64,000 nucleotides of DNA from the NCBI GenBank assembly GCA_037442505.1, contig JBBIPZ010000013.1:5617-69616 (forward strand), given 5' to 3'. The notes beneath the pieces were generated by a model, which had not been told where the DNA came from, did no database searches, and worked only from the letters and a program-made list of their open reading frames with translations. Positions 1-64,000 of this stretch are shown here, in pieces. The position numbers and the translations under genes are program-made. Each line of letters begins with the position of its first letter. Within the stretch, counting starts at the first letter, position 1. The DNA comes from JBBIPZ01 sp037442505 [NCBI: Deltaproteobacteria bacterium]. Its GTDB lineage: Bacteria; CALINM01.

Positions 1-849
1 CCATTCTGTGAGGGGGTGCTTGAGAATAAAGCTGCCCGTTTTAATCCAAAACTCTGTGAAAATGGACATTTTAAGAAAGGTACGGTTACTCTGATACCAA
101 ATATTTTACCTTATGCTGAAAATGCCGCTGTTGCGGTTTTAACAAAAGAACACGTCGTGCCAATGGGAAGCATGCCTGAAGAGACGATTTTTAACGGGCT
201 AACTTTAATGGCTGAGTATGCTAAAACAGTTTCTTCATTTGATCAAATCGATTACCAGTTTGCATTAATTCACTGGAACTATATGCCCACATCTGGTGGG
301 TCTCTCATACATCCTCATATGCAGGTGTATGTCACAAATACACCGCTTAACTATCATGCCCGTGTTTTAGAGAAGGCTCTGGACTTCACTAAAAGGATTG
401 GGGTGGAGTTTTTTCAAATCTACCTTGAAAAAGAAGTTGAGGAAAATGAACGATTTATAACAAAAAGGGGAAGAGTAAATCTAATTTCTCCATTCGCCTC
501 ACGCGGAATGTTAGGAGAGTTTTTGCTTATCATTGAGAACAGCTACAACTATTGCGAAATAACCACGGAAGATTTTGCTAATATTGCTTCGATACTAAGA
601 GACTTAAGTCTTTTTTTTGATTCACGAAATATACCCGGCTTTAATATGGCACTTTTTTCGTCTCCGCTTGATTCAAAGATTATGCTCAATCATATCAGAG
701 TGTATCCTCGAGTTTATCGTGATATATATGTGTTTGCTACAGATATCGAAACTCCAACTCTGCTTTATGGCGAATCTTTCTCGCTGGTGTCTCCCGAAAG
801 AAACGCAAAGCTTATGAAAGAGTTTTTGTCAAATAAAGGAAAATTATGA
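1..849 (+). CDS. GalT-like nucleotidylyltransferase, 5' end missing
   Basis: The reading frame is open from base 1 and begins with residues PFCEG, which match the N-terminal CPFCxG segment of galactose-1-phosphate uridylyltransferases, so the gene starts upstream of the window and the GTG at 16 is not a true start. The catalytic HIT-type segment GGSLIHPHMQ is present, with the second His expected to carry the uridylyl group. The C-terminal half resembles the second GalT domain. Family enzymes transfer UMP between UDP-hexose and hexose-1-phosphate; the substrate here is unknown. The stop overlaps the cbiL start (ATGA), so it is co-transcribed with cobalamin genes, an unexpected partner. A second, complete GalT lies at 47484-48476. 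Confidence 0.8.
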   Translation, partial: PFCEGVLENKAARFNPKLCENGHFKKGTVTLIPNILPYAENAAVAVLTKEHVVPMGSMPEETIFNGLTLMAEYAKTVSSFDQIDYQFALIHWNYMPTSGGSLIHPHMQVYVTNTPLNYHARVLEKALDFTKRIGVEFFQIYLEKEVEENERFITKRGRVNLISPFASRGMLGEFLLIIENSYNYCEITTEDFANIASILRDLSLFFDSRNIPGFNMALFSSPLDSKIMLNHIRVYPRVYRDIYVFATDIETPTLLYGESFSLVSPERNAKLMKEFLSNKGKL

Positions 850-1553
850 AATCAAAAACAAAAAAAGGTGGTTTTTTTGGCGTTTCTCTGGGTGTGGGCG
901 ATCCGATGAATATAACTGTTTACGCATTGAGGGTGTTAAATGGGGTTCCTGTTATCGCTGTGCCACAATCAAAAAAAGACGAGCAAAGTGTAGCCCTTGA
1001 AAGGATTAAAAAAATGCCCGTTCATCTTGATGATAAAACTGTGTTGGAACTATATATGCCAATGAAAAAAGGAGACATTTCTATCTATTGGCAGAGTGCC
1101 GCAAAATCTGTAATTGAATTCCTTTCTCAGGGGACAGATGTTGCTTTTGCTGGTATTGGAGATTTGCTCCATTACGGCACATTTTATTATATCGAAAGAT
1201 ATGTTAAGGATGCTGGCTTTGAAACATTATATGTTCCGGGTATTACTTCGTATCAAGTGCTTGCGTCAAATTTAAATTTTCCACTTGTCCAGGGTAACGA
1301 AAAGCTGCTAATTTCACCAGATGATAATTTAGATATTTGTGAAGTTGCGGATTTTGACACGATTGTTTTTTTAAAAAAACCATCAAATGAAGAGTTTTTT
1401 AAAAAACTCTCAGAAGACTACACGCTTTATTTAGGCAAGAATTTGGGATTAAAAGGTGAGAGATTTGGAATAATCGAAAACGTAAAAAAAGATATGACTA
1501 AGCTGCCATATTTTTCGTTAATTATAGCTAAAAAAAGGCATAAGAATGTTTGA
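846..1553 (+). CDS. cbiL: Cobalt-precorrin-2 C20-methyltransferase
   Basis: SAM-dependent tetrapyrrole methylase of about 235 residues, the usual size for CbiL/CobI. It methylates C20 of (cobalt-)precorrin-2 in corrin ring synthesis in the cytoplasm. The N-terminal GVSLGVGDPMNITVYA segment is the glycine-rich SAM loop of the TP-methylase fold, and the mid-protein GIGDLLHYGTF and VPGITSYQ segments are also typical. The ATG overlaps the upstream stop by ATGA and the 3' end overlaps cbiF by 8 bases. CbiG downstream argues for the anaerobic, early-cobalt route, hence cbiL rather than cobI. The assignment within the methylase family rests on the N-terminal motif and gene order. Confidence 0.88.
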   Translation: MKSKTKKGGFFGVSLGVGDPMNITVYALRVLNGVPVIAVPQSKKDEQSVALERIKKMPVHLDDKTVLELYMPMKKGDISIYWQSAAKSVIEFLSQGTDVAFAGIGDLLHYGTFYYIERYVKDAGFETLYVPGITSYQVLASNLNFPLVQGNEKLLISPDDNLDICEVADFDTIVFLKKPSNEEFFKKLSEDYTLYLGKNLGLKGERFGIIENVKKDMTKLPYFSLIIAKKRHKNV

Positions 1554-2310
1554 TAAAAAAACAGTTTATTTTGTGGGTGCTGGTGCTGGTGATGTTAAAT
1601 TAATCACTATCAAAGGCAAAGAGTTGCTTGAGACTGCAGATGTTGTTATATATGCTGGTTCGTTAGTTAACAGGGAAATACTTAATTACTGTAAGCCTTC
1701 ATGCGAAATTTACGATTCAAAGACAATGCATCTTGGTGAAATCGTTAGTATTATTGAAAAATCAGTTATGTCTGACAAACTTGTAGTGAGGCTTCACACA
1801 GGTGATCCTTCTCTTTATGGTGCAATTTTTGAGCAGTTTATTGAGCTTGACAAAAGAGGGATTGCATACGAAGTTGTTCCGGGGGTCAGCTCAGCTTTTG
1901 CAGCTGCTGCAGCTTTAAAGAAAGAGTTTACTGTCCCAAACATATCCCAGACTGTCATTTTTACCAGGTTTTCTGGCAGAACATCTGTACCAGAAAAGGA
2001 AAATTTAGAAAACATTGCCAAATTGCGGGCATCGCTTGTGATATTTCTTTCTATATCTTACATTGATGATGTTGTCAGAGCGCTTAAAGCTGGTTATTCT
2101 GTTGATACTCCATGCTCAGTTGTTTATAAAGCATCGTGGCAAAATCAAAAAATTATTTCCGGCACCCTATCTAATATTGCAGAACTTGTTAAAGAGGCTG
2201 GAATAAAAAAGACTGCTTTAATTTTGGTGGGAGAGTTTTTGCGCCCCGACCACTATGCTTATTCAAAGCTTTACGAAAAAGATTTCGAACATGAATTCAG
2301 AAAAAAATAA
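1546..2310 (+). CDS. cbiF: Cobalt-precorrin-4 C11-methyltransferase
   Basis: Tetrapyrrole methylase that methylates C11 of cobalt-precorrin-4 using SAM. The N-terminus VYFVGAGAGDVKLITIKG is the CbiF/CobM signature, followed by ADVVIYAGSLVN and the RLHTGDPSLYGA loop, both diagnostic of this subgroup. The 254-residue length is normal. It overlaps cbiL by 8 bases and its own end overlaps the cbiG start at 2291, consistent with translational coupling in a cbiLFGH operon. Confidence 0.93.
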   Translation: MFDKKTVYFVGAGAGDVKLITIKGKELLETADVVIYAGSLVNREILNYCKPSCEIYDSKTMHLGEIVSIIEKSVMSDKLVVRLHTGDPSLYGAIFEQFIELDKRGIAYEVVPGVSSAFAAAAALKKEFTVPNISQTVIFTRFSGRTSVPEKENLENIAKLRASLVIFLSISYIDDVVRALKAGYSVDTPCSVVYKASWQNQKIISGTLSNIAELVKEAGIKKTALILVGEFLRPDHYAYSKLYEKDFEHEFRKK

Positions 2311-3310
2311 TCTTCGTGTTCTTGGAATGTACATAACTACAAGTGCACATAAGTTATGTACTCAACTTGCAAATAAGCTGTCTTTTTCTGTCGAAGTAAA
2401 AAAATTACCCAAAGACAACTTTCGTAACTTTTTTAAAGAGGCTTTTAAATATGATGTAATAATAGCTGTTATGGCAACGGGAATTGTAGTAAGAGGGCTT
2501 GCCCCTTTCATAAAATCTAAACAAACTGATCCTGCCGTTATTGTTATTGATGAAAAAGGAAAATTTGTTATCAGTTTACTTTCCGGGCATATTGGCGGGG
2601 CAAATATGCTTGCACGAGAAATTGCGAATTTAATTAACGCCACACCCGTCATTACTACAAGTTCTGATATAAATAATCTGCCTGCTGTAGATGTTTATGC
2701 TAAAGAAATGAACTATACAATAAGCGATTTTAAAATTTGCAAAGACGTTGCAATGGCTTTGATTAAAGGCAAGAAAATTCCTGTTTATGTAGAAACTGGT
2801 GAACCAAAACATTTTTTTCGTCAGCCATGTTTCCAATTACTTGATAAAAAAAGCTTTTTAAAGATTGATGGATTAAAGATAGCGGTTTCAGAAAAACTCA
2901 TTTGCTCAAATGATACACTTTATCTGATACCAAAAAGACTGGTGCTTGGAATGGGATTTCATAGAGGACTTGATTTTGAAGCTATGATGGCATTTGTAAA
3001 GTCGCAATTTAAAATAAGAAAATTATTCCTTGATGCGGTAAAAATAATAGCAACTATCGACAAGCGAAACAATGAAAAAGGTTTTTTTACTCTTTGTGAT
3101 ACGATAAAAGCAACTCCCATCTTTTTTTCAGAGAATGAGCTTGCTGCCGTTAGCGCTGTAACGCAGAGTGAAGTTGTAAAAAAATATCATTTTTCCGGAA
3201 ATGTCTCTGAAGCCGCTGCATTGCTTGCAAGTAATCATGGGAAGATTATTGTTTCAAAAATAAAGGGGGGGAATATCACCTTATGCATAGCAAAGGAAAA
3301 ATATTTGTAG
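2291..3310 (+). CDS. cbiG: Cobalt-precorrin-5A hydrolase
   Basis: CbiG opens the delta-lactone ring of cobalt-precorrin-5A and releases acetaldehyde, a step found only in the anaerobic pathway. Visible features are the central VIAVMATGIVVRGLAPFI segment and SLLSGHIGGAN, both typical of the CbiG mid domain, and the C-terminal domain beginning LVLGMGFHRG. The frame extends upstream to 2255, but ATG 2291 gives a normal N-terminus and only a 20-base overlap with cbiF; ATG 2327 is another possibility. The 3' end overlaps cbiH by 28 bases. Confidence 0.92.
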   Translation: MNSEKNNLRVLGMYITTSAHKLCTQLANKLSFSVEVKKLPKDNFRNFFKEAFKYDVIIAVMATGIVVRGLAPFIKSKQTDPAVIVIDEKGKFVISLLSGHIGGANMLAREIANLINATPVITTSSDINNLPAVDVYAKEMNYTISDFKICKDVAMALIKGKKIPVYVETGEPKHFFRQPCFQLLDKKSFLKIDGLKIAVSEKLICSNDTLYLIPKRLVLGMGFHRGLDFEAMMAFVKSQFKIRKLFLDAVKIIATIDKRNNEKGFFTLCDTIKATPIFFSENELAAVSAVTQSEVVKKYHFSGNVSEAAALLASNHGKIIVSKIKGGNITLCIAKEKYL

Positions 3311-4017
3311 TTGGTTTGGGAGCAATAACAAAAGGCTCTTTAACTTTTGATGCATTTGATGTTTTGACACATTCTGATTATATTGTTGGTTACACTTCTT
3401 ATGTGAATCAATTGCAAGCCATAATGCCAGACTTAAAATACATCAAAACTGGAATGAAAAAAGAAGTTGAGCGCATTTATAAAGCTATTGAATTGGCAAA
3501 ATCTGGCAGCACAGTCTCCGTTATATGCTCAGGAGATGCAGGGATTTACGCTATGGCGGGACTATTATTTGAAATTTTAGAAAAGGAGCAGTTACCGATA
3601 GAGGCTGAAGTCATCCCCGGTATGCCAGCACTTGCAATTTGTTCTGCGGTTTTAGGTGCACCATTGATGAATGATTTTGCGGTTATAAGTTTTTCTAACC
3701 TTCTTACCCCAGAAGAAGTTATAGTTAAAAGATTAAAGGCGTTTCTTGACGCAGATGTTGTTATAGTAATATACAATCCTGTTAGTAAAGGAAGACGGGG
3801 GGTGTTTAATAGTTTATGGAATATAATTCTGGAAAATAGGGGAGATTTTTATGCAGGTTATGTCAAAAATGGCGGACGCGACAACGAATATTTTATAGGC
3901 AAAGTTTCTGAAATGCCGGTTGCCAATATTGATATGAATTCACTAATTGTCATAGGAAATACAGCTACAAAAATTATTTCTGGAAGGCTTGTTACAACAA
4001 GGGGTTACAGGATATAA
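3283..4017 (+). CDS. cbiH: Cobalt-precorrin-3 C17-methyltransferase
   Basis: Tetrapyrrole methylase of 244 residues that methylates C17 and drives ring contraction in the anaerobic corrin pathway. The N-terminus IFVVGLGAITKGSLTFDA, the SDYIVGYTSYVNQL segment and the VICSGDAGIYAMAG loop are characteristic of CbiH/CobJ. The start ATG lies inside the end of cbiG and is preceded by a strong AAAGGGGGG Shine-Dalgarno run. It is the last gene of the cbi operon, followed within a few bases by a terminator hairpin. Confidence 0.92.
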   Translation: MHSKGKIFVVGLGAITKGSLTFDAFDVLTHSDYIVGYTSYVNQLQAIMPDLKYIKTGMKKEVERIYKAIELAKSGSTVSVICSGDAGIYAMAGLLFEILEKEQLPIEAEVIPGMPALAICSAVLGAPLMNDFAVISFSNLLTPEEVIVKRLKAFLDADVVIVIYNPVSKGRRGVFNSLWNIILENRGDFYAGYVKNGGRDNEYFIGKVSEMPVANIDMNSLIVIGNTATKIISGRLVTTRGYRI

Positions 4018-4047
4018 AAAAGCCCATCACAATCGATGGGCTTTTTT
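4015..4047. terminator. Bidirectional intrinsic terminator
   Basis: The 8-bp perfect stem AGCCCATC/GATGGGCT (4021-4028 with 4035-4042) has a 6-base loop, a run of A before it and a run of T after it. It can therefore stop the cbi operon on the plus strand and the rhodanese gene on the minus strand, which converge here. Confidence 0.9.
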
Positions 4048-4062
4048 CTGGTATTCGGGAAA

Positions 4063-4530
4063 CTACTTCTCGAGCGGCATTGTTTTTGGTGTCACAGCTG
4101 CTGCAAGTGCAGAAATACCACCTTTTAACATTACCGCATTATCAAAACCAACCATTCTTAAAGCAAGTGTTGTAGGTGCAGCCCTTGTCCCGGAGTGACA
4201 TACAACAACGATTTTCTTGTTTTTGGGTAGTTTGTCAAGGTTTTCTTTCTTAAATACCTGATTCATAGGGATGTGGAGCCCATTTTTAAATGTGATACCA
4301 ACGAAATTCTGCTCGGCTGGTGTTCTTATGTCAAGTACATAAAAATCTTCGTTTTTGTTAAGCATTTCCAGAACTTTTTCGGGTGTAATCTGGCATGGGG
4401 CGATAGCAAGCACTTCCTGTGTCATTTTAGAAAAAATAGAATCAAACTTGACAGCGAGTTCTTTGTCATAAGCGAACAAGGAACCAGAAAGAGCAAAAAC
4501 CATTAAAACTGCTAAAAATATCTTTTTCAT
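4063..4530 (-). CDS. Secreted rhodanese-domain protein
   Basis: Single rhodanese domain after a Sec signal peptide (MKKIFLAVLMVFALSGSLFA, likely cleaved before YDKE), so periplasmic. The catalytic cysteine is about residue 111 in the loop CHSGTRA, preceded by FYVLDIRTPAEQ. Rhodaneses carry persulfide sulfur, or act as redox or anion-binding domains; the loop size fits a small anion or sulfur substrate. ATG 4530 is preferred because AAAGGAGG lies 9 bases upstream; an in-frame ATG at 4536 would sit almost on the Shine-Dalgarno. It is monocistronic, with its own promoter and a shared terminator. The C-terminal tail after the domain is short and alanine-rich. Confidence 0.9.
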   Translation of the reverse strand: MKKIFLAVLMVFALSGSLFAYDKELAVKFDSIFSKMTQEVLAIAPCQITPEKVLEMLNKNEDFYVLDIRTPAEQNFVGITFKNGLHIPMNQVFKKENLDKLPKNKKIVVVCHSGTRAAPTTLALRMVGFDNAVMLKGGISALAAAVTPKTMPLEK

Positions 4531-4566
4531 ACCCATCCTCCTCCTTTAATATTTTATTATTTGAAT

Positions 4567-4595
4567 ATATTATTTTAAGAATATATTTTTGTCAA
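4567..4595 (-). promoter_or_regulatory. Sigma-70-type promoter of the rhodanese gene
   Basis: Read on the minus strand: TTGACA (4595-4590), a 17-base spacer and TAATAT (4572-4567). It places a start site near 4560, about 30 bases before the ATG, with the strong Shine-Dalgarno in between. The inverted-repeat element at 4598-4713 abuts the -35 box. Confidence 0.65.
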
Positions 4596-4597
4596 GT

Positions 4598-4713
4598 ATT
4601 TTTCTGTCTACCACACTGTCATTCTGAGGGAACGTAGTGAACAAAGAATCTAAAGAATGCTATTCTTCGTCTAAGGCTAAGAATGATAGAATGAGTTGTT
4701 GATGGTAGAAAAA
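4598..4713. repeat. Imperfect inverted-repeat element (MITE- or REP-like)
   Basis: The outer ends are related as an inverted repeat (ATTTTTCT...ACCA on the left, TGGTAGAAAAAT on the right). Inside, GTCATTCTGAG...AAAGAATCT (4618-4651) is partly mirrored by ATTCTTCG...AAGAATGATA (4662-4688). There is no coding capacity. Related half-units occur at 4931-5009, so this looks like an interspersed palindromic element that could fold when transcribed. Assignment to any named family is not possible from one window. Confidence 0.6.
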
Positions 4714-4795
4714 TTCTTGAAATGTTTAAATAGCATTTTCATTGAAAAAAATCTTTGAGAAAAAACTCCAATTTAAATATAATATATACATCAAT

Positions 4796-4867
4796 GCGGG
4801 TGTAGCTCAGGGGTAGAGTTCAAGCTTCCCAAGCTTGCTGTCGCGGGTTCGAATCCCGTCGCCCGCT
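4796..4867 (+). tRNA. tRNA-Gly (anticodon CCC)
   Basis: A 72-base cloverleaf: acceptor GCGGGTG pairing with CGCCCGC (one U-G wobble), D-stem GCTC/GAGT, anticodon stem CAAGC/GCTTG around loop TTCCCAA (anticodon CCC, reading GGG), and T-arm GCGGG-TTCGAAT-CCCGT. The discriminator is T, and no CCA is encoded; a T-run follows at once. It stands alone between the rhodanese gene and the efflux operon, flanked on both sides by repeat elements. Confidence 0.95.
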
Positions 4868-4930
4868 TTTTTAACCTTCTATTTATTACTTTTTCTATTT
4901 CTGATTAAGAAAACTCTCAATTAATAATAA

Positions 4931-5009
4931 TGGAATTCTTCGATTACTTTCAGAATGACACGCCCATTTACTGTCATTTTGAAGGGGCGAAAGAGACTGA
5001 AGAATCCAA
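4931..5009. repeat. Second inverted pair of the same repeat unit
   Basis: Two units in opposite orientation: GGAATTCTTCG...CAGAATGACA (about 4931-4963) and its inverted relative TGTCATTTTGA...GAAGAATCC (about 4972-5009). They match the core of the element at 4598-4713. The pair ends about 20 bases before the tetR promoter. The rest of 4868-5030 holds nothing else that I can recognise. Confidence 0.55.
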
Positions 5010-5029
5010 CACATGTACCTATTTTTCTA

Positions 5030-5058
5030 TTGACTATATACCGACCAGTCGGTATAAT
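5030..5058 (+). promoter_or_regulatory. Efflux-operon promoter with palindromic operator in the spacer
   Basis: TTGACT (5030-5035), exactly 17 bases, then consensus TATAAT (5053-5058). The spacer and part of the -10 form a perfect palindrome, ATACCGACCAGTCGGTAT (5038-5055, 8-bp arms and a 2-base centre), a classical TetR-family operator layout. A repressor bound here would block RNA polymerase directly. The start codon follows only 7 bases after the -10, see the leaderless finding. Confidence 0.85.
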
Positions 5059-5065
5059 TAAAGTC

Positions 5066-5605
5066 ATGGATACAAGGCTAAAACTGATTAAAACAGGTGC
5101 TTCGTTGTTTGCTAAAAAATCTTTTACTGAAGTTACCATTGAAGAAGTGGTTCGTAAAGCTAATTTTAGCAAAGGGGCGTTTTATCATTACTTTAGTTCG
5201 AAAGAGAATTTCTATATCGAAATAATTAAGGAAGCAGGAAAGCTTTTTAATCAAATTTTCATAGAGAAGATTAAGACTGTAGATTCGTCATATGAGAAGC
5301 TGCGTGCGTTTATCGAGTCTGCTCTTGAGTTTTTTCAGGTAGAAAAAAATCTGTATCTTGTTATTCAAAACGAGATAAACAAAATTGTTGCTGGCAAAGA
5401 TACACCATTCAGCCAATTCCAAAAAGAGACGTTGTTAAATATTAAGAGCCTGGTGCCAGACAATAATGATCCTTACTTTCCATATTTTGTTATGGGGGTA
5501 TTAAGAAGTGCAATTGTTTTTAAGGTGCAAAATAATGTGTCTGCTAATGAACTGCTCAATAAGATATGGGGCTATGTTTCAAAATCTATGGAGGTTCAAA
5601 AGTGA
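5066..5605 (+). CDS. TetR-family repressor of the efflux operon
   Basis: A 179-residue TetR/AcrR regulator. The N-terminal helix-turn-helix is clear (residues about 7-50, TIEEVVRKANFSKGAFYHYF), followed by an all-helical ligand domain with no recognisable specificity. ATG 5066 is chosen because it starts the canonical TetR N-terminus; the frame stays open upstream to 4955, but that part overlaps repeat and promoter sequence. It is the first gene of tetR-tolC-emrA-emrB and very likely binds the palindrome at 5038-5055, repressing itself and the pump until a toxic ligand binds. Its stop overlaps the tolC start by GTGA. Confidence 0.92.
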   Translation: MDTRLKLIKTGASLFAKKSFTEVTIEEVVRKANFSKGAFYHYFSSKENFYIEIIKEAGKLFNQIFIEKIKTVDSSYEKLRAFIESALEFFQVEKNLYLVIQNEINKIVAGKDTPFSQFQKETLLNIKSLVPDNNDPYFPYFVMGVLRSAIVFKVQNNVSANELLNKIWGYVSKSMEVQK

Positions 5606-6891
5606 AAAAGGAATTGTTAGTATTAATTGCTGTATTGTTCACATTTAATAAAATTTACGCTGCACAATTGCATATTGATGTGCTTGATGCTGTTCGTTTG
5701 TTTAAACAAAACAGTAGAATTAACAGGATTTATCAAAATGAGAGAGAGGCAAAGGCGCATCTGATTGATAAAGCAAAATCTACGCGTCTTCCATCATTGG
5801 AACTGGATATTAGCTACAATCTACTGAACGAAGAGCCTAAATCTAAAACACCTTTTGGCAACTTGCCTATTGAACAAAGTAAATTTCTTAAAGGACAGCT
5901 TGTTTTATCACATCTAATTTATGATTTTGGTATTAGAGAATCCTATATAGAGCGTGCATTACTTGACACTGAATTAACAGGACTTTTCTTAAATAAAGAA
6001 TTAAATGATGGCGCATTAGGTGTAACAATGGTTTTTAATCAACTGGTGCTTGCCAAAAAGGTTTTAGCTGTTTACGAAGAAGAGTTAAAGCTTTTAACTG
6101 AACAAAAAAAACGTATTGATGGATTTTTCGAGGAAGGACTGGTCACCAGGAATGATGTTTTGCAAGTAAACGTTGAGATAAGTAATACTAAGCAAAAGAT
6201 ACTTTCTATACAGAACGACATAGACAATCTGAAAGAAAAATTAAAGACAATGCTTAATGTTACAGACGATATTGAGGTTAAAGATACTGAATTAGACGAT
6301 TCATTGCTTGTTAAAGATAAAGCGATTTATGAAAAAAGGCCAGAAATATTGATAGCACAAAAGTTGGTTACCCTAAAAGAGCTTGAATTGAAGGCAGTTG
6401 AGGCTGACAATTACCCAAAGTTTTACGCGTTAGCAGGGGTGAATTATGAGGAAAACGAGTATCGTACTAGTAATCAATACCTGTTTATGTCAGTTGGATT
6501 AAAAGTTAATCTTTTTGATGGCAAAAAGAATGTTTCAGAAAAGCTGTCATTGTTAAAGTCAAAACAGGAATACGAAGAAAAAGTTCGTCAGGCAAAGGAT
6601 TTAGTTAAGCTTGATGTTATTCAGGCAATGAATGATGTAAAGACGGCCATTAATAAAGTTGATGTTGCTAAAGAAGCCATTTTGGAGGCAAAAGAAAATC
6701 TATCGATAGAAGAAGGAAGATATGCAGAACAATTAATAACAGCAACAGATTTAATTGCTGCAACACTAAGAGTTTCCCGAGCAAATCTTAATTACTATGA
6801 AGCCGTAACTGGTTATAAAAATGCATACTTTAGACTTCTTTGGTCAAAAGGTGAACTTTATAAACTTGGAAAGGGGTTAAAAGATGAGTGA
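5602..6891 (+). CDS. TolC-family outer-membrane efflux protein
   Basis: Outer-membrane channel of 429 residues with a signal peptide (VKKELLVLIAVLFTFNKIYA, cleavage before AQLH), then two OEP repeats rich in long amphipathic helices, such as the VAKEAILEAKENLSIEEGRY segment. It forms the trimeric exit duct for the pump encoded next. The GTG at 5602 is the start: it overlaps the tetR stop and has GGAGG 8 bases upstream, whereas the longer frame from 5566 lies inside tetR. The 3' end overlaps emrA by 8 bases. Confidence 0.92.
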   Translation: MKKELLVLIAVLFTFNKIYAAQLHIDVLDAVRLFKQNSRINRIYQNEREAKAHLIDKAKSTRLPSLELDISYNLLNEEPKSKTPFGNLPIEQSKFLKGQLVLSHLIYDFGIRESYIERALLDTELTGLFLNKELNDGALGVTMVFNQLVLAKKVLAVYEEELKLLTEQKKRIDGFFEEGLVTRNDVLQVNVEISNTKQKILSIQNDIDNLKEKLKTMLNVTDDIEVKDTELDDSLLVKDKAIYEKRPEILIAQKLVTLKELELKAVEADNYPKFYALAGVNYEENEYRTSNQYLFMSVGLKVNLFDGKKNVSEKLSLLKSKQEYEEKVRQAKDLVKLDVIQAMNDVKTAINKVDVAKEAILEAKENLSIEEGRYAEQLITATDLIAATLRVSRANLNYYEAVTGYKNAYFRLLWSKGELYKLGKGLKDE

Positions 6892-7894
6892 AAGCAGCAA
6901 GAAAACCATCAACAGAAAGCTGATTTTCGTATTGGCTTTTATCTTAGTAGCTGGCGGGCTTATAACTGGTTACTATCTGTATCAGCATCACAAAAGTTAT
7001 GTGTCAACAGATAATGCTTATGTAAAAGAGGACTTCACAATAATTGCACCAAGGGTTGGAGGTACGATTATCAACGTTTATGTTAAAGAGAACGAATTTG
7101 TAAAAAAAGGCACGCTTTTGGTGGAAATTGATCCAAAAGATTTCGAAGTGAAGGTTGCACAAGCAGAGATGGCGTTAATTATGGCAAAAAATAACAGAGA
7201 TAGTTTATACCAGAAAATAAAGGAAGCTGACGCAGGATTAGATGCAAAAAAGGCAGAACTTGATAAGGCTAAAATTGATTACGAAAGGGCAAAAAGGCTT
7301 TATGAAAAGCAACTGATACCTAAAGAACAATACGAAAGGGCGGAAACTTATTTAAAGGTGTCTCAGGCAAAATATGAGGCATCGTTAAGAGAAAAAGAAC
7401 AGATAAAATCATCTCTGGGTGTAAGAATTGGTGGAGAAGAAGCAATTGTCAAACATAACGAAGCGATACTTAAAGAGGCGAAACAGTATTTAGGTTACAC
7501 AAAGATTTATGCACCGCAGGATGGCTATATAGCAAGAAAAACGGTTGAAATAGGCAATGTAGTTTCAGCGGGGCAACCCTTGATGGCGTTAGTTCCTTTG
7601 AGAGAGCCTTATATAGAGGCAAACTTTAAAGAAACAGAAGTGGGAAAAATTAAGGTGGGCGACAAAGTTATAATAAAGATAGATATTTACCCCGATTATA
7701 CATTTGAGGGTACTGTGGACAGCATAGCAACAGGAACAGGTGTTGTGTTTTCACTTTTGCCACCAGAAAACGCTACAGGAAACTGGATTAAAGTAGTCCA
7801 GCGTGTGCCAGTAAAAATAAAATTTGACAAAATCCCTGAAGACAAGAAATTAAGATTGGGGCTTTCTTGCGAAGTTAAAGTAAAGGTCAAATAA
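6884..7894 (+). CDS. EmrA/HlyD-type membrane fusion protein
   Basis: Periplasmic adaptor of 336 residues with one N-terminal membrane anchor (about residues 12-31), a lipoyl/barrel-sandwich half beginning VSTDNAYVKEDFTIIAPRVGG, a charged coiled-coil hairpin (about 85-180), the second lipoyl half (IYAPQDGYIARKTVEIGNVV) and a beta-barrel domain. The STDNAYV motif is typical of EmrA-like adaptors that work with DHA2 MFS pumps, matching the next gene. It links the inner-membrane transporter to the TolC duct. Confidence 0.92.
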   Translation: MSESSKKTINRKLIFVLAFILVAGGLITGYYLYQHHKSYVSTDNAYVKEDFTIIAPRVGGTIINVYVKENEFVKKGTLLVEIDPKDFEVKVAQAEMALIMAKNNRDSLYQKIKEADAGLDAKKAELDKAKIDYERAKRLYEKQLIPKEQYERAETYLKVSQAKYEASLREKEQIKSSLGVRIGGEEAIVKHNEAILKEAKQYLGYTKIYAPQDGYIARKTVEIGNVVSAGQPLMALVPLREPYIEANFKETEVGKIKVGDKVIIKIDIYPDYTFEGTVDSIATGTGVVFSLLPPENATGNWIKVVQRVPVKIKFDKIPEDKKLRLGLSCEVKVKVK

Positions 7895-7900
7895 AAGATA

Positions 7901-9439
7901 ATGAACTGGGTAAGGCTTGCTTTCATTACGCTTGCTGCAATGTTGGGCACTTTCATGGAGGTGCTCGACACTACAATTACAAACGTTGCACTTCCTCATA
8001 TCTCGGGAAATCTTTCAGTCTCAACCGATGAAAGCACTTGGGTCATCACGTCGTATCTGGTTGCGAATGCAGTTGTCTTGCCAATAACGCCATGGCTTGC
8101 GGGTATTTTTGGCAGAAGAAGACTTTTTTTAGCATGCGTATTTACGTTTACAGTAAGCTCATTTTTATGCGGTGTTGCGCCAAACTTAGAAACACTTATA
8201 ATAGCCAGAATTCTTCAGGGATTAGGAGGTGGAGGATTACAGCCAATAGAACAGGCAATATTATTGGAGGCATATCCACCAGAAAAAAGGGGATTAGCAA
8301 TGGCTTTTTATGGCCTTGTTGTTGTTATTGCACCAGTCCTTGGGCCAATTATTGGTGGATGGATTACAGATAACTATAGCTGGAGATGGGTATTTTTTAT
8401 AAATTTGCCAATTGGTGTTCTATCTTTTACATTAATTTACCTGTTTATATTTGACCCACCCTATTTAAAACGAATTAAATCTTACTTTGACTATATTGGG
8501 CTTGGTTTTCTTGCACTGTTTCTTGGCACTCTCCAGTATGTACTTGATAAAGGAGAAAGGGAAGATTGGTTTAATTCAGACTTAATTATTTATTTTTCGA
8601 TAATTTGTGTAGTATCTGGCATTTTTTTCTTTCTCTGGGAACGTAAGGAAAAAGAACCAGTTGTAGATTTATCGCTGTTTAAAAATTGGAACTTTAGCCT
8701 TTCTGTGCTTTTTATTACCTTGCTTGGTGTTGTGCTATACGGCAGTGTAGTGTTATTGCCTGTTATGTTACAAACGCTTTATGGCTATGATGCGTTTACT
8801 TCGGGGCTTGCATTAGGGTGGGGCGGTATTGGTGGTTTTATCAGTATGTTTATAACGGCACGGTTGATAACTAAGTTAGGTGAGAAAAAGTTGATACTTG
8901 CAGGCACAGTCATACATTTTATTTCGATGTATATGCTATTTAATATCAATCTGCAAGCGGACTTTTTTTATGTCTCGTTGTCGAGATTTGTACAGGGGTT
9001 ATCACTGGGTATGCTTTTTATTCCAATATCTGTAGCGTCGGTTTCTTACCTGCCAAAAGAAAAGATCGGCAGCGCTACCGGAATTTACAACTTGTTGAGA
9101 AATATTGGGGGAAGTATTGGTATTGCTATTGTAATGACATTGTTAAATAGACGAGCACAATTCCACCAAACTATGCTTGTAGATAGACTTTTTGAAATGA
9201 ATATAACGTTGTATAACAGCATTCAGAACATAAAACACTTTATATTTTCCAGATTCATACCGGTAAAAGGAGAGGAACTTGAGGTATCGTATAAGCTTGT
9301 TACCGGAGAGGTTATGAAACAGGCATATATGAACGCATTTATCGATAACTTCTATTTACTTGCAATAATAACTGTTTTTATTGGGCTTGCGGTATTTTTG
9401 AGACCATCACCAAAAGGAAAAGAAGTTAGTTTCCATTAG
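7901..9439 (+). CDS. DHA2-family MFS multidrug exporter (EmrB type)
   Basis: Inner-membrane proton-coupled exporter of 512 residues, consistent with the 14-helix DHA2 group. Helix 1 contains MEVLDTTITNVALPHI, the DHA2 signature, followed by TWVITSYLVANAV. Antiporter motif C is seen as APVLGPIIGGWI followed by SWRWVFFINLP. Together with the adaptor and outer-membrane channel it forms a tripartite pump; the substrate cannot be inferred. It is the last gene of the operon, 6 bases after emrA. Confidence 0.93.
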   Translation: MNWVRLAFITLAAMLGTFMEVLDTTITNVALPHISGNLSVSTDESTWVITSYLVANAVVLPITPWLAGIFGRRRLFLACVFTFTVSSFLCGVAPNLETLIIARILQGLGGGGLQPIEQAILLEAYPPEKRGLAMAFYGLVVVIAPVLGPIIGGWITDNYSWRWVFFINLPIGVLSFTLIYLFIFDPPYLKRIKSYFDYIGLGFLALFLGTLQYVLDKGEREDWFNSDLIIYFSIICVVSGIFFFLWERKEKEPVVDLSLFKNWNFSLSVLFITLLGVVLYGSVVLLPVMLQTLYGYDAFTSGLALGWGGIGGFISMFITARLITKLGEKKLILAGTVIHFISMYMLFNINLQADFFYVSLSRFVQGLSLGMLFIPISVASVSYLPKEKIGSATGIYNLLRNIGGSIGIAIVMTLLNRRAQFHQTMLVDRLFEMNITLYNSIQNIKHFIFSRFIPVKGEELEVSYKLVTGEVMKQAYMNAFIDNFYLLAIITVFIGLAVFLRPSPKGKEVSFH

Positions 9440-9546
9440 CAGATGAGTTTCTTCGCTTCGTTGTGCCCGAAAATCTCCCAATAAGTGAGCTTTTTCAAAG
9501 CACTCATATTGTTCATTTTTATTTCTTGATATGATAAAATATCTTT
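9440..9546 (+). promoter_or_regulatory. Gap with repeat remnant and putative NUDIX promoter
   Basis: The first part (TTTCTTCGCTTCGTTGTGCC, about 9451-9470) resembles a decayed half of the repeat unit seen at 4598-5009. Near the 3' end, TAAAAT (9535-9540) is a plausible -10 box ending six bases before the GTG start of the next gene. A -35 box is not convincing (TTGTTC at 9509-9514 has a 20-base spacer). Confidence 0.35.
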
Positions 9547-10128
9547 GTGGATTATAAACAACTTGAAAATTATCTGAAAAACAGGGAACGCAAAGTTATT
9601 CCTATTAATGGTTATAAACCTGCTGCATCGTTAGTGCCTCTTGTTTTTAATGAAAAAATACATTTACTAATAACTAAACGAGCACCACATCTAAAAAATC
9701 ATCCCGGAGAATACTCTTTTCCCGGTGGGCATATAGAAGATGGTGATAACACTGGAATTGAGACTGCACTTAGAGAGACAGAAGAGGAAATCGGTATACC
9801 TCGTGAGCAGATAAAAGTTATTGGTGTGCTTGATGACGTGGTCAGCGTTACAAACTTTCATTTAGTTCCTTATGTTGGCATAGTGCCATATTTGGAAAGT
9901 TATCCTTTTGATAAAAACGAAGTGGCAAGTGTCCACTTGATTCCACTGAAGATATTTTTACACCAACCAAAAATTGTAACATATTATTGGAAAGGAGAAG
10001 AAAAGCCAAGTGTAGTTTATGACTACCATGATATCAGGATTTTTGGCGTTACGGCTTTTGTAATTAAGAGATTTGTTGAGATACTTGACAGGTCGGAATT
10101 TTTGAAAATGAATAATAACTTGCTTTAG
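9547..10128 (+). CDS. NUDIX CoA pyrophosphatase
   Basis: A 193-residue NUDIX hydrolase of the CoA diphosphatase (NudL/YeaB) type. The UPF0035-like lead LLITKRAPHLKNHPGEYSFP runs into the NUDIX box GGHIEDGD...ALRETEEEIGI, with the paired glutamates that bind Mg2+. Such enzymes split CoA or oxidised CoA into 3',5'-ADP and 4'-phosphopantetheine. The GTG at 9547 is forced: the frame has a stop at 9535 and no other usable start between, and there is no Shine-Dalgarno sequence. The neighbours also handle CoA thioesters. Confidence 0.88.
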   Translation: MDYKQLENYLKNRERKVIPINGYKPAASLVPLVFNEKIHLLITKRAPHLKNHPGEYSFPGGHIEDGDNTGIETALRETEEEIGIPREQIKVIGVLDDVVSVTNFHLVPYVGIVPYLESYPFDKNEVASVHLIPLKIFLHQPKIVTYYWKGEEKPSVVYDYHDIRIFGVTAFVIKRFVEILDRSEFLKMNNNLL

Positions 10129-10139
10129 AGGAGATTGTT

Positions 10140-10991
10140 ATGGTTAACAGTTTTATGTTAGGAGATTTTGAATTGGTATGGCTTAATGGCGGCAGGTTTG
10201 AACTGGACGGTGGGGCTATGTTTGGTGTTGTCCCTAAGATTCTCTGGTCTAAAAAGTTCCCTTGTAATGAGGAAAACTACATCCCAATGGTAGCTTTTCC
10301 AATTTTAGTTAAAACACAGAAAGAAATTGCTATAATCGAAACAGGGCTTGGAAATAAGCTTACCGATAAACAGAAACAAATATACAGGGTGAAAGAGGAT
10401 TGGGACATACCCTATGAGCTTCAAAAATCAGGTATCTCCCGTGAAGATGTTAATTATGTGATTTTAACGCACTTTGATTTTGACCATGCAGGCGGAGTGG
10501 TTATGCAGAAGCAGGATAAAAGCCTTGAACTTACATTTCCGAATGCAAAACATATTCTACAGAAAAAGGAGTGGCACGACGTTACACACCCAAACAGACG
10601 TTCTATAAATACGTTCTGGACTGTTAATTATGAAGTTTTACTAAATAGTGGTAAGTTGGAGCTTGTGGATGGAGAGGTGGAGATTTTTACTGGGGTAAAA
10701 GTGTCATTAACAGCTGGACATAATGGTGGTCATCAGGTTGTTTATGTCGAATCAAATGGGGAAAAGGCTCTGCACATGGGCGATCTGATGCCAACTCACG
10801 CACATTACAATCCTTTGTGGGTGATGGCTTACGATAATTACCCGTTAGATTCGATTGCAAAAAAGGAAGAGTTAGAAAACTGGGCAAGAAAAGAAAACGC
10901 CTGGTTAACCTTTTATCATGATCCATTTGTTTTGGCTGCCAAGTTTGATGATAACGGCAACATTGTAAAAAAGATCTCTTTAGAAGCGTAG
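10140..10991 (+). CDS. Metallo-beta-lactamase-fold hydrolase
   Basis: MBL-fold enzyme of 283 residues resembling lactonase or YtnP-like hydrolases. The metal motif is THFDFDHAGG, i.e. HxDxDH instead of the usual HxHxDH, then GHNGGH, HMGDLMPTHAHY and a late FYHDP histidine. The remaining ligands are present, so a binuclear metal site is likely. A good Shine-Dalgarno (GAGGAG) precedes ATG 10140. The substrate is unknown; position between CoA pyrophosphatase and HMG-CoA lyase suggests an ester, lactone or thioester. Confidence 0.82.
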   Translation: MVNSFMLGDFELVWLNGGRFELDGGAMFGVVPKILWSKKFPCNEENYIPMVAFPILVKTQKEIAIIETGLGNKLTDKQKQIYRVKEDWDIPYELQKSGISREDVNYVILTHFDFDHAGGVVMQKQDKSLELTFPNAKHILQKKEWHDVTHPNRRSINTFWTVNYEVLLNSGKLELVDGEVEIFTGVKVSLTAGHNGGHQVVYVESNGEKALHMGDLMPTHAHYNPLWVMAYDNYPLDSIAKKEELENWARKENAWLTFYHDPFVLAAKFDDNGNIVKKISLEA

Positions 10992-11004
10992 ATAGTGTAA
11001 ATAT

Positions 11005-11910
11005 ATGGTGAATGAAGTAGTAAAAATTATTGAGGTTGGCCCTCGCGATGGGCTACAAAATGAAACCTCTTTTGTCTCGACTGAGGCGAAGATAGAGTTT
11101 ATCAATTTGCTTTCCGAAGCGGGCTTTTATGAGATAGAAACCACATCCTTTGTTAATCCAAAGAACATCCCCCAGCTGGCTGATGCAGTTGATGTTTTAA
11201 ATGGCGTAAATAAAAATAAAGGGACAGTTTATTCTTGTTTGGTACCAAATCTTACCGGACTGAAAAGCGCCTTTAAAGTTCCGTTTCAGAAGGCGGTTTT
11301 TTTTGTTGCAGCATCGGAGTCTTTTAACAAAAAAAATGTGAATATGAGTGTTGATGAATCGTTGCAAAAATTTAAAGATATGGCTAAGATATGTAAAGAA
11401 AATGACTGGTCAATAAGAGGTAGTATATCTACAGCATTTGTATGTCCTTTTGAAGGCGCAGTTTCTCCAGAACAAGTTGCTAAAATTATTGATGTTTTTT
11501 TAAATTTAGGCATTAAAGAGATTTCCCTGTGCGATACGTTTGGTGTTATTACGCCCAAACAAGTTGAAAAGTTGCTTATTTTTTTGTCAAAACTTTATCC
11601 GCTTTCTTATTTTTCCCTGCATCTGCATAATACAATGGGGATCGCTATTGCATCAATATATAAAGGTTTTGAAATGGGAATAAGGTGTTTTGAGGCATCA
11701 GTGGGTGGTTTGGGTGGCTGTCCAAATGCTCCCGGGGCTGCTGGTAATCTTGCTACAGAAGAATTGGTTTATTTGTTTGAAAAAATGGGCATTAAAACTA
11801 ATCTAAATTTTAACAAAATTATTCAGGCTGCCTTTTTTATAGAATCGATGCTGGGAAGGCAGCTATCTGCACCACTTATTAACTACTACAGATGTTCCAA
11901 TAAAAAATAA
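11005..11910 (+). CDS. mvaB: Hydroxymethylglutaryl-CoA lyase
   Basis: DRE-TIM metallolyase of 301 residues that splits HMG-CoA into acetyl-CoA and acetoacetate, the last step of leucine catabolism. All key elements are visible: EVGPRDGLQNE (catalytic Arg14, Asp15), SLCDTFG, the metal histidines in SLHLHNTMG, and the catalytic loop GGLGGCPNAPGA with Cys239. The length matches the bacterial enzymes. The ATG is 14 bases after the MBL gene. A divergent paralogue without the cysteine lies at 14484-15521. Confidence 0.92.
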   Translation: MVNEVVKIIEVGPRDGLQNETSFVSTEAKIEFINLLSEAGFYEIETTSFVNPKNIPQLADAVDVLNGVNKNKGTVYSCLVPNLTGLKSAFKVPFQKAVFFVAASESFNKKNVNMSVDESLQKFKDMAKICKENDWSIRGSISTAFVCPFEGAVSPEQVAKIIDVFLNLGIKEISLCDTFGVITPKQVEKLLIFLSKLYPLSYFSLHLHNTMGIAIASIYKGFEMGIRCFEASVGGLGGCPNAPGAAGNLATEELVYLFEKMGIKTNLNFNKIIQAAFFIESMLGRQLSAPLINYYRCSNKK

Positions 11911-12054
11911 AATTTTCTCAAATTAAACTTTTTGGCTTTTAAAATCTTGATTTTTATATTTATAAGGTTATGCCCATGATGTTTTTTTAACTTGATTTAT
12001 TTTTTTTATCTCATAAAATAACCTTTTGTCAAAATTAGAGGAAGGCAGAAATAG
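11911..12054 (+). other. Intergenic AT-rich leader of the DUF2231-Acd operon
   Basis: A 144-base AT-rich gap. TTGATT followed by a T-rich stretch and TAAAAT (around 11993-12020) could be a weak promoter, and GAGGAAGG before ATG 12055 is a clear Shine-Dalgarno. No hairpin terminator for the HMG-CoA lyase gene is obvious. Confidence 0.35.
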
Positions 12055-12600
12055 ATGAATTATAAGAACAGACATTTTCACTCAATCATTGTACATGTAA
12101 CAATTGCTTTTTCTGTTGTAGCTGCATTTTCTCATTTTTGTGAGACGAATGGCATATCGTTTTTTATGATGAATTCTGCAGAATGGCAGCTTTTGACCAG
12201 ACTTTCTCTGTTTATTTTGTTTTTGTCGTCTTTACCTGCATCAGTTAGTGGGGTATTTGAAACTAACAAGATGTATCCAAGATGGCACAATACACACAAA
12301 ATTAAGTTGTTTTTGTCAGTTTTGATTTGTATTTTCTCTATAGTTGAGATAGTAGCGATAGCTAACGACTGTCATGGTTTTCTGTTAAAGTTCGGCTTAT
12401 ATTTTGTAAACAATCTTATTATCTTTTTGCTTTCGTTTTACGGTCTAAAAATAACACTCGGCAGACAGTCAATTGCAAAAACGTCTTATGTGCCAGATTT
12501 TTTTAATGAAGAAAATCCCGTAGATATTCTGAACGAAGTTAAAGAATATGTTAAAGAAAAACCCAAAAGGGTAGATTTTTTTGATTTTGGAGAGGATTAA
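12055..12600 (+). CDS. DUF2231-like four-helix membrane protein
   Basis: An integral membrane protein of 181 residues. Four hydrophobic segments (about 10-28, 46-66, 84-104, 117-136) are followed by a hydrophilic C-terminal tail of about 40 residues. Histidines sit at membrane ends (HFHSIIVH at residues 7-14, WHNTHK near 80-85), as in DUF2231 proteins. Known: DUF2231 members are uncharacterised; conserved histidines could bind heme (inference). Its stop codon is immediately followed by the start of the acyl-CoA dehydrogenase gene, and a second DUF2231-type gene follows that, so the three form one operon. Confidence 0.7.
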   Translation: MNYKNRHFHSIIVHVTIAFSVVAAFSHFCETNGISFFMMNSAEWQLLTRLSLFILFLSSLPASVSGVFETNKMYPRWHNTHKIKLFLSVLICIFSIVEIVAIANDCHGFLLKFGLYFVNNLIIFLLSFYGLKITLGRQSIAKTSYVPDFFNEENPVDILNEVKEYVKEKPKRVDFFDFGED

Positions 12601-13743
12601 ATGATTAATTTTGGCTTAAGTGATGAACAAAAAAAACTTGTAGAAAAGGCAAGAGATTTTTCTAAGAATTTTGTTGCCCCAAATGCATTAAAGTATGATA
12701 GAAGCGGGGAGTTTCCAGAGGAGATTTGTAAAGAGGCTTTTCGTCAAGGCTTGATGAACACAAGCATACCCAAGGAGTATGGTGGGCCTGGACTTTCTGT
12801 TTTGGACCACGTGTTGATTACAGAAGAAATTGCCACAGGTTGTACGGGTATTGGAACTGCAATAGACTCCAATGGCTTATCGCAGTTTCCAGTAATTCTT
12901 GCGGGAACCGATGAGCAAAAACGGGAGTTTCTTACTCCAATGACCAGAGAGTTAATGTTTTCTGCATATGCTGTTACTGAACCTGCAGCTGGCTCTGATG
13001 TTAACAGGATAGAAACTATCGCTAAACGCTATAATGATGAGTATGTTATAAATGGCGTGAAATGGTGGATTACCAATGGTTCCGTAGCAAGCTGGTATTT
13101 TGTCCTTGCAAAGGTAGACGGCAAACTTACAGGATTTATTGTCCCTGCAGATACCCCCGGTATTATTAGAGGTCCTAAAGAGTATAACTTGGGTCAACAT
13201 GCGTCAAACACTGTTCGAGTGACTTTTGAAGATGTAAAAGTGCCATCAAAATACCGCCTTGGTTCTGAGGGTGATGGATTTAATATTGTTATGAAGACAT
13301 TTGATCACACAAGACCGGGTGTTGCAAGTGGTGCCAATGGTATTACACGTGCAGCCTTAAATCTGGCACTCGAGTATGCTAAAAGAAGGCGAACATTTGA
13401 TAAGAAACTTATATCCAATCAGGGGATCTCCTTTCCTCTTGCAGAGATACTTACAAAGCTTGATGCTGCAAGGTTTCTTGCGTGGAAGGCGGCGTGGCTT
13501 ATTGACAACGGTTTTGATAATAGCAGAGAAGCATCACAAGCGAAATGGTTTGCTGCAGATGTAGCAATGGAGGCAGCCATAAAGGCTGCTCAAGTTTTAG
13601 GTGGCTATGGTTACACTAACGAAATGCCTGTTGAGAAGTTAATAAGGGATGCAAAAATTTATCAGATTTATGAAGGTGCCACAGAGATTCAAAAAATGGT
13701 AATAGTAGCAAAGATGATGAGAATGAGGGAAATAGCTTTATGA
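12601..13743 (+). CDS. Acyl-CoA dehydrogenase
   Basis: FAD-dependent dehydrogenase of 380 residues, full length for the short/medium-chain family. It has the FAD-binding AYAVTEPAAGSDV segment, WWITNGSVA, the QGISFPLAE region and QVLGGYGY, and the catalytic base Glu358 in QIYEGATEIQ, placed as in MCAD and butyryl-CoA dehydrogenase. It oxidises an acyl-CoA to the 2-enoyl-CoA, normally passing electrons to ETF. No ETF genes are nearby; instead it lies between two membrane-protein genes with zero gap and an ATGA overlap, suggesting a membrane electron acceptor (inference). The chain length cannot be told. Confidence 0.93.
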   Translation: MINFGLSDEQKKLVEKARDFSKNFVAPNALKYDRSGEFPEEICKEAFRQGLMNTSIPKEYGGPGLSVLDHVLITEEIATGCTGIGTAIDSNGLSQFPVILAGTDEQKREFLTPMTRELMFSAYAVTEPAAGSDVNRIETIAKRYNDEYVINGVKWWITNGSVASWYFVLAKVDGKLTGFIVPADTPGIIRGPKEYNLGQHASNTVRVTFEDVKVPSKYRLGSEGDGFNIVMKTFDHTRPGVASGANGITRAALNLALEYAKRRRTFDKKLISNQGISFPLAEILTKLDAARFLAWKAAWLIDNGFDNSREASQAKWFAADVAMEAAIKAAQVLGGYGYTNEMPVEKLIRDAKIYQIYEGATEIQKMVIVAKMMRMREIAL

Positions 13744-14459
13744 TTGATGGCTTTGAAAAGGCAGTAGATAAATTGATCGATCGCATAAAAACGAGAATCT
13801 ATGGCAAAACATTTCGTTGTCCCGTTTGCCATTTAGAGCTCTCTTTTCACGATATTAATGAAAATGGGCTTGTTGTTTGTCCTTTGTGCGGAATTGTTAT
13901 AGAGGTTGCGGATGTGTTTGGTCATGCTCTACCAGTTGTTCACAATGTGGAAATAAAAAGGTATCAGCCAAAATTGAGAATTCATCCTGTTTCTACACAC
14001 CTGCCTATCGGACTATTTCCGTTTTCACTTTTGTTATCTTTGTTACTTGCTTTTGCATCGTTTCTGTTACCAGCATTTGACAATCATTGTGTTACTGGTG
14101 TTTTTATGTCATATCTTTCAAAAATAAACAATATTTCTCAATTTTTTCTTATAATTGCCGTGATATTTTCTGTTCCTGCATTTCTTTCGGGGCTGTATGA
14201 TTGGCATTACCGTTATGAGAAAAGACGCTACAAAACTATAACTGTTAAGATTATCCTTTCGATAGTTTTTTTTGTTTTGGGACTATTGGCATTTTGTTTA
14301 CATCATTATGGTTTGGTGTTTTCTCCAGAAACAGGCTTGTTAACCTTTTCTATGAGTAACATCCTTTGCGCGATATTGTATTTTATTCTGATGTTAGCCA
14401 ATATGATTTGTTTAGCAACGATAGGGCATCTTGGTGGTTTATTGGTTTTTGGAAAATAA
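13740..14459 (+). CDS. DUF2231 membrane protein with N-terminal zinc ribbon
   Basis: A 239-residue protein with two parts. Residues 27-50 hold CPVC...CPLC (Cys27, 30, 47, 50), a small zinc-ribbon or rubredoxin-like knuckle. From residue 82 a DUF2231 domain begins with HPVSTHLPIGLF, followed by four membrane helices and SGLYDWHYRY between helices 2 and 3. Its start overlaps the dehydrogenase stop (ATGA). The cysteine knuckle could bind Zn or Fe and contact the dehydrogenase; that is inference. The operon ends here at a strong terminator. Confidence 0.8.
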   Translation: MIDGFEKAVDKLIDRIKTRIYGKTFRCPVCHLELSFHDINENGLVVCPLCGIVIEVADVFGHALPVVHNVEIKRYQPKLRIHPVSTHLPIGLFPFSLLLSLLLAFASFLLPAFDNHCVTGVFMSYLSKINNISQFFLIIAVIFSVPAFLSGLYDWHYRYEKRRYKTITVKIILSIVFFVLGLLAFCLHHYGLVFSPETGLLTFSMSNILCAILYFILMLANMICLATIGHLGGLLVFGK

Positions 14460-14490
14460 AAAGGGGCTTTTTAAGCCCCTTGATTATTTT
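14459..14490. terminator. Bidirectional intrinsic terminator
   Basis: A 9-bp perfect stem AAGGGGCTT/AAGCCCCTT (14461-14469 with 14473-14481) and a 3-base loop, flanked by A-rich and T-rich sequence. It serves the DUF2231-Acd operon and the converging minus-strand lyase-like gene. Confidence 0.88.
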
Positions 14491-15521
14491 TTCAGACTTT
14501 CATCTAAAAACTCTGTTGGTTCTTTAGGAATTCTTCCAGACTTGATTGTTTCAGACCTTAATCGTCTGCCCACAATTCTTTCAACCATTCTACCAATTTC
14601 GAGAACATGGTCAACGTTTACTCCAGTATCAATGCCCATCTCGTCCATCATAACAACCATATCTTCTGTTGAAACAAGTCCAGTAATATTTGGATCCCTG
14701 TAATAATACTTTCCTGTGCCGGGAACAGGAACGCCATCTACAAAGTTTGCTGGTTGTCCGCCAATACCACCCATTGTTGACTCATAATGGGTTATACCGG
14801 CCTGAAGTGCAGCCAATACATTTGCGAGCCCCCAACCTCTTGTTACGTGAAAATGTGCAATATGTTTGCTTGAGTCTGGAATTGCATCAAGAATCATGGA
14901 AAAGTATTCGTAAACCTTGTTTGGTGGTGCAGAACCGTCGTGATCCGCATGTTCAATATCGTCTGCGCCTAAATCTAAATAACGTTTTGTAAACTCGACA
15001 GCCTTTTTAAGCTCTGTTGGTCCCTCGATTGGGCAACCCCAGATAGTACTGACAGTTCCATTAAACTTTAACCCAACCTCTTTTGCATCTTTAATACATT
15101 TTTCAGTCATTGCCCAGTACTCTTTGTGTGTCAACCCTGAATTTTTAATCTGATGAGATTCGCTTGTTGATACCATCTGCAAAATTCTATCAGGTCCCCA
15201 GCCCTCTTTTTTTGCCTGAATAGCACGTTCAACAGCCTTTTCTCTGATTGTTACGACTGTGATTGTTACATCTTTAAGCAAATGTGCTATACGTTTACTT
15301 TTCCTTATAGCCTTAAGCAGGTCGTCTGCGTCCTTAAACTGAGGCATACCTTTTGGATTTCCTAAATTTGTAACCTCGATGTTTCTAAAGCCTGCAAGGA
15401 TAAGCTCTTCGGCAACCCATAATTTTGCTTCTGTCGGAATAAAATGCTCTTCGTGTTGGAAACCATCTCTTACAGTGATGTCACCAATTGTAACTTTTTT
15501 TGGGTATTTCATTTCTGCCAT
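14484..15521 (-). CDS. HMG-CoA-lyase-like DRE-TIM enzyme lacking the catalytic Cys
   Basis: A 345-residue DRE-TIM metallolyase of the HMG-CoA lyase branch: ITVRDGFQHEE (Arg18, Asp19), WGCPIEGP, EHADHDG and the metal histidines AHFHVTRGWG (223, 225). Where HMG-CoA lyase has GGLGGCP, this has GGIGGQPAN (Gln256 for Cys), followed by an insertion of about 20 residues before VSTEDMV. It therefore should not perform the standard HMG-CoA cleavage by the known mechanism. It may be an aldolase or lyase for a related branched acyl-CoA or 2-oxoacid. It has its own regulated promoter and an AAGGGGGGGG Shine-Dalgarno. Confidence 0.8.
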   Translation of the reverse strand: MAEMKYPKKVTIGDITVRDGFQHEEHFIPTEAKLWVAEELILAGFRNIEVTNLGNPKGMPQFKDADDLLKAIRKSKRIAHLLKDVTITVVTIREKAVERAIQAKKEGWGPDRILQMVSTSESHQIKNSGLTHKEYWAMTEKCIKDAKEVGLKFNGTVSTIWGCPIEGPTELKKAVEFTKRYLDLGADDIEHADHDGSAPPNKVYEYFSMILDAIPDSSKHIAHFHVTRGWGLANVLAALQAGITHYESTMGGIGGQPANFVDGVPVPGTGKYYYRDPNITGLVSTEDMVVMMDEMGIDTGVNVDHVLEIGRMVERIVGRRLRSETIKSGRIPKEPTEFLDESLKK

Positions 15522-15555
15522 ACTCCCCCCCCTTTTTTGGTTTACTATCTTTGCC

Positions 15556-15584
15556 AGTTTACGTTAAAGTAAACAGAATGTCAA
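15556..15584 (-). promoter_or_regulatory. Promoter with palindromic operator for the lyase-like gene
   Basis: On the minus strand: TTGACA (15584-15579), a 17-base spacer and TAAACT (15561-15556). The palindrome GTTTACTTTAACGTAAAC (15574-15557, 6-bp arms) covers the spacer end and the -10, and another GTTTAC half-site lies at 15539-15544 on the plus strand. This layout indicates control by a dimeric repressor, perhaps a TetR- or GntR-type acyl-CoA regulator encoded elsewhere. Confidence 0.65.
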
Positions 15585-15698
15585 GAAAAAAACAAAACAT
15601 CTTTTTAAAAATGATTTTGCATATTTTTTATACAACAAATCTTTTACTGCTAAATGTTTGTGCAGTTATATTAAAAAGGCAATTTAAAAATCAGGAAA

Positions 15699-16367
15699 AT
15701 GTTGGAACAGTTTTTGCAATATTATGGTATGTTTTATTTGATACAGCATGTTCCGGAGGAGGGTGCGGGCGTTTTTGAACAGCTATTGCCTTTACCCTAT
15801 AAAACTATTTTAACAATTAAAGACAGTTTTCCTGATAATTTTGAAAATATTTCAGGCGTCCTCATTATGGGAGGACCGATGGGTGTGTATGAAAGAAGTA
15901 TTTATCCTTTTATTGAGAAGGAGCTTGCATTTATAAAAAAATGTTATGAAAAAAACGTTAAGGTTTTAGGCGTCTGCTTAGGTGCCCAGATGATTGCAGA
16001 AGCTTTAGGGGGAAAGGTTTATAAAGGACACATTCAGGAAGTTGGATGGTGTAAAATTACACATACAAAAGCTGCAAAAGAAGACGCTCTGTTTTCAATA
16101 TTTTCAGAAGAGTTAGATGTTTTTCAATGGCATGGCGACACATTTGATTTGCCGCCAGATGCCATCAGGCTTGCTATTTCAAAAGAGTATGAAAATCAAG
16201 CATTTCGAGTAGGCAAAAATATCTATGGATTGCAATATCATATAGAAGTGACCGATAAAATAATTAAAGAATGGTTCCCGCAAGACTATCAAAAGTTTGT
16301 GTATCCAGAAATAAATCGTTTAAATAGTCTTGCCTTGGAAGCTTTTAGAAGATTTTTGAGGTTGTAA
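15699..16367 (+). CDS. Class I glutamine amidotransferase-like protein
   Basis: Stand-alone GATase1 domain like the GMP-synthase-type amidotransferases of unknown partner. The nucleophile elbow is GVCLGAQM, the catalytic His-Glu pair is in QYHIEV, and the oxyanion strand is LIMGGPMGV. The family usually begins just before LIQHVPEEGAG, so ATG 15729 could be the true start; ATG 15699 has AGGAA close upstream. No synthetase domain or gene is adjacent, so the acceptor is unknown. It converges on the OFA transporter gene. Confidence 0.8.
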   Translation: MLEQFLQYYGMFYLIQHVPEEGAGVFEQLLPLPYKTILTIKDSFPDNFENISGVLIMGGPMGVYERSIYPFIEKELAFIKKCYEKNVKVLGVCLGAQMIAEALGGKVYKGHIQEVGWCKITHTKAAKEDALFSIFSEELDVFQWHGDTFDLPPDAIRLAISKEYENQAFRVGKNIYGLQYHIEVTDKIIKEWFPQDYQKFVYPEINRLNSLALEAFRRFLRL

Positions 16368-16370
16368 GAA

Positions 16371-16393
16371 GAGACGCTCGGAAAGAGCGTCTC
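16371..16393. repeat. Perfect hairpin between convergent genes
   Basis: A 9-bp perfect stem GAGACGCTC/GAGCGTCTC around a 5-base loop lies just after the stop at 16367 and before the end of the OFA transporter gene. There is no T-run on either side, so it may act as an mRNA-stabilising or factor-assisted end rather than a true intrinsic terminator. Confidence 0.6.
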
Positions 16394-16402
16394 CGTAAGT
16401 AT

Positions 16403-17662
16403 TTACGCAACTTCTGTTTCTTCTGTGAATGATGTTTCTTCAATTCTCACAGGAGCCTTTGTTACAAAAGTAAGTGTAGCAGCAACAAGCATTAGTCCGG
16501 ATGCTATTAAATAAGCCATTGCGTAAGAGCCGTTTAAATCAGCAATCTTGCCAGCTAAGAGTGGTCCAAAAACGCCACCAACACCCCATGCTGTGAACAT
16601 AATGCCATAATTTAGTCCTAAGTTTTTTGTACCCCAGTAGTCGGCTGTCGTAGATGGGAAAAGTGATAGACACGCCCCATAGCTAAAACCAACTACGGCT
16701 GAGCCAATTGTGAATTGTAAAATAGTTGAGAATTTAGAGAAGAAAAACATTACAACAGCCTGTGTAACACATACGAGGAATATCGTTTTTATTCTGCCAA
16801 TTTTATCTGAAACAAGGCCAGCTAAGAGTCTTCCTGCAGCATTAAAAACAGCAAGCAAGGCAACGAACATAAAACCAATCTTTATCGTGTTGTTAGACTG
16901 CAAAGCTACAATCTTTGCAAGATGGCCAATAATCATAAGACCTGCCGTAGCCGCACATGCATACTCTAACCATAAGAGATAAAATGAAGGTGTTTTTAAC
17001 ATCTCGTCCCAGCCAAAATCCTTTCTTGTAAGTATTGAAGTGGTGTTGTTTTTAGATGCTACTTTTGGAAGCATTGGGTTTGTGATAAACTGAGCCACAA
17101 AAATAGTCACAAATGCAAAACCAATTCCAAGCATACGGAAAGCAGTATTTATTCCGTAATTTGCTAATAGATATTTGCTCAATGGGGCAATATAAACAGG
17201 CGCCAATCCGAAACCACTTACTACTATTCCGGTAATTAATCCTTTTTTTTCTGCGGGAAACCATTTAATTGCGGCAGGTGTTGCGGCTGCATAACCAAGC
17301 CCAAAACCAGTCCCGGCTAATGCCCCAAAACCAACGAGAGCTGGTATAATATTGTCCGGAGATGCAAAACTTGTTACGATCAAACCTGCTGCGGTTAAAA
17401 TAGCACCTGCTGTTGCTACAATCTTAGGTCCAATTTTGTCCTGCAATCTACCTGCTGGCACCATCATTAATGCGAAACATGCTATCGCAATTGTGTAAGG
17501 AAGTGCAGCCTCAGTCTTTGTCCAACCAAAACCACCCTTATCAACCGCTTCAGTAAACTGTTTCCCAAAAATACTCCAGGCATACAAGACGCCCAATGCC
17601 AGATTAAGACACATACCTGAAAATACTACAATCCAACCTTTTTTTTCACTTAAACTACTCAT
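16403..17662 (-). CDS. OFA-family MFS carboxylate transporter
   Basis: A 12-helix MFS permease of 419 residues of the oxalate/formate antiporter family. The N-terminal helix GMCLNLALGVLYAWSIFGKQF is the OFA signature; other family segments are GRLQDKIGPK in the loop after helix 2 and GRLLAGLVSDKIGR in the second half. Likely substrates are small carboxylates (oxalate, formate, acetate, pyruvate); the exact one is not inferable. It is downstream of and co-directional with a Cys-rich miniprotein gene (12-base gap), and both sit behind a sigma-54 promoter beside a two-component system. Confidence 0.88.
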   Translation of the reverse strand: MSSLSEKKGWIVVFSGMCLNLALGVLYAWSIFGKQFTEAVDKGGFGWTKTEAALPYTIAIACFALMMVPAGRLQDKIGPKIVATAGAILTAAGLIVTSFASPDNIIPALVGFGALAGTGFGLGYAAATPAAIKWFPAEKKGLITGIVVSGFGLAPVYIAPLSKYLLANYGINTAFRMLGIGFAFVTIFVAQFITNPMLPKVASKNNTTSILTRKDFGWDEMLKTPSFYLLWLEYACAATAGLMIIGHLAKIVALQSNNTIKIGFMFVALLAVFNAAGRLLAGLVSDKIGRIKTIFLVCVTQAVVMFFFSKFSTILQFTIGSAVVGFSYGACLSLFPSTTADYWGTKNLGLNYGIMFTAWGVGGVFGPLLAGKIADLNGSYAMAYLIASGLMLVAATLTFVTKAPVRIEETSFTEETEVA

Positions 17663-17674
17663 ACTCCCCCCTTT

Positions 17675-17866
17675 TTAAGATATTTTTTTTGAATCATAAA
17701 AATGAGTTTTTTGTTTCTGGTTAAGTAAAATAAAGTTCTGGCAAATTTTGAAGTTAGTTAAACACACGTTAATTATTTCTTTAGCGTCTTTTAAGTTTAT
17801 GTAATCGCTTCCAGCATTACAGCATTTTTGCTTGCTAAAATAGGGACATAAAAAATTTGCTGCCAT
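17675..17866 (-). CDS. Small Cys-rich protein upstream of the OFA transporter
   Basis: A 63-residue protein with five cysteines at 7, 15, 16, 35 and 42 in the pattern CPYF-x4-CCNAG...C-x6-C, with no signal peptide. The coding call rests on a perfect AGGAGG (complement of 17872-17877) exactly 5 bases before ATG 17866 and a sigma-54 promoter upstream; an in-frame GTG at 17872 overlaps the Shine-Dalgarno and is less likely. The Cys spacing suggests a metal- or Fe-S-binding miniprotein. It may modulate or sense for the transporter (inference). I know of no characterised function. Confidence 0.72.
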   Translation of the reverse strand: MAANFLCPYFSKQKCCNAGSDYINLKDAKEIINVCLTNFKICQNFILLNQKQKTHFYDSKKIS

Positions 17867-17895
17867 AAGCACCTCCTCAGGTTTTAAGGATATTT

Positions 17896-17911
17896 TGCAG
17901 TATCTATGCCA
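17896..17911 (-). promoter_or_regulatory. Sigma-54 promoter
   Basis: On the minus strand TGGCATAGATACTGCA matches the -24/-12 consensus TGGCACrN4TTGCW, with the invariant GG and GC separated by exactly 10 bases. A start site is expected near 17886, giving a leader of about 20 bases that contains only the AGGAGG site. It drives the Cys-rich protein and OFA transporter. Confidence 0.8.
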
Positions 17912-17999
17912 TTAAGAGCCAATTTAGAAAAAAATAAATAAGATCAATAATATGTTGTTTTTAGCTGGCATAGTTGACAGCTTTATTAAGATTAAGAAT

Positions 18000-18078
18000 T
18001 TGCAATTTTGCAAAAGGATTTGAATAAATTACAGAATAAGCATTGTTTATGAATGAAAATAGTTTTGCAAATATGCAA
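18000..18078. promoter_or_regulatory. Paired TTGCAA upstream activating sites
   Basis: Two composite sites of identical architecture: TTGCAA-TT-TTGCAA (18000-18013) and TTGCAA-AT-ATGCAA (18065-18078). Their left edges are 65 bases apart, and they lie about 100 and 165 bases upstream of the sigma-54 promoter, the usual range for enhancer-binding-protein sites. They end just before the stop codon of the NtrC-type gene, the obvious candidate to bind them. Confidence 0.55.
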
Positions 18079-18080
18079 GC

Positions 18081-19445
18081 CTATTCACGTTTTAGATCCA
18101 ATTTTTTTATTTTCCTGTAAAGTGTAGCTATATTTACACCTGCTTCTTTTGCAGCAGTGTCAACATTCCAATGGTGTTTCTTTAGAAGTTTGGAAAAATA
18201 CTCTTTTTCAAAGTTAGCAAGTGCGATAGAATAGTCTCCATCTGTTACAATATTTGTCTCAATTAGTTCTTCTTCGAGTGGTAAAAATTGCTTTATAGTA
18301 TCTAATGTTATAAAGTTTTGAGTTTCCAATGCCATCACAGCAGAAACTACATTTTTTAGCTCTCTTATATTTCCTGGCCAATCGTAGTTTATTAAAGCGT
18401 TCATCGCCTCTTTTGTAAATCCGGCAAAGTTTGTGTTAAATGTTTTATTTAAAGAGGCAACAAAATGTGTTGCAAGTAGAGGAATATCTTCTTTTCTCTC
18501 CCTGAGTGAAGGAATATGAAATGTGATACCGTTTAATCTGTAAAAAAGGTCTTCTCTAAAAGTTCCATCTTTGATAGCTTTTTGCAAATCGGTATTTGTT
18601 GCAGAAACAACTCTTACGTCAAGTTTTATGACATTTGTATCGCCAATACGGCGTATCTCTTTTTCCTGTAAAAATCTTAATAAACCCTTTTGTGCTTCTA
18701 AGGAGAGATTGCCAACCTCATCTAAAAAAAGCGTTCCATTGTTAGCCTGTTCAAACAATCCTATTTTGTTATCCATAGCTCCAGTGAAGCTACCTTTTTT
18801 ATGTCCAAAAAGCTCGCTTTCCAGAAGGTTTTGTGGTAGCGCACCACAGTTTAAGGCAATGAATGGTTGATCTTTCCTGTTTGAATTATAATGAATTGCC
18901 TGTGCAATAAGTTCCTTTCCTGTGCCAGACTCTCCTGTGATGAGCACAGGAATATCGCGAGGGGCAATTTTTCTGATTTTGTCTATAAGCTCTTTTATGT
19001 ATTTTGATATGCCAATAATGTTTTCAAAGCTGCCTTTAGCCTGAAGCTGTTCCCTTAACTGTATGTTTTCTTTCAGCAAATCGTTGTGTTTAAAAGCATT
19101 TTTTACCCTCATTATCAGCTCGGGGGATTCAAAAGGTTTGGTAATCATATCGTCAGCGCCTTTCCTTAGCGCTTGAATAGATATATCTACCGTTGCATGG
19201 GCAGTGATTATAATAACGGGCGTTGTAGGACTAAAACGTTTAATTTGTTCAAGTACCTCAATGCCATCCATGCCGGGCATCTTTATATCAGTTATAACTA
19301 ACGAGTGCATGTCGTTTTTAAATGTAGCAACTCCTTCATAAGGGTCATAGCAGGTGGTAACTTTATAGCCGTTGTCAGTTAGTACTGCTTCAACAAGCTT
19401 ACAAAGTGCTATATCGTTATCGATAACAAGAATGCTTTTATCCAT
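18081..19445 (-). CDS. NtrC-type sigma-54-dependent response regulator
   Basis: A 454-residue regulator with three domains: receiver (residues 1-120, phospho-acceptor Asp53 in VITDIKMPG), AAA+ ATPase (about 140-375, Walker A GESGTGKE, sigma-54 contact loop GSFTGA instead of GAFTGA, and FLDEVGN), and a C-terminal Fis-type helix-turn-helix (DTAAKEAGVNIATLYRKI). The kinase gene lies 4 bases upstream in the same operon. It should oligomerise on the TTGCAA-type sites directly downstream of its gene and activate the sigma-54 promoter at 17896-17911. Confidence 0.95.
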   Translation of the reverse strand: MDKSILVIDNDIALCKLVEAVLTDNGYKVTTCYDPYEGVATFKNDMHSLVITDIKMPGMDGIEVLEQIKRFSPTTPVIIITAHATVDISIQALRKGADDMITKPFESPELIMRVKNAFKHNDLLKENIQLREQLQAKGSFENIIGISKYIKELIDKIRKIAPRDIPVLITGESGTGKELIAQAIHYNSNRKDQPFIALNCGALPQNLLESELFGHKKGSFTGAMDNKIGLFEQANNGTLFLDEVGNLSLEAQKGLLRFLQEKEIRRIGDTNVIKLDVRVVSATNTDLQKAIKDGTFREDLFYRLNGITFHIPSLRERKEDIPLLATHFVASLNKTFNTNFAGFTKEAMNALINYDWPGNIRELKNVVSAVMALETQNFITLDTIKQFLPLEEELIETNIVTDGDYSIALANFEKEYFSKLLKKHHWNVDTAAKEAGVNIATLYRKIKKLDLKRE

Positions 19446-19449
19446 CTTC

Positions 19450-20943
19450 TCACCAATTCCTATCTATGGGCAAAGACACTACAACCAGAGTGCCTTTCCC
19501 AAGCTCACTTTGAATACTAATGTTTCCCAGATGTTGTTTAACAATCTGCCTTGCGATAGCCAGACCCAATCCTGTGCCTTTTGGTTTTGTCGTAAAAAAT
19601 GGTTCAAATATCCTTTCTAAATGTTCTTTTGGAATACCTTTCCCTGTATCTTTGAAAAGGATGTTAACAAAGCCTTCTAACCCCCTTTCTGTTGAGATTG
19701 TAATTTTCCCAGAACCTTCTATGGCTGAAGCAGCATTAAAAATAAGGTTAATTGCTACTTGTTTTATCTGGTCTTCATCTGCCATTATTAACGGCAGATC
19801 CTTGTCAAAATGCTTTTCAATATCAATATCTTGGATATCAGGATGATTGGATGCAAAAGATATAATCTCATCAAGTACGGCGTTTAAGTTTATCACTTTT
19901 AAAACAGGATTGGGGATTCTTGCATAGTTCAAAAAATTTTCTACAATTTTTTTGCATCGCTGACTTTCTCTTTTTATCTCAATGACGTAGTTTTTAATCT
20001 TTTCGTCATCGGCAAGTTTTGACTCGAGGAATGACGAGTAGCCAAGTATCACACCAATAGGATTGTTAATTTCATGAGCGACTTCAGAAGCTAAAACGCC
20101 TAAAGAAGCCATCTTTGATTGTTGATTTATTGATTTTTCAAGCTCTTTTTGTTTTGAAATTAAATCAAACATCCTGTTGAAGTTATCTGCCAATTCACCT
20201 ATTTCGTCGTTGTTTGTTATATAAATTCTTTCGTTTATTTTGCCTTTCTTAATCTTTCTTATCACTTCAATGATAGTTTTTATTGGGTCAGTAAGTTTAT
20301 CAGACAGTTTAAAAACAAAAAAAACGGAGAGAATGATAGACAGAATGACAACAATGATTGTGTTTAGAAGGATTTTGTCCTTAATTTTATTAGCCTCTTT
20401 ATAAAACTCATTTTCGTATGAACCAACGGCAACAATCCACTGCCATGGAGCAAAATAGAGATATCTTACTATTTTCATACGTGCATAATTTTCACCGGGA
20501 TTTCTCCATGGGTAACGTATCCAACCATTTTTGTTTTTTATCATCTCCCTTATGAAAAAAGAGCCATTGTAATCTTTTGCATCAATGATGCTATCACCTT
20601 CACGTGCAGGATGAACAGTTAATGTCCCTTGCATATCAATACAATAAATGTAACCTGTATCTCCTACTTTTTTTTGTTTTAAAATCTCTTTTAGTAACGT
20701 TAGTTTTTCAGGGTTTTTTGTAGGAGAACCATAAGTTTCGTTGTGAAGTGTCAAAAGGCCAACAGAAAATTGAGCCATGTGGTCTAAATCAGCCATACTG
20801 GTCTCTGTGATGCCAAGATATGCCTGCATATTTGCAACGTATCCTACAATAGAGGCAACCAGTATGATTGGGATAACTACCAATGGCAAAACCAGAGCCA
20901 GAATCTTCCATCTAATTTTTAAGTTACTGAAAAATTTTAGCAC
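19450..20943 (-). CDS. Cache-domain sensor histidine kinase
   Basis: Inner-membrane kinase of 497 residues: TM1 (about 14-34), a periplasmic Cache domain (about 60-185, with GDTGYIYCIDMQGTLTVHP and WQWIVAVGSY), TM2 (about 193-212), HAMP, a HisKA domain with the phospho-His in VAHEINNP, and an HATPase domain with N, G1 (DTGKGIP) and G2 (GTGLGLAI) boxes. Cache sensors of this type commonly bind small carboxylates, which fits the OFA transporter the circuit controls. The start is GTG, preceded by GGGGGGAGA. It is divergent from the serine genes. Confidence 0.95.
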   Translation of the reverse strand: MLKFFSNLKIRWKILALVLPLVVIPIILVASIVGYVANMQAYLGITETSMADLDHMAQFSVGLLTLHNETYGSPTKNPEKLTLLKEILKQKKVGDTGYIYCIDMQGTLTVHPAREGDSIIDAKDYNGSFFIREMIKNKNGWIRYPWRNPGENYARMKIVRYLYFAPWQWIVAVGSYENEFYKEANKIKDKILLNTIIVVILSIILSVFFVFKLSDKLTDPIKTIIEVIRKIKKGKINERIYITNNDEIGELADNFNRMFDLISKQKELEKSINQQSKMASLGVLASEVAHEINNPIGVILGYSSFLESKLADDEKIKNYVIEIKRESQRCKKIVENFLNYARIPNPVLKVINLNAVLDEIISFASNHPDIQDIDIEKHFDKDLPLIMADEDQIKQVAINLIFNAASAIEGSGKITISTERGLEGFVNILFKDTGKGIPKEHLERIFEPFFTTKPKGTGLGLAIARQIVKQHLGNISIQSELGKGTLVVVSLPIDRNW

Positions 20944-21015
20944 TCTCCCCCCAAAAAACTAACTTTATATTATAACAATCTAATTTTAAGTTTCGATAAA
21001 AAAGTGAAAATTGTT

Positions 21016-21036
21016 TTGACAATTTTAAAATGTCAA
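21016..21036. promoter_or_regulatory. Palindrome in the divergent kinase/aminotransferase region
   Basis: TTGACA (21016-21021) and TGTCAA (21031-21036) flank the 9-base centre ATTTTAAAA, giving a near-perfect palindrome about 30 bases upstream of the -35 box at 21067. It could be an operator for either divergent gene. Neither arm has a good -10 at promoter spacing, so it is probably not itself a promoter. Confidence 0.4.
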
Positions 21037-21066
21037 GTTGAATGTTGGAACGGCAAATTTCTAATA

Positions 21067-21095
21067 TTGACAACAAAGCGTTTTTTCTATATAGT
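21067..21095 (+). promoter_or_regulatory. Promoter of the serine-histidine-purine-trp gene run
   Basis: TTGACA (21067-21072), a 17-base spacer and TATAGT (21090-21095), with AAAGGAG before ATG 21128. It is the only good promoter I see at the head of the long plus-strand run that begins here. Confidence 0.7.
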
Positions 21096-21127
21096 TTTTC
21101 TATCAACAATTTATAAAGGAGCATTTT

Positions 21128-22264
21128 ATGAAACGTTACCTTTTAACGCCAGGTCCAACTATGATTGCTTCGGAAACATTACTTGAGATGGCAAAACCGA
21201 TAATTCATCATAGAGCACCTGAGTTTATTCCGCTGATGGAAGAAGTGAGGGAAAACTTAAAATGGCTTTTCGGTACTAAAAATGAGGTGTTAATTTTTGC
21301 CGCATCCGGGACAGGTGCGATGGAAGGTAGTGTTACTAATACGCTTTCCCCTGGTGATAAAGCACTCGTTGTTAATGGTGGGAAGTTTGGGGAACGTTGG
21401 GCGAACATCTGTAAGGCTTATGGGGTCGATGCTAAGGTTATTAAGGTTGAGTGGGGGCAGGCTGTTGATCCAGCTGAGATAGAAAAGGCTCTTAAGGAAG
21501 ATAGCGAGATAAAGGCGGTATTCATTCAGGCAAGTGAGACTTCTACTGGTGTGATGCATCCAACCAAGCAGATCGCAGATATCGTAAAACAGTATGAAAA
21601 TACCATTCTTGTTGTTGATGGTATCACTGGCGTGGGTGTATTCCCCCTTCCTATGGATGAGTGGGGAATCGACATTCTCGTTACAGGCTCACAGAAGGCA
21701 CTTATGTTGCCACCGGGTCTTGCTTTTGCAGGGGTGTCTGATAAGGCTTGGAAGATGATAGAAAGTTCCAGGTTGCCAAAGTTTTATTTTGATTTTAAAA
21801 AAGAACTAAAAAATATTAAGGATAATCAGACAGCTTATACACCGGCCGTTTCGTTGATAGTCGGACTTAATCAGGTCTTAAGAGAAATGAAAAAGGAAGG
21901 CTTGGAAAATATTTACAAACGTCATGAACAGCTTGCAAAGGCAACAAGGGAAGGTTTAAAGGCGATGGGTTTAAAACTCTTTGCGCCTGATTCACCAAGC
22001 AATGCAGTCACGGCGGTTTATGCTCCTGAAGGTATGGATGCTGGCAAGATTGTAAAATTCTGTAGAGACAGGCTTGGTGTAACTATCACTGGTGGGCAGG
22101 ATCATGTAAAGGGTAAAATATTCAGGGTTGCACATTTAGGCTACTACGATCGCTTTGATGTTATTGTTGGACTTTCTGCGATTGAGTTTGCGTTGAAATC
22201 CTTAGGACACCAGTTTAGTTTTGGGGCAGGAGTGGCAAAAGCTTTAGAAGTTCTCGCTGAATAA
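21128..22264 (+). CDS. Class V aminotransferase, probable phosphoserine or serine transaminase
   Basis: PLP enzyme of 378 residues of the serine-pyruvate/serine-glyoxylate group: MKRYLLTPGPTMI N-terminus, GTGAME PLP-phosphate loop, DGITGVG aspartate motif and Schiff-base Lys190 in TGSQKALMLPPG. The gene is immediately followed by serA, and no classical serC is in the window, so it probably performs the second step of serine synthesis (3-phosphohydroxypyruvate to phosphoserine). In other organisms class V enzymes of this subgroup take that role; alternatives are alanine- or serine-glyoxylate transamination. Confidence 0.85.
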   Translation: MKRYLLTPGPTMIASETLLEMAKPIIHHRAPEFIPLMEEVRENLKWLFGTKNEVLIFAASGTGAMEGSVTNTLSPGDKALVVNGGKFGERWANICKAYGVDAKVIKVEWGQAVDPAEIEKALKEDSEIKAVFIQASETSTGVMHPTKQIADIVKQYENTILVVDGITGVGVFPLPMDEWGIDILVTGSQKALMLPPGLAFAGVSDKAWKMIESSRLPKFYFDFKKELKNIKDNQTAYTPAVSLIVGLNQVLREMKKEGLENIYKRHEQLAKATREGLKAMGLKLFAPDSPSNAVTAVYAPEGMDAGKIVKFCRDRLGVTITGGQDHVKGKIFRVAHLGYYDRFDVIVGLSAIEFALKSLGHQFSFGAGVAKALEVLAE

Positions 22265-22280
22265 TATTGGGGAGGTAAAT

Positions 22281-23867
22281 ATGTATAAAGTGCTTGTTTG
22301 TGATGGAATCACAGAGGAAGGTGCGAAGATTCTGAAATCATCTAAAAATATCGAAGCTGTTATTTATGATAAACTTCCTAAAGACGAGTTGATGAAGATA
22401 GTCGCAGATTTTGATGCGTTAGCTGTTAGAAGCGCAACAAAAGTTACTGCTGAGGTGATGGATGCCGCAAAAAGATTAAAGATTGTTGGAAGGGCTGGAA
22501 TTGGAGTTGATAATATTGATGTCCCTGCTGCCACTAAAAGGGGAATTGTTGTTATGAACACACCAGGTGGCAATACAGTTACTACAGCAGAGCACACAAT
22601 CGCGATGATGATGTCTCTCACGAGAAAGATCCCTGCTGCAACAATGTCGATGAAAGCTGGTAAGTGGGAAAAAAATAAGTTCATGGGAAGGGAATTATTT
22701 AATAAAACTCTTGGGGTTATTGGATTAGGCAACATAGGTTCTATCGTTGCAGACAGGGCGAAAGGATTGAAAATGAATGTTATCGCTTATGATCCGTTTA
22801 TAACACCAGAGGCTGCCGCAAAAAGAGGCATTGAGTTAGTTCCTCTGGAGGAACTTTATAAAAGGTCTCACTATATTACTGTTCATGTGCCACTTCTTGA
22901 AGAGACAAAAAATATGATTAATAAAGACACCATTGCCAGGATGAGAAATGGTGTCTTTATTATCAACTGTGCACGTGGTGGAATTGTTAACGAAAAGGAT
23001 CTTTACGATGCGATGGTTTCAGGTAAGGTTGCGGGAGCTGCATTTGACGTTTTCGAACAGGAACCAACACCAGCAGATAACCCGTTGTTGACATTAGATA
23101 ATTTTGTTTGCACACCACACTTGGGTGCATCCACAGAAGAGGCTCAGATTAATGTCTCGATTGCAGTGGCAGAGCAGATAGTTGATTTTTTAGAAAGGGG
23201 TATTATCGTCAATGCCGTTAACGTTCCTTCTTTAACAAACGAGGAAATGAACTATCTCAGTTCTTTTATTATGCTCACAGAACGTTTGGGCGCTTTTTCT
23301 GCACAACTTGTAAAGGAGGCTGTTAAAGAGATTGTAATTGAGTATGATGGCGAAGTGGCAGAAAAGAAGGTAAATGTTCTTACAACGTCTTTTCTTAAAG
23401 GCTTTTTTTCAAAACAATTAGAGGTTGGAGAGGTCAACTTTGTAAATGCACCGATAATTGCAAAAGACAGAGGAATTAAAATAACAGAAGTTAAACAAGA
23501 GACTAGAAAGGATTATAGCAATCTTATAAGTGTCACATTAAAGGGCGAAAAAGAGCAAATTTTTATTGCGGGAACACTTTTTGGAATTGAACCAAGAATC
23601 GTTAATATCAATCATTTTCCTGTAGAGGGTGTGCCCGAAGGTCATATGTTGATGATTTACAACTATGATAAGCCTGGCGTTATAGGCAACATAGGGACAA
23701 CTTTAGGTAAGATGAATATTAATATAGGAAGCATGAGGTTTGGCAGAGAAAAGTCTGGCGGAATGGCAATATCACTTTTGCATATAGATGCTGTAGTGAC
23801 GAAGGAAGTTGTTTCAGAATTACTTAAACTACCTAATATTGTTTCGGTGATACCTATAGAGATATAA
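22281..23867 (+). CDS. serA: D-3-phosphoglycerate dehydrogenase
   Basis: Long-type SerA of 528 residues: N-terminal substrate domain, NAD domain with GVIGLGNIGSIV, catalytic Arg in CARGGIVNE, Glu in EQEPTPADNPL and His in CTPHLGAST, then the intervening ASB domain (about 315-450) and a C-terminal ACT domain (about 455-528, MLMIYNYDKPGVIGNIGTTL). It oxidises 3-phosphoglycerate as the first step of serine synthesis. The ACT domain suggests feedback inhibition by serine. It lies 16 bases after the aminotransferase. Confidence 0.96.
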   Translation: MYKVLVCDGITEEGAKILKSSKNIEAVIYDKLPKDELMKIVADFDALAVRSATKVTAEVMDAAKRLKIVGRAGIGVDNIDVPAATKRGIVVMNTPGGNTVTTAEHTIAMMMSLTRKIPAATMSMKAGKWEKNKFMGRELFNKTLGVIGLGNIGSIVADRAKGLKMNVIAYDPFITPEAAAKRGIELVPLEELYKRSHYITVHVPLLEETKNMINKDTIARMRNGVFIINCARGGIVNEKDLYDAMVSGKVAGAAFDVFEQEPTPADNPLLTLDNFVCTPHLGASTEEAQINVSIAVAEQIVDFLERGIIVNAVNVPSLTNEEMNYLSSFIMLTERLGAFSAQLVKEAVKEIVIEYDGEVAEKKVNVLTTSFLKGFFSKQLEVGEVNFVNAPIIAKDRGIKITEVKQETRKDYSNLISVTLKGEKEQIFIAGTLFGIEPRIVNINHFPVEGVPEGHMLMIYNYDKPGVIGNIGTTLGKMNINIGSMRFGREKSGGMAISLLHIDAVVTKEVVSELLKLPNIVSVIPIEI

Positions 23868-23869
23868 AG

Positions 23870-26421
<2,552 letters not shown>

Positions 26422-26443
26422 AAAACTACATAGGGGAAAACAT

Positions 26444-27862
26444 TTGAAGTCGCAAAATATCACCCCTGTTTTTAAAACTGTACTTGCAGATTTAGATACT
26501 CCAGTTTCGTGTTTATTAAAGCTAAGAAAGGCGTATCCAGAAACTCCCGCATTTTTACTTGAAAGTGTTGAAGCAAAAGAAAAGCACGGCAGGTTTTCTT
26601 TTATCGGTTTTGACCCATTTTTAACGTTTAGAACAAAAGGGAAAAAGGTCAAGCTTTCGGGTATAATCAACGAAGAATTTGATGCTGAACAACCTTTTGA
26701 TGTTCTTAAAAATCTTGTTAAGTCATTTTGCCTGCAGCCCTTTTCAGACTCTTTGCGTTTTTCTGGAGGGGCAGTTGGTTTTGTTGGTTATGATATGATA
26801 AGGTTTTTCGAGAAAATACCTGATGTTAAGGCTCAATCCCTCAAAATTGATGATATGTATTTTATTTTACCTCGGCAGATGGTCATTTTTGATAACTTTA
26901 CGAATAAGATGACCCTTGTTGTGTTTAACATTAACAACGATGTAGATGCGAATAGCATGTTGGACCAACTCTACAAAATCGTAAGAACACCACTCAAGAT
27001 AAACAGGCATTCTCGTTTTGTTTTAGGGGAGATGAAAAGCAACACAAAAAAAGAAGAGTTTGAATCTATGGTATGCAGGGCTAAGGAGTATATATGCGCC
27101 GGGGATATATTTCAAGTGGTGCTATCACAACGTTTTACTGCGCAGGTTGATTGTGATGATATTGACCTTTATAGGGCTTTAAGGGTAGTAAATCCGTCAC
27201 CCTATATGTTTTTTTTAGATTTTGTCGAGTATAGCCTTATTGGCTCTTCACCAGAAATACTTGTTCGTTTAGAGAATAGCCAGATAGAGGTTAGACCTAT
27301 TGCCGGAACAAGAAAAAGAGGAGAAACCGAAAAAGAAGATCTATTGTTAGAAGAAAGTCTACTCTCAGACGAAAAAGAGTTGGCAGAACACGTTATGTTA
27401 GTGGATTTAGGTAGAAACGATATAGGAAGGGTTGCAAAAATTGGAACGGTAAAAGTGCCAGAGTTTAAGATAATCGAACGGTATTCACATGTTATGCATA
27501 TTGTATCTTCTGTGACGGGAGAACTTAAAGATGGCTTAGACGGTTTTGATGTGTTTAAAGCCACATTCCCGGCAGGCACGGTAAGTGGAGCACCAAAGAT
27601 ACGCGCTATGGAGATTATAGAAGAGTTAGAAAAAGAAAAAAGGGAGTTTTACGCTGGTGGAGTGGGCTACTTTGGATATAACGGCAATATTGACTTTTGC
27701 ATTACAATAAGAACTATGCTAAAAAAGGGTAAAAAGGTGTTTATTCAGGCAGGTGCCGGAATTGTAGCGGATTCTGTGCCAGAAAACGAGTATTTAGAAA
27801 CTATAAACAAGGCAAAAGCTCTGATGCAGTCGATAACAAATCTTAAGGAGATTATAGAGTAA
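26444..27862 (+). CDS. trpE: Anthranilate synthase component I
   Basis: Chorismate-binding subunit of 472 residues. The N-terminal PAFLLESVE carries the LLES motif that binds tryptophan, so feedback inhibition is expected. The catalytic half has the usual [36 protein letters not shown] and [15 protein letters not shown] blocks. TTG 26444 is the likely start: AGGGG lies 7 bases upstream and purA has already ended, whereas TTG 26405 overlaps purA and has no Shine-Dalgarno. No leader peptide or attenuator fits in the short gap. Confidence 0.95.
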
Positions 27863-27864
27863 AG

Positions 27865-28458
27865 ATGCTACTAATGATTGATAACTATGACTCTTTCACG
27901 TATAACCTTGTTCAGTATTTAGGTGAGCTGGGGGAGGAAATAGTAGTTTTCAGGAATGATGAGATAACTGTAAAAGATGTTTTACAGTTGAAACCAGCGA
28001 AGATTGTTATATCGCCGGGTCCATGTAGTCCTAAAGAGGCAGGGAGCTCTGTCGAAATCATAAAACATTTCGCAGGAAAGATACCGCTTTTCGGTGTGTG
28101 TCTGGGGCATCAGGCGATAGGATACGCTTTTGGAGGAGAAATTGTAAGAGCAAAATGCCTTATGCACGGCAAGGTTTCATTGATTTTTCACGATGGGAAG
28201 ACAATCTTTAAAAATATCGAAAATCCTTTTGAAGCAACACGTTACCACTCACTATCCATTAAAAAAGAGACATTAAGTAACGAGTTTGAAATATCTGCAT
28301 GGACACAGGATGGCGAGATTATGGGGATTAGACATAAAAAGTTTCTTGTGGAGGGGGTTCAGTTTCATCCCGAATCCATTCTAACAAAAGAAGGTAAAAG
28401 GATTTTAAAAAATTTTTTAGAGCTTTCACAACGCTTTTGGGAGGATAAAGGTGATTAA
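27865..28458 (+). CDS. trpG: Anthranilate synthase component II (glutamine amidotransferase)
   Basis: A 197-residue GATase1 subunit that supplies ammonia to Trp[26 protein letters not shown], nucleophile Cys in [15 protein letters not shown] and the His/Glu pair in QFHPESI. Because pabA-type proteins are identical in fold, it may also serve 4-aminobenzoate synthesis. It begins 2 bases after trpE and overlaps trpD by 8 bases. Confidence 0.95.
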
Positions 28459-29506
28459 AGAGGCTATCAATAAGGTAGTAGATAGAATAGACCTTGATGA
28501 AGAAGAAATGATAATTGTTATGGAAGAAATAATGACTGGAGAGGCTACCCCAGCTCAGATTGGGGCATTTATTACTGCGTTAAGAATGAAAGGAGAAACA
28601 GTTGACGAAATAACTGGAGCTGTAAAGGTAATGAGAAGAAAGGCTACAAAAATCCCTGTTGAAGGTGTTGACGTTGATTTAGATAGAGATGATATCAATA
28701 TAGACAGAGAGACGATTATTGATACATGTGGGACTGGTGGTGACGGAACAATGACCTTTAATGTATCTACTGCGACAGCGTTTGTTGTTGCTGGTGGAGG
28801 CATTAAGGTTGCTAAACACGGCAACAGGTCTGTATCAAGCCTTTGTGGTAGTGCTGATGTGTTGCAAGAGTTGGGGGTAAATATAGAGGCTACGCCAGAC
28901 ATAGTCGCACGTTGTATAAAAAAGGCAGGGATTGGATTTTTATTCGCCCCCATGCTTCATGGGGCTATGAAGTATGCGATTGGACCAAGAAGAGAGATTG
29001 GTATCAGGACAATATTCAATATACTTGGCCCACTCACAAATCCTGCATCTGCCAGGCACCAGTTATTAGGCGTTTACAAAGAATCACTGTGTGAGACACT
29101 TGCACAGGTACTTTTGCGCTTAGGAACAAAAAGGGCAATGGTAGTTCATGGCATGGATGGGATAGATGAAATATCTATAACGAAGGACACTAAAGTTGCA
29201 GAAATTAAAGATGGCAAAATAAAGGTTTACGAAATTAATCCGGTTCATTTTGGATTAAAGATTCACGAATTTAAGGACTTGAGAGGTGGTTCTGCATCGG
29301 ACAACGCAAGGATAATAAGAGACATCCTTACAGGAAAAGAAAAAGGTGCTAAACGTGCTATTGTGGTTCTTAATGCAGCCGCAGCATTTTACGTGGCAGA
29401 TAAGACAAAAAGCATTAAAGATGGTGTAAAATTGGCAGAAGAAGTGATTGATTCTGGCAAAGCTTTAAAAAAATTAGAGATGCTTATAGATATCAGCAAA
29501 GGATGA
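28451..29506 (+). CDS. trpD: Anthranilate phosphoribosyltransferase
   Basis: Attaches PRPP ribose-phosphate to anthranilate. The 351-residue protein shows [18 protein letters not shown], the PRPP loop [17 protein letters not shown] and KHGNRSVSS. There is a small charged insertion ([16 protein letters not shown]) before the glycine loop. The start is GTG within the end of trpG, preceded by GGAGGATAAAG; the stop overlaps trpC. Confidence 0.96.
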
Positions 29507-30297
29507 AAATGTTTTTAGAAACTGTGCTAAAAGAAAAAAAAGCAAAGGTTAAGGAATGGAAAACCTCTGTTTCTGTTTCAGAACTAAAAGAAAGCATGCA
29601 AGATGTAGAAAAACGACCATTCTATAATGTTTTTGCAGAAAGGTGTGCGAATGCAGTTAAGATAATAGCAGAGGTGAAGAAGGCATCCCCATCTATGGGT
29701 ATATTAAAAGAAGATTTCAATTTAGAGCAGCTTGTTTCAGCTTACAACGAAGGTGGAGCTGCTGCCATTTCTGTAATAACGGAAGAAAAGTTTTTTTCAG
29801 GTAATATTCAGTTGTTGAAAGAGGTTAAGAAGCTAACATCTCTACCTATACTCAGGAAAGACTTTATTGTTGATGATTATGAGATATATCAGGCAAAGGC
29901 TTTTGGTGCTGATAGTATATTATTGATAGCAGAGGCATTAGAAAAATCGCAGTTATATGATTTTACTGCTTTGGCAAAGGAAATAGATTTAGATGTGCTG
30001 ATAGAGCTTCACAGTTTAAAATCTTATGAAGATAAATTGTTAGATATAAAGGATTTTCTGCTGGGAATAAACAATAGGGACTTATATAGCCTTAAAGTAG
30101 ATCTTTCTACATCAGAAGAAATTTTGAAACATATACCTGAAGACCAGAAGGTGGTTATAGAAAGCGGTATCAAAGACAGAAAAGATATAGAAAGATTTAT
30201 TCAGTTAGGGGTGTCAAACTTCTTGATAGGAACAAATCTTGTCCTTTCTGAAAATCCTGCTATGATGCTTAAGATGCTAAATGGTTTAAATCAATGA
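29503..30297 (+). CDS. trpC: Indole-3-glycerol-phosphate synthase
   Basis: A TIM-barrel of 264 residues that closes the indole ring. The diagnostic [39 protein letters not shown] and [12 protein letters not shown] blocks are present. ATG 29503 overlaps the trpD stop (ATGA); ATG 29509 has better spacing to AAAGG and may be the real start. It is monofunctional, with trpF as a separate gene. Confidence 0.95.
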
Positions 30298-30902
30298 TAA
30301 GGGTAAAAATTTGCGGAATTACCAGACTTGAAGATGCTCTTTACGCTTCGTATTTAGGGGCGTATGCCTTAGGTTTTGTGTTTTACGAAGGTAGCAAGCG
30401 TTTCATATCAGCAGATGACGCAAAAAATATAATTGAAGCGTTGCCACCTTTTCTGGTTAAGGTTGGTGTGTTTGTTGATGAAAAGCCTGAGAAAATGTTT
30501 AAGCTTAGCGAATATGTTGGTTTAGACAGGATTCAGATTCACACTAACAATCCTGATGTTTATAACAATATCTCACCTGACAGGATAATAATGGCATACA
30601 GAATAAAGGATAAAAACGATGTTGAGCTGGCTAATAACTCTAAATTTTTTCCCTTACTTGATAGATTTGATCAAAAAGAGTATGGGGGAACAGGCAAGAG
30701 TTTTGATTGGAAATTGTTAGATGAAATAAAGAGAGAGTATATTCTTGCAGGTGGCATCAATATCAAAAATATTAACGAAGCTATCGCATTAAATCCTTAT
30801 GCAATTGATATCTCTTCTGGTGTTGAGGCAGAACCAGGCAAAAAAGACCACAAAAAGATGTTTGAAATTTTTAAAAAATTAAGAGAAAATCAAAAGGTAT
30901 GA
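30294..30902 (+). CDS. trpF: Phosphoribosylanthranilate isomerase
   Basis: A TIM-barrel of 202 residues: [15 protein letters not shown] holds the catalytic Cys, followed by GVFVDEKPE, an atypical [11 protein letters not shown], and [10 protein letters not shown] and [14 protein letters not shown] near the C-terminus. It performs the Amadori rearrangement between TrpD and TrpC. It overlaps both neighbours by 4 bases. Confidence 0.95.
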
Positions 30903-32098
30903 ATTTTAAGGAATTTCCGGACCAAACAGGTTATTTTGGCAGTTATGGAGGAGTGTTTATTCCAGAAACGCTTATGCCAGCAATCCTCGAGTTGCAGGGA
31001 GCATTTACTAAATACTCCAGGGAGCGTCGCTTTCAGAAAGAGCTACGTTACTACCTGTCTCATTATATTGGTAGACCCACGCCATTATATTTCGCGAAAA
31101 ACATCTCAAAAAAGTATGGTTTTAAGTTGTATCTCAAAAGAGAAGACCTCTGTCATACTGGTGCGCACAAAATAAATAATGCGATAGGACAGGTGCTTCT
31201 TGCAAAAAAGATGGGAAAGGGAAGGATTATAGCCGAAACGGGTGCAGGACAACATGGAGTAGCTACAGCAACTGCATCCGCTTTATTAGGGTTAAGATGC
31301 CGTATTTATATGGGGACAGAGGATATGAGAAGACAATCTCTAAACGTCTTCAGAATGAAATTGTTGGGCGCTGAAGTGGTTGGTGTAGATAACGGAAGTA
31401 AAACATTAAAGGATGCTATAAACGAGGCGTTGAGAGACTGGGTTACAAACGTTAAAGATACACATTATGTCATTGGGACTGTGTTTGGCCCTCATCCTTA
31501 TCCTTTGATGGTCAGAACGTTTCAATCTGTGATTGGTGAAGAGGTGCTTAGACAGATTAAGAAAAAAGAGGGGAAGTTGCCAGATGTTATTGTTGCCTGT
31601 GTTGGTGGTGGTAGTAACGCAATGGGGATATTTTACCCATTTCTTGAGAACAAGAGTGTTGAACTGATTGGTGTTGAAGCTGGAGGATTGGGAATTGAAA
31701 CAGGCAAACATGCTGCAAGATTTGCAACAGGTAAGACTGGCATCTTTCAGGGCACGAAAAGCTATGTTTTGCAAAACGAAGATGGACAGATACTAACCAC
31801 ACACTCGGTCTCTGCTGGTCTGGATTATGCGAGTGTTGGTCCTGAACACTGTTTTTTAAGAGACGTAAAAAGGGCAAGATATACCTATGCTACTGATGAG
31901 GAAGCTCTTTTTGGCTTTTATGAGCTTTCAAAGGAAGAGGGAATTATACCTGCTTTAGAAAGCAGTCATGCGATAGCATATGTCTTAAAAAACAGCAAAT
32001 TTTTTAAAGACAAGCTTGTTATTATCAACCTCTCTGGTAGAGGCGATAAAGATGTGATGCACGTGAAAGATATCAAGGGTGAAAATGAACAAAATTGA
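30899..32098 (+). CDS. trpB: Tryptophan synthase beta chain
   Basis: PLP enzyme of 399 residues of the TrpB1 type: [16 protein letters not shown], the Schiff-base Lys in [26 protein letters not shown], and the phosphate loop GGGSNAMG. It condenses indole and serine to tryptophan; the serine pathway genes at the head of this gene run supply the co-substrate. The N- and C-terminal contacts for TrpA look intact. Confidence 0.97.
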
Positions 32099-32894
32099 TA
32101 AAGTTTTTGAAAAGCTAAATAGTTCTAAAAACAAGGCGATAATTCCTTATTTAACCGGAGGAGATCCAGATATTGACAGGACGCTAAAACTGATGCAGTT
32201 TTATGCAGAGAATGGAGCAGATATTATCGAGATAGGCGTGCCATTTTCTGACCCAATGGCTGATGGTCCAGTAATTCAGGCAGCAATGGAAAGGGCTTTG
32301 AAGGCTGGAACAACTCTCAAATCTATACTAAATTTAGTTAAGCGTTTCCGTAGAAACTACGATACCCCTTTGGTCTTGATGGGATATATGAACCCTTTTT
32401 ACGCTTATGGACTGGAGAGATTTTGTAAAGATGCTAAGGAGGCAGGTGTAGATGGCATTCTAACTGTTGATATGCCACCTGAAGAGGCAGAAGAGTTTGT
32501 TTCGTATCAGAGAAAATATGATTTAACTCCTGTATTTCTTGTTACACCTGTTACAAATGAAGATAGGATTTTAAAAATAAAAAAATATGCTACAAGTTTT
32601 GTTTACTTTGTTTCTGTTACTGGGGTTACTGGTGAGAGAGTATCACTTCCTGCTGATACAGAAAAAAAACTCATTGAGATAAAAAAACTAATAAATATGC
32701 CAACAGTTATAGGTTTTGGTATCTCTTCGCCTGAAATTATAATCAGTTTTTATGACATTGCAGATGGTTTTGTTATAGGAAGTGCCCTCGTTAAAAGAGC
32801 TGAGAGGATCTGGTCAAGCACAGAAAATGCCCGTGATTTTGAAAACTTTTTTAAATCCCTTGCATTTGCCTGTCATAAAGGTAGAATTGCATAA
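32085..32894 (+). CDS. trpA: Tryptophan synthase alpha chain
   Basis: A TIM-barrel of 269 residues that releases indole from indole-3-glycerol phosphate. The catalytic Glu and Asp are in [20 protein letters not shown], followed by [15 protein letters not shown] and the mobile loop. ATG 32085 is preferred: CAAGGG lies a few bases upstream, while GTG 32079 is part of that site. The gene overlaps trpB by 14 bases and completes the tryptophan set. Confidence 0.95.
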
Positions 32895-32904
32895 GGTGAT
32901 AAAT

Positions 32905-34035
32905 ATGGAAGATACTGATATCAACAAAGAGTATGAGAGATTAAAAAGTCTTCTTCATATTACTACATTATTAAACTCGTCTCTTGATGTGAAGTACGTT
33001 AAACAAAAGACTATAGAAGGCATAACGGAACTTGTTAACGCAGAAGTTGGTTCTCTTTTGCTTTTTGATGAAAAGACAAACGAACTTTTTTTTGAGGTGG
33101 CATTAGGGGAAAAAGGTGAAAAAATTAAGGAAATCAGGCTAAAGCTTGGAGAAGGGATAGCAGGCGCTGTTGCAAAAGAACGGAAAAGTTGTATTATTGA
33201 CGATGTGAGTAAGGACAAGCGTTTTTTTAGAAAGGCAGATGAAAAGTCGGGATTTATTACAAGAAGTATCATGTGCAGTCCTTTAGAATATAAGGGAAAG
33301 TTGTTGGGTGTGATTCAGGCAGTAAACAAAAAGGATAACTCCCAATTTACAACGGATGATTTGCGTTTATTTGAGTCTTTTGCTCACATTGTCTCGATAT
33401 CTATTGAAAACGCCAATCTATTCCAAAAATTGAAAGAGACATTTTTTGATACATCTTTCGCATTAGCAGAGGCAGTTGAAAAAAGAGATCCATATACTGG
33501 TGGACACGTCAAACGTGTTACTGAGTTTTGCCTTGCTGTTGGCAAAGAATTGAATTTGAGCCCAGAAGAGTTAGATAGGTTATATCTTTCAGCTGTATTA
33601 CACGACATCGGAAAGATAGGAATTGAAGATGCAATTTTAAGAAAGCCTGCACCCCTTACTCCTGAAGAAATAGCTCAAATGAAAAAACATCCCGCAATAG
33701 GTATAGAAATACTTAGCAAGGTCAAACATCTTTCAGATATTATAGCGGGGACTTTTTCCCATCACGAAACTTATGATGGTAGGGGCTATCCTATGGGGTT
33801 AAAAGGTGATGAAATACCGCTTTTAGGTCGGATTATTGCTGTCTGCGATACTTTTGATGCGATGACATCTGATAGACCTTATCGTCGTGGACTGGGTGAT
33901 GATGTTGCGATATCTGAACTTATTAAGTTTTCTGGAAAACAGTTTGATCCGGTTGTTGTAGACGCATTTGTTAAAGCATACAAAAAAGGCGAAATAATTT
34001 CTCAGCACCATAGGGAGGCAAAAGATGCAAATTGA
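32905..34035 (+). CDS. GAF-HD-GYP cyclic-di-GMP phosphodiesterase
   Basis: A cytoplasmic protein of 376 residues: a GAF sensor domain (about residues 15-170) and an HD-GYP domain (about 185-365). The HD dyad (LHDIGKIGI), KKHPAIG, HHETYDGRGYP with the GYP triad, and CDTFDAMTSDRPYR are all intact, so c-di-GMP hydrolysis is expected. ATG 32905 follows AAGGTGAT 2 bases upstream; the longer frame from 32782 overlaps trpA. The 3' end overlaps the next phosphodiesterase gene by 11 bases. Confidence 0.94.
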   Translation: MEDTDINKEYERLKSLLHITTLLNSSLDVKYVKQKTIEGITELVNAEVGSLLLFDEKTNELFFEVALGEKGEKIKEIRLKLGEGIAGAVAKERKSCIIDDVSKDKRFFRKADEKSGFITRSIMCSPLEYKGKLLGVIQAVNKKDNSQFTTDDLRLFESFAHIVSISIENANLFQKLKETFFDTSFALAEAVEKRDPYTGGHVKRVTEFCLAVGKELNLSPEELDRLYLSAVLHDIGKIGIEDAILRKPAPLTPEEIAQMKKHPAIGIEILSKVKHLSDIIAGTFSHHETYDGRGYPMGLKGDEIPLLGRIIAVCDTFDAMTSDRPYRRGLGDDVAISELIKFSGKQFDPVVVDAFVKAYKKGEIISQHHREAKDAN

Positions 34036-34798
34036 AGTGTTGGGATGTTTTGGAGGCGTTGATATAAAACATAATCCGGTTACATTTTTAGTTGATGGCA
34101 GGTATCTTTTGGATGGCGGTTCTATTGTTAAAGAACTTCCCCTCGAGAGACAACAGAAATTACAGGGCGTTTTTATCACCCATTGCCATCTTGACCATAT
34201 TAAAGATTTGTGTTTTTTGGCTGATAATTTGATTCTTATGGGGAAAGGTCCTGTAAACGTGTATGGTTTGAGCGACGTTCTTGATATGTTAAAAAGGTAT
34301 GTAATGAACAACAAAATTTGGCCAGACTTTTTTGAAATAAAGAGCAAAAAAGGTGATAGTATTTTGAATCTGATGCCAATTGCTGCAGGGCTCAAAGTCT
34401 CTTTGAACAAAACATATTCTGTTGAACTGGTTAAAACCAATCACTCCTGTGAATCAGCTGCATATATTCTCGGCAAAAACGATAAATATATCGCATACTC
34501 TGGCGATACAGGACCGACAGATAGGTTATGGCAAAGGATAAATGAGATACCTAATATGAAGGCTGTTTTTATAGAAGTCTCTTTTCCAAACAGAATGAAT
34601 GATTTAGCAATAACAACAGGACATTTAACACCGCAGCTATTCTTAAAAGAAATTGAAAAACTTAAAAACCCAGAAAAAATTAAGTTTTACATCTTTCATA
34701 TGAAGCCACCTCTCCTTGATGAGATTACTAAAGAGATAAATGCATTAAATATGGACAACGTTACGATACTTGATGATGGTGATATACTTCATATTTAA
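34025..34798 (+). CDS. Class II cyclic-nucleotide phosphodiesterase-like MBL protein
   Basis: MBL-fold protein of 257 residues close to PDE class II (CpdP type): VFITHCHLDHIKDL metal motif, TNHSCESAAYIL, YSGDTGPTDRLW, and IEVSFPNRMNDLAITTGHLTPQLF, a segment typical of this class. Known members hydrolyse cAMP/cGMP 3'-bonds; bacterial homologues are little studied. Overlap with the HD-GYP gene suggests that two second-messenger phosphodiesterases are made together. Confidence 0.78.
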   Translation: MQIEVLGCFGGVDIKHNPVTFLVDGRYLLDGGSIVKELPLERQQKLQGVFITHCHLDHIKDLCFLADNLILMGKGPVNVYGLSDVLDMLKRYVMNNKIWPDFFEIKSKKGDSILNLMPIAAGLKVSLNKTYSVELVKTNHSCESAAYILGKNDKYIAYSGDTGPTDRLWQRINEIPNMKAVFIEVSFPNRMNDLAITTGHLTPQLFLKEIEKLKNPEKIKFYIFHMKPPLLDEITKEINALNMDNVTILDDGDILHI

Positions 34799-34824
34799 CC
34801 TTTAAAATTGCGAGTAAAACTAAA

Positions 34825-36120
34825 ATGAATAAAGAAAAAGAGCTATATAGCTATCTTTATGGCTTAGAAAAATACGGGATTATTTTAGGGCTTGATAATA
34901 TAAAAATTATCCTATCCATGCTTGGTAATCCTGAAAAAAAGTTTCCATCTGTTCACGTGGTTGGAACTAACGGCAAAGGTTCTACAACAGCATTTTTAAC
35001 CTCCATTTTATCCAGGGCTGGTTATCGTGTGGGCAGATATACATCACCTCATCTTATTAAGTTTTCCGAAAGAATAACCATAGGCAATAGAGAGATTGCA
35101 GAAAAGGATATATCAAGAATTGCGTTTATGATAAGAGATAAGATAGCCAACTCAGCAGAACGCAAGAGACCCTACACCTTTTTTGAGGTTACAACTGCGC
35201 TTGCATTTCAGTATTTTGCAGAAAAAAACGTTGACATCGCTATAATCGAAGCCGGTTTAGGGGGAAGATTGGATGCTACAAACGTTTTAACGCCTTTAGT
35301 TACAGTAATTACTAACGTTGGGCTCGAACATAAAGAGTTTCTTGGAAATACAATAGAGGCTATAGCATACGAAAAGGCGTCTGTTATAAAACCTGGTACG
35401 CCAGTTGTAACCGCTGCTGAAGATGAAGCATTGGCAGTTATAGATAAATTTGGAAAAGACGCTAAAAGCCGGGTGTTTGCGCTAAACAGAGATTTTCGTT
35501 ATAACAGTACGAAGGTTACAGAATTTGATTATTTCGGAATTGCTCGAAAGTTTGAAAAACTTAAATTAAAAAAACTTGTTGGATTAAATCAGTTCGAAAA
35601 TGCCTCTGTTGCACTGGCTGTTATAGAAAATCTTATACAAAAGGGTTATTGTGTTACAGAAGCAGATATTAAGACTGGCATAAAAGATGCAAAATGGGAA
35701 GGACGCTTTGAGTATGTTAGAAAAGCGCCGCCATTTATAATTGATGGTGCACACAATCCGCATGGTGTTCAATCTTTAGTAAAAAATCTTTCTACCTTTC
35801 ATCCAGATGAAAGGTTCGTTATAATCTTGAACGTTCTGAAGGACAAGGATATTTGCGAGATGGTAAACTCTTTGAAGCCTTTTGCTGAACTTTTTGCTTT
35901 TGTTCCTAACAAGAATGAGCGTTCTCATACTGTGGATGACTACAAAAGAATATTTTCAGGAAAGGATAAATTTTTGTATTTTAGTGATATACAAAAATCA
36001 ATTGAATATATGCTTACTTCTAAAAAATACTCAAAAAAGCCCATTCTTTTTACAGGATCACTTTATGGCGTAGGAGAGGCTAAAGAGTATTTAAAAAAAA
36101 TCAATAAAAAGTTGTGTTGA
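34825..36120 (+). CDS. folC: Folylpolyglutamate synthase / dihydrofolate synthase
   Basis: Mur-ligase-type ATP enzyme of 431 residues: P-loop HVVGTNGKGSTTAFL, GRYTSPHL, EAGLGGRLDATN and IDGAHNPHGV. It adds glutamate to dihydropteroate and folates. ATG 34825 lacks a clear Shine-Dalgarno (CGAGTAAAACTAAA). The stop TGA shares a base with the next start (TGATG). Confidence 0.93.
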   Translation: MNKEKELYSYLYGLEKYGIILGLDNIKIILSMLGNPEKKFPSVHVVGTNGKGSTTAFLTSILSRAGYRVGRYTSPHLIKFSERITIGNREIAEKDISRIAFMIRDKIANSAERKRPYTFFEVTTALAFQYFAEKNVDIAIIEAGLGGRLDATNVLTPLVTVITNVGLEHKEFLGNTIEAIAYEKASVIKPGTPVVTAAEDEALAVIDKFGKDAKSRVFALNRDFRYNSTKVTEFDYFGIARKFEKLKLKKLVGLNQFENASVALAVIENLIQKGYCVTEADIKTGIKDAKWEGRFEYVRKAPPFIIDGAHNPHGVQSLVKNLSTFHPDERFVIILNVLKDKDICEMVNSLKPFAELFAFVPNKNERSHTVDDYKRIFSGKDKFLYFSDIQKSIEYMLTSKKYSKKPILFTGSLYGVGEAKEYLKKINKKLC

Positions 36121-38084
36121 TGTCGAGGCTTCTTGTTTTAGCAACAGTTTTTTTATTGGTTATATCTGTTTCAAAACCTTTGTTTGCAAAGGACGATAAC
36201 GTCTATCTATATGCAGACAGCATAATTTCAGATATGTCGGAAAACTATGTATATGCAACCGGAAATGTTTATGTGACACTGGGAGAAAACAGTCTCTGGA
36301 CGGATTCTCTGTTATTCGATAAAAAAACAGATACCATCTACGCCTTTAATAAAGCGGTTTTTTATGGCAATTTCATTGCGCATGGAGAGTATCTAAAATT
36401 TAATATCAAAACAAAAGAAGGTTATTTAAGTAAAGGCGAGGTAAGTTTTCTTTCTGATGACCCAAAGAAAAAAAGATTCATCTGGGGCAGTGATATAATT
36501 ATTAAAGACAAAGAGAGCTTCTTTATATCTGAAGGTGGAATAAGCAGCTGCGATGGCACAAATAAGGCCTGGCATATACAGGGTGCGGATATTAATGTTG
36601 AGCTGGGAGAATATCTTACATCCCGAAACACGACACTTTACGCATCATCTATGCCGGTGTTATACACACCATATTTTTTAATACCCATCAAAAAAGAAAG
36701 AGAATCGGGTTTTTTGATCCCTTCTATCGGCTTTTCCGGGAAAAATGGAGTTCTTTTTAATCTGCCTTACTATACTGTAATTAACGATAGTCTCGATATT
36801 ACCAATACACTGCTTATAAAATCGAAAACAAGCATAGGTATTGATAACCAGTTCAGGTATATGTTGTCTTCTGCGGAGAGTGGAGAGGTTAATTTAACGC
36901 TGATTGATAACTTCAGTATTAATAAAGGGTATGTTGAGGCAAAGCTGATACATTCAAAAGAAAATTCTACTGAAAATTTTAAAATAGATCTGGATTATGT
37001 GAACAGAAAAGATTTCTTTACACAATATGCGACAAACAGTTTTGACAAAACCAAACCTTACACAAGAAGTTCCGGATTCTACGAATTTGCCAGGAAAAGA
37101 GATTTATATAGTGGTAAACTGTTTTTTTCTCAGGACAACACAGGAGTGAATGATGATGTCAGGTCTTTTTCACTCTCTAAAGAAGGCTACTTAAAACAGC
37201 ATGGAGACTTTGGATATAACTATAGTGCGATGTTATCAGCATTCTCGTATAGTAAAGAGAATACCGTAAAGAGAGTTGCCTTCGAACCGTTTGTAATGTA
37301 TAGACTAACCGGTGAAGAGAAAGGTCTTTCAGCAAAATTAAAGCTCCATCTGGCAGACTATATAAATGCATATGAAGATCAGGATAATCAGTTATCAGGA
37401 ATGATTTATACCAATATTGAAGGTTACTTAGATAAAGTTTTGCTTGTTAACGATAAATACAAAGTAATTAACACCTTTAAAGTAGATACAGTTTTGCCTT
37501 ACAAACTTGATGACGAAAAAATCAGGATGTTTGATTCCACTGATATCACTGATGATACTAAAAAGGTTAAGTATGCCTTCGAACAAAAATGGTATGACAT
37601 TGCTAAACTCAAACAACAATTTTATCTGACCCTATGGCAGGAATATATTTTAAGCGATATGATTTCGTCAAACAACAAATTTTCAGATCTGTTTTTTTTA
37701 ATGAGATTCTCAAAAGATGTTGTTAATATTGATGCACAGGGTAGCTACGACCATAATAAAGGTGGTTTACGTGAGCTGAATCTGGCTTTGACTACAAATT
37801 TACAGGGATTTAAGGCTTCTGCAAACTATTTTGTTAGAGATGGACAGGATGAGTTTCTTAACCTGTATTTGTCTAAAAAGTTAGGGTACAATACAACAAT
37901 TATTGCAGGAACACGATACGATATTAAGCTTGATCTTGCGAGAGAAGTATCCGTTGGTATTGACTACGAAAAGAGTTGTTATAGTGTGAAGATGTTGTTT
38001 ACGCACAAAGATCTTCCTGAGGAAGATATTGTTATGTTGACGGTCAATTTGTTTGGGCTTGGTGAGTTTAAACAGGGCTATTAG
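36120..38084 (+). CDS. lptD: LPS-assembly outer-membrane protein LptD
   Basis: A 654-residue precursor: signal peptide (cleavage after SKPLFA), an OstA/LptA-like jellyroll (about residues 25-140, with YVYATGNVYVT and AVFYGN repeats), then the LptD barrel domain (VLYTPYFLIPIKKERESGFLIPSIG is its conserved entry) of beta strands to the C-terminus. It inserts LPS in the outer leaflet with LptE. It is shorter than the E. coli protein (about 780). Only two cysteines are evident, one in SSCDGT and one near the C-terminus. ATG 36120 is taken; GTG 36114 and TTG 36117 are in frame just upstream. Confidence 0.88.
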   Translation: MSRLLVLATVFLLVISVSKPLFAKDDNVYLYADSIISDMSENYVYATGNVYVTLGENSLWTDSLLFDKKTDTIYAFNKAVFYGNFIAHGEYLKFNIKTKEGYLSKGEVSFLSDDPKKKRFIWGSDIIIKDKESFFISEGGISSCDGTNKAWHIQGADINVELGEYLTSRNTTLYASSMPVLYTPYFLIPIKKERESGFLIPSIGFSGKNGVLFNLPYYTVINDSLDITNTLLIKSKTSIGIDNQFRYMLSSAESGEVNLTLIDNFSINKGYVEAKLIHSKENSTENFKIDLDYVNRKDFFTQYATNSFDKTKPYTRSSGFYEFARKRDLYSGKLFFSQDNTGVNDDVRSFSLSKEGYLKQHGDFGYNYSAMLSAFSYSKENTVKRVAFEPFVMYRLTGEEKGLSAKLKLHLADYINAYEDQDNQLSGMIYTNIEGYLDKVLLVNDKYKVINTFKVDTVLPYKLDDEKIRMFDSTDITDDTKKVKYAFEQKWYDIAKLKQQFYLTLWQEYILSDMISSNNKFSDLFFLMRFSKDVVNIDAQGSYDHNKGGLRELNLALTTNLQGFKASANYFVRDGQDEFLNLYLSKKLGYNTTIIAGTRYDIKLDLAREVSVGIDYEKSCYSVKMLFTHKDLPEEDIVMLTVNLFGLGEFKQGY

Positions 38085-38118
38085 TTAATCGTTAACGCAA
38101 AAAAAAAAGGAGGACAAG

Positions 38119-39147
38119 ATGAAAAACATTCTCGTTACAGGTGGTGCTGGCTTTATTGGTTCCAATTTTATCAGGCATATACTATCTACAAGGGAAGATG
38201 TCTTCATAATCAACATGGATAGTCTAACCTATGCTGGCAACTTAGAAAACTTAATTGGGCTTCACGATAATAGCCGTTACACATTTTTCAAAGGCGATAT
38301 TACCAGCGAACAGGATGTTAATTGTATCTTCGAGAAGTACAGTATCCAGATTGTTATTAACTTCGCAGCAGAGTCGCACGTCGATAAAAGCATACTTAAT
38401 CCACTAACATTTGCGCAAACAAACTATATTGGTGTGTGTAATCTTTTAAACATTTCGAGGAAAAAAGATGTACAGTTATTTATTCAGATTTCAACAGATG
38501 AGGTGTATGGCAGTTTGGGTGCAGACGGTTATTTTACTGAAACCAGTCCTATCCAGCCAAATAGTCCTTATGCTGCAAGCAAGGCTGCAGCGGATCTAAT
38601 GGTCAGGGCTTACTACAAGACTTATGGTTTTCCTGCCATCATAACACGCTGTTGTAATAACTACGGTCCTTATCAGTTTCCCGAAAAGCTTATCCCCCTT
38701 ATCATTACCAATGCGCTTGAAGACAAGGAGGTTCCTGTTTACGGTGATGGTATGAATGTAAGAGACTGGATCTATGTGCTCGACCATGCAAGAGGTATAG
38801 AGCTGGTTATGGATAAAGGGAAAATTGGTGAAGTATATAACATTGGTTCTAATCACGAGATGGCTAATATTGAACTTGTGAAAAAAGTCCTTGATATACT
38901 TGGAAAACCTCACTCACTTATAAAGTATGTGGCGGATAGACCAGGGCATGATAGACGTTATGCTATTGACGCAGGCAAGATACAAAATGAATTAGGATAT
39001 AAGCCTCTTTATACGTTTGAAGAAGCGCTTAGAAATACAGTAAAATGGTATGTTGAAAACAAGCAATGGTGGCAAAGGATAAAAGATGGAAGTTATATGC
39101 GTTACTATAGTGAATGGTACGAAAAACAACTGGGTTTAAAGAAGTAG
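38119..39147 (+). CDS. rfbB: dTDP-glucose 4,6-dehydratase
   Basis: Extended SDR enzyme of 342 residues: NAD loop GGAGFIGSNFIR, the STDEVYGSLG segment, catalytic YxxxK in SPYAASKAAADL, and the RFPEKL-like and RDWIYVLDHARG segments of RmlB. It makes dTDP-4-keto-6-deoxyglucose for surface sugars. A strong AAAGGAGG precedes the ATG. The other rml genes are not here, but the position after lptD fits an LPS role. Confidence 0.94.
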   Translation: MKNILVTGGAGFIGSNFIRHILSTREDVFIINMDSLTYAGNLENLIGLHDNSRYTFFKGDITSEQDVNCIFEKYSIQIVINFAAESHVDKSILNPLTFAQTNYIGVCNLLNISRKKDVQLFIQISTDEVYGSLGADGYFTETSPIQPNSPYAASKAAADLMVRAYYKTYGFPAIITRCCNNYGPYQFPEKLIPLIITNALEDKEVPVYGDGMNVRDWIYVLDHARGIELVMDKGKIGEVYNIGSNHEMANIELVKKVLDILGKPHSLIKYVADRPGHDRRYAIDAGKIQNELGYKPLYTFEEALRNTVKWYVENKQWWQRIKDGSYMRYYSEWYEKQLGLKK

Positions 39148-39167
39148 CAATATAAGGATGGTAAAAA

Positions 39168-40421
39168 ATGTCTAAAAAATATAACGTTAAGCATTTTTAT
39201 TTATTTTTTCTTGTTTTATTTTTTTGCGGGCTATTTTCTTCAACTTCACACGCAGTTAGTTTTGACACCTTTGTAAAAGACTTGCGTAAAATATTTTACT
39301 CTGTTCAGGGAAAGGCAACCTTATTTGGATACACAAAAGATTTTGTTTTTGCAGAGATTAAAGAAGGTAGTTTTAAGGCAGGAGACCTTGTTGTCATCAA
39401 TTATGATGCTTTGTCGGGTGACGAGTTGGCGTATGGTGAAGTAGAAGATGTAAAAGGCAAAATGGTAAGAATCTACATAACGAATGCACAAAAACCTCTT
39501 AGAAAAGATGCCGTTGTAATGGGAGTAAAAAAGATTTATGCAAATATTAAAGTAGATAGTGATGAAGCTTACATTAAATCCCTGTTTTTAAAAGAAAAAG
39601 ACATCAAGCTTCAGGATGTTCCTGATGAAAAGACTAACGTAACGATAGTCTTTGATAAAAAAGAAGATGCATCATATACGTACAAAGTTCTGGCTCCTTC
39701 AGGCAGAATTCTCGTTATTGGGAAATTAACATTACAAAATGGTGATGACACCAGAACATACAATCTGTCAACAAGGATAGCTTTCGATCAAAATACTGCA
39801 GAACACTGGCTATTAAAGGATAATGAACTTTTTTGTTTCACCTGTTCGATTTCAAAATCTACAAAGATAAACACAGATAGTAAGTTGTTAAATATGTTTT
39901 CCGAGGACAAAAAATTATATCTTCTTACTGAAAACGAGAAGACTTTTGTATATGATGGCGATAAAATTTACTCCTATGATGGGCTGGTTACACAGGACGA
40001 AAAATTCCTTTACGTACCAAAAGATGGGAAAATTTATGAGCTTGTTACTCGAAAAGTAGTTAAAGAGTTGCCGCAGAAGCTTGATTACATTTATTACTGG
40101 GCTGACAACTCCTATCTGGCAAAAAAGGGAGAAAAGCTAATTTTAAGTAAAGTAGATAAAACTTTCGAATTATCGACACAAGATGCACCCATAATACATG
40201 TTAAAAAAGAACGGCTTTATTTATACAGAGAGATAAAAGAAACGGTTCCCCTTTCAGGAGATTACTTAGCCCTTTATTTAGATATTTATGACCTTAAAGA
40301 CTTTTCGCTAATTAAAAGATTTGAGATAAAAGAAAGCCTGATTGACTTTGATGTTGATGAAAAAAATGGCGAAATTATTGCAGTAAAATACGATGGCACA
40401 GTAAAAAGGATAAAGTTTTGA
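39168..40421 (+). CDS. Secreted protein of unknown function
   Basis: I do not recognise a family. The 417-residue protein has a signal peptide (about residues 1-30, cleavage near SSTSHA-VSF), then a beta-rich N-terminal part (about 45-125) that reads like an SH3- or FlgT-like barrel (GDLVVINYDALSGDELAYGE), and then many short beta segments with repeated Y and D turns (DGDKIYSYDG, DGKIYEL), suggesting a propeller of 5-6 blades. Two cysteines are close together (FCFTC). The next gene, engB, begins in its stop (TTGA). Confidence 0.75.
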   Translation: MSKKYNVKHFYLFFLVLFFCGLFSSTSHAVSFDTFVKDLRKIFYSVQGKATLFGYTKDFVFAEIKEGSFKAGDLVVINYDALSGDELAYGEVEDVKGKMVRIYITNAQKPLRKDAVVMGVKKIYANIKVDSDEAYIKSLFLKEKDIKLQDVPDEKTNVTIVFDKKEDASYTYKVLAPSGRILVIGKLTLQNGDDTRTYNLSTRIAFDQNTAEHWLLKDNELFCFTCSISKSTKINTDSKLLNMFSEDKKLYLLTENEKTFVYDGDKIYSYDGLVTQDEKFLYVPKDGKIYELVTRKVVKELPQKLDYIYYWADNSYLAKKGEKLILSKVDKTFELSTQDAPIIHVKKERLYLYREIKETVPLSGDYLALYLDIYDLKDFSLIKRFEIKESLIDFDVDEKNGEIIAVKYDGTVKRIKF

Positions 40422-40972
40422 AGATAGAGTTTGTAAAAGGTGTTTATAGCCCAGGAGAATATAAAACGTTTAATCTGCCAGAATTAGCGTTTTCTGGCAG
40501 GTCTAATGTGGGCAAGTCTTCACTTATTAACGCCTTGTTTCAATGCAAAATTGCTCATACAAGTAAAAAGCCTGGTAAAACTAGATGTATAAACTTTTTT
40601 AAAATCGAAAACAGTTACATAATTGCGGACCTTCCGGGTTATGGCTATGCAGAAGTCTCTAAGAAGATGCAGGATGACTGGAAAGTGTTGATAGAACATT
40701 ATATAACATCCTCGCAATGCCTAAAAAAGGTGTTTATACTTGTTGACGTTAAAAGGGGATTAGAACATGAGGAGTTACAGTTAATAGACTGGCTTCAGTT
40801 TAACAAAAAGAAGTTCAAAATAGTTATGACCAAGATTGATAAAATCGGTAAAAACGAGCTTGCTTTAGCAAAAAAGCGATTTGCTGATTATTCTCCCATC
40901 TTTTTTTCTTCCGTTACGAAGGAGGGGAAAAAAGAACTTCAATCAGAGATAAGGGAGGCTTTATGTATTTAG
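40418..40972 (+). CDS. engB: Ribosome-biogenesis GTPase EngB/YsxC
   Basis: GTPase of 184 residues acting in late 50S assembly. G1 GRSNVGKSSL, G3 DLPGYGYA and G4 TKIDK are seen, with the family-specific TSKKPGKTRCINFF switch segment. TTG is the start (overlap TTGA with the preceding stop); the protein then begins KIEFVKGVYSP, like other EngB N-termini. It overlaps the creatininase-family gene by 10 bases. Confidence 0.94.
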   Translation: MKIEFVKGVYSPGEYKTFNLPELAFSGRSNVGKSSLINALFQCKIAHTSKKPGKTRCINFFKIENSYIIADLPGYGYAEVSKKMQDDWKVLIEHYITSSQCLKKVFILVDVKRGLEHEELQLIDWLQFNKKKFKIVMTKIDKIGKNELALAKKRFADYSPIFFSSVTKEGKKELQSEIREALCI

Positions 40973-41685
40973 AATCAATCACGATGGACGAACTGAAAAA
41001 TAACGTTAAAAAGAGTCCTATTGTGATACTTCCGTTTGGTTCAGTTGAGGAACATGGCAGCCATCTTCCTTTATCAACAGACACTTATCAGATTTTAGAG
41101 GTGTTAAAGATTGTCGAAAAAGAAAGAAATGTCTTTATTGCCCCACCAATTCATTATGGTGTGTGCAGAAGCACAGAACAACATATAGGCACAGTTGGAA
41201 TATCACCGGAGACGTTACGTTTGCTTGTTTTTGATTTACTAACAGCATTAAAAAGACAGGGTTTTAAGATAATACTTTTGATTTCGGGGCATGCAGGAAA
41301 ACTTCATATGTTTGCCATACTCGAAGCATGCGAGAAGTTTCAAAAAGAGGTTGGTGGCGTTAGAGTATTTGTCTATTCTGAATTGGATTTGCTTTTCGAT
41401 GTGGCATTGAAAATTATTGAAACATCTTACGACTCTCATGCCGGCGAGATAGAAACCTCAAGAATGTTAGCAATTGATGAGACTTTAGTTAAAAAACATT
41501 GGAAGACAGTAAAGAAAGACAAACCAAACTTTTTCTACGGTGAGGTAGTTAAAGACAAACTTAAACACTGGAAAAGTGGCGTTTGGGGAGATCCATCAAA
41601 GGCAGGCAAAGAAAAAGGCAGAAAACTACTCCAGCTTTCTGCCAGAAAAATAATAGAAATACTGGATAAAATTACTTCGAAGTAA
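40963..41685 (+). CDS. Creatininase-family amidohydrolase
   Basis: A 240-residue protein with the metal motifs of the creatininase/MftE/ArfB family: PFGSVEEHGSHLPLSTD (Glu, His, Asp ligands), SGHAGKLH in place of the usual NGHGGN, and DSHAGEIETSRML. Known members hydrolyse creatinine, formamidopyrimidine intermediates or mycofactocin peptides; with no matching pathway here the substrate is open. It is the last gene of the long plus-strand run, and its 3' end overlaps the DUF1858 gene tail-to-tail by 14 bases. Confidence 0.83.
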   Translation: MYLESITMDELKNNVKKSPIVILPFGSVEEHGSHLPLSTDTYQILEVLKIVEKERNVFIAPPIHYGVCRSTEQHIGTVGISPETLRLLVFDLLTALKRQGFKIILLISGHAGKLHMFAILEACEKFQKEVGGVRVFVYSELDLLFDVALKIIETSYDSHAGEIETSRMLAIDETLVKKHWKTVKKDKPNFFYGEVVKDKLKHWKSGVWGDPSKAGKEKGRKLLQLSARKIIEILDKITSK

Positions 41686-41875
41686 GTCCGGCTGCTTCGT
41701 TGAGCTCTTTAATAAGCTGGTCAACATTGATGCCGTGAACCATCGCACCCTGTTCAACATTTTCAAACTGGGCTGCATGGCAACCTATACAGCCTAATCC
41801 ATACTTAACAAAGACCTGTATTGTTTGCGGATACTTTCTAACAACATCCTGAAACGTCATATCTTTTGTAATCAT
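41672..41875 (-). CDS. DUF1858 redox-disulfide protein
   Basis: A 67-residue protein of the DUF1858 / hybrid-cluster-associated redox disulfide type: MTFQDVVRKYPQTIQVFVKYGLGCIGCH with a CxxC followed by His, and the VHGINVDQLIKELN tail. Members are small soluble proteins in anaerobes, probably redox-active or [Fe-S]-linked; the function is not established. ATG 41875 has AAAGGGGG upstream; a longer frame to 41953 lacks that. It has its own promoter. Confidence 0.85.
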   Translation of the reverse strand: MITKDMTFQDVVRKYPQTIQVFVKYGLGCIGCHAAQFENVEQGAMVHGINVDQLIKELNEAAGLTSK

Positions 41876-41908
41876 AAAAACCCCCTTTTTGAAAGAAAAC
41901 TTATCTAT

Positions 41909-41938
41909 ATTATACCAGCTTAACAAAAAAATGAACAA
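41909..41938 (-). promoter_or_regulatory. Promoter of the DUF1858 gene
   Basis: On the minus strand a consensus TATAAT (41914-41909) lies 34 bases before the ATG, with TTGTTC (41938-41933) 18 bases further upstream as a moderate -35. Confidence 0.5.
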
Positions 41939-42167
41939 ACAAATTTTTTGCAAAAGGAGTGGCGGGAGAATTAATTTATACCGGTATCCTCAGTCGTTTA
42001 CGTTAGTTTTAGAATGCAAAACTCCCTTTTTTGAAATCTAAGCACCACATTTCTTCCCCCTTTGCAAAAGAAGGTCTGGGGTAGCTTCCACCCCACTCTT
42101 GACAAAAAACAACATATGATTATTAATTTTAATAGAGATAACCAGATGGCGAAAAAGGAGGTAAGAT
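41939..42167 (+). promoter_or_regulatory. Upstream region of hsp20
   Basis: It holds a 10-bp palindrome ATACCGGTAT (41978-41987), a hairpin formed by TGGGGT and ACCCCA (about 42077-42095), and TTGACA (42099-42104) with TATTAA 16 bases later as a possible promoter. No CIRCE element is seen. AAGGAGG precedes ATG 42168. How the heat-shock gene is controlled is not clear from these elements. Confidence 0.4.
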
Positions 42168-42617
42168 ATGGCACTTATGAAATGGGAACCAACACCTTTT
42201 AAAGGTGTGCTTGATTTGAAAAAAGAGATGGACAGAATCTTCGAAAACTTCTTTGGTGAAAGGTTGCCTGTTTTCAAGGATGAGTTCGAGTTTACCCCTT
42301 TCATCGATTTAAGTGAGACAGACAACGAGGTTATCGTTAAGGCAACCGTTCCTGGCGTGGACAAGAAAGACATCAATATCACGGTTGCGGAAAACAGCAT
42401 CACCATTAAGGGTGAAATTAAGAAGGAAAAGGAAGAAAAAAAGAAAAACTATTACAGACAGGAAATTTCTTATGGTGCTTTTTCAAGAACTATCCCACTC
42501 CCTGTAGAGGTGAAGACTGAAGAGGCGAAGGCAAGTCTGAAGGACGGTATCTTAGAGATCGTAATCCCCAAAAGCGAAAAGGCAAAAGTAAAAGAAATTA
42601 AAGTAAATGTTGAATAA
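42168..42617 (+). CDS. Hsp20/alpha-crystallin small heat-shock protein
   Basis: ATP-independent holdase of 149 residues: a variable N-terminus, the alpha-crystallin domain (about 42-140; IDLSETDNEVIVKATVPGVDKKD, then ASLKDGILEIVIPK with the conserved A-x-x-x-[ND]-G-x-L motif) and a short C-terminal extension. It keeps unfolding proteins soluble under heat or acid stress. It is monocistronic, convergent with the envC-like gene; no terminator is obvious in the 24-base gap. Confidence 0.95.
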   Translation: MALMKWEPTPFKGVLDLKKEMDRIFENFFGERLPVFKDEFEFTPFIDLSETDNEVIVKATVPGVDKKDINITVAENSITIKGEIKKEKEEKKKNYYRQEISYGAFSRTIPLPVEVKTEEAKASLKDGILEIVIPKSEKAKVKEIKVNVE

Positions 42618-42641
42618 AATAAACAAAAATTACGCCATCGG

Positions 42642-43757
42642 TTATCTCAACCAATTTTCTGGATTTAATGGTTTTTCTCCTTCTCTAATTTCAAAGTAAA
42701 GTGTTGGAAAATCAAAAAAGCTTGCTTCACTTCCGACAGTCCCAATAATTTCTCCCTGTTTAACTTCGTCGCTTTTGGATTTCGTAATTGATGAGAGGCG
42801 ACCATAGATGGTGTAAAAATGTTTTCCATGACTTATAATACAGATGTTGCCTAAATTTTTAATCCAGCCAGTATATACAACTTTACCATTATCCACAGCA
42901 CGAACTTTTGCCCCTTCTCTTGCCTGTATCTCGATACCTTTTCGAGCAAATACAGCCCCTTTTGTTACACCTTCTTCTTTACCAAAATGACCAACAATAG
43001 TGCCTGCAACTGGATAAGGTAAAATACCTTTTGCTAACCCTTTTCCAGTATATTCAGGTACCTGCTCGACCTTTTTTAACACCTTTTCCAGTTTTCGGAG
43101 TGCAGCTTCGGCATTTTTTAAATTTTTTGTATGTATAGCCTTTTCTTTTTTTGTTGCGGTTAAGCGTTCTTTTTGTAGCTTCTCAAAAGCTTCCTGCTCT
43201 TTTTTCTTCTGAATAAACTCTTTTTCAACCGCGGATATCTCAGACTGTTTGTTTTTGATATGTTGCAGGTTTTGTGTTAACTCCTCCTGATTTTGTTTAA
43301 GTGTGTCAAAAAGTGTCCTGTCGTAGTTGAAAATATAACGCATATAATTTTCGAATATCAGTGGATACTTTAGCTCTAATGTAAAAGAATAGGTTGGTTT
43401 TATCAGATACGTTTTATGCCATAATATCAATCGTTTTTCTATTTCAACCCTTTTTTTTGCAATTTCTTCGTTAAGCCTCTTGTTTTCAGCGTAAAGTTTA
43501 TTTAAATCTGCTTGAAGTTTAATTTTATTGTTTTCTATTTCTTTAATACGTTTTTTTAACATCACTATCTTTTCGTTAATCTGTGCAAGAGTTAGAGTGA
43601 TGCTCTTTTCTGTTTTTGAAAGGTCTTCTATCGCTGCCTTTTCTTGTTCTATCTTTTTTTTTAACTCCAATAATTTATCTTCTTGCTGACATAAAGCATT
43701 GTTTTGAAAAAAGAAAATAACCCCGGCGTATACCATTAAGATTAATAGACGAATCAT
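42642..43757 (-). CDS. EnvC-like coiled-coil protein with degenerate LytM domain
   Basis: Periplasmic protein of 371 residues: signal peptide (cleavage near NNALCQ), a long coiled coil (about 25-225, heptad-rich E/K/L) and a C-terminal LytM/M23 domain (about 255-371). The zinc ligands of active M23 enzymes are lost: KGIEI replaces HxGxD, and LYFEI replaces the HxHFE histidines. This is the EnvC condition, where the domain activates amidases. The gene overlaps ftsX by 4 bases, exactly the FtsEX-EnvC arrangement. Confidence 0.85.
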   Translation of the reverse strand: MIRLLILMVYAGVIFFFQNNALCQQEDKLLELKKKIEQEKAAIEDLSKTEKSITLTLAQINEKIVMLKKRIKEIENNKIKLQADLNKLYAENKRLNEEIAKKRVEIEKRLILWHKTYLIKPTYSFTLELKYPLIFENYMRYIFNYDRTLFDTLKQNQEELTQNLQHIKNKQSEISAVEKEFIQKKKEQEAFEKLQKERLTATKKEKAIHTKNLKNAEAALRKLEKVLKKVEQVPEYTGKGLAKGILPYPVAGTIVGHFGKEEGVTKGAVFARKGIEIQAREGAKVRAVDNGKVVYTGWIKNLGNICIISHGKHFYTIYGRLSSITKSKSDEVKQGEIIGTVGSEASFFDFPTLYFEIREGEKPLNPENWLR

Positions 43758-44635
43758 AACTCTTTGTTATCTAATGATAGTCCACCAACTGCCCCAATGA
43801 TGGCAAACACAACGATAAAACAGATATAAAAAGTTAGTGGCAAAGTAGTAACATTTATGTTTAAAGCCGAAAGTTCTTGCTTAATAATTAGTGTGAAATA
43901 GTATGAGAGTAATGAAGATAAGCTTGAGCTGAAAAGAAGTTCAACAAATCCTTCAAAGATAAGTGGAAAGACGATAAAACTCCTGCGTGCACCCAAAAGC
44001 TGTAAAAGCGAGAAGGCATTTTGGTATTTCAGGAAAAAAATCTTGTTGGTTGTTCTTAGCGTCAATAAAATTAAAAAAATTACTGTGACAGTGACTAAAG
44101 TGAATATCAATGAAGTGTATTTTTTTATTTGTAAAATAGGGCTGATAAATTTTTCTGTAGAATCAAACCAGTCAAAAAGGTCATATTTTTTAAGTTTTTC
44201 TCGAATTTGTGCTAAATACTCTTTTTCGGTAAATTCTGGCTTTATGTTTATTTCGAGCGTGTAAGGAAGCGGATTGGTTTCGAGGGTATTAAGTATTGTT
44301 CCTTCTTTGCCAAGTGATTTTTTCAGAAGTTCAAGACCTTCATTTTGCGATATGGTTTTTATGTTTTTTACTTCAGGCCAGTTATTAATAGCCTTTTTTG
44401 TTGATGTAATAACTTCTGATGATATGTTTTTTTTAAAAAATGCATAAAATACAACGCTTGATGAGGTTTTTTCTAAGTAGTTATTAAAGTTAAAAAATAA
44501 AAATGTGAATGTAAAAAAAATAGTAAAAAGAAAACACTGTAATAGAATATTTCCTGCCCTTTGCTTAAATCTCCCTTTAAAAACGTTGTCAAAAACCTTA
44601 AGACTTGTCCTAATCATTTTTATAAAGTCTCCCAC
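43754..44635 (-). CDS. ftsX: Cell-division permease-like protein FtsX
   Basis: A 293-residue protein with four membrane helices: TM1 about 27-47, then an extracytoplasmic domain with the FtsX segment NPLPYTLEINIKPEF, then TM2-4 (about 174-192, 220-245, 265-285). It transmits the FtsE state to EnvC to trigger septal peptidoglycan hydrolysis. The GTG at 44635 gives a 26-base overlap with ftsE; ATG 44617 is equally likely, with GGTGGGAG upstream. Confidence 0.88.
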   Translation of the reverse strand: MGDFIKMIRTSLKVFDNVFKGRFKQRAGNILLQCFLFTIFFTFTFLFFNFNNYLEKTSSSVVFYAFFKKNISSEVITSTKKAINNWPEVKNIKTISQNEGLELLKKSLGKEGTILNTLETNPLPYTLEINIKPEFTEKEYLAQIREKLKKYDLFDWFDSTEKFISPILQIKKYTSLIFTLVTVTVIFLILLTLRTTNKIFFLKYQNAFSLLQLLGARRSFIVFPLIFEGFVELLFSSSLSSLLSYYFTLIIKQELSALNINVTTLPLTFYICFIVVFAIIGAVGGLSLDNKEL

Positions 44636-45269
44636 CTTTCAGTGAGTAATGTTTAATGCTGGAAGACTCTTGAGTAGCTGCCACCCCAGTTGTCATTATT
44701 ATCGTAACACCTTTTCTTTGTTCCTCTTCAAAGAGATTCATAGTACATTCGATTTCGTCCCTGTGCAGGTGTTTAAATGGTTCATCGGCAAGGATTATCA
44801 AAGGTTCACTAACAACAGCACGTAATATATTTAACAACTGCTTTTCACCCGTTGATAAACATGACACAACAACATCGTGCTTAAGGAAATGATTTTCTTT
44901 CAGCAGTTTGTCGATCTTTTCTTCAATATTGATGTTTTTCTTGTTGTTGGATTTTATCAAAAAGGCTAACTTTAAATTTTCTTTAACCGTAAGATTTTCA
45001 AAAAACAATTGATCGTGAAAAACGTATCCTATCTGTTTTCTGATTTCAGAGATTTTTCTTTTGTCATCTGGCAAAACGTAATCGAAAACATGAAGTTTGC
45101 CATTAATGGGTAGAAGTCTTCCGTATATAAGGTTTAAAAAGGTGGTTTTGTATTCAGCAGTGGACGCTGAGATGCAGACAAATTCGCCTTTGTTAATGGT
45201 GATGTTAATGTCTTTAAGTCCTGAAGTGCGTGGGGGATGAGAAAATGAAACATTTTCAAACCTGACCAT
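44610..45269 (-). CDS. ftsE: FtsE-like ABC ATPase with degenerate motifs
   Basis: A 219-residue protein in the FtsE position with an overall ABC-ATPase layout but unusual motifs. Walker A reads ASTAEYKTT (residues 35-43): all three glycines are gone, though Lys41 and Thr42 remain. The Q-loop Gln is His (VFHDQ), the signature is LSTGEKQ instead of LSGGEQ, the D-loop is changed (PFKHLH), and the H-loop His is missing (TTGVA). Walker B LADEP with its Glu is kept. ATP hydrolysis is doubtful. It overlaps ftsX by 26 bases and the upstream small gene by 14. Confidence 0.85.
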   Translation of the reverse strand: MVRFENVSFSHPPRTSGLKDINITINKGEFVCISASTAEYKTTFLNLIYGRLLPINGKLHVFDYVLPDDKRKISEIRKQIGYVFHDQLFFENLTVKENLKLAFLIKSNNKKNINIEEKIDKLLKENHFLKHDVVVSCLSTGEKQLLNILRAVVSEPLIILADEPFKHLHRDEIECTMNLFEEEQRKGVTIIMTTGVAATQESSSIKHYSLKGGRLYKND

Positions 45270-45537
45270 TAATAATTTCCCTTATTTTTTGGTCATACAT
45301 CCCTTTACTTAATTCTATTAACATTCTTTTATGTTGTTTTTCTATTAATTCTTTAACAAGCTCGTTAAGTTCTGGAGAGCTTTTTGCATCACCGTAATAA
45401 GTTTTTTTAGAAGCGATAATGGAGCCCTTCAGGTAAAGATGCGTTACAACCTGATACCCTTTTGTGCCTGTATCCTCTGTCTGGATGTGAAAGACCATAT
45501 CTCTATACTTAAAGTTATTATTTAATCCAGGTACCAT
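45256..45537 (-). CDS. Conserved small protein of unknown function
   Basis: A 93-residue soluble protein, first gene of the ftsEX-envC group. It begins with a beta-rich half (FKYRDMVFHIQTEDTGTKGYQVVTHLYLKG) and ends in a helix (LVKELIEKQHKRMLIELSKGMYD). Similar short proteins with the FHIQTED and EQHK segments occur in delta-proteobacterial-type genomes as far as I recall, without known function. It has no signal peptide. Coupling to ftsE by overlap hints at a division or envelope role (inference). Confidence 0.72.
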   Translation of the reverse strand: MVPGLNNNFKYRDMVFHIQTEDTGTKGYQVVTHLYLKGSIIASKKTYYGDAKSSPELNELVKELIEKQHKRMLIELSKGMYDQKIREIINGQV

Positions 45538-45644
45538 ATCACATAATTATATACAATTTGCTGTTAATATCAAATATTCTTTTAATTAAAAAAAAAATGA
45601 AATATAATTTTGATAATTAATATAAATTTTTAAGGTGGATCGAT

Positions 45645-46004
45645 ATGAAAAAGGAAGAATTAGAAAAAATAAAAGAAATACTTTTAAACTGGAAAAAAGA
45701 AATTATAGAGTCTCAGGAAAAAGTGGTTAAAGAGATGGCACAGGAAGGTGCTGAGGCAAGCTTTTCTGATCCTGCTGATAGGGCAAGTTACGAAGAGGAT
45801 AAGACTATTCAACTTAGAATTAAAGACAGAGAAGGTAAACTTTTGGCAAAAATTGACGAAACACTAAAACGCATAGAAAAGGGCGAGTATGGTAAATGTA
45901 CTGAATGTGGCGAAGAAATACCTTTTGAAAGACTTTTAGCGAGACCTGTCACATCTCTTTGTATTGACTGTAAGACGGAACAGGAAGAAAAGGAACAGAA
46001 GTGA
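45645..46004 (+). CDS. DksA/TraR-family transcription factor
   Basis: A 119-residue protein that enters the RNA polymerase secondary channel. It has an N-terminal coiled coil with acidic tip region (FSDPADRASYEED), then a four-cysteine zinc finger (CTEC...CIDC). The length is shorter than E. coli DksA (151) but normal for many relatives. AAGGTGG precedes the ATG. It overlaps pyk by GTGA, linking a stringent-response factor to a glycolytic gene. Confidence 0.9.
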   Translation: MKKEELEKIKEILLNWKKEIIESQEKVVKEMAQEGAEASFSDPADRASYEEDKTIQLRIKDREGKLLAKIDETLKRIEKGEYGKCTECGEEIPFERLLARPVTSLCIDCKTEQEEKEQK

Positions 46005-47455
46005 GAAAGACAAAAATCATTGCGACGCTATCGGGAAGCAGTGGTTATGACAAGATTAAAGAAATGTCAGGTTTATTTGATTGTGTCAGGATAAATCTTT
46101 CTCATGGTAGTTTTGACGAATACAGGCAAATAGTTGATTCAGTTAGGGCTGTAGAAGCCGAAACAGGACGTTATATACCAATCCTTTTTGACCTTTCAGG
46201 ACCTAAAATCAGAGCTAATGCTTTAGATGAAACTATAAAAGTCGATAAGGGCGAACAAGTTTTTTTTTCAAAAAAAATTGCTAAATCTGATAAAAAAACT
46301 ATAACTGTCAATTTTCCGGAAATACTGGACCATCTTAAAGTTGGCGATCGTGTTTATATTGATGATGGTAAGATAAAGTTTAAAGTGTTAGATTGTCTGC
46401 CTGAAGGCTGTAAGCTTGCTGTTGTTACAGATGGTGTTATCAAAAAAAACAAAGGTGTAAATTTCCCAGATACAGAGTTACCTCTCCCATCGCTTACCGA
46501 GAAGGATTTGAAAGATATAGAGACGGTTAAGGCATTGGGAGGAGATTATATAGCTCTTTCTTTTGTACGAAAAAAAGAAGATATCATCAAGCTAAAAGAG
46601 ATACTTTCTAAGAAGGGTTTTAACATACCTGTGATAGCAAAACTTGAAAGACCAGAGGCGCTAAAAAGGCTTGATGAGATATTTCAAGTGGCAGATGGTG
46701 TGATGGTAGCAAGAGGTGATTTAGGTGTAGAAGTTTCTCTGGAGAGGGTGCCTTTATATCAGAAAAGGATTATAGAAATGGGCAGAGAGAACGGTAAACC
46801 TGTCATAGTTGCCACTCAGATACTCGAAACAATGGTGGAGAAGCCAGAGCCTACGAGGGCAGAAGTTTCTGATATTGCAAATGCAATTATTGATGGTTGT
46901 GATGCGCTAATGCTTTCCGGTGAAACAGCTTATGGCAGATATCCTGTAGAATCATTGGCAACGCTTAACAGTGTTGCCAGAGAAACAGAAAGATACATGC
47001 AACGATATGATAGGGACTTTTTGCCATCTGATTATAAATTTCTAAAAGGAGATATAACATCTGCGATAGCATATGCCGCTTTTAGTGCAGCTAAGAGTTT
47101 AAAAGCGAAGGCGATAGTATGTTTCACTGCCACAGGTCAGACTGCATCTGTGATGTCCAAATTCAGGGCTACCTCTCCTGTGATAGCTGCTTCTTTTAGC
47201 AAAGAAACGTTACGCAGGGTGTCTTTATATTTTGGCGTAAAACCTTTGCTTATAAAGAAAGGTAAAAATACTGATGAGATGCTTTATGAAATTGAAAAGG
47301 CACTTTTGAATAACCAGTTTAAAGAGGGCGATCTGGTTGTTATTACCATAGGATTGCCAGTGGTAGGAAAAGGTAACACAAATATGATGAAGGTTCATTT
47401 ATTGGGTGGTTATCTTCCGTATAAAGAAGCAAAATTTGTCAAAAAAAAATCATAA
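46001..47455 (+). CDS. pyk: Pyruvate kinase
   Basis: Full-length enzyme of 484 residues: NLSHGSF, DLSGPKIRA, the catalytic KLERPEAL lysine/glutamate, GVMVARGDLGVEV, PTRAEVSDIANAI and a C-terminal regulatory domain. It turns PEP and ADP into pyruvate and ATP. The start is GTG, overlapping dksA. Confidence 0.96.
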   Translation: MRKTKIIATLSGSSGYDKIKEMSGLFDCVRINLSHGSFDEYRQIVDSVRAVEAETGRYIPILFDLSGPKIRANALDETIKVDKGEQVFFSKKIAKSDKKTITVNFPEILDHLKVGDRVYIDDGKIKFKVLDCLPEGCKLAVVTDGVIKKNKGVNFPDTELPLPSLTEKDLKDIETVKALGGDYIALSFVRKKEDIIKLKEILSKKGFNIPVIAKLERPEALKRLDEIFQVADGVMVARGDLGVEVSLERVPLYQKRIIEMGRENGKPVIVATQILETMVEKPEPTRAEVSDIANAIIDGCDALMLSGETAYGRYPVESLATLNSVARETERYMQRYDRDFLPSDYKFLKGDITSAIAYAAFSAAKSLKAKAIVCFTATGQTASVMSKFRATSPVIAASFSKETLRRVSLYFGVKPLLIKKGKNTDEMLYEIEKALLNNQFKEGDLVVITIGLPVVGKGNTNMMKVHLLGGYLPYKEAKFVKKKS

Positions 47456-47483
47456 TGTATAATTGTGAGATAAGGAGAGAGTT

Positions 47484-48476
47484 ATGCCAGAGTTACGAAA
47501 AGATCCTGTAGCAAATAGGTGGGTAATTATATCTTCTGAAAGGGCACAAAGACCGCACAGCTTTGTATCACAAAAGGTGGAACGAAAAACATCTTTTTGT
47601 CCATTTGATTATGGCAACGAAAACATAACGCCTAAAGAGATTCTCGCTATAAGACCTTCGGGAACACCTGCAAACTCTCCCAACTGGTCATTGAGAGTGG
47701 TTGCAAATAAGTTCCCAGCGTTGAGGATTGAGGGGGATCTAAATAGAGAAGGCGAAGGTGTATATGATAAAATGAATGGTATCGGTGCTCACGAAGTAAT
47801 CATTGAAACGCCTGACCACGAACTCACACTTTCAAAATTAGAGCGGAGACACTTTAGAAATGTTCTATGGGCGTATCGTGAGAGAATTAGTGACTTAAAA
47901 AAGGATCTTAGATTTAAGTATGTGTTAGTGTTCAAAAATCAGGGTGAACAGGCTGGGGCATCTTTGCCACATTCTCACTCTCAGTTGATAGCGCTACCTA
48001 TTGTCCCAAAACGTGTTCTCGAAGAACTTGATAACTGCAGTCGTTACTATAATTTTAAAGAACGATGTCTCATCTGCGATATAATCAGACAGGAGATACA
48101 GCAGGGAGTAAGGATAGTTGCAGAAAATAATGATTATGTTGCATTTGCGCCATTTGCCCCACGTTTTCCTTTTGAAGTATGGCTTCTGCCAAAAAAACAC
48201 GATAGCGCTTATGAATACATATCGGAAGAAAAGTTGGACTCACTTTCGTTGATATTTCAGTCTGTTTTACAAAAGCTCGATATTGTTCTTGAAGAGCCAG
48301 CATATAATTTTGTTTTGCACAGCACTCCTTTTACAGAAGTTCATAATAACTATTATCATTGGCATTTTGAGATTATTCCAAAATTAACAAAAGTTGCTGG
48401 TTTCGAATGGGGGTCTGGTTTTTATATCAATCCTACACCTCCAGAAGAAGCTGCAAAATATTTAAGGGAGACGTAA
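47484..48476 (+). CDS. galT: Galactose-1-phosphate uridylyltransferase
   Basis: Complete GalT of 330 residues. It starts PELRKDPVANRWVIISSERA, a typical N-terminus, and has the catalytic HSHSQ (second His is the nucleophile) in GASLPHSHSQ. The first zinc Cys pair is altered: CPFDYG instead of CPFCxG. The later HWHFEIIPK segment is present. It lies 3 bases before glgA; linkage of GalT-type enzymes with glycogen synthase suggests nucleotide-sugar interconversion for glucan synthesis. Confidence 0.9.
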   Translation: MPELRKDPVANRWVIISSERAQRPHSFVSQKVERKTSFCPFDYGNENITPKEILAIRPSGTPANSPNWSLRVVANKFPALRIEGDLNREGEGVYDKMNGIGAHEVIIETPDHELTLSKLERRHFRNVLWAYRERISDLKKDLRFKYVLVFKNQGEQAGASLPHSHSQLIALPIVPKRVLEELDNCSRYYNFKERCLICDIIRQEIQQGVRIVAENNDYVAFAPFAPRFPFEVWLLPKKHDSAYEYISEEKLDSLSLIFQSVLQKLDIVLEEPAYNFVLHSTPFTEVHNNYYHWHFEIIPKLTKVAGFEWGSGFYINPTPPEEAAKYLRET

Positions 48477-48479
48477 GCA

Positions 48480-49898
48480 ATGAAAGTGCTTTATGCATCT
48501 TCAGAAGTATTTCCATTCTCTAAAACAGGAGGGTTAGCTGATGTAGCAGGCGCTTTGCCTGTGGCTTTAAAGGATAAAGGTATTGATATCTCTGTAATCA
48601 CACCACTTTATAGCGGAATTAAATCAAAATTTAGACTAAAGGACACAAACGAAAATTATTCTATTGTCATATCTTCTAACACATCTCATGCAAAAATTTT
48701 CGAATCTAAACTTCAAAGAAAAGTGCCTGTTTATTTTGTAGATTGTGAAAAATATTATGACAGACAGGAGCTATACACCACAAAAGATGGAGACTATCCT
48801 GATAATGCGGAAAGATTCATCTTTTTTTCTCGTTTAATTGTTGAGTTCGCCATAAAAAATGGTTTTGATATTATTCATATCAACGACTGGCAAACATCAA
48901 TGGCAGCTGTATATGCCAAAGTATTTTATAGTTTTAATGGCAAAACTGTTTTGACTATTCACAATTTAGGTTATCAGGGGCTATTCTGGCATTTTGATAT
49001 GCATCTTACTAATCTTGATTGGAAATATTTTAACCACAGAGCCTTAGAGTTTTGGGGCAAGATAAATTTTTTGAAAGGTGGCATTTACTTTTCTGATGCA
49101 GTAACTACTGTAAGCCCAACTTATGCAAAAGAAATACTTAGCGAAAAAGACGGTTTTGGTTTAAATGGTGTGCTAAATGATGTAAAAGACAAACTTTATG
49201 GCATACTAAACGGTATTGATTATAAAGAGTGGGCACCAAAAACTGATAAATATATTGTAGCCAATTATGATATAAAAACTATAACGAAAGGGAAAAAGGC
49301 TAATAAAAAGGATGTGTTGAAACATTTTGGCTTAAATGACATTAAAAAGCCTGTTTTTGCAATGATATCAAGACTTACATATCAGAAAGGATTTGATTTG
49401 TTAATTAATGCTATTGAAGAATTGATGAAGCTTGATCTTTTATTAATCATTCTTGGCTCAGGCGATAAAAAATATGAAGATGCTGTTACAGATATCAAAA
49501 ACCGCTTCCCGGATAAAGTTGGACTTTATTTAGGGTTTAGTAATGAGTTGGCTCACAAAATTGAAGCAGGGGCAGATTTCTTCTTGATGCCATCTTTGTA
49601 TGAACCGTGTGGTTTAAATCAGATGATTAGCATGGCTTACGGGACTATCCCGATTGTCTCTTCTGTTGGTGGTTTAAACGATACTGTCATTGACATAACC
49701 GATGAAAAAAATGGGTGTGGAATTAAATTTTCTCCCGATTCATCTGCAAATCTCGTTTTTGCTGTTGACAAGGCTGTTAAACTGTATTGCCAGCCATTGA
49801 AACTGATGAAGGTGAGAAAAAGGGTAATGGGGATGGATTTTTCGTGGAAAGTTTCTGCGGATAAGTATATAGAGCTTTATAAATCATTAAACGGGTAA
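48480..49898 (+). CDS. glgA: Glycogen synthase
   Basis: GT5 enzyme of 472 residues that transfers glucose from ADP-glucose to a growing alpha-1,4-glucan. It shows the N-terminal KTGGLADVAGALP loop, INDWQTSMAAVY, TIHNLGYQG and MPSLYEPCGLNQM, all diagnostic. It indicates glycogen storage. No branching enzyme or glgC is in the window. Confidence 0.95.
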   Translation: MKVLYASSEVFPFSKTGGLADVAGALPVALKDKGIDISVITPLYSGIKSKFRLKDTNENYSIVISSNTSHAKIFESKLQRKVPVYFVDCEKYYDRQELYTTKDGDYPDNAERFIFFSRLIVEFAIKNGFDIIHINDWQTSMAAVYAKVFYSFNGKTVLTIHNLGYQGLFWHFDMHLTNLDWKYFNHRALEFWGKINFLKGGIYFSDAVTTVSPTYAKEILSEKDGFGLNGVLNDVKDKLYGILNGIDYKEWAPKTDKYIVANYDIKTITKGKKANKKDVLKHFGLNDIKKPVFAMISRLTYQKGFDLLINAIEELMKLDLLLIILGSGDKKYEDAVTDIKNRFPDKVGLYLGFSNELAHKIEAGADFFLMPSLYEPCGLNQMISMAYGTIPIVSSVGGLNDTVIDITDEKNGCGIKFSPDSSANLVFAVDKAVKLYCQPLKLMKVRKRVMGMDFSWKVSADKYIELYKSLNG

Positions 49899-49902
49899 AA
49901 AA

Positions 49903-52194
49903 GTGGAGCTTTTAGCCAAACTTTCTGATTTTATAGTAAATTTTCATAATGTCGATGGGTTGGTTAACAAGCTGAAGGTATTGGGGGATTTTTTTTCTCG
50001 TCTTGGAATACAACAGGCGTTTTTTATTAGTACGGTTGAGGTTTGCAGGAAAAGGGTGCTACCTATTCTTTATACAGACGAGAATGTGTTTACAGACACA
50101 CTTGATGCTATGCTCGCAAAACAGGAAGATACCTCTTTTTGGAGCGAGGTTTTTTTTGACAGGGAATTTACTGTTTTCCCAATAAAAGATGCAGAAAAAA
50201 TCTATGGTAAACTTTATTTTTATCCTTACTTCCATGAGCATGCAGACATTTTTCGCATTGTTAAGGAAGTTACAATATGTGGAATAAAAGGGTGTGAGTT
50301 AAAAGAATTGTTTTTTAACAAGACAAAACAGTTCGAAATTTTTAGAAAACTTTCCAATCGGGTAAGCAGCTATTACAGTTTGAACGATCTCTTAAAGATG
50401 TTAGTGGAGAGTGTAACTGATGCTTTGAATAGCAATGGTTCGGTTATAAGGCTTGTTAATAAAGAGAAAGAGCTACTCGAGGTTAAAGCTGAGTTTGGTT
50501 TACATGATGTTCATATAAGAAGACACGGAATACCAAAAGGTGATGGTGTTTCAGGAGAAGTCTGGTTGACAGGTAAATCAAAACTTGTATTGCCTGACAC
50601 ACAGGAGTCAATTAATTTGCTTAAGTCGAAGTTAAATGTTAGTTCTCTAATATGTGTCCCGCTTACCTTTGAAAACCAGATTATCGGCACTCTTAGTGTT
50701 TATGAAAAGTTGGGCGAGAGGCCATTTACAGAAGATGACAAAAATTTTCTCGAAGCTCTTGGAAGTCTATTGGCTCCTGTTATTGCTTACACAGCAACTA
50801 TAGAAAGAGAAAAACAGTTACTTTCAAAGCTTGAGAAACACTTAAAAAACCTCTCATTGCTTACAGAAATAAACAAAATATTAATGAAACCAAGAAATTT
50901 GGACAATCTACTATACATACTACTAACAACGCTCACGTTTGGCGAGGAAATCGGATTTAACAGAGCAGTGCTTTTTATGTACAATTCAAAGACTGGAACA
51001 CTTCAGGGAATGATGGCGGTTGGATGCGAGACTGTTGAAGAGGCTTATCAGGCATGGCAGAGCCTGCCCAAGGATCTATCAGCAATCAAGTGGATAGAAA
51101 AACTGAGTGAGATGGAATCTTTTGTGGATAATTCTTTTTCTCAAAAGGTTAAGGCAATGAGATTTTTTCTGGATGAAGTAAACTCTTTTGCTACAGCATA
51201 TAGGACTTCACAGGTTTGTTTGGAAGAGAATCCTGATGATATTTTAGCTAAAATTTTTGGCGTAAATGAATATGCCATCGTTCCGCTCATTGGTAGAGAA
51301 GAGTTGTTAGGTATGCTATATGTTGACAACAAATTTACTACGAGAAAGATAGATGAGGACTATATCAAGTTATTGGAGACGTTTGCTTCACAGGCTTCAA
51401 TTGCTATCGAAAATACTAAAACTTTTAATGAGATTAAAGAGTCGAACGAGATGTTGAAGGCGGCAAAGCAGGAGCTATTGATAAAAGAAAAATTGGCTAT
51501 TGTTGGAGAAATGTTAACTACTCTGGCGCATGAGGTTAGAAATCCTTTAACAGCGATGGGTGGTTTTGCGAAGATTATTAACAAGCGCTCGGAAGACAAA
51601 ACTATAAAAGAACTTTCTCAAAAGATACTTTCTCAAGCAGAACGGGTTAACAATATGTTCAATGACTTTCTGTATTTAACAAAAACAAATGAGTATCATG
51701 TAGCTACTTGTAACCTATTTCGGGTTATAAACAACAGTATTAACAATCTTTCTTTTCTTTTCACTGATAAGATAGCGTTAAAAATTGATGTGGCCACAGA
51801 TATCCCTTGTATTCCCATAGATGAAACAGTTCTGGGGGTTGTTATAGACAATCTGATTAAAAATGCGGTCCAGGCAATGCCAGATGGTGGAACGATAATT
51901 ATAAAAGGTTATAAAGATGATGAGTCGGTATATATTGTTGTAGAGGATGAAGGTCATGGGATAGCTCCTAATGTATTGCCCCACATTTTTGATCCATTTT
52001 ATACAACTAAATTTAATGGAGTTGGTGTTGGGCTTTCTGTTAGCTATAAAATTATAAAGCAGTATAGTGGAAATATTTATGCTGAGAACAGAAATAATGG
52101 AAAGGGAGCAAGATTTGTTATTAAGTTCCCGTGCAAATATGCTGATATTGATGAAAAGAGTAACAAAAAGGGGGTGTCTCATGAAAAAATATAA
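49903..52194 (+). CDS. Cytoplasmic GAF-domain histidine kinase
   Basis: A soluble kinase of 763 residues without membrane helices. GAF domains lie at about 150-290 and 320-510, the second with a long insertion; the N-terminal 140 residues resemble nothing I recognise. HisKA has phospho-His in LAHEVRNPLTAMGG, and the HATPase domain has intact DNLIKNAVQAM, DEGHGIAP and GVGVGLSVSYK boxes. The start is GTG, with no strong Shine-Dalgarno. It overlaps the next receiver gene by 14 bases, its probable partner. Confidence 0.92.
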   Translation: MELLAKLSDFIVNFHNVDGLVNKLKVLGDFFSRLGIQQAFFISTVEVCRKRVLPILYTDENVFTDTLDAMLAKQEDTSFWSEVFFDREFTVFPIKDAEKIYGKLYFYPYFHEHADIFRIVKEVTICGIKGCELKELFFNKTKQFEIFRKLSNRVSSYYSLNDLLKMLVESVTDALNSNGSVIRLVNKEKELLEVKAEFGLHDVHIRRHGIPKGDGVSGEVWLTGKSKLVLPDTQESINLLKSKLNVSSLICVPLTFENQIIGTLSVYEKLGERPFTEDDKNFLEALGSLLAPVIAYTATIEREKQLLSKLEKHLKNLSLLTEINKILMKPRNLDNLLYILLTTLTFGEEIGFNRAVLFMYNSKTGTLQGMMAVGCETVEEAYQAWQSLPKDLSAIKWIEKLSEMESFVDNSFSQKVKAMRFFLDEVNSFATAYRTSQVCLEENPDDILAKIFGVNEYAIVPLIGREELLGMLYVDNKFTTRKIDEDYIKLLETFASQASIAIENTKTFNEIKESNEMLKAAKQELLIKEKLAIVGEMLTTLAHEVRNPLTAMGGFAKIINKRSEDKTIKELSQKILSQAERVNNMFNDFLYLTKTNEYHVATCNLFRVINNSINNLSFLFTDKIALKIDVATDIPCIPIDETVLGVVIDNLIKNAVQAMPDGGTIIIKGYKDDESVYIVVEDEGHGIAPNVLPHIFDPFYTTKFNGVGVGLSVSYKIIKQYSGNIYAENRNNGKGARFVIKFPCKYADIDEKSNKKGVSHEKI

Positions 52195-52546
52195 AATACT
52201 TGTGGTTGATGATGAAGAAAATATTCGCTTGCTTTATAAACTTGATTTAGAGGATGAAGGCTATGAAGTTGAAGTAGCGGGTAGTGGCGAAGAGGCTCTG
52301 GAAAAGTTAAAAACTTTTGATGCAGATTTAATCACACTTGATATCAAGATGCCGGGAATGGGCGGGATCGAAACTCTACATGAAATTAAAACACGTTTCG
52401 CTCATAGAAAGATCCCTGTAATACTTTGCACAGCTTTTGAAGAGTACAAGCAGGATTTTTCAACATGGGCGTCGGAGGCATATATTACTAAAAGCCATGA
52501 TTTGACAGAATTGAAAGATACTATAAAAAATCTGCTCAATGGATGA
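52181..52546 (+). CDS. Single-domain response regulator
   Basis: A CheY-like receiver of 121 residues: VVDDEEN acidic pocket, phospho-Asp in LITLDIKMPGMGG, switch Thr in LCTAFEE, Lys in YITKSHD. There is no output domain, so it acts by protein contact or as a phosphorelay step. ATG 52181 has AAAAAGGGGG upstream; the frame from 52067 lies inside the kinase gene. It is followed by an ATGA overlap with the CoA enzyme gene. Confidence 0.93.
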   Translation: MKKYKILVVDDEENIRLLYKLDLEDEGYEVEVAGSGEEALEKLKTFDADLITLDIKMPGMGGIETLHEIKTRFAHRKIPVILCTAFEEYKQDFSTWASEAYITKSHDLTELKDTIKNLLNG

Positions 52547-53529
52547 TACTGATGTTTGAAAATTTAAAAGTTATAGAGCTTGGAATGTATTTACCTTTAC
52601 CTTATGCGGGTGGTTTTTTATCTCGATTAGGTGCGAAAGTGATAAAGATAGAGCAACCAGTCGCAGGCGATCCTTTGAAAGATTTTGACTCGTCTGCTTA
52701 TGTTTACTTAAACAGAGGCAAAGAAATCCTGTATCTTGATTTAAAAAGCGAAGATGATAGAAAAAAAATTTACGAAATTTTAGTTTCTGCGGATGTGGTT
52801 TTAAATGGTTTTAGAAGAGGTTTCTTAAAAAAAGCTGGATTAGATTATGATGCTGTAAAAGAAAAAAATCCATCTTGCATATACATATCACTTGCTGGTT
52901 ATGAAAAGGGTTTTAAAGATGCTGACAAGGCTGGGCATGATTTGAATTTTGTTGCAGTTTCAGGTATAATACACAATTTTATAGAGCAAGGCAAACTGCT
53001 TCCTTTTCAGTTAGCAGATTTAGCTGGTGCGCTGTGGGCAATTATTGGCGTATTTTATATGCTCGAAAAAAGAAGGCAGACCCGCGAAGGTGGAGAGTTA
53101 GATTTATCGCTGTTTCGTTCCTTGCTATCGATTTTTCCTTTTTTCTATGCTGCGGGTAAAGGAGGTTATATAGAAAAAGGCATTTTTACAGGCAAGTTTG
53201 CCTGTTATAATATTTATACAACAAAGGATGGAAAGAAGATCGCTTTTGGTTGTATAGAAAAAAAGTTTTTCAAACGTGCCCTTGACCTATTGAAATTAAG
53301 TTACGATGAAAAAACACTTTACGAACTTAAGATCCAACAATCTCTCATCGAAGCGATAGCCAAAGTGATAAAGGAGCAGGATTTTACTTACTGGAAAAAC
53401 TTTTTTGAAAATGAAGATATTTGTGTTACACCTGTGTATACCAAGCAAGAGTTTTATGAGTATTTAAAGTTACAGGGTATGGACGAAAATTATTTTGAAA
53501 ACTTTTTGTTTTCACCTATAAGTGGCTAA
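52543..53529 (+). CDS. CaiB/BaiF family, alpha-methylacyl-CoA racemase-like
   Basis: Family III CoA enzyme of 328 residues, shorter than most CoA transferases (about 390-400). AGHDLNFVAVSG followed by PFQLADLAGALWA matches the His/Asp pair of alpha-methylacyl-CoA racemases rather than the GYD motif of formyl-CoA transferases. Thus racemisation of a 2-methyl-branched acyl-CoA is likelier than CoA transfer. ATG 52543 overlaps the receiver gene; ATG 52552 is a second in-frame start. It sits oddly between two signalling genes. Confidence 0.8.
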   Translation: MILMFENLKVIELGMYLPLPYAGGFLSRLGAKVIKIEQPVAGDPLKDFDSSAYVYLNRGKEILYLDLKSEDDRKKIYEILVSADVVLNGFRRGFLKKAGLDYDAVKEKNPSCIYISLAGYEKGFKDADKAGHDLNFVAVSGIIHNFIEQGKLLPFQLADLAGALWAIIGVFYMLEKRRQTREGGELDLSLFRSLLSIFPFFYAAGKGGYIEKGIFTGKFACYNIYTTKDGKKIAFGCIEKKFFKRALDLLKLSYDEKTLYELKIQQSLIEAIAKVIKEQDFTYWKNFFENEDICVTPVYTKQEFYEYLKLQGMDENYFENFLFSPISG

Positions 53530-53539
53530 TGAGGGGCTC

Positions 53540-54946
53540 ATGAAGCTGTCAATTCTGATAGTTGATGATGATAAGCTGATGTTAGAACAGTGCGTCGATA
53601 TGCTTGTAGATCTGGACGTGGATATCTTTCTTGCTACTTCCGGGAAGGAGGCTTTAGAAATTGTCAGCAACAGAAAGATTGATGTGATTGCCCTTGATTT
53701 AGTTTTGCCTGATCTGACTGGTGATATAGTAATGGAAAACGTTAAAATGAGGAGCCCCAATACTGATGTTATTATAATGAGTGCGTTTGCTACAGTTGAA
53801 TCTGTTATAAAAATGATGAGAAAAGGGATTTTTGATTACATAAAAAAACCTATTGTCGCAGAGGAGTTTCGCTTTATAATTCTTAAATGCCTTAGAGAAC
53901 GGCAAATTATAGAGGAAAACAAAAAACTTAAAGAATATGTCACTATCTACGAACTGGGCAAGATGCTTACAAGTACACTCGAACTGTCAAAGGTTTACGA
54001 CAACATACTGGTGCTTTTTGACAATTTTCTAAAAGATGCCCTGGTGGTCGTTTTAAACAGAGATGTTGAAGTGGAACTTGAAGTCAAGGCATTTAAAGGC
54101 TTTGAAAGAAACGAGATTATTGAAATTAAAGATAGCTTGTTTAATTTAGCAGAACAACCCGACAAAACCGCTTGCGAAGAAGTTTTTCCTAACAACATCT
54201 TTGTTTACGATCTTGCAAGACTGAATAAACTTAAAAACGTAAATAAAAAGAAACTTATTGCGATTCCAATTGAGAAAGGTTTAGAAGTAAATGGTTATGT
54301 ATATGTTTTTGCGGACGAAATCTTGCCAGAAAAGGCGGAGATACTTGGTTTCATAAAGGAACAAATAAATCTTGCTATTGAAAACTCTTTAAGATATCTA
54401 AACGCACAGGAAATGGCCTATATAGATGAGTTGACAAAGGTTTATAATATTCGTTATCTTTATGTGGCTCTTGATAATGAAATTAAAAGGGCAGAACGTT
54501 TTGGGACATTTTTGTCGATTTTGTTTATTGATCTTGATTATTTCAAAAAAGTAAATGATACCTATGGACATCTTGTAGGTAGTAGGTTGCTTATAGAGAT
54601 AGCTTCTGAGATAAAAAAGAGTGTTAGAGGCATTGATTTTGTTGTGCGTTATGGTGGTGATGAGTTTGTTGTTATATGCACTGAAACTGGTGTAGATCTT
54701 GCTACTAAAGTGGCAGAAAGGATAAGAAGACGGATAGAAGAAAGGATATTTTTTAAAGAAGAAGGTTTAAACATAAAAATTACAGCTTCAATAGGGGTGG
54801 CTACTTATCCTGTCCATAGTTCTCACAAGACTGAACTTATTGACTTAGCTGATAAAGCAATGTATAAAGGCAAAGAAACCTCAAGAAATATTGTGGTAGT
54901 CTCAGAAAGGAAGGTTAAAGGTGATACAGGCAGTAAGGGGCTTTAA
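53540..54946 (+). CDS. Response regulator with GGDEF diguanylate-cyclase output
   Basis: A 468-residue protein: receiver (about 1-120, VDDDKLM, phospho-Asp in VIALDLVLPDLTG), a GAF-like middle part (about 135-285) and a GGDEF domain (about 300-460, VRYGGDEFVV intact). It should make c-di-GMP on phosphorylation. No RxxD inhibitory site is evident four residues before GGDEF. ATG 53540 follows GAGGGG; the frame from 53522 overlaps the upstream gene. The 3' end overlaps hisS by 26 bases. Confidence 0.93.
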   Translation: MKLSILIVDDDKLMLEQCVDMLVDLDVDIFLATSGKEALEIVSNRKIDVIALDLVLPDLTGDIVMENVKMRSPNTDVIIMSAFATVESVIKMMRKGIFDYIKKPIVAEEFRFIILKCLRERQIIEENKKLKEYVTIYELGKMLTSTLELSKVYDNILVLFDNFLKDALVVVLNRDVEVELEVKAFKGFERNEIIEIKDSLFNLAEQPDKTACEEVFPNNIFVYDLARLNKLKNVNKKKLIAIPIEKGLEVNGYVYVFADEILPEKAEILGFIKEQINLAIENSLRYLNAQEMAYIDELTKVYNIRYLYVALDNEIKRAERFGTFLSILFIDLDYFKKVNDTYGHLVGSRLLIEIASEIKKSVRGIDFVVRYGGDEFVVICTETGVDLATKVAERIRRRIEERIFFKEEGLNIKITASIGVATYPVHSSHKTELIDLADKAMYKGKETSRNIVVVSERKVKGDTGSKGL

Positions 54947-56165
54947 AGATTTATACGGCGCAGAGGTGCGTTGCTGGCAAAAGATAGAAAATATTATTAA
55001 AAACTGCTTTAATCTTTGGGGATTTGAAGAAGTGAGGTTACCATTGCTTGAAAAAACTGAGCTTTTTCAGAGAGGCATAGGTGACGATACGGATATTGTT
55101 GAAAAGGAGATGTACACGTTTCAAGACAAAGGCGGTGAACTTGTTACGTTAAGACCGGAAGGGACTGCTTCTGTTATAAGGTTTTTTAATGAGCATAAGC
55201 TTTACGGGACAGAAAAGTTTTTCAAATTTTTTTATATGGGACCGATGTTCAGGTATGAAAGACCTCAAAAAGGCAGGTTGAGGCAGTTTCATCAGGCTGG
55301 GGTTGAAGTTTTAGGAGACTCGTCACCTCTGGCAGAGTTAGAGGTAATAACTCTTATCATGCATCTCGTTGAAAAGATTGGTATAAGAAATGTAGAACTT
55401 AAAATTAACTCTTTAGGGTGCTGTAATTGTCGGAAGGCTTTTAGAGAAGAGCTTGTAAAATACTATCAGACTAAACAGGAACATCTTTGTAACGATTGTA
55501 AAAGGCGACTTAAGGTTAATCCTTTAAGGCTTATTGATTGTAAAAGTGAAGTATGTAAAAGTTTAGCAATAGACGCCCCTGTAATAACAGCATTTCTTTG
55601 CGGTGATTGTGAGCAACATTTTACGCAGTTAAAACTGCTTTTATCTCAACACGCTATAGCTTTTACAGAGTCTCCACAGATTGTGCGAGGACTTGATTAT
55701 TATAATCGTACAGTTTTTGAGTTACATTCTAAGGATCTGGGATCACAAAGCGCTATTCTTGCCGGAGGAAGATACGATAGTTTATCATCAAATTTAGGTG
55801 GCATTAATATACCTGCGGTGGGATGGGCTATGGGTATGGAAAGAGTTGTTACTGTTGCTAATCCTGAAATGTTTAACGATACAGAAAAATTAGTGTTTGT
55901 GGCTTTTGTAGGTGACGATGTTGAAAAAGAGGCATTGTCGCTTGTATATCAGCTGCGTAAAGCTGGTTTAAAGGTAGAGTTTGACATATTTAAAGGCAGT
56001 TTAAAAAGCCAGTTTAGACGGGCTGACAAGTTGTCAGCAAAATGGGTAGTAATCATTGGTGAAAACGAAATAAAAACAGGGCTCTTTCAGCTCAAAGACA
56101 TGAAAACGGGAGTCCAAAAAAGTTTAACAAAAACTGAGTTAATTTCTGAACTAACAACTAATTGA
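54921..56165 (+). CDS. hisS: Histidyl-tRNA synthetase
   Basis: Class II enzyme of 414 residues: IQAVRGFKDLYGAE N-terminus, TLRPEGTASVIR (motif with RPEGT), motif 2 FRYERPQKGRLRQFHQAGVE, the histidine-A box GLDYYNRTVFEL and a C-terminal anticodon domain. A four-Cys cluster (CCNC...CNDC) in the insertion domain could bind zinc. The start is GTG, with AAGGTTAAAG upstream. HisZ at 23870-25108 is its non-charging paralogue. Confidence 0.95.
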   Translation: MIQAVRGFKDLYGAEVRCWQKIENIIKNCFNLWGFEEVRLPLLEKTELFQRGIGDDTDIVEKEMYTFQDKGGELVTLRPEGTASVIRFFNEHKLYGTEKFFKFFYMGPMFRYERPQKGRLRQFHQAGVEVLGDSSPLAELEVITLIMHLVEKIGIRNVELKINSLGCCNCRKAFREELVKYYQTKQEHLCNDCKRRLKVNPLRLIDCKSEVCKSLAIDAPVITAFLCGDCEQHFTQLKLLLSQHAIAFTESPQIVRGLDYYNRTVFELHSKDLGSQSAILAGGRYDSLSSNLGGINIPAVGWAMGMERVVTVANPEMFNDTEKLVFVAFVGDDVEKEALSLVYQLRKAGLKVEFDIFKGSLKSQFRRADKLSAKWVVIIGENEIKTGLFQLKDMKTGVQKSLTKTELISELTTN

Positions 56166-56196
56166 AACTAAAATAAAAGAATGAAAGGAGTTTTAG

Positions 56197-57984
56197 ATGG
56201 AGTTTTTGAGTCCGTGGAAGAGGAGCGACTATTGTGGGAACTTTGCAGAGCAAGACATCGGCAAAGAAGTTATAGTTGCAGGATGGGTTTTTCGCAGAAG
56301 AGATCATGGAGGAGTTATATTTGTTGATCTGCGTGACAGAGAAGGTATTATTCAGGTGGTTTTTGATCCAAAAATCAGTGACGCTGTTCATAAGAAGGCA
56401 GAAGGCATTCGCCTTGAGTATGTGATAGCTGTAAAAGGTAAGATAAGGAAGCGTCCTGAAGGTACTGAAAATCTTAACATAAAAACAGGCAAGATTGAAC
56501 TGGAGGCTACAGAATTAAAGATTTTGAGCGAATCTCAACCATTACCTTTTTCTCTTGAAGATATGGAGTTAGAAAAGGTTTCGGAGAACGTTAGATTAAA
56601 ATATCGTTATTTAGATATCCGTAGCGAAAGATTAAAAAACAATATAATTTTCAGGCATAAGGTAACCAAACTAATCAGGGATTATCTTAACACAGAAGGT
56701 TTTATTGATGTAGAGACCCCATTTTTAACAAAAAGCACACCAGAAGGCGCAAGAGACTTTTTGGTCCCAAGCAGACTTAATCCGGGATGTTTTTATGCAC
56801 TACCCCAGTCGCCACAACTTTTTAAGCAGATGTTAATGATTAGCGGAATTGACCGTTACTACCAAATAGCTCGCTGTTTCAGAGACGAAGACTTAAGGGC
56901 GGATAGACAGCCTGAATTTACTCAAGTTGACATTGAGATGTCTTTTATAAATGAGGAAGATATTATAGTTCTTATCGAAAACATGATGAAAATCTTGTTT
57001 AAGGAGCTTTTAGGCATAGAGCTAAACACCCCTTTTCCACGTTTGGCCTATGATTTTGCAATGGAAAACTACGGCACTGACGCCCCTGACACAAGATTTG
57101 GATTAAATATTATTGATATAACTGATTGCTTAAAAAGTTCTGAGTTTAAAGTGTTTTCAGAAGTCGTCAAAAAAGGTGGGGTCATAAAGGGAATAAACTT
57201 ACAAAAAATGGTGTTGACAAGAAAAGACCTTGATGAGCTTGTTGAAATGTCAAAGACACTGGGTGCAAAAGGACTTTTATGGGTAAAAGTACAGGAAGAT
57301 GGCTGGCAGTCTCCTGCTGCTAAGTTTATTAGTGAAAATGAAAAACTTGCCATAGAAACTGCATTGAAGGCAGAAAAGGGAGACACCTTAATTTTTGTTG
57401 CTGACAGTAAGAAAATCGCTTTATTCGTGCTTGGGAAAATCAGACTTTTTCTTGCGAAGAAGTTTAATCTATATGATGAAAATGCATTAAACTTTTTATG
57501 GGTTTACGATTTCCCTTTGCTCGAGTATGATGAGAACGAAAACAGACTTGTTGCTGTTCACCATCCTTTCACCATGCCAAAAGACGAAGATATCGCCTTA
57601 CTTGACAAAGAACCAGAAAAGGTGAAGGCAAAAGCTTACGACATTGTTTTGAATGGTAGCGAGATTGGTGGCGGCAGCCTGAGAATTTATTCAATGTCTT
57701 TGCAACAGAAGATTTTTGAAGTGATTGGTCTTAACCCGGATGATGCTAATAAAAAGTTTGGTTTTTTTCTGGAAGCACTTAATTTTGGAGCACCTCCACA
57801 TGGTGGTATAGCCTTAGGGCTTGACAGATTGGTGATGTTGATGTTGGGGGCGGAATCTATTAGGGATGTGATAGCATTTCCAAAGACTCAGAAAGGCACC
57901 TGTCCTCTTACAGATGCCCCTTCATTAGTTGAAGATGAACAATTGCGAGAGCTTTTTATTAGAAGGGCTTTAGCTAAGCAATGA
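56197..57984 (+). CDS. aspS: Aspartyl-tRNA synthetase
   Basis: Bacterial-type AspRS of 595 residues: OB anticodon domain ([20 protein letters not shown]), class II catalytic core with [16 protein letters not shown] (motif 2), the bacterial GAD insertion domain (about 290-420), and [11 protein letters not shown] (motif 3). Whether it also charges tRNA-Asn cannot be read here. A good AAAGGAG precedes ATG 56197. It forms a synthetase pair with hisS. Confidence 0.96.
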
Positions 57985-58751
57985 AATTTTTTTTAGTGTT
58001 TTTAGTGTTTTTAGTGTTTTTTTCATGCTCAAGGTTTCCTGAGGAAGAAATAAAAAGGGCTAAATTAGAGATAGAAGCTATGTATTATGCAGAAGTCCCT
58101 AAGTATCTACCAGAGGAATGGGGCCTTATAAAGGATGTATGGCAAAAGATTGATGAAGCAGAAAGGAAAAGAGATGGAGAAGCTGCATTACTTTGGTATA
58201 ACTATATAATGCAAAAAACCTTACTATATGAAGATATGTTGGCAGAAAAAAAGAAAGAAGAGGAGCTTTTAAAAAGGCAAAAAGAAGAGGAAAGAAGAAG
58301 GCTTTTAGAGCTTGAAAGACAAAAAATGTTAGAACAGAAAGAAACTACTCCACAGAAAATAGTCACTCTACCTGAAGAAAAGAAAGCATTTGTAGTTACA
58401 AAGCCTAAGAAAAAAAGTTTGGACGATATTCGATATAAAATTGAAAAAAGATTTCCTTCATTCTATACTGTTAGAGAGGAAGAGAGTTTAGAAGAGATTG
58501 CAGAGCTACCCAGTATTTATAACGATAGGTACTACTGGCCATTAATTTATAAATCTAACAGAAATCAAGTGAGGGATCCAAAAAAACTATACAAAGGGCA
58601 GATACTTAAGATACCGAGAAACATTACAATGGAAGAAATTTATAAGGCAAGAGAGGAAGCAAGGGCTAAGTCACCAAGAGTTATCCCAAAAACAGCTTTT
58701 ACACAGGAAAAGTATAAAAAATATAAAGAAGAGCTACTTTCGGAGGATTAA
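57981..58751 (+). CDS. LysM-domain lipoprotein
   Basis: A 256-residue lipoprotein: hydrophobic signal with lipobox VFFS-Cys17, a helical segment (residues about 22-80), a highly charged E/K/R coiled coil (about 85-120) and a C-terminal LysM-like domain (about 165-215, [33 protein letters not shown] split by its turn). LysM binds peptidoglycan, so it probably bridges membrane and wall. The signal peptide is built from a repeated LVF unit. ATG overlaps the aspS stop by 4 bases. Confidence 0.86.
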
Positions 58752-58753
58752 AA

Positions 58754-60577
58754 GTGATTTACTGGAACAGGAAAACTAGCAGATTTGAGCAAAAGGCAGC
58801 TGATAAACAATCTTTAGGTGAGTTGGATTGCCCGGAGAAACCAAATTTATTGAGGGAGATGTTTCCTTACAAGGAAGTATGCAAGCAGGTGTATGACAAC
58901 GAAATAATCGCAATGGATACGCCGGACGATATATTTATTACCGATACTACCTTTCGTGATGGGCAGCAGGCAAGACCACCTTATACTGTTAAGCAGATAG
59001 TTGATATTTTCAAGATGTTACACAAACTAGACGGCGAAAGTGGTTTAATAAGACAGTCAGAGTTTTTCCTGTATAACAACAAGGATAAAGAGGCAGTGAC
59101 AAAATGTTTGGAGCTGGGTTACCGTTTCCCAGAAATAACTGCGTGGGTAAGAGCAAACAAAGAAGACTTAAAGCTGGTTAAAGATTTTGGAATTAAGGAG
59201 ACGGGTATTTTAACTTCAGTCTCCGATTACCACATCTACCTTAAATTAGGTTGGGATAGAAAAAAGGCTCTGGATAACTATCTTGCAATAGTTAAAGAAA
59301 CGCTTTCTCTTGGGATAAAGCCACGTTGTCATTTTGAAGACGTTACAAGGGCAGATATATACGGCTTTGTTTTGCCGTTTGTGATAAAATTAAAAGATCT
59401 TTCTGATGAAAGTGGAATAGACATAAAAATCAGGCTATGCGACACAATGGGTTATGGTTTACCTTTTCCACAGGCATCGCTCCCACGAGGTGTTCCCAAA
59501 TTGATATACCTTTTGAAAAAAGAAGCTGGTATGCGCTCAAAAGATTTAGAATGGCATGGTCATAACGACTTTCACAGAGGGCTTATCAATGGCGTGTGTG
59601 CATGGCTTTATGGTTGTAGTTCAATCAATGGTAGTTTATTGGGATTTGGTGAAAGAACAGGAAATCCGCCAATTGAGGCGTTAGTTATTGATTATCTGAG
59701 TATTCGTGGTAATGGTGAAGAGTTGATTGATACAACTGTGATAACCGAGATTGCCGAGTACTTTAAAAAAGAGCTTGGCTACGAAATACCATCTAACTAT
59801 CCGTTTGTAGGTGATGTGTTTAATGCTACCTCAGCAGGTATACATGCAGATGGTGTGATAAAAAATGAGGAAATCTATAACATTTTTGATACATACAAGA
59901 TACTAAATAGACCTATAAAAGTTACGATTACAGACAAATCTGGAGTAGCAGGCATAGCTTACTGGATAAATCAGCGGCTGGGACTTAAAGATGAAGCAAA
60001 GATAGACAAAAGGCATCCGAGCGTTTTGAAGATTTATAACTGGATCGAAAAACAATACAACGAAGGAAGAACCACTTCTATATCAGATGAGGAAATGGAA
60101 AAGCTGTGTAGAAAGTACCTGCCAGAGCTTTTTATGTCTGAGTTTGATAAGATTAAGGCTAAAGCAAAAGATATGGTTTCCCACCTGATTGAAGAGCTGG
60201 CTGAACTATCAGAAATAAAGAGTATGCAACCAAAAAGGCAAGAAGAGGCGTTAAAAAAATTTGTTTTCGACAACCCATTTGTTCAGTTTGCGTACATAAC
60301 TGATGCCGAAGGAAAGAAGATTACGAGAAATATTACACAGATTGAAGACAAACCAAAATACGAAAAGATTGGCTATCATGAGGACTTTTCTGATAGAGAG
60401 TGGTTTATAGAACCTATCAGAAAAGGCAAGATATATGTTACCGACCTTTACACTTCCAGGATAACGGGTGCACTTTGCGTAACAGTATCTGCGCCCATTA
60501 GAAACGATAGGGAAGAAATAGTGGGTGTCATTGGGCTTGATATTAAGTTTGAATATCTTACAAAGACGGAGGATTAA
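58754..60577 (+). CDS. DRE-TIM acyltransferase fused to a C-terminal Cache domain
   Basis: A 607-residue protein. Residues about 60-400 form a 2-isopropylmalate/homocitrate/Re-citrate-synthase-like TIM barrel: DTTFRDGQQ (64-72), RLCDTMGYG, metal motif HGHND (269-273) and GFGERTGN. After a helical linker (about 400-500), residues 505-603 read as a Cache/PDC sensor domain (AYITDAEGKKITRN, DREWFIEPIRKGKIYVTDLY, IVGVIGLDIKF). The next gene is isocitrate dehydrogenase, so a Re-type citrate synthase is my leading hypothesis; homocitrate or isopropylmalate synthesis are alternatives. There is no signal peptide, so the sensor part is cytoplasmic. Confidence 0.85.
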   Translation: MIYWNRKTSRFEQKAADKQSLGELDCPEKPNLLREMFPYKEVCKQVYDNEIIAMDTPDDIFITDTTFRDGQQARPPYTVKQIVDIFKMLHKLDGESGLIRQSEFFLYNNKDKEAVTKCLELGYRFPEITAWVRANKEDLKLVKDFGIKETGILTSVSDYHIYLKLGWDRKKALDNYLAIVKETLSLGIKPRCHFEDVTRADIYGFVLPFVIKLKDLSDESGIDIKIRLCDTMGYGLPFPQASLPRGVPKLIYLLKKEAGMRSKDLEWHGHNDFHRGLINGVCAWLYGCSSINGSLLGFGERTGNPPIEALVIDYLSIRGNGEELIDTTVITEIAEYFKKELGYEIPSNYPFVGDVFNATSAGIHADGVIKNEEIYNIFDTYKILNRPIKVTITDKSGVAGIAYWINQRLGLKDEAKIDKRHPSVLKIYNWIEKQYNEGRTTSISDEEMEKLCRKYLPELFMSEFDKIKAKAKDMVSHLIEELAELSEIKSMQPKRQEEALKKFVFDNPFVQFAYITDAEGKKITRNITQIEDKPKYEKIGYHEDFSDREWFIEPIRKGKIYVTDLYTSRITGALCVTVSAPIRNDREEIVGVIGLDIKFEYLTKTED

Positions 60578-60583
60578 GTTGAG

Positions 60584-61792
60584 ATGTTAAATCTAAATCA
60601 GGAGCATTTAATAAAGTATGAGAATGGCAAAATTATCGTTTCAGACTCACCATACATAGTTTACATTGAGGGCGATGGAACGGGTCCAGATATATGGAAT
60701 GCATCAAAGATAGTTTTTGATGCAGCCGTTAAAAAGGCTTTTAATGGCAAAAAGCATATTCAATGGGTGGAAGGTTTTGCGGGTGAGAAGGCGTTTAAAG
60801 AGACAGGCAGTTATCTTCCAAAAGAGACCCTGGAATTGATAAAAAAGTTGCGCGTTGGTATCAAAGGACCACTAACAACCCCTGTTGGAAAAGGCATAAG
60901 GAGCATCAATGTAACCTTAAGACAGGAGTTAGACCTTTACGCATGTGTAAGACCTGTAAGATATTTTACTGGTGTTCCTTCACCTGTAAAGCATCCTGAA
61001 AAGGTAGATTTCGTAATATTCAGGGAAAACACAGAGGATGTGTACGCGGGTATTGAATGGCAGGCAGGTAGTGAAGAAGCGTTAAAGGTGAGCAGATTTT
61101 TAGAAGTTGAGTTTGGCAAAAAACTCCCCGATGAGGTTGGCATCGGCATAAAACCGATAAGCAAATTTGCTACAGAGCGTTTGGTTAGAATGGCGATGCA
61201 GTATGCAATACAAAGAGGCAAAAAGGTGCTTACTCTTGTTCATAAAGGCAACATTATGAAGTTTACAGAGGGGGCGTTTAGAAACTGGGGATACGATTTA
61301 ATAAAAAGGGAGTTTAAAGATGTTACAGTCATAGAAGGTGAGGGCGATGTGGCAAAGGATAAAATTCTTGTTAACGATCGTATTGCAGATGCAATGTTTC
61401 AACAGATAATTTTAAGACCTGATGAGTATAGCATAATTATTACCCCCAATCTTAATGGTGATTATATATCAGACGCAGCCGCCGCCTTGGTAGGGGGGCT
61501 TGGTATGGCTCCCGGTGCCAATATTGGTGATGGCTTTGCGGTGTTTGAGGCTACACATGGAACTGCACCAAAATATGCAGGCCTTGATAAGGTAAATCCT
61601 TCGTCTGTCATACTTTCGGGAGTGATGATGTTTGAGTATTTAGGTTGGAATTCCGTTGCCCATATAATAATCAACGCCTTGGAGAAAACAATTCATGCAA
61701 AAACAGTTACTTATGATCTCGCGAGACAGATGGATGGCGCTAAAGAGGTTTCATGTTCAGGTTTTGCTAAAGAGATCGTTAATAATATGTAG
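60584..61792 (+). CDS. icd: Isocitrate dehydrogenase (NADP type)
   Basis: A 402-residue enzyme closely like E. coli Icd: [32 protein letters not shown] (substrate Ser and Args), [33 protein letters not shown], and the [16 protein letters not shown] and [11 protein letters not shown] segments. It decarboxylates isocitrate to 2-oxoglutarate. It lies 6 bases after the Cache-fused synthase, suggesting that the pair makes 2-oxoglutarate from acetyl-CoA and oxaloacetate. Confidence 0.95.
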
Positions 61793-61795
61793 ATA

Positions 61796-62344
61796 ATGGG
61801 TATAGTTAATCTTCCAAATTTACTTACTGCGATAAGGATTGCTATCATTCCGTTTTTAGCATTATTAATTTTCGATAAGGGCTATTTTTTAGCCTTTATT
61901 GTGTTTATTTTTGCGTCATTAACGGATCTACTTGATGGTTTTTTTGCAAGGACTTTAAGCCAAAAAACCGCCTTTGGAAGCTGGTTTGATCCCTTTGCAG
62001 ATAAACTTTTTTTCACTTCTACTTTAATCATTTTAGTAATTAGTGGTCAACTACCACTCTGGTTTGGGCTAATAATGGTATTGAGGGATGTAGTTGTGGT
62101 ATTAGGCAGCATAATTTCTTTATTTAAACTCAGAATAAACGTTATAAGGCCTCATATAACAGGCAAGCTTGTTATACTATTTATTTTTGTGACAATTACT
62201 CTTAGGTTTATGCAGCTTTCATTCCACAAAGAAATTCCAGAAACATTTTTACTTATTTTTATGATAATTTGTTCCGTTCTTTCGATATCGTCCCTTATAT
62301 TTTATACAATTAGGTATAAAAAAAGTCTTCCCACACAACACTAA
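61796..62344 (+). CDS. pgsA: CDP-diacylglycerol--glycerol-3-phosphate phosphatidyltransferase
   Basis: Integral membrane enzyme of 182 residues. The CDP-alcohol phosphotransferase motif D-x2-DG-x2-AR-x8-G-x3-D-x3-D is complete (TDLLDGFFARTLSQ followed by FGSWFDPFADK). It makes phosphatidylglycerol phosphate. It is the last gene of this plus-strand run, 3 bases after icd. Confidence 0.93.
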   Translation: MGIVNLPNLLTAIRIAIIPFLALLIFDKGYFLAFIVFIFASLTDLLDGFFARTLSQKTAFGSWFDPFADKLFFTSTLIILVISGQLPLWFGLIMVLRDVVVVLGSIISLFKLRINVIRPHITGKLVILFIFVTITLRFMQLSFHKEIPETFLLIFMIICSVLSISSLIFYTIRYKKSLPTQH

Positions 62345-62701
62345 CTTATTGTAACTTTAATAAGAAATAAGTCTTATCATCTCTAAATTCATATCTAATT
62401 TTAATAATTAATTTTGTTGACATAGCTTTAATCAAGTGTTAAATTATTTTAAGGGAAAGTTATTAAGCATTGAGAAAAAAAATTTAATTATTGAATAGTT
62501 TAGTAGCTCTAATTAACTAAAAGTAAAACAATTTTAGCTTTAAAAAACGTAAAATTATAAAAAAAAACGCCAAAAAACAGTTTTTTAAGATTTGAAGAAG
62601 AATAAAGTTTAGGATAAGAAGTTTTGTATATGATAAATTATGCATTTATTATTAATGAGTTGTTTATCGAGGCAGTAGAAAACTTTGAAAAGAAATTTTA
62701 A
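62345..62701 (+). other. AT-rich intergenic region
   Basis: About 360 bases, very AT-rich, without a convincing gene. A short inverted repeat CTTATT/AATAAG (62345-62364) follows pgsA. TTGACA near 62417 with TAAATT 17 bases later could be a sigma-70 promoter for an untranslated RNA or long leader, but nothing else supports it. I see no riboswitch or strong terminator. The length and composition suggest a regulatory upstream region for the sigma-54 promoter that ends it. Confidence 0.4.
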
Positions 62702-62717
62702 TGGAATGTTTTTTGCT
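62702..62717 (+). promoter_or_regulatory. Sigma-54 promoter of the secreted beta-propeller gene
   Basis: TGGAATGTTTTTTGCT: the GG (62703-62704) and GC (62715-62716) are exactly 10 bases apart and the -12 side is TTTGC. The start site should be near 62728, with GGAGG 8 bases before ATG 62757. It differs from consensus at the -24 flank (GGAAT for GGCAC). Confidence 0.65.
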
Positions 62718-62756
62718 TAATAAGTCGTTAAGGTAGAGATAACGGAGGTTTTAGTT

Positions 62757-63902
62757 ATGATAAACAAAAAAAGCTTAAATAAGTTACAAAAAATAGCTAA
62801 ATCTGCAGTACTTTCATTCCTTATTGCGCTTATTTATTTAAATAATTCTTACGCCTTATCGCTGAATTTGGCAACAGCACCATTAGGAGAAGATAAAGGT
62901 TTTGTTACACCTGTAAGTATAACTACTGATGGAACAGATACATTCGTTGCTGACTATGGTGCCAATAAGGTTTTTAAGATATTAACATCAGATTTTTCAG
63001 TAAGTCAGTTGATAAGTGTTGAAAAACCTATCTGTATCGCATATTATAATACCAAGTTATATGTCTTTTCAGAAACATTAGGGGGCAGGGTGTATAACGC
63101 TTCTAACGGGACGTTTACGGGGGCGACTTTCGGAACAGGCGTAGTTAAGCCTGCTGACATGGTTATAAGTCCTGCAGGGGTTATATACATTTCGGATCTC
63201 TCAGACAACAAAATCAAAACATTTAACGCTACAGATGGCAGTTCTATATCAAGCTTTGGAGACGCCTTTCCTATAAACGCTTCATCATCAAGCTTTGGGA
63301 ATGGTCAATTTTACCTTATATCTGGGCTTGCTTATGACTCTTCGACAAATAGGCTCATTGTATCGGATTCAGGTAACATTACACCTAATATACAGATAGG
63401 CAGTAAGTTCAACTATAAAACACGAACATGGACTAAGTCATCTAAAATTGCAGGTGCCCCAAAAGGAAAGATTCAGATTTATGATACCAACACTTCTTCC
63501 TGGATCAGGCAAACAATAATTCACGGAAGTAACAGTAGCTATGGACAGCTTATTAATACTTATGGCGTAGCTTTAGACAACAGCTATATTTATGTTGCTG
63601 ATGGTATAAGCAAGACAATAATGGTAATAAATAACGTTGCAAATGATTCAAATGCGCCTTTGTGGTCATCAAGATCTGCGCAAGACCAGCAGGAACTAAA
63701 AATTAATGAAGTCCCGGTAGCAGATGCGCCCAATATTAATCCTGCACCAGCGCCTGATCGTTATACCACTGTTCAAGTATCTACAGTAAATCTTGGAGCT
63801 TTCGCTGGAGAATTCATATTGTTTAAGGATATGGTTAAAGTAGGCAGTTACCTCGTTGTAACAGATACAACAGGTAGGGTTTTCTACTTTACAATAAGTT
63901 AA
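62757..63902 (+). CDS. Secreted NHL-like beta-propeller protein
   Basis: A 381-residue exported protein: signal peptide (about 1-33, cleavage near NNSYA-LSL) and repeated NHL-type blades, each with the pattern V-x-S/D-x-x-x-N-K/R-I (VADYGANKVFKI, ISDLSDNKIKTF, VSDSG, VADGISKTIMVI). NHL propellers bind proteins or glycans. The second half is rich in S, T and N with a proline-rich stretch (NINPAPAPDRY), as in extracellular proteins. Downstream, after 19 bases, another secreted protein begins. Substrate or partner unknown. Confidence 0.8.
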   Translation: MINKKSLNKLQKIAKSAVLSFLIALIYLNNSYALSLNLATAPLGEDKGFVTPVSITTDGTDTFVADYGANKVFKILTSDFSVSQLISVEKPICIAYYNTKLYVFSETLGGRVYNASNGTFTGATFGTGVVKPADMVISPAGVIYISDLSDNKIKTFNATDGSSISSFGDAFPINASSSSFGNGQFYLISGLAYDSSTNRLIVSDSGNITPNIQIGSKFNYKTRTWTKSSKIAGAPKGKIQIYDTNTSSWIRQTIIHGSNSSYGQLINTYGVALDNSYIYVADGISKTIMVINNVANDSNAPLWSSRSAQDQQELKINEVPVADAPNINPAPAPDRYTTVQVSTVNLGAFAGEFILFKDMVKVGSYLVVTDTTGRVFYFTIS

Positions 63903-63921
63903 ACATTTATTTGGAGGCAAG

Positions 63922-64000
63922 ATGTCGCAAAAAACATTAATATTGATTCTATTTTGTGTTGTTATGTTAGTTTCATATCAGGTTATGGCGAAGGGTCCGC
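63922..64000 (+). CDS. Start of another secreted protein (truncated by window end)
   Basis: ATG 63922 has GGAGG a few bases upstream and opens an unbroken frame to the window end. The 26 visible residues form a signal peptide (MSQKTLILILFCVVMLVSY, probable cleavage after QVMA). Nothing of the mature protein is visible, so the function is unknown. It is probably in the same sigma-54-driven operon as the beta-propeller gene. Confidence 0.75.
   Translation, partial: MSQKTLILILFCVVMLVSYQVMAKGP

What the first reader, a model, noticed from the sequence alone, without database searches (positions are those of the whole stretch)
16403..20943. Complete sigma-54 two-component circuit controlling a Cys-rich miniprotein and an OFA transporter
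Seen: Cache kinase and NtrC-type regulator in one operon, two spaced TTGCAA-type sites just after it, a sigma-54 promoter with exact 10-base GG-GC spacing, then a 63-residue Cys-rich protein and an OFA permease. Known: Cache sensors and OFA permeases both commonly handle small carboxylates. Inferred: a self-contained carboxylate sensing and uptake system in which the miniprotein is a new component.
Basis: partly seen in the sequence, partly recalled or inferred. Interest (0 to 1): 0.75.

Follow-up and report, generated by a model that had tools for sequence, protein, structure and literature searches.

The report
Acetate uptake switch with cysteine tag
A bacterial sense-and-import circuit, most likely for acetate, includes a tiny cysteine-rich protein of an unnamed family that in other bacteria is joined to two unrelated kinds of transporter, which points to an undescribed way of tying a transporter to its own regulator.

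Summary
On the minus strand at 16403-20943 lie a Cache kinase, an NtrC-type regulator, two perfect TTGCA-N4-TGCAA palindromes, a sigma-54-type promoter, a 63-aa four-Cys protein and an MFS transporter. Relatives conserve the circuit. Upstream of the output gene in 32 loci the palindrome occurs 31 times in 15,950 bp (0.047 expected; 16 of 32 loci have it).

The miniprotein belongs to a family without a Pfam, NCBIfam or PDB match; four Cys are invariant in 21 of 21 aligned members. Of 28 loci, 15 encode it free. In 13 it heads a longer reading frame: 11 continue into the MFS transporter (6 through a HisKA domain) and 2 into a SatP/AceTr acetate permease behind an orthologous kinase and regulator.

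That swap, a C2/C3-carboxylate Cache pocket and an acetate-CoA ligase beside one homologous transporter favour acetate, although NCBIfam names the transporter 'L-lactate'. The head is most likely a cytoplasmic metal- or Fe-S-binding domain that couples transporter and two-component system, comparable to STAC in CrbS. Its fusion to transporters elsewhere is seen in sequence; the coupling role, the metal and the substrate are inferred. Nothing was assayed.

The parts
19450..20943 (-). Cache sensor histidine kinase (sCache_2, HAMP, HisKA, HATPase_c), GTG start
   Evidence: Cache domain aligns with 2QHK, 4EXO, 5G4Y, 4K08
18081..19445 (-). NtrC-type sigma-54 response regulator with GSFTGA loop and Fis-type HTH
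18065..18078 (-). upstream activating palindrome 1 (regulator-distal from the promoter)
18000..18013 (-). upstream activating palindrome 2
17896..17911 (-). sigma-54-type promoter TGGCATAGATACTGCA
   Evidence: direct reading; not above chance alone; conserved position
17675..17866 (-). 63-aa four-Cys miniprotein (transporter-head family)
   Evidence: ribosome site
16403..17662 (-). MFS transporter, SfMCT-like (NF049980), probable acetate uptake

Best explanation
An acetate (C2/C3 monocarboxylate) sensing and uptake circuit. The Cache kinase senses acetate outside the membrane and phosphorylates the NtrC-type regulator (inferred from domains and pocket residues). The regulator binds the two TTGCA-N4-TGCAA sites and drives sigma-54 transcription of the miniprotein and transporter genes (supported by footprinting across lineages, not assayed). 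The transporter imports acetate (inferred). The miniprotein is a cytoplasmic four-Cys domain, probably binding Zn or an Fe-S cluster (inferred from four invariant Cys), that works at the transporter; its most likely job is to couple the transporter to the two-component system. Joining of this domain to transporters is seen as fused reading frames in 13 of 28 loci; in the window the two proteins are separate, and the coupling function is inferred.
For: Palindromes: 31 in 15,950 bp upstream in 32 loci, 0.047 expected, 1 in the other 464,583 bp. Promoter-like sites: 16 of 32 at up to 2 mismatches, 0.35 expected. Orthologous HK (44-60% in the best-scoring segment) and RR (50-63%) adjacent in 21 of 28 loci; MFS or SatP transporter adjacent or fused in 22 of 28. 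Recognition-helix motif N-x-[AVS]-T-x-YRK in 24 of 24 regulators at 45% identity or more, three of them Nitrospirota. Cys head fused to a SatP/AceTr permease in L115 and L116 behind orthologous HK and RR: AceTr_1 161.5 and 191.7 bits, cut-off 50. Head-HisKA-MFS in 6 loci, PF00512 above cut-off in 6 of 6. Carboxylate-bonding Tyr, His, Tyr and Lys of the acetate- and propionate-binding Cache domains present by my reading of the alignment (residues from passages of PMC3831638 and PMC5062169). Carboxylate-holding residues Y119, N276, R280, Y331, F359 of SfMCT in 31 of 31 transporters. Acetate-CoA ligase directly after the MFS of L012. Ligase homologues in 3 of 3 relatives, 1 over cut-off; rpoN in 3 of 3.
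Against: NCBIfam names the transporter L-lactate, above cut-off in 6 of 6 tested. 16 of 28 Cys loci lack an exact palindrome, among them L077, L078 and L080, which also lack a promoter-like site, and G009's own locus. 7 of 28 lack HK-RR and 6 of 28 lack a transporter beside them. Nitrospirota circuits L003, L004, L015 do without the miniprotein, so it is not essential to the circuit. Two regulators (L076, L080) did not match the GxFTGA pattern. The SfMCT proton-site His250 is kept in 11 of 31 and Asp378 in 13 of 31, though both in the window protein. In CrbS/CbrA, kinase activation was reported not to depend on transport through SLC5 (abstract of PMC5715377). Both structure models of the miniprotein were poor. 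L012 has no Cys head and lies in another clade.
Confidence: 0.5

Rival explanations
1. The circuit serves L-lactate, as the NCBIfam name says; regulators and head work as above.
For: NF049980 SfMCT above cut-off (416.2 of 320 bits); SfMCT is an L-lactate/proton symporter (PMC6573034 passages); a sigma-54 two-component lactate regulator is known, LurR (PMC6456213 passages); McpP with the same Cache pocket also binds L-lactate (PMC5062169 passages).
Against: Only about 181.8 bits to SfMCT itself; pocket residues L145, F335, C362 changed to F, L, W in 30 of 31; the AceTr swap behind the orthologous regulator; acetate-CoA ligase beside L012; LUD lactate-utilisation domain in only 1 of 3 relatives.
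Confidence: 0.2
2. The head does not talk to the two-component system: it is a metal, oxygen or redox gate (or a stability factor) of the transporter alone.
For: Four invariant Cys; fusion to two unrelated transporters; plain linker without HisKA in 5 fused MFS genes.
Against: HisKA domain between head and MFS in 6 fused genes; head genes lie beside orthologous HK-RR in 21 of 28 loci.
Confidence: 0.3
3. The miniprotein is a chance reading frame.
For: No family match.
Against: Homologues with four invariant Cys, strong ribosome site, fused frames.
Confidence: 0.01

Closest known systems
CrbS/CrbR acetate two-component system, kinase with SLC5 transporter and STAC domain
   Same: Acetate response and a small domain of unknown role between a transporter and kinase parts (passages of PMC5715377).
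   Different: There one protein holds SLC5, STAC and a full kinase, and CrbR is LuxR-type. Here a separate Cache kinase, a sigma-54 regulator, and a four-Cys head on MFS or AceTr; the HisKA heads lack HATPase_c.
LurS/LurR of Desulfovibrio
   Same: Sigma-54 response regulator controlling a monocarboxylate permease (passages of PMC6456213).
   Different: LurS is a PAS hybrid kinase and the LurR sites read like GTCCACTTTTTCAGAC, unlike TTGCA-N4-TGCAA. Proteins were not compared directly.
SfMCT (PDB 6G9X), L-lactate transporter
   Same: Same family by NF049980 and the best PDB match; carboxylate-holding residues kept.
   Different: Three pocket residues changed; no Cys head in the chain matched.
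PscD, McpP and Adeh_3718 Cache domains
   Same: Carboxylate-bonding residues and fold family.
   Different: Those are chemoreceptors; here the domain is on a histidine kinase and one Trp is Tyr.
DctA-DcuS transporter co-sensor
   Same: Working model: a transporter reports to its kinase (start of abstract of PMC3892338).
   Different: No Cys or HisKA head on DctA and no sigma-54 activator there (recalled, not from a call).

Membership tests
Sigma-54-dependent two-component system (NtrC class) | Receiver, Sigma54_activat AAA and HTH_8 in the regulator | tested here: met
Sigma-54-dependent two-component system (NtrC class) | GAFTGA-type loop | tested here: met
   window GSFTGA; pattern GxFTGA in 22 of 24 orthologues
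Sigma-54-dependent two-component system (NtrC class) | rpoN in the genome | tested here: inconclusive
   window genome not held; present in 3 of 3 relatives
Sigma-54-dependent two-component system (NtrC class) | RpoN-dependent transcription | not testable with these tools
   needs an experiment
SfMCT L-lactate transporter (NF049980) | Model score over cut-off | tested here: met
   416.2 of 320 bits
SfMCT L-lactate transporter (NF049980) | Ligand-pocket residues as in SfMCT | tested here: inconclusive
   Y119, N276, R280, Y331, F359 kept; L145, F335, C362 changed
SfMCT L-lactate transporter (NF049980) | Carries L-lactate | not testable with these tools
   needs uptake assay
Oxalate/formate antiporter subfamily (TIGR00890) | Model score over cut-off | tested here: not met
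   229.8 of 374.85 bits
C2/C3-carboxylate single Cache domain | Tyr, His, Tyr, Lys bonding the carboxylate, two Trp around it | tested here: inconclusive
   four bonding residues present by reading of the alignment, one Trp replaced by Tyr
LurSR | PAS hybrid kinase and LurR-type sites | tested here: not met
   Cache kinase without receiver; different palindrome
STAC/SLC5 transporter-kinases | SLC5 transporter and full kinase in one chain | tested here: not met
   MFS or AceTr; window proteins separate; HisKA without HATPase_c in fused forms
Any named family for the miniprotein | Match in Pfam, NCBIfam or PDB | tested here: not met
   single weak Pfam matches at E 0.035 or worse among 21 members, none in NCBIfam for 4 members, PDB best E 0.63

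The most novel reading that the evidence does not exclude
A portable four-Cys (Zn or Fe-S) head, with or without a phosphoacceptor (HisKA) domain, is the coupling element of a new kind of transporter co-sensor. It goes with one regulator pair rather than one transporter, and rides on unrelated acetate permeases (MFS and AceTr). In the MFS fusions a retained internal ribosome site would let one gene make headed and headless transporters, so that a fraction of the permeases reports to the kinase.
Probability: 0.3. Interest if true: 0.78.

Novelty: new variant of a known kind. Interest (0 to 1): 0.62.

Why it matters
If true, it adds a second portable domain, beside STAC, that ties nutrient transporters to two-component signalling. 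It gives uncultivated bacteria a recognisable acetate-uptake circuit with a diagnostic DNA site, and suggests that a database name (L-lactate MFS transporter) is too broad. The fusions, above all those with HisKA, make the question of how a transporter talks to its kinase testable on one polypeptide.

Tried and rejected
Chance ORF for the miniprotein: rejected by conservation. Oxalate or formate as substrate: TIGR00890 not met and no supporting neighbour seen. Larger regulon: of the exact palindromes away from the locus, loci were fetched for three in G001 (L027, L034, L040), two in G009 (L029, L036), three in G003 (L030, L037, L041), two in G006 (L031, L038) and two in G005 (L032, L039). None has a sigma-54-like site of up to 2 mismatches beside it except L032, whose site and palindrome equal those of the MFS locus and which ends before any gene. 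Sites on G001 C91, C95, C161, G006 C82, C110, C113 and G005 C141 were not fetched. Structure: two AlphaFold jobs gave mean pLDDT 61.1 and 52.3, too poor, so no fold search was run. Promoter alone: not above chance.

Rows dropped before the count of 28: L061-L063 (E 0.005-0.009); L024, L025 (E 0.025, 0.044); L082-L085 and L086, L087 (E 5e-4 to 0.008). L073's regulator hit (38%) was dropped from the 24. L011 was translated out of frame and its row there is unusable. The column for SfMCT D257 differs between and is not used.

Literature: the listings show no title or abstract start about this Cys domain or a HisKA-MFS fusion. Of papers, I saw passages of PMC6573034 (and its section 8), PMC6456213, PMC4641369, PMC3831638, PMC5062169, PMC5715377 and PMC13316224; only the start of the abstract of PMC3892338.

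Full report
What is there. Four genes lie on the minus strand: HK 20943-19450, RR 19445-18081, miniprotein 17866-17675, MFS 17662-16403. Pfam gives sCache_2, HAMP, HisKA and HATPase_c for the kinase; receiver, Sigma54_activat and HTH_8 for the regulator; MFS_1 for the transporter; nothing for the miniprotein. Between regulator and miniprotein lie two perfect palindromes TTGCA-N4-TGCAA, the only ones in 64 kb (0.27 expected), then TGGCATAGATACTGCA, with the GG-N10-GC of sigma-54 promoters. The promoter alone is not above chance in the window. Miniprotein and MFS have strong ribosome sites (-13.4 and -11.2 kcal/mol) and are 12 bases apart.

Conservation of the circuit. A scan with the MFS protein gave 21 loci. 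L001 and L002 have kinase, regulator, two palindromes, a promoter-like site, miniprotein and MFS in the same order; in L002 the kinase frame is broken into several ORFs. The third, G009 (L026 and L081), has the same gene order and a promoter-like site, but no exact palindrome. Nitrospirota loci L003, L004 and L005 have one palindrome each and L015 two, with promoter-like sites of 2-3 mismatches, and the MFS follows without a miniprotein. L003, L004 and L015 have kinase and regulator upstream; L005 is cut off before them.

The miniprotein family. A 4-row model found 20 of 297 genomes at E up to 0.01 in the phylum of G260 (the genome of L021, a MAG titled Deltaproteobacteria; phylum not named by the tool); 17 were kept. 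A 21-row model found 22 of 395 genomes and 24 places at E up to 1e-4: the same 17 and 7 new places. The phylum of G253 gave 1 of 235, weak, and 12 genomes of other loci gave 0 of 12. The 28 loci counted are the window, L001, L002, L081, L064-L080 and L112-L118. Four Cys are invariant in the 21 aligned: C-[PR]-[FY]-[FY], a second Cys 8 or 9 residues after the first, about 18 residues, then C-x6-C. Pfam gave only isolated weak matches among 21 members, best E 0.035; NCBIfam none for 4 members; PDB best E 0.63.

Free and fused forms. In 15 of 28 loci the domain is a free small protein. In 9 of these (L064, L066-L072, L113) an 84-aa membrane-type protein follows, and in 8 of the 9 (not L069, at a contig end) also a 350-aa polytopic protein without family. 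In 13 of 28 the domain begins a longer open frame. Eleven run into an SfMCT-like MFS: L073, L075, L076, L114, L118 with a plain linker; L074, L077, L078, L079, L080, L117 with a HisKA domain between, above the PF00512 cut-off in 6 of 6 and without HATPase_c. L115 and L116 run into a Gpr1/Fun34/YaaH permease, AceTr_1 at 161.5 and 191.7 bits (cut-off 50). In 11 of 11 MFS fusions a strong Shine-Dalgarno site with ATG remains at the transporter start (mean -9.5 kcal/mol against -2.3 at 205 other internal Met codons; 11 of 11 against 11 of 205 at -6 or lower; p 1.5e-8; the best of the nearby Met codons was taken, which favours the junction). At the three possible starts looked at in the two SatP fusions it is weak (-2.7 to -3.5). 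The MFS fusions may thus give headed and headless transporters. In L001 and L002 miniprotein and MFS frames overlap by 8 bases. The loci are related to each other, so such counts are not independent events.

One regulator, several transporters. Orthologous HK (44-60% in the best-scoring segment) and RR (50-63%) lie beside the Cys gene in 21 of 28 loci (not L067, L069, L070, L073, L079, L113, L118). An MFS or SatP transporter is adjacent or fused in 22 of 28 (not L064-L067, L069, L112). In genome G859 one Cys locus (L112) has HK-RR, the other (L113) the transporter, and both carry palindromes. Over 32 loci (28 and the four Nitrospirota) the exact palindrome occurs 31 times within 500 bp upstream, in 16 of 32 loci (12 of 28 with the Cys domain, 4 of 4 without), against 0.047 expected from a first-order Markov model and 1 in the other 464,583 bp. 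Promoter-like sites with up to 2 mismatches occur in 16 of 32 (0.35 expected), with up to 3 in 26 of 32 (1.59 expected). The recognition-helix motif N-x-[AVS]-T-x-YRK is in 24 of 24 regulators; GxFTGA matched in 22 of 24. The MFS tree has two deep clades, both with members that have the Cys partner; the tool flags long branches.

Substrate. The Cache domain aligns with 2QHK, 4EXO, 5G4Y and 4K08. By reading, the Tyr, His, Tyr and Lys that bond the carboxylate in 4K08 (acetate) and 5G4Y (propionate) are present, with Tyr for one of two Trp. The MFS keeps SfMCT Y119, N276, R280, Y331 and F359 in 31 of 31, and has F, L, W for L145, F335, C362 in 30 of 31; proton-site His250 is kept in 11 of 31, the window included. 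SfMCT carries L-lactate and not pyruvate (PMC6573034). For acetate speak the AceTr swap, acetate-CoA ligase directly after the MFS of L012 (1016.9 bits, cut-off 724.95), and ligase homologues in 3 of 3 relatives (1 over cut-off) against LUD in 1 of 3. L012 has no Cys head. Lactate is not excluded.

Mechanism. Seen in sequence: the circuit, its sites, their conservation, and the joining of the head to transporters elsewhere. Inferred: acetate binding, regulator binding, uptake, metal binding, the coupling role. The HisKA domain keeps its His box in 6 of 6 without an ATPase domain, which suggests docking on, or phosphate exchange with, the kinase-regulator pair. The layout resembles STAC, a small domain of unknown role between SLC5 transporters and kinases (PMC5715377 passages); no homology is claimed, and that paper reports that activation does not depend on transport.

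Verdict. Observation confirmed; interpretation supported, refined to acetate and to a new transporter-head family. The circuit's core parts are of known kinds; the head and its fusions are what is new.

Noticed in passing
L064:7045-8094 and L067:5923-6174: A 350-aa polytopic protein (best Pfam match E 0.033, below cut-off) and an 84-aa membrane-type protein without family follow the free Cys gene in 8 and 9 loci; they may be another transport component.
   Followed up: partly
L084:1480-1716 and 1922-3010: In a Nitrospirota genome a four-Cys small protein, weakly matched (E 0.006), lies beside a sigma-54 activator of another type.
   Followed up: partly
L082:1471-1662 and L085:1465-1656: 63-aa four-Cys proteins in two Nitrospirota genomes, weakly matched (E 5e-4 and 0.008), that may be distant kin in another gene context.
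   Followed up: no
G009 contig C87:575-5606 and G001 contig C78:19678-23870: Two divergent acetate-CoA-ligase-like genes side by side in each of two relatives of the window.
   Followed up: no
window 26405-32894: By eye a tryptophan biosynthesis cluster on the plus strand; ordinary.
   Followed up: no
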